From Watersipora subatra (Eukaryota; Bryozoa; Gymnolaemata; Cheilostomatida; Watersiporidae): a stretch of 64,000 nt of DNA. Of the stretch, positions 1 to 64,000 are shown one piece after another. Position numbers and translations under genes: made by a program. The stretch lies in NCBI RefSeq assembly GCF_963576615.1, contig NC_088708.1:49711196-49775195 (forward strand). The letters run 5' to 3'. Below the pieces are notes generated by a model, which did no database searches, was not told the DNA's origin, and saw nothing but the letters and a program-made list of their open reading frames with translations. Each line of letters opens with the position of its first letter. The first letter of the stretch is position 1.

Positions 1-539
1 TCTATTATCCTGTCAAGGAGGTGGCATAGCAACCCACAATCTGGTCAGCTATTATGCATATGGCCAAATGAGTACTTTATGTAAATATCTAGCTTCTGAA
101 AGATTTCAGCTTTCTATTTTATTCTGCTGGTCTGAAATAAGTGATTAATTATGTTTGCTTCCACCTAATTTAAAAAAATTAGCAATTTTAGCTTATTTGC
201 ATGACAACAGGATTATCAGAATTTTGGAGTAGTTAGAACGTTCTAGAATGCTTTAGATTTATACTAATTACGAAAAGAAATTTGGCAACAAATGGAGTCA
301 GAAAATTATGAAGGTTTTTTGTAAAAACTTGCAAAAGAGATGTTGAAAATATGAGCCAGTCTGTTACCATAGTTACCAATACAACAAAGTTCAGGCTCAA
401 TAGAAATCATAAAATGTGATATTTTTTCTTTCTCTAACCCATTGTATGTCTTTTTTCAACGTATGCTCCACCACAAGTCTGCCGGTCTAACAGAGACATT
501 ATGAGAGAAAAACTCGCATTAAATTAAAAACAGTTTTAC

Positions 540-2923
540 CGTTATTGTGATGGTTAGTTGTGTCAATACACCCGTCACAGCCGCCAATACAGGTGTGGAA
601 ACCAAGTTGCACCCAGTCTGCTATACGTGTAACCTGCAAAATAAAGGTCGTTAGGATTGATAGCCATCTCAAGCGAGTACCGAGCATTCTAAAACTGCTA
701 GTTAAAAACTAACTGCTGGTTGTGTATTGGCTTGATGATAGCAAAAGTAGAAAAACTATAAAAGCTATACATTAAACGATGCAAGCAAATTTAAGACTTT
801 ATGCAAAAATAAAATTTAAAATTAAATTTAAAATTTAAAATTACTGGAAGAGGCTGAGTAAATGTTTGAACACACCATCTGCGCCGTTATCCAATTTGTT
901 TGTAATAGGATATGGAATTCAATGGTTTGGCTCTCTCTCATTTTTTCAGCCAACTCTACCCAAGCATGACAGGATATGTGCGGAAACTGTTTATGCATGT
1001 ATCTCAAACCTAAACCACACGAGACAACGTCATCCTTTTTCAAGCCTACAGCAACCCAACACGAAACTCTTGCAGAAATAGATGTCATGAATATTAAGTA
1101 GCCAATCAGGTTTTGCCTACGCAGCACGTGGTGGTACTTGCACTTGACCACTTGATTGGAGTTGCCAAAAAAATTTAGATCAAAGATTCTAATTCTATTA
1201 AAGATGGAAGTGTAAAGACCTAGACCACAAACCACATTTTCATTTATCAAGAAAGGAAACACAAAGCTTAAGCACTAATTTACCTCAATCTCAAGCAAAT
1301 GACATGATCACATTACAGATGGCCTTACCAAACTTGTTTCATTAATTAAACATGGAAGAATGCGCCCATTTATCTTGGTCAAGTCACGCTTCCCTGACAT
1401 AATAGAAGAGGCGCAGCCCTGAAATCTGTTATCTGACAGTTTATTATCAATTGCTAGCGCTAAGATATGCTGGAGTCATTTCTTTAGCTACATGTACGTT
1501 TGAAACAAAGTTGAACCAAAAATTAAGCTTTGGTGATTTTATTGTTGCATAAAGCACTACGTGTAATGTTTATTCGTAGTTTCATATAATATATTTTCGA
1601 ATAATTTTAATCATTCAGTAAAACGTCAAACTTTCTTTGGGAGTCTTGACTTCATATCATTCAGCATTAACCATTATAAATATTACTGTTTGTTTTGATG
1701 TTTTTGAAATAATATTAACGCTAGTAAAATTGTCTGCAATCCTTCTTACTCTTCTTATAAAAATTTAGTAGTCGGAATACTCAATACTCACATCCTGTTG
1801 GAGCATACCATGCAGCTCACTCCTGATGTGACCTATCGCTGCTCCATTTGTTCTTTGAGCATTTCGCTGTTGTAGCATAGCTGGCTGCCTTGCTACAGGT
1901 CGATCATCAAGTAAGGGAGCTGAACGCAAATTTGGTCTTCCTCTGGTTACAGGTTGGCGAATGGGAGCAGGTGTCGGACGAACGTTTGGTCTTCCTCTGG
2001 TTACAGGTTGGCGAATGGGAGCAGGTGTCGGACGAACATTTGGTCTTCCTCTGGTTACAGGTTGGCGAATGGGAGCAGGCATTGGGCGAAAGTTGGGTGT
2101 TCGTCTGGTTATTGGTTGGCGAACAGGTGCAGGCGTTGGACGAAAGTTGGGTGTTCGTCTAGTTACTGGTTGGCGAACAGGAGCAGGTGCTTGTCGGAAA
2201 GCTGGTCTTGGTTGTGTGACAGGCTGACGAACAGGTGCAGGTGTTGGACGAAAGTTGGGTGTTCGTCTAGTTATTGGTTGCCGAATGGGAGCAGGTGCTT
2301 GTCGGAAGGCTGGTCTTGGTCGTGTCACTGACTGGCGAACAGGTGCAGGTGTTGGACGGAAGTTGGGTTTTCTTCTGGTTACAGGTTGTCGAACTGGAAC
2401 AGGTGCTGGACGAAAGTTGGGTGTTCGTCTGGTTACTGATTGGGGAACTGGTGCAGGTGCTTGTCGAAAGGCTGGCCTTGGTCGTGTGAAAGGTTGACGG
2501 TCAGGTGCAGGTGTCAGACGAGAATTGGGTCTTTTTCGAGTTGTAGGACGTCGAAACATCGTTGCTCCTTGACGAAATGTAGGCGATTGAAAGGCAACAG
2601 CTGTTTGTCGAAATGTCGGTGTTTGGTTTGTGACTGGTCGCATCGGAACAGTAGTTCGAAAATTTGACTGCTGCCTTCTTGGCCGAACAGGTTGTCGAAT
2701 AGGTTGCAAGTTTTTGTTTGTAGACAATTGAGATCTACCTGTGAGTCTGTCACTGTTTCTGAGCCTTTGTAATGGAGTCAAGGAACGTGATGGTTGGAAT
2801 GGATGAAGAAATGGTGATTTCGGTTGACTGGGTAGTAGTGGTCGACGGGGTTGAGGAAATCTACTACTGAAGCAATCAAACCGAAATGCATTCTGTGGAA
2901 GAGAGCATGCAGGAGGTCTGGTG
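540..2923 (-). CDS. Partial gene: Pro/Arg-rich repeat protein joined to a plant-type heme peroxidase-like domain
   Basis: Two minus-strand exons are visible. Exon A (2923 to 1792, after a good acceptor ending tttgcag; another acceptor puts its start at 2892) encodes an Arg/Pro/Gln-rich protein with about twelve 18-residue repeats. It ends with a helix-like stretch, IGHIRSELHGMLQQD, at a gtgagt donor. Exon B (633 to 540, ttttgcag acceptor, gtaaaa donor) encodes VTRIADWVQLGFHTCIGGCD and then GCID. Both junction phases are 0, so the exons join in frame. The exon B motif resembles helix B with the distal His of plant-type (class I-III) heme peroxidases, and the end of exon A fits helix A. The Arg normally four residues before the His is Gln here. 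Without splicing exon A would stop at 1765, with an AATAAA complement at 1569-1574. The start exon is unresolved; a possible small ATG exon with a gtaagt donor lies at 5457-5419. The rest of the peroxidase domain would lie left of position 1. The family call rests on motif recognition. Confidence 0.6.
634..1791 (-). other. Intron between the repeat exon and the peroxidase-like exon
   Basis: Inferred intron bounded by gtgagt at 1791-1786 and ttttgcag at 641-634 (minus strand). It contains a 144-codon open frame at 828-1262 (minus) with no family I recognise and AT-rich runs near 810-840. I see no further exon. Confidence 0.5.
1891..2538 (-). repeat. 54-bp coding tandem repeat (18-residue Pro/Arg units)
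   Basis: About twelve 54-bp units encode variants of RRTPNFRPTPAPVRQPVT. Two main types alternate irregularly: one with PNFRPTPAP and one with PAFRQAPAP. The three units nearest the C-terminal end are a third type (RGRPNVRPTPAP), consistent with local duplication. The array is basic and proline-rich with no cysteine, so it is likely disordered. Because it is periodic, antisense frames over it also stay open; those are not genes. Confidence 0.9.
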
Positions 2924-3164
2924 CTGCAAAACATAAATAGATTATATACCTAGCTTTTACTAGCGATGTTATTTTTAGCCGTTTGATTGCTCTTAGTTTT
3001 GCCGATATCGGTTGCTTGGAAAATTTAACAGCATTTTAAGAATTTTCTGGAACTCCTGTTTTTATGGTTGTGTAAAACTTATTTTTCTATGATAACTATT
3101 AAAAAATAACACTAAACTGTATGCGCAACTTTTAGCTGCCGATAGCTGATTAATGTTGCACCTT

Positions 3165-3245
3165 GAAAGCAGCCGTGGCCTAGGAGTTTAGAACACCTGC
3201 AAACAAGTGTTTCAACCTGCAAACAACAGGTCCAATTTTCAAAAA
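3165..3245 (+). repeat. Possible degenerate tRNA-derived SINE head
   Basis: The sequence gtggcctaggagtttaga resembles a pol III A box (TRGCNNAGY, one mismatch). A weak B-box-like stretch, aggtccaattttc, follows about 60 bp later. It does not fold as a working tRNA. A repeat library search would be needed to confirm it. Confidence 0.3.
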
Positions 3246-4310
3246 AGACCACTGGTGATGACAGAAATGACATCCAACCTTAAAATGCTTTCTTCAACTG
3301 GGCATGTCTCTAATTGTTGAGGTGACCTTGCCGCTGGACACAGAAATGTCAAGCCAATGCTCATAAAAACATGCACAGCATATTCTTTAGGTAGGCTAAG
3401 CAGACACCATACTGGACCTTCAAGGAATTGCTCACGAAAATGTAGCTATGATGCCTCCTCAAATGCTAACAGGAGGAGACGACTCATACGGTTGCCAACT
3501 TCATGACTCACTGTTTGGAATATTAGTAACTGTCAACCTACCTGGCAGTGGTCAGGGAGGTGCAGCAAAGTGCCAGAAGGAGTGGCTACAATAGAGATAA
3601 GAAAACAAAAAAAGGTAATTATTTGAAGTTAACCCACTAGCCCTAGCCTATACTCATCTGTGTAACTTTATTCTACTATGAACATTGCCTACAATTAGTG
3701 TGTTTGACGGATATTTCACGGATCACTTTGCAAAACAAAGTATTCAAGGAAGCAACCTTTAGCATCAAATTTTGGCATGAACAGGTTTTTGCATGTTTTT
3801 TTAGGCTTTTCAAGTTCGTTTGAGATGCCAGTGCTTGACCTTGGTAACGTTAAGATATAGCCAACTATCTAGGAGCCTTGTATTCCTATCAAGAAGGTAT
3901 TAGTGAAGGTCACACGAAGGTCTGCAGATATATTCACTTCATGTGAACTTATAGATGGAGATAGATGAGTCAAAACTTTACAAGCACTTATATAAAAAGA
4001 TAACTCTGCTTAGTTTTTAAACTTTAATCATATATTATACTATTATATATTACTTTATTGGCATTAAAGTATATTATATTATATTATGTTTATTATAATT
4101 TATTTAATATTCCTGCTATAGTTTTTGTAAGCAAATTGAATTGTTAAAAGAGCTACTATATTATGTTTTTGAAATTTCCCTCGGCATGCTAAAATTTAAT
4201 TTTTACTATAATAACATTCATCTGAACCCACGCAAAGAACTTTAGATAAAAAATTGCACTGCAAAGTGATTGCACCGTGTTTAATTCCAATTTGCGAAAG
4301 ATTGTAGATT

Positions 4311-4380
4311 GGAATCAAACACAGATATTCAGATCCCGAGCCAAGCGCTACCATCTGCGCGACTAAGCCACCCTTCTAAT
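4311..4380 (-). repeat. tRNA-like sequence, probably a SINE head or tRNA pseudogene
   Basis: On the minus strand a perfect A-box match (TGGCTTAGT) begins a D-arm-like segment with a GCGC/GCGC stem. A B-box-like GTTTGATTC follows at the right distance. The anticodon and T stems pair poorly, so this is not a convincing functional tRNA. A tRNA-derived SINE in minus orientation is the simplest reading. Confidence 0.5.
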
Positions 4381-7300
4381 CTAAGAATAATTGTGCACAT
4401 AGTTATTACACATGACAATCTCTCACAGCGCACAGGACTACTAGCATACTAGTATTAGCAACAAATAAATGATAAAGTTTTAACCAATAGTAAAAGACAA
4501 GACTGACTAGAGAAGACTCATGAAATAACTGTGTTAGCAAATGCTATAAGTTTTATGCTATAACCATAACTCATGAAAAGGTACATGTTACTGTTACCGT
4601 ATTGGGGTTATATTTTATTCGAGCTGTTGAGTGTGCAGCATACAGTGATACCCTAAATGAAGGGGGGAAAGTTCACGCCCGGTGAAGGTGGTTTAAAAAT
4701 TATTAGTCTGGCAGCAAAGGCCCTTTTGCTCGGAAACCCAGAGCTCTTTGGTTCTAAGTATAAGCTCTATAAGTACTAGATGAGGGCAGGTTGGTTTGGT
4801 TGGTACCAGGGTGGAGTATATCTAATGTCAAAACTCATAATAAACACGAATGAATGGTAGAAGGATATGCATGGAGCCTTGTGGAAAAGAACTTATGTAA
4901 TGCATGTGTGACAGCTACATCTGGTGTTAAAATGAATAAAATTACAAAAAATAACAAATCTTGGAAACTCTATGCATTTTTGAACAACAAAAAATTAGAC
5001 TATGGATAAGGAGGTAGTTTATCGTGTCTGCTTTACATGCTTTTATCAGTATTTAGTACCCATAAATAGATAGTTTGAGAGCAAATACAGCATCGAGTTT
5101 TTACATATTCCGAATTGTGAACTAGCGTTGTTTAACTTAAAGAATGTTTTAGAATGATCATGACTGTTTTAAATGACCCTTAGGTGTTAATTTTAAACAA
5201 GTTGAATATTGTTGCTATGGGTTGAGATATTAAAATTATTGTATTCGTCTATGCAAAACTAAACTAATTTAATGAGTCAAAAACTGTATTTGCAAAAAAA
5301 CGATTAATGTGCCAAGTAGGGCTTAAACTGTCATCTTTACAATTCCAACAGTGCCATGATTTTCTGCAATGGCCCAAACTTTATTAAAACTAATCGCTTA
5401 CTCTTTGATAAAACTTACCATTAAAGATGAGAGTCCGGAATAGAGAACGCCTTTCATGGTGCCTATGACAGGGTACCAACAGTAGTACTGACAGCAAGAG
5501 ATCAATACATACAATGAGCTTCTCGTTATTGATGCGCGGAATTTGTAGTAAAATTGTTTGGCTGTATTTCTCAGAAGACTAATGAAAAATAGCTAGTAAA
5601 CCATCAACCTCTTATCTCCACCTGTCACCGTTCATGTCAGACTAATTAATGTAACCTAGCTGGTATGCGGAGGTACTTGTCGAGAAATGGTGATATGTTC
5701 AGGACAGCTGAATGCTAAACAAAAAGGATATATTCCAAGCAGAAATAAATTACCATCTATCTTATTGATGTCGTTGAGTGCTTGCGTATATATGGAAGAC
5801 ATGTCGAGGGTTGTTTACAGGCTAAACTCTCTATAGACTCCCTTATTATCTATATTAATGCTTATATAATTGAAAAGATATAATTTAGAATAAATATTAG
5901 ATATGATCAACCTGTCAAAAACCTCCAATCACTAACAACGTATTAATAAAACTTGAAGCGCGCAAATTTATGTAGATAAAATAAATATTATTTATTTTGA
6001 ACTTATTTGCTCTTCAATAGGTTTTGCTATATTTGACTTCAGACTCAAAGGAAGACGTTCTTATAGTTATATTTTGGATTTCATTATCAAGTCAACCGAT
6101 CATCTGCTATACTGCCATTTAGCACTCAATTACCAATTCGCCGCTTCACTTATGCATTACCTGTTGTTGAATAAATCTGCCATTAAATGATGCATTGATC
6201 TTAATCTCGATCAGCTCTTTAATTAACGCTTTTGCATAATAAACTGCTTAAACACTTACGTAAGTTAAAATAATAATTTATAAGCATCTATACTACAATA
6301 TAGGCTAAAACTAATCTAAAATATTTAATTTTTTACAGATCGCAATGAATTTGGTTCTAAGTTGAACCAAATTCATTTTAAATTTCAACACGCGACGAGC
6401 AACACTGTGAAACAGATTTGTAGTAAAGATAAACTCAATTTTTTAGATAAGTTTCAGTTTAACCAATTACTCCACTTGTTACTATTAGTGCAGAATTCTT
6501 TTGCAGCTTTGAATTCTACTATTACGTTTAGTCATAGAATTACTTTTAAGCATAAACAAAGGATAACCAACTATTCATACTTACACTATAATATACATAC
6601 AATGTACATAAATAGACATTAAAATTAAGTAAAATGTAAGTTAAACTTTTACAACGCTCTATTTTAATGTCAAGCACTTTCATGCACGAGACTATAAATC
6701 CTGCATCTATTGCATATAGACATATATATCACATAGTAACTTAGTGTAAATATCAGCTCTGCAGAAGGTTTTTTTCCTCACGGTTCTAGTATTCTTTGCT
6801 ATGCATAGATTAGGGGTGTTCTTTAAAAACTCCCTTTTCTGACCAATATTATGCAGCATGTATAAGTAGACTTGTACACCAGCATCATACTCTGAGGCTA
6901 TTGTCACACAGTGAAACACCGAAGACAGAATAATATATAATAAAATATATTACTACATTAGAGTAATATTATACAGCAATTTCATTTAAAAAATAAATAA
7001 AACTGTTCATGGCTATGTAATAGAATGTGAAAAACCATGGTCCTCTAGCAACACCTTTCAATCACCTGACACTATACTCTCAGCTCCTACAGTGCTACAA
7101 ACCTCACGTAATTGTAACAGCGATAACTCTGTGATTCGCCCCATATATGACTGAAGTATTATTGTCTTGTCAATGGTGCAGAATTCTACAACTTCTAGAG
7201 TTTTTGTAGCTCTGTACATTGATTATATATAATCTGTGAACAAGAAACAGGATATATTTTTTTCTATTATTAGTTGTAGTGTTTGGTAAACGTATGCAGA

Positions 7301-8432
7301 GTCAATCTTGTCCGTTGTATACGAAATCATAAAAAATTTTATCTTCCCATATGCTGTAACTTCAAATGATAGTCATATACTTTAAGCTTGTGGAGGAAGA
7401 ACAATGCTTCTATGAAGGAGATATAGAATGTTGGGTTCTTCATAAAGTTTTGATGAGAAATGATATCATCACTTGATCATTTCAATAATTTTTTGAATGA
7501 AAATATTTTCCTTAAATTGAGCCATCTAACACTTTGTTGATATTTGGAAATTTCTGAGAACATAACAAGTATTTAGCAAAGTACTGGAATATTTTTATGC
7601 TCCCCGGGGGAGCCTCCCCCATATATCTTGTGAATAGAGAACTCTGCTATTTGGTTACATCATAAAGGGTTCACATTGACTTTGCCCATCTAAAAGTTGA
7701 ACATAAAAAGATTCCCTTTCTAACCATTTTTGTGTGAAAACCTAAAGACATACCAGGAAACCTCAAACAAGCCCACGAGTGTTTATACATTAATCACAAC
7801 ATGCTAATATATTGCCTTATTTCAATGCTTGGTTTCATTTCTTATTACAGCACGTCACACAGATATATTTTATGTTCACCGGTGTGTCATGACTTGGTGT
7901 ATCTTTGGTATTACTTCATGAATACTCGCTCCAAAATCTCTTCCTTTAATCAAGCCATTAATACTTCCTACATTTAAATCAAGGAAATACCTTAGAGCCG
8001 CGTTAATTTGAAGATAAATAGATTTCCACCAGATGAATTTGGATTAAAACTTTCGTTACTGAGCAATCTTATGATTCCGTCACCTTATGATTCTCGAGCA
8101 CTCATTTAGTATAAATTCATTTGAAGATATGATCAAATCAGTCTCATTACACTTTTACTTTAACATTTATCTGTCATGTTTAGTAGAGGGGAGGTAATTT
8201 GGGTCGAGATAAGAGGCAGTCTATTTACGATGATAATAGGTTTAGAGGCACCCCAAATGTTGCCACACAATCTCTTTTGAACATCCGTTAGAATAATTTT
8301 GACCTTTTAGATTTTTAAGCGTTATAATTTAGCATACATCCACTAAAAATAGCATTTTATTGGTAAAGATTGCTAACACTTTGCAATTCAGAAAATAGAG
8401 TTAAACAACATGAGATATTTTTGGTGAATTAC

Positions 8433-8610
8433 GTGTATTGTATTGGTGAACAAGATGTGATGTATTGGTGAACAAGATGTGATGTATTGGTAAACAAGAT
8501 GTGATGTATTGGTGAACAAGATGTGATGTATTGGTAAACAAGATGTGATGTATTGGTGGACAGGGTGTGATGTATTGGTGGACAGGGTGTGATGTATTGG
8601 TAAACTACAT
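8433..8610 (+). repeat. 22-bp tandem repeat, about 8 copies (left arm of an inverted structure)
   Basis: Tandem units begin gtgatgtattggtgaacaag. Variants carry taaacaag or tggacagg in the middle. The same units occur in reverse complement at 9515-9602, where about three remain. An open frame across the array is a by-product of the period. Confidence 0.85.
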
Positions 8611-8634
8611 GTGTCGAATTGACGTACTGAAGTA

Positions 8635-8725
8635 TATATATATATATAATATATATATATATTATATATATAATACATAATATATATATTATATATAATA
8701 TATATTATATATATATATTATATAT
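8635..8725. repeat. (TA)n-rich microsatellite
   Basis: This is a long, imperfect alternating TA tract between the 22-bp repeats and the conserved core at 8725-8786. Self-complementary blocks suggest strong secondary structure and possible assembly uncertainty. Confidence 0.9.
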
Positions 8726-8786
8726 ATATAATTGCTTTCCATTATTTCTGCAATTCTCTGCGTAGTCAAGTCAAATTGCCATGACA
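8725..8786 (+). repeat. Conserved repeat core, copy 1
   Basis: A core containing ttctctgcgtagtcaagtca and ending near tgccatgac. It recurs in reverse complement at 9272-9326 and directly at 12650-12692. Each copy adjoins a microsatellite or tandem repeat, which is typical of non-autonomous elements that carry tandem arrays. Confidence 0.8.
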
Positions 8787-9271
8787 ACTAACTATATAAT
8801 ATATATATATATAAATTTGGTAAGAAACTTATTAAAATTTGACTAAGCATAAAAATTACTAAGGGTTTCATATTACACAAAAGGTGTGTAACACTCATCA
8901 GATAAAATGCTTAGGGAGAACTATACATAAAATTCGGCATTAGCTGGTAAACTGAAATAAAAGCTCAGGTATTAAAAACTAGATGGATGAAGTCTATTAT
9001 GTAACGCTATGTTGTAAAAGATGTTTCTTAGAATGTCTACATGTAGATATTAGTTCACTTCGTTTGTTTAGAGTCGCCTTCTCAGGTCTGTAAACGATGA
9101 AATATTTTTTCAAGTACATAACTTGCCATTTCCGCTGTTTTTAGAGTAAGGCTTGCTTTCCACTGACGACAAGCTAGACAAAATCTTTAACAGAAATGTT
9201 ATAAAATTAAGGTTTATATATATAGATATATATATATATATATATATATGACAATTGACAATTTGTTGTCA

Positions 9272-9326
9272 ATGACAATTTGACTTGACTACGCAGAGAA
9301 TTGCAGAAATAATGGAAAGCAATTAT
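9272..9326 (-). repeat. Conserved repeat core, copy 2 (inverted)
   Basis: Reverse complement of the 8725-8786 core, with TA microsatellites on both sides. A short extra piece of the same core (tgctttccattatttctgca) follows in direct orientation at about 9350-9369, with a small internal duplication after it. Confidence 0.8.
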
Positions 9327-9404
9327 ATATATATAATATATATATATAATTGCTTTCCATTATTTCTGCAATTTCTGCAATTCCATTATTTCTGCAATTT
9401 CATA

Positions 9405-9514
9405 ACATTATATATATATATATAATATATATATATAATATATATATTATATATATAATATATATACTATGTATTATATATACAATATATATATATTATA
9501 TATATACAGTATAT
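9405..9514. repeat. (TA)n-rich microsatellite
   Basis: A long imperfect TA tract between the second core copy and the inverted 22-bp repeats. It mirrors the tract at 8635-8725. Confidence 0.9.
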
Positions 9515-9602
9515 ACTTCAGTACGTCAATACGACACATGTAGTTTACCAATACATCACACTCTGTCCACCAATACATCACATTTTGTTCACCAATACAT
9601 CA
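9515..9602 (-). repeat. Inverted counterpart of the 22-bp tandem repeat, about 3 copies
   Basis: Contains the reverse complement of the 8433-8610 units (accaatacatcacattttgt). It also mirrors the outer flank cttcagtacgtcaatacgac. It stops abruptly where LINE coding sequence starts, so the array was probably cut by that insertion. Confidence 0.85.
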
Positions 9603-10825
9603 TTTTGGGGATTATGCAAAGCAACATCAAACACGAAGCCGAGGTACGTCACAAAGCCATTACCGAATACAAGAAACGCCTTCGGCAGGTCTTACGGAGC
9701 CAGCTCAATGCCAAGAACCAAGTCATGGCAATAAATACCTACGCACTGACAGTAATAAGATATCCAGCAGGCATAATAAAGTGGACTGAGGAAGCCATCA
9801 AAGAAACAGATATAGCAACTCGTAAACTGTTGACCATGCATGGAGCACTCCACCCAAAATCTGATACCACTAGATTGTATCTTGATAGGAAAGATGGCGG
9901 TAGGGAACTCAAAAGTGTACAGCAGACAGTGAAAGAGGAGGAGCAAAGCATCAAAGCATATGCAGCCTCCATGGCCATCTCAGATAAGTTGCTAGCTGAA
10001 TTTCAATCGGCTGCTCTTACAACGGACCTACGCCCTGATGATGAGGAAATTGACTGGCACACGAAACCTCTTCATGGTGCTTACCACCAACAAATATCTA
10101 AGGTTGGCGATCTTCACCAGACATATATGTGGCTGAACAAAGGAAACCTAACGGCCAATACAGAGTCGCTAATCATGGCAGCCCAGGAGCAAGTGCTCCC
10201 AACAAGGCAACTCCAAACGAAAATCTATCACATTAGAGACGATCCGAGATGCAGACTGTGCAAAGATGCACCTGAGACCATCCAACACATCATCAGTGGA
10301 TGCAAGCAGCTAGCAGGGAACGCATACACTGAGCGGCATAATCATGTCGCAGGTGTTGTGTATAGAAGTCTATGTGATGAGTATGGCCTTAATAAACCAC
10401 AACACTGGTGGGAAGCTCCTGGTAAGGTCAATGAAAATGACCGGGTTAAGATCCTCTGAGACTTCTACATCCAAACTGACAAGCATGTCCTAGCAAACCA
10501 ACCAGATATAGTGGTGGTAGACAAGGAGAACAAGAGGGCTACTATAATAGATATAGCAGTACCCAATGACTACAATATAGCCAGCAAAGAAAAAGAAAAG
10601 GTAGAGAAATATCTCCCTCTTGGAGAAGAGATTGAAAAATGCTGGAATGTAAGAACAACTGTAATCCCAGTAGTCATTGGGGCACTGGGCGCAATAACAC
10701 CGGCACATAAAATGTGGCTTGCCCAAGTACCAACAGCAATCAACTCAGGTGAGTTGCAGAAAAGTGCGCTATTGGGAACAGCTAAGATCTTGAGGCGAGT
10801 GCTCAAACTCCCAGGTCTCTGGTAG
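9603..10825 (+). pseudogene. LINE ORF C-terminal fragment with one in-frame stop
   Basis: One reading frame runs from 9603 to the TAG at 10823-10825, ending LKLPGLW, and is broken only by TGA at 10457-10459. The context (VKIL-stop-DFYIQTDK) suggests TGG (Trp) became TGA. Key motifs are CRLC...H...C (C-x2-C-x8-H-x4-C, 10250-10303) and PDIVVVDK followed by IIDIAVP (from 10502), the PD...D core of restriction-like endonucleases. There is no reverse transcriptase active site or promoter. The almost intact frame suggests a fairly recent insertion. Confidence 0.8.
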
Positions 10826-10884
10826 GAGACCCGAGTTAGAGCAGAATTTACCACCTATACGGGGTATCCGGGGTGAGGAAACAA
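9603..10884 (+). mobile_element. 5'-truncated non-LTR retrotransposon with restriction-like endonuclease tail
   Basis: Only the C-terminal part of the ORF survives, starting abruptly at ILGIMQSNIKHE next to tandem repeats. That pattern is typical of 5'-truncated LINE insertions. It covers the region after the reverse transcriptase active site, then a CCHC motif and a PD-type endonuclease motif. After the stop at 10823-10825 about 60 bp of 3' UTR runs into a TA microsatellite. The architecture fits early-branching R2/R4/NeSL-type LINEs. The clade is inferred and the copy is dead. Confidence 0.8.
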
Positions 10885-11170
10885 TTTTATATATATATAT
10901 ATATACAATAAAGTATAGGCTAAAAGTCAGCATAAAGTGCTCGACACTAAAGTAGAGCTTACTATGAATTTGGTAAGAAATTTTTAAAACTTTGACTATA
11001 TATATACATGTATATCTATATGCATATATATCTGCATGAAAGTATATATTACATATATATACATATATATGTATATATAGGTATGTATATTTGTTGCATA
11101 TATATATATAACAAATATATATATAACATAGCATATATAACATAACATATATAGCATAACATATATATAA
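10885..11170. repeat. TA/CATA microsatellite tract
   Basis: Alternating tatata/catata tracts start at the LINE 3' end and resume at 10993-11170. Between them lies about 80 bp of ordinary sequence. Open frames here are low complexity. Confidence 0.85.
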
Positions 11171-11201
11171 TCATGTTTAACATAACATACATAAATAAAT
11201 A

Positions 11202-11381
11202 TATAAGTACAAAGATGGAAAAAGTTTTTAGCAACAGTTTATGACTAAAAGTTTCATACTGTATGCAGTAATCATCAGATGCTAATGTCTGATGACATTA
11301 GCATCTGATGATAACTGCATGCAGTATGAAACTTTTAGTCATAAACTGTTGCTAAAAACTTTTTCCATCTTTGTACTTATA
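11202..11381. repeat. Long near-perfect hairpin (arms ~86 bp)
   Basis: The left arm 11202-11287 and right arm 11294-11381 are reverse complements with about two mismatches. They are separated by only a few bases around 11288-11293. The arms contain gcaacagtttatgactaaaa and its complement. No coding content is seen. It could be a small foldback MITE or a recent inverted duplication, and any transcript would form long dsRNA. Confidence 0.9.
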
Positions 11382-12649
11382 CAGGCTCGGTGGACAACTT
11401 TGAGCACTATATCAGTGAAGTCTCAACCATTATCTGTAAATAAATATATATATATTTATTTATATAGGCTCATGCCAGTGTAACAACTAACTTAGCCTTT
11501 TTATTAACAATGAGAATTTAATAATTTTTTGCTGTTTTGCTCCAAGAACCCTATTTTAAAAATAGTTTGACTCGATAGGAAACAAAAAACACTGAAGGTT
11601 GCTGATAGGTCTTTAATGTGCTGCCCTTTGGCAGCTGACTGCAGGCTTTCCAAACTTTTACTGCTGAACCAGAGATGAAGCGATAAAGGTACTGAAATCT
11701 CAAATGATTTACAAGGTTGGTCGTCCATGTTTTATACGAATGACAAGTATCACGGAAACCAGACTGCCGTATTTTCCATCGTTAACAAATCATTAAGACA
11801 GACGCCATTAATGACATTAGAGGCAAGTCGGAAATAACCAGATTCTAAAAAAGAGCACAACAATGAGGTGTCTGCATATTTAATAATATTTAACTGATTC
11901 TGCTTTGTCACGTTTTGATTTAAAGTGAATTTTTATTCTCTGTAAGTGTCTCAATACCAGCAATTCTACCTGTTTAGGCAATTGTGTCAGTTTACCACAA
12001 TAGCTGATTTGAATGTTTAATTTAAAAGACTATAAATTTTCTTTGACACTATGTCTTTGTTACTTACATCACTCATTTAGCGCTGCTAAAAAAAGGAGTG
12101 AAATTCATATGTTATCTTATTATCATTGATCAGATCTTTAAAGAGGGATCAATAGTATGAAAATATTGCTACATTTTTATTATTGAAAACTTCAAAAGAA
12201 AAACAAGCGTTGTCCCAAAATATGAAAGCTTGAAAAGATTAATTTAAAAGTTTGTAACCTTGCTTAGAGTAGGTTTTTAATAACATCCGTTATGTATACT
12301 ATTGATAGACAATCTACAGCTGACTGACTAATTAGGAGTTACCCTCTCCGTATAGACAACTCCATATATTTTCCATATCATTACACTTATATGTTGATCT
12401 ACATTAGCCAATCAGATTATTAGATTAATTAGCTGCTGACTTAGCGCTCTTCCTGTTATGCTGCAAAAGCCTGTAATTGTACAAATATTATTACACCACT
12501 GTATTACACCACTTATTACACCACTGTGTATTACACCACTGATTCCTATCATCTCTACTCAAAATGAGTACCCAAAGCAGAAAACTCACTCACTCAACAT
12601 ATAATCCTTCTAAAATTAATAATGCTATCTATAAACATTCTAATTCTAT
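11382..12649. other. Spacer without recognised genes
   Basis: Includes a short AT tract near 11440-11465 and a small array of attacaccact-type repeats at about 12490-12540. The 74-codon minus frame at 11504-11728 has no recognisable feature. Confidence 0.5.
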
Positions 12650-12692
12650 TATTTCAGCAATTCTCTGCGTAGTCAAGTCAAATTGTCATGAC
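12650..12692 (+). repeat. Conserved repeat core, copy 3
   Basis: Shares ttctctgcgtagtcaagtca and the downstream tcatgac with 8725-8786. It runs directly into the 46-bp tandem array at 12691. Confidence 0.75.
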
Positions 12693-13032
12693 ATATGCTT
12701 CCGCTAGTTAGTATAGACATAACCTGTTTTCCATTAACATATGCTTCCACTAGTTAGTATAGACATAACCTGTTTTCCATTGACATATGCTTCCGCTAGT
12801 TAGTATAGACATAACCTGTTTTCCATTGAGGTATGCTTCCGCTAGTTAGTATAGACATAACCTGTTTTCTATTGACATATGCTTCCGCTAGTTAGTATAG
12901 ACATAACCTGTTTTCCATTGACGTATGCTTCCGCTAGTTAGTATAGACAACCTGTTTTCCATTGACATATACTTCCGCTAGTTAGTATAGACATAACCTA
13001 TTTTCTATTGACATATGCTTCCGCTAGTTAGT
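12691..13032 (+). repeat. 46-bp tandem repeat, about 7.5 copies
   Basis: Units begin acatatgcttccgctagtta and continue with gtatagacataacctg. Copies are nearly identical (single changes, one 4-bp deletion around 12949). The array starts exactly where the conserved core ends, so core and array probably belong to one element. Confidence 0.9.
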
Positions 13033-15229
13033 TAAAGATATAAGCAAGAGAGTTTGCAAGCACTAGAAAGATATAGCTATGGGCTAATATAAAAGTTAAA
13101 ACATCACTCGGCCTCCTCCTCTTTCTTGTCAACATCATGAGAGTCGTGTCATAGAACTGCTGGTACTTTACATTGCAAAAACGTTTTAATGTCTGCAGAT
13201 CAATATACATAGCTCAGCTTATTGGTCACGCTTGGTTATACGGTTGCTTAGCTTTTTGATGTCTTAGCAATCACTGATGTTGTAGTCTTCTCATAAAGAG
13301 CCATTATTTTTTGTTTTTAGGTTTGCCTGTCACACTTGGATATTCATCAGAATTTTCAACAGTAGCAGCCTTTGTTGTACAGTAGTACCGCACAGTTTTA
13401 GATCCTGAGCTCTGATTGTAATAGTACGTAGTCATAAAAATTTGCATTTTAATATATTGGATACAATTGAAAAACCAGTGTTGTTCACAAAGTAAAATGA
13501 AATAATCAGTGTTGTTCAACAATTGTTGTAGGGAAACACTGGTTTTCCCATTGTAGCCAATATTTTAAAATTCAATTTACTAAAACCACACTCATTTTTT
13601 CACTGTAACATTGACGTCACATTAAACTACATATATGAGTTCATATGGTAGGACATAACTCCAAATTGTGACAACAATGGTTTTTCCTTTAAAGTCTTGA
13701 ATTGGATCATACAGTTTTATTGTAAAGCTCTGCTTTTTATAATTATAAATCTACATCGTTTTTATAGCCTTTTAAAGAAAACAGTAGTTTTATTGATTGA
13801 CCATGCAAACTGCTACAATACAAGAAGCTTAAAGAGCAACTTTGAGCATTATAATGGTTATGTTTAAAGCTAATTCTTTTAAGTAACTTAACATCTTAAA
13901 TATATCTGAGAGCACAGAATGTAAGTTCGGTAGACATTGTTAATTGCAAATGGTGCAGTAAAGAAGAAGTATTGAATTGTAAAGTAGTAACTCAAAACAC
14001 TGGTTTGCAGCATTCTGTTAATAGTGCTTCATTTATTGTAGCAAAACTCAGCAACATCTGTACATTGTATGTTATAATCCAAAATTAGTCTTTATAAATA
14101 GTTGCAAGTATAATAGGGCTAAACATAAGTCTAAGGAAAGTTATAGAATGAAAGTAATGGTGTGTATGATATAAATCATAGTACAATCTCGAAAAGAAAA
14201 ACAAGACATTTCTTGAGCTATTCACCAAATGCTGAATGAGAATATTTTTTGAGCAAATTTTGATAAAGAAGTTACTAATATAGCACAAAAAACCGTGCCG
14301 GGCTAGTTATAACACATGAAATAAAGATTTATCTTCTCTTGTATACGTATCATTTTTAGAAAAAGAGTACACAACTCGTAATGCTATATTTTGTTTTAGT
14401 ACATTTATATAAGCGCTTATCCAAAGCAACAATTAAATAACCTTTTGATTTGACCATTCAAAAAAAAATTTTTAATTTTTCAAATTAAGAGCTAAAAAGG
14501 GCTATTATTTCAATAAATAACAAGCCTCCTTATATAGAAACTTATTGCTCGTCTACTATGGCTCAGATATATTGTTTCAAGTCAGCCCATTGTTGAGAAA
14601 ATATCCCTTCTGATACTAAATAATTGTTCTTGTTTGTGAAATCAAAACGACCTGATAGTAAAAGAGAATTGCTGAAAAAATTAGATTTTGTTTTGAGAGT
14701 GTTTAACAAAATACATCCCCAATAATATGTGGTACTTTGAATCAGAACAGTAAGTGACAGCATTTTAACAACTACTATTTATTACAACTGTCATTGTTGC
14801 TACTGTATGAGTTGATAGACCAAATATTTTGGTAAACAGGGAAAATTTCACAGAATTTTTGCAATTAAAACTACAAAACCCTAAAAGAGTGTTATACGAC
14901 ACGCTTTCTTCCAAGAGTAAACAACTACTGTAACCAGTATCCCATAATAAATAAGTGCAGCATTTTTGCTCATAGAGAAATCTTTATGTAGCTCTAACTT
15001 GGAAAATGTTATTGGAAGGCCATGTTAAGAACTATCAAGTCTATCAAATAAAACCTGATAAAAAAGGTGAAAAAGCGATTTCAAGGGTGGTAAACATGTT
15101 TCTCTCTCTATGTACCATGTCCTGTGAGAACGTAGGCAATCATGATTCTCTCCACTGTCTATAACCATAACATTTTTTGACAGGTTTCAACTGTGGTGTG
15201 CCATTGCCTTCTGTAGGGTGTTTTTATCT

Positions 15230-15420
15230 CTAGCTAGCAAGCTATTGGCTCGCGAAGGAGCTTCTCCGTCCTTCGCCAGGTTTTATTTTAGTCCTGCAGA
15301 GTTGCCAGCCAGCCTCTCTGTTGGAGTGCAGATGTGGGAGCCGGTTTAGTTGGCCGACGACACGACCAGAGTTGGCACAGGACTAACTGTGGTTAAATGC
15401 CCTTCCCAACACCACCAATG
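15230..15420. repeat. Possible old interspersed repeat
   Basis: This block is GC-richer than its surroundings. It includes a hairpin (cgaaggagcttctccgtccttcg) and the phrase ggttaaatgcccttcccaac, which looks like repeat-derived sequence seen in other invertebrates. Boundaries and family cannot be set by eye. Confidence 0.3.
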
Positions 15421-18400
15421 GTATTTACGTAGTAAGCATGTCTCAAAGCAATGTAAAAGCATCTACAAGGTATCGTGGAAATCCCACTCACAAAGGTAAA
15501 AATTCTTGTCAGACACGACACCTTGTCATAGTCATTTAACAAAACTTCTAGCTATTTAATGGGCTGCACATTTACCTGAGTATCCAGCTATTGCCAGAAA
15601 ATATTGCTCAATCTGTATGATATGTCAAGGCTAAGATAGCTACGTAAAGCTAAGATAGCAACTCGTCTACAATTGGTGGTTAAGGATGTGTTAAATTTAT
15701 AGTTTCATCATTTCATTTCTATTTATTTCATTGTTTATGCAGTAAGAAACTTGGTGTTCCAAAGAGGAATTATTAGTAAAATTCTATTTTATAACTCAAC
15801 TTATTTTACCAACTAGTTGGGTATTTTTCCATTCAATAGTCAAAGCAAACACAGAGCTGAGTACATTATAAATATTTATTCATTGTTTTACCATTAAGCT
15901 CACATGATTTAACTCTATGCAGCATTGTTCATATTTATCCAGCTTAGAGCAAGTCTTATGGCAGCCATTTTGTTAGGGAAGTCTGAGAGTCCTTTTGTGA
16001 GCACATACGCTTGGACTGTAATTGAAACCAGACCTAAGGAATGCCGAAACTTATAAAATATGACTACTAGGAAAAAGAGGCCCGTGAATGAGCTGCAAGG
16101 GCAAGTAAAAGTTCCTCTCTGCTTCCTCATTCATCATGTTGAACGAACACTATCAGACAACAGCGAACATGTGACCGGACCTTGAGTCCAAACTACTTCA
16201 AATCATGCTGTGGGACATTCCATGCATGTAATATCATCATTGTATCAAAGGAGGAGCATTGTTGGGTAGGTTAGTACTGCGTCAGAAAGAATGCTTTTCA
16301 TTGAAGCTATACAACTGAAAAGATGTACATGAAGTTTGATTTTGCCCCCTAAGAGCTAGCGCCTCAACTCCAAGTATAACTCACAAATCTGACTGAAGAG
16401 AATATTCTAGAAGATAACAAAATTGCGTAAGAAGTAGAAGAAGAAAGGCTGTACAGTTAACGAAATGTTGATCTCTGTTCTTACAGGTAGATATGAGTGA
16501 AAATGAAGGCCAGCAGAAACTTCAGAGACAAAGGTTGATCATTTCAGCAAAGATAACTGTCTTTAAGGTATGGGTATTGTAAAGGAATTTACTGTGCTTT
16601 CTTTACTGACTCTACTCCTAAACTCAAAGAAACCACTCAGTATGCTTTTAGTTTAGAATATATATACCAGTACATACATATATATATTTGCTCGACTTGA
16701 ACACTATGGAACCGGTATTGACAAAGTGCAAACACACTCTACTCTCTCGACCTTCTCTTGGTCTTCATTTAGTCCTTGTGAGACTTAGTCTCTGCCTCTT
16801 TCTAGGTCAACTTCGGAGCTATTCATGAGTTGGGTCGACCTGAGCTGAGTCGACGTTCCACTTATTAGATCAGTTTTTCCACCACAGCATTTTAATACGA
16901 CAACTGTGATCAATTTCTATTTTCAAATGGATTTGATTAATGGTACACCAAATATGATATTTTCTATAAGTCTTACTCATGTTTGTTTCACTTGACAGAA
17001 CCATTTTTTACCCAAAAAATGCTGTAAACAACAGTGGCTGTGTTACCAAAAACAACGAAAAGCAAATATCAAATTTATATATATTTACCACATTCATGCA
17101 AATGATCACAAAAATCAAGTATAAAGATATCCAACATAAATGGCTACCTTTATCAAAGCAGCAATCTAAATGAGTCAGCAATAGCTACATTGGAAAGGGA
17201 TTTGCCAAAACTGCAAGCAAGATAGAAAATGCCACGAATCTTAGACCTCTACAGAACAATATATGAAATATAAACTAAAGCTCATGACGAGAAGACCACT
17301 AGCAAGTTGTGAGCAACTTTATAGTTATAGCATTTTTTGTGAATAACATAGTTTTCATACAAACCTTCCTTTGAAAGAATGTATTCCTTTGGCCTAACCA
17401 ACCTGAAATAAAACCTTCTTTCAATGGCGTCTATTTAAAGGAAAGTTACCATTTTTATTTTAAGATTTTCCAAATCGAAAAACACTGAGTAATAGAAATC
17501 TATTGACTTTTGCCTCATGAATATCTTTAAAATCAAATATTGACTAGATTATTGGAACAGTCATATTTGTTAATAGCAATTCCTACATACACAACTATTT
17601 CAGAAACTTAAAAAATGTTATACATTGTTAACATTGCAGCAGAACTTTAGAATTATAAAGCCACAGTTTGTGTAGCCTTACTTAATATGCTGACACAAAT
17701 GTTTGCTGAGGTATGCAGGGCCAAGCTACTTGGTGAAACAATACTGTGGACCCGCTGCCTTATTGACTGCTGACAAACAGCACATAAAATCAATCCTACC
17801 ACCATAAATCGGCACTAACGGTAAATATCGGGAAAGTTTGGATAATGAAGGTGGCAAGTAGATTTTAGCTCTTAAAGGGGTAGACATGACATACATTTGT
17901 TATAGAGAGTAAAACAAGGAGTTGTGATATATATGCAACTCTTCCTATTTTGTACCATATCGAGGGGCTCAAATGAAAAGCTCTATTATTTTGGTAATTC
18001 ATCTGATTTCTGAAACAGCAGGCTGATTACCAGGTATGTTAAAATTACATAAATTTTAACTAAATTACGTAATAAACAATGATGATAGCAACATATAATA
18101 TTAAGTAAAAAAGAGTTACTGGATCAATATGAATCAACATCGTTGCAAGAATACTACACCCATGTGACAGGAAACCAGCAATTCGTTTTTACTGTTAGGC
18201 CATTTAGTTCTCTGTTTAGCTACTAGTTTTAACTTAATAATAGCGTGGTCACTTACACCAATAACTCATCTCTTGATATTCCCCAACAAGTGTCTGTCTG
18301 AATATTACACCACAGCGCGTGTATAACCAAAATGAGCAGTGTTTATTCTCTAGTGTTACAATACTTTGTATTCTGTATCATATTTTTAGACGCTACAGTT

Positions 18401-19267
18401 CATGATCGTTATCAACAAACTCTGCCGATGAGCTGTTTCCAACTTGTCATAACATTGTTTCCGAGTTACATATAAGTTTTTCAAGGCTATTTGCTTGCTC
18501 AGTAGGCCCCTAAGGAATTAATTAAGGAAAATTTGCTTCCAAAGGATGACAAGCAGAGTAAATTGTATTAGTTGGGCAGCCTACTAAGTAATCATAGTAG
18601 CTACAGTAATAATTACACTTCACACCAACGGAGAGCGCTTGAAATGGCCCTTTGAATATTAGTACAAAAATGGTACGCAAACCATTGTTGTATAAAGTAC
18701 CATATCCATGCTTACTGAGTACAAATGCCTCTATAGTAGCCGAACCATCAAAATGTGACTACTTCTATGTCATTATTCAGCATCAGATTCGCCTCCTGTT
18801 CAGTGACCAGGAAATTTTAGTTATTTGCTGACAAGAGCGATTTGGCACCTGCCCTGAAATGTTTGAAGATGCTCTATGAATGTCTCTTTGATACCATCCT
18901 AACTTTTGAAACTCTAGGAAAAATGTAAGTTTAAACAATTAACTACACGGATAACCACTAAAAAAGAAACTGAATTGTATGAAATGCACTAGGTCAAGAG
19001 AAGGTCACACTTACCTGCAGGAAGAGACAACAAATTTCAATGGACAAGTGAATCATAACTTCGAGACCATCTACGTACATATTAACTTGAAAATAGATTA
19101 AATTACGGTATACAAGTATTAGTATTTTATTGTTTAGCATATATAAAAACAAATTATTGATTTAGGAGTTATTATTTTCATTACTCAAGACAACTCCACA
19201 ATTTACATATACAATTGATCTTGAGCAGAATCATCTGATAGATATAGAGCAAAAGGACTCATAGAAA

Positions 19268-19319
19268 GCTTGTCTATTGCAAGCACAGCAATATTGTGCT
19301 ATGCTTGTAATAGACAAGC
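19268..19319. repeat. Short imperfect hairpin
   Basis: gcttgtctattgcaagc pairs with gcttgtaatagacaagc with one mismatch. The stem extends a few bases further around an aatatt loop. It could be structural RNA or a relic; no function is claimed. Confidence 0.6.
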
Positions 19320-20295
19320 GCACTAATTCTCCTCCACAATGGCCTGTGAGCCAATTCGTATATTCTTTCTTTGGTGCACATGGACATCGAAGCCGAAAGG
19401 TAATGAACACCTCATTTTGCCAATCATGAAATGTGATCAGAATCTCTCAAACATTAACTAAGATGTGGCAAACAGCAAATTCTAAAAGCAGATGAGCTTG
19501 TTCATCAATTATATTTGTATGGATTCAATTTTATTGTTAGACGACTGTGACATCATAGAGCTGCAGATGTTTTTGAAAGTATTTGATTGCCAATCTTAAG
19601 ATTATCACATATCGCTAATGTGATATAGAGAACATTGACAATCAAAAGAGCGCCTTTACATATCACTGTAAACATATATTTTAAAGTTCATCGGTATGCA
19701 AGTCTACACAAAACTAGAAAATTATAGAGTCACCAACATACTGAGCAACCTGGAAATCAGACAAGTCGACTGTAAGCCAAAAAAATTTGTCAAAAATTCT
19801 ATGACTCAATCATATTAATTAGGACCAATAAACCGTAAAACATTGACAATAGAATATACATCGAATGATTAAACAATAACTGGGCTCATCGATGTGTCGT
19901 TTACTGCGCAGACAGCATAGCAATCTAGCTCAATTCTGAGCCCCGTTCTACAACGAAATCGCAAACTGAATGAGCAACAATTAGAAACAATCATTCACTA
20001 TTATTTTCATATCTTTAATTTGATAAATGTAAGCATGAGCCAGAAGCACAACGATGCAAACGAGCCACAAGCAACTGGTTGAAAGAATTCAACTTGAGTG
20101 ACTAACAAAATGATCTTCACACGGACAGCAAACATAACATAGGTAAGAAACCGTAGACATACAAGTACCAAACACAAGCTATTCGGTAAACAAGCGTCAA
20201 GAACCAAGACATATCATGCCCCATGAGCCCATTTCATTAGATTTGATGCACGGGTCCCTTGATGCAAGTGAATAGTGCTAAAACCACTTGGACCT

Positions 20296-23200
20296 TTACT
20301 TGCCATTGAAACAGCTCTGAGGGATGCTTAGTCGGATTCAATGTAACACAAGTCCTAATTTATTTACTCATATCACAAAATCATGAAAAGCCAGAAAGCT
20401 AAAAGAAATACTGGCTGATACTTACAAAGATCTTGGGTGACATTTTCTTTCTTTCGGCCATATCACCCCCCTCTTCTACTTCTTTCTTTTCATAATGGCT
20501 GAAGTCGTCGAAGATTGATGTAGTATGTTTGTAGTTATGTATGTGTTTCAAAACTTGCCTTCCTTTATCATATGGTACTTCTTGTGTGTCGCGGGAATTT
20601 GTCACAGGTTTGTTTTCATTATTTTCAAGTCGAATGTGGCGAAGTACACTATTTGGAACATCTTTCACATAAATCCACTTTATTTCCATACTACCTTTCC
20701 ATTTATCTTGTGTCCAGACACCCGCATGTGTCTGGTAGTCTACACCAGACATCATCTGGGCCATGCCACAGAAATGGCCACTACCATTAACTGAGTAGAA
20801 CAGATAAATTGGACCCTTGCCTTCTCTGTCTTTAAAAGCATCATCTAACCGCTTGTTACCATGTTCAGTGCTGCACCAAACGCGATATTTGATGGCCCGA
20901 TGAATATCGTCCTCAGAGTAGCTTTTAATAACAAAAAACCTAGCATTCTTAGGATTCAATTCGAATGACTTCGGATTGTAAGCGTTAGACTGCTTTAGCT
21001 GGCTCAGAGTCGTATCAGTTTCAGACTCTTCTGAACGCTGACCAGAGGTACGATCAGCATTAGAAGCGTTGCTGTTACGATTACTTCTAGGTGCTGACCA
21101 GTTGCTAGTCCGTTGATTTTGGCCTCCAGAGCCACCCCTAGAGGCACCTTTTTCCCAGCTGTTTTCTGAAACTGATTTGGCTGGCGGCGATGGTCTAGTC
21201 AAAATCTTGGGTGCTACCGGAACTGGCTTAGCCGGAGTTTTGGCAATGTTTGCCCAGGAAACGCTCTTGGGTTGTTGAGATGTTGAATTCGAAGCAGATG
21301 CACTAGAGTTATTTATGTTACCACTCTCATGCAATGATGTCTCGCTCGGCGATTCCTGACTGTCTTCTGCATCACCACTAACAGTCACTTTTTGCAAGCT
21401 CTGGTCTAGATCTGCCACCTCATCTCCTTCCACAACAACATCCTGACCGTTAGTCACTGGCAGCTGATGGTTACCAGCTGGGCTAGGATACACTCCACCA
21501 TAAGCTTGGTCCATCGATGGTATATAGGTTTGTCCGTCCACAATTTTCATTGGATCTTGTTGCACAGAAGTTGCAGACCATTCGGGATAGTCACTAGCGC
21601 TGTAACTGTTCCAAAAGCCAGCTGTGTTGTACCCGAAGCCAGGAAATTGCTGCATATAGTCTACATTAGGCTGTTGACCATAACTTCCCAGATATGACAG
21701 CGTGTCAGCGCTAGATGTTGCCCAAGGAGTCGTGCCATCAAAAAAAGCATTTGGATAGCCGATAGTTGGGTAATAACTGTAACCTTCCGGTGTTGGACTG
21801 GGCATCTGCATTGTGGCATTGTACTGTGCCTTCAAGCAAAATGAAACTTGTATAATCCCATTAAATCAAATTTCAAACAAAATGACAACATATGGTTTTA
21901 TACTACATAGATGGTTCTGTGAGCGATCTTGGACTAACTACATTTAAACAAGAAAATGTAAGGCTGTCAAAAAATCGGCAATACGCTTTTACTAGGTTGT
22001 CACAATCAATTAACCAAAAGCAGTTTTTTGAGAAACTACACATTTTCTGTTTGCCATTATTACGAAGTGTATCTGTTGGTTTGAAAGAGTTATGAGCAGT
22101 GTGTAACAACAAGTTTTCATTGAATTAAATTAGTTATATCATTGGAAAATTGCATTTTACACTGGTGTAATCATGTGTGTCCTAGGCCAAACCTTTAGTA
22201 CCACTTTTATTAATAGATGTTCCTAAAACTGTATCTCCAAATCACTTGATCAAACATAACTATACAAATTAATGAAGAGTTGGATGTTAAAGAAATTTGC
22301 TTTGATTGTTTTTATCAACTAGTAAAGATTGTGGTTTTACAGTTCTGGTCAGAGAGTATAACAAGGAATTGGGTAAATGTAATTGGTTAAGCAAATTTTA
22401 TTACTGAATGATATATCAAAACAGTTGAGTCAAGTTCAAGGAAATACAAAGCTAATCATTTTTGCCAAACTTTTGCAATGGCAATGCAACTGCGTTTTTA
22501 TATCCTACAAATGTAGAATAAATATTTTGACAAGTTTTGCTATGACTATTGCAAATCGAAACATTTTAGGTGGAGGCCCTAATAAAATAGTTGCGAAGCA
22601 AAATACCATATGGTACCTTATAACTCATTGTCATCACAATGGGATTAATTATAATCAAACCACCAGTGAGTTTACTTGGAAATATCGTATGTGAAAAAAC
22701 CAAAGCATTTGCTAAATATAATAGCTTTCTCATGAGTACTGTTAATTAGTATTTTATGCGACTAAAGATAAACCATTTTATCTTGTAAAATTTTTAACAC
22801 ATCTATTTGGAAAGATTTCAACACTATATATTCAGGGTTCCACTACTACCTTGGACAAATCTAAGTTACCACATCATTTATTTTAAGGTTAGCCAAGTTA
22901 ATATGCAAACACTATATCCCAATCCAATGTATCTAGCTACTTCATTTACTAGATAGAACTCAACTTGGATAACAAAAATTCAACTCATATAAAAGAACTA
23001 CCAAAAGCTTTATTCACCTCATAAGTGTTATACAGGGCAAATATTTATATGCTATTGTGAACAAAAGCTCTTTCTGCGATGAGTAATGAAATATTTTCAG
23101 CATAACCTATATGAAGCACAACCAAAATTCACGCGCATTAGTTTGCGCATGAATTTTGGTCGCACATCAATGCAACCTAAACCATTTGCACGCCACAAAT

Positions 23201-26200
23201 GTTGGTATCATACTCTTTCCAGCAACAAGAAGCACACAACTTGTGATATCACCAGAACCAAATTACTACGAGGTAAGGAAGGAAATAATGGCGGTCCAGT
23301 CAAGACAATTATGGGTTCAAGTTAATGATTGATCTCGGATCTGACAAAACAACTTGTTTGTTTTAACGCTACAACACCATGCACAACAGTTCACAGTGAA
23401 TCATACCTATCTAATAATGGGTTTACAATTCAACCATCATACACTAGTTAGCAACAACTATATATTCCAAAAACCATTGCAACAAATTCAACCCAGAATT
23501 AATCACAGTGGTTATTAGTAGTTTGGGCTTACCATCATCGTTTCAAACCGGGCCAACGCCTACAGATGCAACACAATTATACCTACACTTGTTTTCACAA
23601 AACATAAAAAGATGAATTTTTAAATTATTCTTCACATGTAGTTGTTTTTTGCGAGGGACACAGTAGTTTCCATTTTCACCAGTGGAACGATCAGAAAGTG
23701 ACATATCTACACAGTGATGAGTAACGTACAAAAGCCATACTATGTAAAAAACAAAATCTGTTACTTTTACCTGCTGAGGTAAAGGCTGGGCATGCATTTG
23801 CGTATGAGCTTGGGTGTATTCATACTCATCATGCCTTACTCCGCTGCCGCCATTCACTAAAATATGATTAGGAAATTATATTTAAAGTAACTCGGGTTAT
23901 TATGTCTATTGTAATAGTTTACACAGGAGATACTTTGAACACATTGAAAAAGTAAATGAGAAGCATGCATCAAAATTACACCTCATGGACATTATTCTCC
24001 ATAGAAGTGCATTCTTTTTAACGAATCTCTGGGTGAAACCAATCTATGGTTGCAGGATTAGGACAAATTTACTTTTTGATAAGTTGTATTAAAAATCGAG
24101 AGACGATATTCTTACTGCTAGCCAGTTTTAGCAACTAGTACAATGGTTTTTCTATAATTATATCAAGTTATATGCCTCTTTTTCTACTTTTAGCTGCATG
24201 CAGCATTATTGTAAAATTGTATTTTCGTCGCTCGAGACATACACAGTTAACCACGAGATACAAATAATAATATAAATGACAGTATACAGAAAACAATGCA
24301 AAAATGAACTCATCTTTGAAAAAATGACTTGTAGGTACAAGAGTGAAATGATTGATGACGTGTTAAGCCGGTGCCTCTCAATTATTCGCTCTTATAACCT
24401 CTATTGAGAAGAAAACATCTTGCCTTATACCCCTGTGGCTATAAATAATATCATTTGTCTATAAAATGGCTACGACCACACCTCTGCATAGAAATACATT
24501 TTTATTAATTAATGTTGAAGAAAAAATAAAGTAAGAAGACCAACTTACAACATAGAATAAATTTATTAGCTGTATGCGCCTGGTCTGTGTGAGGTGCAAC
24601 AAATCCCCTACACCCCTGGTACGAATTCTCCATGTACACATGATAATGAGAGCGCTACTGCTCCTAATGCAGGGGAGGTGCAATCACAATTTATTCTAGG
24701 ACAACAAGAGTTTCTCAAGGTCACACACACCCACTCATTGATGGAGCCTCACACCCTTGCAGGAGGAGGCATACCACTATTTGCGAAGGAATACATTATG
24801 CTAAACTGAGGTTTTACATACCTTGCCCTGGATGGGTTTGTTGCTGCTGCTGATTTTTACCTCGCTAAAAAAAAATAGAATTGATAACTACCACTTCTAA
24901 AAACTTTTTAATGGATATATGATATGGATGGTTTTAGAAATTCCACATATCCACACATTTACATGATGAAATATATAAGTTTAACTGACTTAAAATTAGT
25001 GCTGTTTTTTTGTATATAAATCTACACAAAAAAATGTAATTGAAATGTATAGAACTGAAATTGCAAGACTAGGCAATTACTCTTCCTGTATATTTGATAA
25101 GCTCAAAATTCTTATCAAGTTAAGAGATAAAGTAGCAGAGTAAGCTTTGTATAATCAGGAAACACTGTAACATGAAGCACGAAAGATTAAACATGTAAAT
25201 TGATTTTCAAGGAGAAGTAAATATGTAGCTGTGTAAGTGATGTCTAGCCGAAGCAGCAGTGACTCCAATAAATAGGTATTATTAAACAATTTCGGTAAAA
25301 CAAGCCCAACCCGTGGCCTGGGTGGTACACCCTAAGTGACCTTAGGATGTAGCCTGTCTTGACAAACTGTTGTTTTGCAGTTGTCCCCCCCCCCGTCGAG
25401 CGGGCGAGCAATACAACAGCTTGCCACAAGACGTACTGCATGTGATGCATCAGCTCCATTGGTAATCATAACGAATTTCACGCAAAAACTTATGTAGCAA
25501 AAAATAAGATTACAACGTTTAACCAATGACCAGTCTCTGAGGCAACAACTTAGGCAACAACTTAGGCAACAACAATGACTAAACATGTCGTTATTTGTGC
25601 GCTCAGTCAGTTTTATTTCTATTTTTGTATCAGTCAGTTTTATTTGTTCTTATGGATTTCATTTTCATTTTATTCTTAAGTTCTACTAAAGTTTCCAACA
25701 GAGACTGGTCTTTGGTTAAACGTTGTCATCTTATTTTTTTCTACATAAATTTTTGCGCGAAATCCGTTGATTACCAATGGAGCGATCGCCATAACATCGC
25801 AACCAAGCTGCATAGACGGAAGAGAACAACTTCCTTTCAGTGCAGCTGATGCATCAGGTGCAGTACGTCTTGTGACAAGCTGTTGTGTTGCTCGCCCCCT
25901 CGACGGGGGACAACTCCGCAAAAACAACAGTTTGTCAAGACAGGCTACTTAGGCTGTGGCCTGTGAAGATTCATATTAGACACGACAAAATTCAGCATTA
26001 TTTGGCTAAATTAGTAAACTTTGACCCAAGCCGCACTAAAATTCATTCTTGTCAATATCATGTCAAGTTGTTGGTATTTAATGCAATAGCCTTGTATAAT
26101 TTTATTTTTGTAATGAAAAACACTTTTAATGTACTACATTGGTACAGCAAGTGTCACCGAGCATGGTTTTAGAGCAGAAATATACACTTTAAGGACCATA

Positions 26201-27013
26201 GCTAGCACCAATCATCACCATTTTTCCATCAGTGCAGAACTATTACTAGTGTTTGCAGCGCAAATCGATCTTGTCAAACTGATAAGTAATTAGGGAGTAA
26301 GTAATTTGTTGTAAGTTAATGACAAACAGCAATCATCTTAAAATAATTCACATAATTATTGGAAACATTTTCCCTGTGACTATGAAATCAGTGATCACAA
26401 ATTTCCATAACTCCTTGAAAATATTTTTGTCAGATTTTTCAAAGGATCATTAGTACAGAACATTCATTTGCAAATGTGTAGAAAAAAACTGTTCTGAGCT
26501 AAATAATTATTACATCAATTTTACCTCAGCCCTGCATCCCAGAAAGCTGAGCCAACACACTCTGCTGATTATAGAACACAGCTAGATTGTCTAAAAACTT
26601 CATTAGCTGAATAGGTAAAAAAAGATCTTAACCAGTTTCTACCTTTGAAATGAAACTTGGCTGAGTTGTATCAGGCGATACACAGGCATAATCTTATAAG
26701 AATACTATGTAACAGTAAAGTAACTGATAACTCAAAATCATGTCCCAAACTGTAAATACAAACCGCAATACAAGTGTTGTTTCACTGAGCCGAATTACAT
26801 GCATATTTCCGGAAATTCATTTTGACAGTTATATGGCTTTATGCCACCTTTTACAAACATTTGAAGCCAGCAATGCATATAACTGTTCACGAATTTTTCA
26901 AACAAAGCATAGTTTTTAGAAGTACACAAAAAATATTAATATCAAAAATGTCACATGAGCTAGCCGAGAACTAGAAACAATCAATTCTTACCAGGCAGAC
27001 TTACACGATCCAT
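20296..27013 (-). CDS. YTHDF: YTH domain family protein (cytoplasmic m6A reader)
   Basis: Exons on the minus strand are 27013-27005 (ATG GAT CGT, then gtaagt), 24864-24822, 23856-23771, 21829-20426 and, tentatively, 20316-20296 (SCFNGK, stop). Phases join without stops, giving about 520 residues, close to the usual YTHDF size. The N-terminal half is low complexity (Gln, Ser, Tyr, Pro) with the family motif SVSWANIAK. The C-terminal half is the YTH domain, starting near [20 protein letters not shown]. The m6A cage tryptophans are visible in VWCSTEHGN and GVWTQDKW. The protein binds N6-methyladenosine in mRNA and affects decay and translation in the cytoplasm. Only the last few residues are uncertain: if the gtaagt after 20426 is not used, the frame ends at 20399 with an AATAAA at 20364-20359. 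Invertebrates usually have one YTHDF gene. Confidence 0.93.
20359..20364 (-). terminator. Candidate polyadenylation signal AATAAA
   Basis: AATAAA on the minus strand, 35 nt past the unspliced stop codon at 20399-20401. It would suit a short YTHDF transcript that retains the sequence after the donor at 20425. Not tested. Confidence 0.4.
21830..23770 (-). other. YTHDF intron 3
   Basis: Runs from the gtaaaag donor at 23770 to the gcttgaag acceptor at 21830. It holds a 17-bp-arm hairpin at 23121-23160 (accaaaattcacgcgca and its complement). I recognise no coding sequence; open frames at 21892-22112, 22383-22694 and 23086-23325 lack features. Confidence 0.7.
24865..27004 (-). other. YTHDF intron 1
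   Basis: A 2.1-kb intron between the 9-nt coding part of exon 1 and exon 2. It contains foldback element copy 1 at 25350-25947; otherwise I see nothing. Confidence 0.75.
25350..25947. mobile_element. Foldback element with 9-bp TSD, copy 1
   Basis: A 598-bp element beginning TAGCCTGTCTTGAC and ending with its reverse complement. Long inverted arms flank a short spacer. The flanking 9-mers are cttaggatg (25341-25349) and cttaggctg (25948-25956), an 8/9 match. Its spacer is reversed relative to copies 2 and 3. No transposase is encoded. Long arms with 9-bp duplications are typical of Mutator-like (MULE) elements. Confidence 0.92.
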
Positions 27014-27716
27014 TACGCAAAATGTTGTAAAAAAACAATTTAATAAGCCAATCTAAACCGAACTTTAACATTAACTAACTAATAAACAAGTTGATTCTTC
27101 GTTAATTGTTATATACAACCAGTTGTAGCTTCTTCAAATCATCAGAGATTACATATGTAGCTTTTTAAAGTAATTTCACAAATAAGGATAGGTACACAAG
27201 TTGGATAAGCAGTCTTCTTTCTATAGCCCAAATGTTACTAATCGCTAGCCAACCGTCAATGAGAACTCTCATAAGCTATTCTTGCGACTAACCCGCATAA
27301 CGAATGTCCGACGCTTGTAACAGATGTTTGCTAGCTTACATTTAAATCATTTTTAAGACAGATTAGTCGCTAAAGAGTAAAATTATTCAAAAATAAATCA
27401 GCCAATATAAACTATACCATATACCTGGTCTATCCGAGCAGACATATCTTATACAATCGAGTTTATTGCACTGCTCATGAATACCAACAACAACTCCAAG
27501 ACAACAATTACAGGAATGCTCAACAATGGCGATGAACCTTAGCCTCGCTCTCAATTCACGACACGTGACTTTATTGATTCTTCGAGCGAACAATCGACCA
27601 ATAAGCCATTTTATGCGTTCCTAGCTTCTTTTCAAGAAGAGCACATGTGCGAGCTAAGCACGATCAAGGAAAAAATATAGCGTGACATATTAAAATAAAA
27701 GAGGGGTACGCATAGA
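27014..27716. promoter_or_regulatory. Divergent promoter region between YTHDF and fibrillarin
   Basis: The two start codons lie 703 bp apart and the genes diverge. This interval must hold both 5' UTRs and probably both promoters. A CCAAT motif is seen in cgaccaataag around 27594-27604. No clear TATA box could be assigned. The minus-strand open frame at 27387-27593 is likely 5' UTR or promoter rather than a gene. Confidence 0.6.
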
Positions 27717-61011
<33,295 letters not shown>

Positions 61012-62354
61012 GTAGGGTGCCCTATTTGTTTTTGAAACTGCTGCTAATTATGACTTGTGTAAAATAATTGGCTATGATTTAAGGGTAATTCGCTGGTGGG
61101 TGAGTCTATTGTTTTACTCCTTAGAGCTAATTTGTAGCTGTGTGTTCTTAGGGCAGCATCTTAGTTATTTCATGAAAGGGAAGCTTTGTTAAAGTCAAAG
61201 CTTAACTGCGCATAATGAAATAAGGTATTGCGCGCAAAGCATATAGGTATCTTTTATAGAATATTTATTTTATTATTGAAACCGGGCTAATAATTGTTGG
61301 ATATTATTAATATATCCTATTATTTAGTAAGCTGTATGAAAGTCATCTTTTAAATGTGTAACACAAAAGTTTTGCAAACTATGTGGTAATAACTTAATCC
61401 TAGCTGATTTATGTAATATTTAAACTTAATAGAAACAAATGTAAAATTTGAATAGTAATGAACCTAACCAGTTTTTAAACTAGTGTAATAGTGATAATAG
61501 TTTGTAATAATAATACTAGAAATTCCACTGTCATACAGCTCACGACCAGTGATATTGGAAAAAAGAAAGGGTACTGATGGTTGAGAAATGCAATATTAGC
61601 AGTCAAGTAGGATAACTGCAATGGTAGCTGTAATGTACTGGGGGTGGGTGTTATTATATACAACAAATAGCAATAATGAAAGGAAAAGATTATATATTTA
61701 TATCTCTCCTCTTGCAAAAAGAGAAATGCAATATTGGCCAATATTAGAAGTAAAATGCACTGATATTATTAGAATAACCAATATTATTTATATAGTAATA
61801 ATATAAAACCAATGCACAATTTTTTTTACATTTCAAAATGGCATAGCTAACAATATCACGAAGTTGTGATATTTATATAGATTTTTAGAAAATCTGTACT
61901 ACGTAGTCATTGTTCTGTAGTCATCCAAACTTATAATTAATTATTGTAATATTCTCATAAGAAACGTTAAAAAAATATCATCGTCATTTGCTTATATTTA
62001 TTATATATATTATATTATTAAACTGCGTTGAACATCAGTTAGAATGCGAAAGTATTCAAATGTGTCGGCAAGTGAAAATGAAAAAATTGAAATCGGCAAA
62101 AATGAAACGATTTCTGTACTCCTATGTTAATTGCCGAAACCTTCGGCAATTCGACAATGCTATAGACTGGTGAAAAGTGCACGTTATTTTTTCGTGAAAT
62201 GCGCAAGACTTTATCGTTCTATTATCTGTCGCTCGGCGTTTCAATTTCCAATTCTCAACTTTTATTAAACCAAGCTTTTCAAGCGTTTTGTGGCGATTTT
62301 CGTCCAAATTAATCTGTCTATTTGTGTATAATCCGATCAGATGAGTTAGTTTTA
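61012..62354 (+). other. Presumed start of Scribble intron 18; no exon seen
   Basis: Follows the gtaggg donor. AT-rich and rich in taata/ataata stretches (61260-61520, 61740-61810). A small hairpin, ttgccgaaaccttcggcaa, lies near 62130-62150. I searched for a PDZ-coding exon and found none. Confidence 0.6.
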
Positions 62355-62575
62355 GGAATTTGTGGTAACCCTTCAAAGGCTTGGTAACATATTTAAATAG
62401 GTTTAAATGTGTTTTGTATCGTTATTATACTTTAACGACTGTACAAAACGATGCTTAAATTTGTTGATGGAATTTCTTGACGAGGGTTCGTCTCATTGTT
62501 GATGAATAATTTTCGTAAATTGTGTGCACATGCATTTATCATCAAAACTCCCACACTTCGCTCCGCTCGTTTGGT
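62355..62575 (+). repeat. Left arm of large inverted repeat
   Basis: This 221-bp arm is the reverse complement of 63780-64000 with about five mismatches and no gaps. Its outer end cannot be set because the right arm is cut by the window edge. Confidence 0.92.
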
Positions 62576-63779
62576 CGTGGGAATACCATTGTTTGTAGTA
62601 ATAGGCAGCAGCACAAAATTGGCTCAAATTTCTTTTAAAATTTTTACCTAAAACATGCTCGCGAAATGAACAATTCCGCGAGCCAAAATTGCATTGGTGG
62701 AAGAATTTGTTTTGGTGAGCAATATTAGGCTATCGTAAACAATGTTCGACAAATGATGTGGTGCTAATGTGCTCTCTATAGCATATAAAGTGTCTTACCT
62801 ACCAGGATGGATACGGTTGTTGCATGCCGTAAAACCTTTATTTGAAAGCCATGGTGCTCTTTATTATTCAGCCCTTATCATAGAGTGGCACTGTATTAGA
62901 GGTGACGTTCAAATAAAGGGTGGCATTGTACTTTTGAAACACCTCATCAGAATGTTGAGAAGATGAATTTAACCCTTTCATGGGCGAAGCAAATGTCGCC
63001 TATATTTTGCACTTTCCTTCAGGCAATGTGACATCAACCCTTTTGGAGGGAAGAAATTTGCTAACTTACCTCCAACTTGTCGTAGATTTTTTAAATACAG
63101 GTAAATATGCGCAAGGAAATTGATACATGTTTCTACCAGTTGATATCTATCGTTTGCAATTAACCAATGATGAGATTATAGCCTGCATTGCCATTTGTTG
63201 CAGCTTTTAAGTTTTATATTTAATTTTAAATTTGAAGGTATATTTTCATTTTATAACTATATTTAACAATGTTGCATAAAAGCTCATTGCACTCATCGAT
63301 GATATGTTTGTTACATTTGGCAGCCAAAACTGGCTTGTTATGTGTAATAGAGCAGTCGTTACGAGCGTCGATCCATTGTAAGCTGAGTTCAGATAACCGC
63401 AGTCATGCTATCAAATAAGATGCCATAAATATGCAAAGTTTTATAATAATAATAATAATCTAGCAAATGCTACAAATATATATTCAAGAACAAATGATAT
63501 AAGCCATAATTATAATACATGCAGTCACAAAAATTAACATTTAAAAAAAATCTTAACTCTAAAAAAAATCAGCATAGTTTGCTCATCCAGTTGCATTTTG
63601 ATTGTTGCCTTCGTTTAAAACCATTTCATTATTTTCTCGCTGTTCAATACCTTCCACAGTGTCTTCCGACCTCAACTCCTCTTCTGCATGGCTGAGCTAG
63701 TCGATATTAACGTCAAAACAATTTTTTAGCAGAGCCAATCTTTTTACACCATTTTAAAAAGAAACATCTAGTGCGAATA
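62576..63779. other. Spacer between the arms of the large inverted repeat
   Basis: A 1.2-kb spacer. It contains ttaaccctttcatgggcgaa at 62969, which resembles a TTAA-flanked piggyBac-type terminus, but no matching opposite end was found. A 65-codon frame at 62769-62966 has no known motif. Confidence 0.5.
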
Positions 63780-64000
63780 ACCAAACGAGCGGAGCGAAGT
63801 GTGGGAGTTTTTATGATAAATGCATGTGCACACAACTTACGAAAATTATTCATCAACAATGAGACGAACCCTCGTCAAGAAATTTCATCAACAAATTTAA
63901 GCATCGTTTTGTAAAGTCGTTAAAGTATAATAACGATACAAAACACATTTAAACCTATTTAAATATGTTACCAAGCCTTTGAAGGGTTACCACAAATTCC
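63780..64000 (-). repeat. Right arm of large inverted repeat (cut by window end)
   Basis: Pairs base for base with 62355-62575. It contains ccaaacgagcggagcgaagt at its inner edge. The match still holds at position 64000, so it continues outside the window. Confidence 0.92.

Follow-up and report, generated by a model that had tools for sequence, protein, structure and literature searches.

A peroxidase-catalase-superfamily gene with a distal glutamine and an Arg/Pro-rich repeat head in the bryozoan Watersipora subatra

Animal members of the peroxidase-catalase superfamily (Pfam family PF00141) have been described before, in passages of PMC4232752 and PMC4420034, and most of them are predicted to be secreted (PMC4232752). 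Two PF00141 members are found among the transcripts of the Hydra basal disc, the glue region of the animal, as listed in a section of PMC5080974. The distal triad R-XX-W/F-H is given as the superfamily signature in a passage of PMC4420034, and its Arg is a suggested proton-delivery element in ascorbate peroxidase, according to extracts of PMC8489226 and PMC12684355. Here we describe a gene of W. subatra in which a domain of this superfamily has Gln in place of the distal Arg and is preceded by a long basic head containing an Arg/Pro-rich repeat array. The repeat fusion and the Gln subgroup are apparently unreported, the domain family in animals being known: a literature search of partial coverage returned no report of an Arg/Pro repeat fusion or of a distal-Gln subgroup.

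The window, that is, the whole stretch of 64,000 nucleotides that was analysed, corresponds to C1:49711196-49775195 of the 783.7 Mb genome, and the 10 kb adjoining it on the left are called L001. The gene lies on the minus strand and leaves the window on the left. We recognise seven exons (2 to 8) with gt-ag sites, junction phases 0, 1, 1, 1, 2, 0, and an open frame that leads to a TAA stop:

Exon 2, 2923-1792, minus strand: 377 codons, a Pro/Arg/Thr-rich basic head whose last part is the peroxidase helix A (HIRSELHGMLQQD)
Start of intron 2 (gtgagt), 1791-1765, minus strand: segment closed by the read-through stop
Exon 3, 633-540, minus strand: helix B, with the distal Gln-Phe-His (VQLGFHTC) and GGCDGC
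Intron 3 (gtaaaact...), 539-1, continuing left beyond the window, minus strand: gt-ag reading with flank sequence
Exon 4, window -893 to -1015 (L001:9107-8985), minus strand: placed by gt-ag sites and phase chain
Exon 5, window -1430 to -1594 (L001:8570-8406), minus strand: placed by gt-ag sites and phase chain
Exon 6, window -2565 to -2703 (L001:7435-7297), minus strand: placed by gt-ag sites and phase chain
Exon 7, window -3516 to -3675 (L001:6484-6325), minus strand: placed by gt-ag sites and phase chain
Exon 8, window -4634 to -4735 (L001:5366-5265), minus strand: placed by gt-ag sites, ends at the TAA stop

The splice sites in the flank were picked by eye so that the frame holds. In exon 7, a second in-phase gt follows ...KQFT; of the two sites, the one giving the longer product was used. 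A search by reading for a signal-peptide exon of the window gene gave weak candidates only, none of them convincing.

Inside the window, the repeat ORF spans 2949-1765 on the minus strand and ends in a stop codon. A sequence-only reading of the same DNA had placed a gtgagt donor 24 bp ahead of this stop and joined it in phase to the exon with the distal His, and its coordinates hold. Exon 2 is bounded by an acceptor ttttgcag|C and a donor GAT|gtgagt after base 1792, 24 bp ahead of the stop, while exon 3 begins at 633 after ttttgcag|GTT and codes for VTRIADWVQLGFHTCIGGCDGCIDTTNHHNN plus one base; the junction is in phase 0 on either side. With a self-written splice matrix, generic rather than trained on this species, the 1792 donor ranks first among the 52 GT sites of 2923-1765, and it alone among the four top-scoring GTs has the phase required by exon 3. 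A DNA pattern for FHxCxGGCDGC has a single match in the window, and none of 100 shuffles contains it. We consider the exon-intron layout between exon 2 and the stop, the family and the heme-ligand residues to be established from sequence: the window gene is a real gene, open across the part read, which codes for a two-part protein.

The 1792/633 junction had also been claimed to restore a plausible helix A-helix B pair, and a Pfam scan of eight peptides agrees with this. The join matched PF00141; no match came from exon 3 by itself, from the unspliced read or from any of the four alternative donors, so that of five donors only 1792 gave a match (the positive control, a banyan peroxidase fragment, scored 48 bits). 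The joined 48 residues match from profile position 1 with 15.3 bits (E 0.018), which is below the curated cut-off of 27, and the ORFs given to Pfam separately had no match. A class III profile built from five plant fragments selected the 633 acceptor among 96 tried (12.8 bits, versus 6.1 for the runner-up), put the exon 3 ORF on top of the 1,432 window ORFs of at least 25 residues, and scored the joined peptide above all but 2 of 20,000 shuffles; the 1792 donor was absent from the eight best of the 291 tried with it. When the joined 48 residues were searched against the PDB, designed proteins matching by composition came first (E 2.1e-5) and plant peroxidases lower (E 0.14 and 0.23), with Gln placed under Arg in the alignment. 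Exon 3 alone returned designed proteins only, composition matches to GG-D-G that we dismissed.

Since the plant-profile and PDB results are unkind to the join, we placed the weight on the left flank and on the paralogs. In each of the five distal-Gln genes for which the helix-A exon was found (the window gene and the paralogs C3, C5a, C7a and C7b), helix A closes with a gt donor in phase 0; in a sixth, C9a, the helix-A exon was not found. The 1792 donor, recurring in four paralogs, is thus supported by homology. The position of the 633 acceptor recurs in five Gln paralogs.

On the left flank, the proximal-His part of the domain, which the sequence-only reading had proposed to look for there, is present in five in-phase exons. 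The search with the Pfam peroxidase model that it had also proposed gives, for the spliced 280-residue domain, 70.5 bits and an E value of 2.4e-19 over profile positions 2-227 of 237, above the cut-off of 27. By this match, the domain is a complete heme domain of the peroxidase-catalase superfamily. It is mildly acidic (pI 5.6) and contains seven Cys. The distal positions are Q29, F32 and H33, and the proximal ones H150 and W166, both aligned with those of yeast cytochrome c peroxidase (CcP); D214 was assigned by eye from MMLNADMA, which we take to be its usual context, and lies outside the CcP alignments shown. The distal triad reads Q-LG-F-H, with Phe and His kept and Gln for Arg. This substitution, already claimed from the window alone, is real and common to six genes of the genome. 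The homology holds despite the broken triad, and canonical activity does not follow from it; the peroxidase activity of the Gln domain may be lost.

A PDB search with the domain gave 167 solved sequences with E values up to 0.01, and the best 60 were all CcP or its construct (best E for the yeast enzyme 1.4e-18, many chains near 5e-16), in alignments that start past the distal helix. By these matches, the domain is nearest to class I, typified by yeast CcP, and not to plant class III, which corrects the description of a plant-type peroxidase-like domain given from the window alone. A PF00141 family search of the whole genome (783.7 Mb) found nothing with an E value of 0.001 or lower, which is expected because the individual exons are short. 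NCBIfam returned only catalase-peroxidase matches, far under cut-off. In the viral and prokaryote collections, the FHxCxGGCDGC pattern had no exact match and the domain no relative.

A protein search of the genome at E 10 gave at least 59 exon-sized matches, seven of which are pieces of the window gene, and revealed at least 20 more 'plant-type' peroxidase loci, some of them with basic heads. The family seems to have grown partly through local duplication; in 304 kb, no paralog close to the window gene was found at a useful score (next best E 0.23). Paralogs were read at their distal and proximal exons, which were assigned to each other by their proximity along the contig (about 16 kb apart in C3). 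The distal exon is covered by 21 matches outside the window gene, 20 of which were taken (C7:41581242 was left out), and all 20 were readable. With the window gene included, the column of the distal Arg holds Gln in six exons (window, C3, C5a, C7a, C7b, C9a) and Arg in 15, the distal His is present in 21/21, and the distal Phe in 20/21 (Tyr in C5d). The proximal exons were readable at 15 loci, among them all six Gln genes: His is found in 15/15 and Trp in 14/15 (Phe in C1b), and Asp in the four genes readable at that column. As far as the exons were read, the heme-binding residues thus appear to be kept while the Arg varies. With Gln present in six genes, the substitution is not the product of decay in a single copy.

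A predicted intron position also sets the Gln genes apart. A phase-0 AG, the predicted acceptor, is located exactly 11 codons ahead of the distal Phe in 6/6 Gln genes and in 0/15 Arg genes. Five Arg genes (C5b-C5e and C9b) have a phase-0 AG 12 codons ahead of the distal aromatic residue, and the other 10 have a predicted acceptor at neither distance. This predicted shared intron, a rare character, points to one Gln group within an intron-bearing group. In a tree built from 14 genes over 80 columns, a clade of the Gln genes was neither recovered nor rejected (AU 0.41).

The basic repeat announced by the sequence-only reading is present, not as a tail but as a head, N-terminal to the peroxidase. 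It consists of 11 tandem units of 54 bp, or 18 residues, in register at 2514-1921 on the minus strand (type TPAPVRQPVTRRTPNFRP); Tandem Repeats Finder reports 1934-2533, period 54, 11.1 copies. Third codon positions account for 383 of the 746 pairwise differences among the units (permutation p 0.0014). The pN/pS ratio of the frame used here, 0.37, is the lowest of the six, the other five giving 0.59-2.23; as the units share a duplication history, these pairwise comparisons are not independent. From the contrast between frames and the third-position excess, the array looks translated in this frame and under protein-level constraint. The exon 2 product is rich in Pro (20%), Arg (19%) and Thr (10%), with a pI of 12, and carries 74 Arg+Lys versus 7 acidic residues, a net charge of about +67 over 377 residues. 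Judged from composition alone, the head is presumably disordered. Tyr and Trp are absent from it, and the lack of Tyr suggests that the head anchors the protein and is not a substrate for dityrosine formation.

Heads were compared within the Gln genes only, and are not assignable as a trait of that group. The C5a head measures 166 residues to the donor from an arbitrary start (Pro 14.5%, Arg 14.5%, pI 12), and no 18-residue array was seen in it by eye. C7b has a basic head of 133 residues, with a signal-like start (MYKLMMCLLLPLIVYVHCQ) and a TRPTRKDRPTTRPPRRSTTR stretch; that of C7a has 99 residues and a hydrophobic N-terminus. The reading of the C3 head exon gives 57 residues and may include intron. 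Signal-like N-termini, read by eye, are thus found in two paralogs, C7a and C7b.

Several other features were noted in the window and around the paralogs. PF00141-like exons form clusters at C5:57.3-58.2 Mb and C7:4.87-4.89 Mb, and three paralogs (L045-L047) have long simple-sequence arrays immediately 3' of their distal exon; in L049 such arrays lie farther downstream. The window contains a YTH-domain gene (PF04146, 3e-50) at 20402-21865 minus, a fibrillarin exon (PF01269, 1e-82) at 30756-31295 plus, and leucine-rich-repeat exons at 43782-44027 and 46733-47089 plus. Together with the gt-ag introns and the size of the genome, these neighbours are in keeping with an animal. A dispersed element is seemingly repeated on both strands at 25335-25948, 35074-35446, 59910-60255 and 60333-60710, where the ORF texts are similar by eye. 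Satellite-like arrays occupy 48705-49427 and 50183-50532 (36 copies of a 20-bp unit with 95% matches, and an array in which 20-, 79- and 99-bp periods are nested). Retroelement remains are suggested at 9350-10456 plus by a zf-RVT match under cut-off and, in L001, at about 400-2700 minus by ORFs that look by eye like gag, protease and RT. Farther left, L002 has at 4685-5098 minus (window -14902 to -15315) an ORF resembling by eye a dual-specificity phosphatase (VHCNAGVSRSAA), which may be the adjacent gene on that side. Rfam and tRNA searches had no match.

What could such a protein do? On balance, we lean towards a matrix-anchored secreted peroxidase of slowed or changed chemistry, most likely engaged in oxidative cross-linking. 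The signal-like N-termini of two paralogs speak for an extracellular protein, as does the published prediction for animal members. The sequence-only reading had suggested that the repeat could bind matrix, cell wall or nucleic acid. Judging by its composition only, the basic head would hold the protein electrostatically on a negatively charged matrix outside the cell (sulfated glycans, acidic proteins, cuticle, shell or glue). The kept residues suggest heme binding and a reaction with H2O2; with its charged distal Arg gone, the domain would form Compound I more slowly or by another route. The oxidant so made would be slow or specialised and would most likely cross-link neighbouring matrix proteins, a role in matrix or adhesive proposed here by analogy with the Hydra basal-disc transcripts and with shell peroxidase-like proteins. 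A more far-reaching proposal, which we hold only tentatively, is that a conserved animal subgroup swapped the catalytic distal Arg for Gln, kept the residues on the heme side, and performs other peroxide chemistry (a slow one-electron oxidation, for example, or a transfer of the peroxygenase kind) at a place fixed by evolving basic heads, the 11-unit Arg/Pro array being the extreme case. Six genes of one genome with both His and the proximal Trp but without the Arg amount to a ready-made experiment on the role of that Arg, and peroxidase loci with basic heads bear on the hardening of cuticle, shell, tubes or glue in invertebrates.

The Gln domain could also be a pseudo-peroxidase without peroxide chemistry, the protein being a heme-binding or structural matrix component of which the repeat is the functional part. 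The replacement of the signature Arg (as given in a passage of PMC4420034) in six genes would fit, as would a head that is longer than the rest of the window protein (377 versus 260 residues). We nevertheless find this unlikely, as both His, distal and proximal, and the proximal Trp are kept in 6/6 Gln genes, and the Asp in 4/4 readable, residues for which a protein without heme chemistry would have no need. Alternatively, the repeats may act as an effector, a secreted antimicrobial or membrane-active segment, perhaps cleaved off, paired with an oxidant-making domain in an immune protein. With 19% Arg, 20% Pro and a pI of 12, the head resembles, we assume, proline-rich antimicrobial peptides; the Thr/Pro/Arg heads of the other Gln paralogs are however non-repetitive and closer to a linker than to a peptide array, which makes this reading improbable.

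Two further explanations concern the transcript rather than the chemistry. If intron 2 were often retained, a repeat-only protein ending in DVSIEYSDY would be produced beside or instead of the fusion, and the frame does extend 24 bp beyond the donor to a stop. Yet the 1792 donor ranks first of the 52 GTs, the intact downstream domain implies splicing, and in C3, C5a and C7a the donor is likewise followed by a read-through 'VS', which is just how gtgagt or gtaagt translates; we give this scenario little credit. That an unrelated repeat gene and a neighbouring peroxidase gene were paired by chance is harder still to believe, even if the class III profile passes over the 1792 donor: helix A ends the repeat exon, among five donors scanned the PF00141 match comes with 1792 alone, four paralogs show the same helix-A/donor layout, and the peroxidase would otherwise be without a helix A.

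Taken as a matrix-anchored peroxidase, the window protein can be compared with several known systems. The metazoan putative ascorbate peroxidases of Hydra, a sponge and the sea louse are likewise PF00141 proteins in animals, mostly predicted to be secreted; compared by their description, a repeat-array head and a distal Gln go unmentioned in the passages concerned (PMC4232752). The best solved relatives are yeast CcP and class I, whose proximal His and Trp align with those of the window domain. CcP is mitochondrial and has a distal Arg-Trp-His; the window protein differs in its Gln-Phe-His and in carrying a basic head. Plant class III peroxidases (banyan, Arabidopsis, horseradish) align weakly in the helix A-B segment (E 0.14, 0.23) and have a Cys pair around the distal turn; unlike the window protein, they show the distal Arg and FHDC in alignments, and their proximal residue is Phe rather than Trp. 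PRELP, which binds heparin, is a leucine-rich repeat protein without an enzyme, unlike the window protein, and the haem_peroxidase proteins of limpet shell belong, we presume, to an unrelated animal superfamily. PRELP does offer a Pro/Arg-rich segment on an extracellular matrix protein, named for this Pro/Arg-rich end in an extract of PMC7948961. The limpet shell peroxidase-like proteins, listed as haem_peroxidase in part of PMC4094399, are heme peroxidases of the extracellular space in which long segments are predicted to be disordered, and are proposed there to cross-link the matrix. Finally, the fungal Hybrid B peroxidases, as outlined in a section of PMC5571214, likewise fuse a heme domain of the superfamily to a presumed targeting module, which is a C-terminal sugar-binding domain in the fungal enzymes and an N-terminal basic repeat in the window protein.
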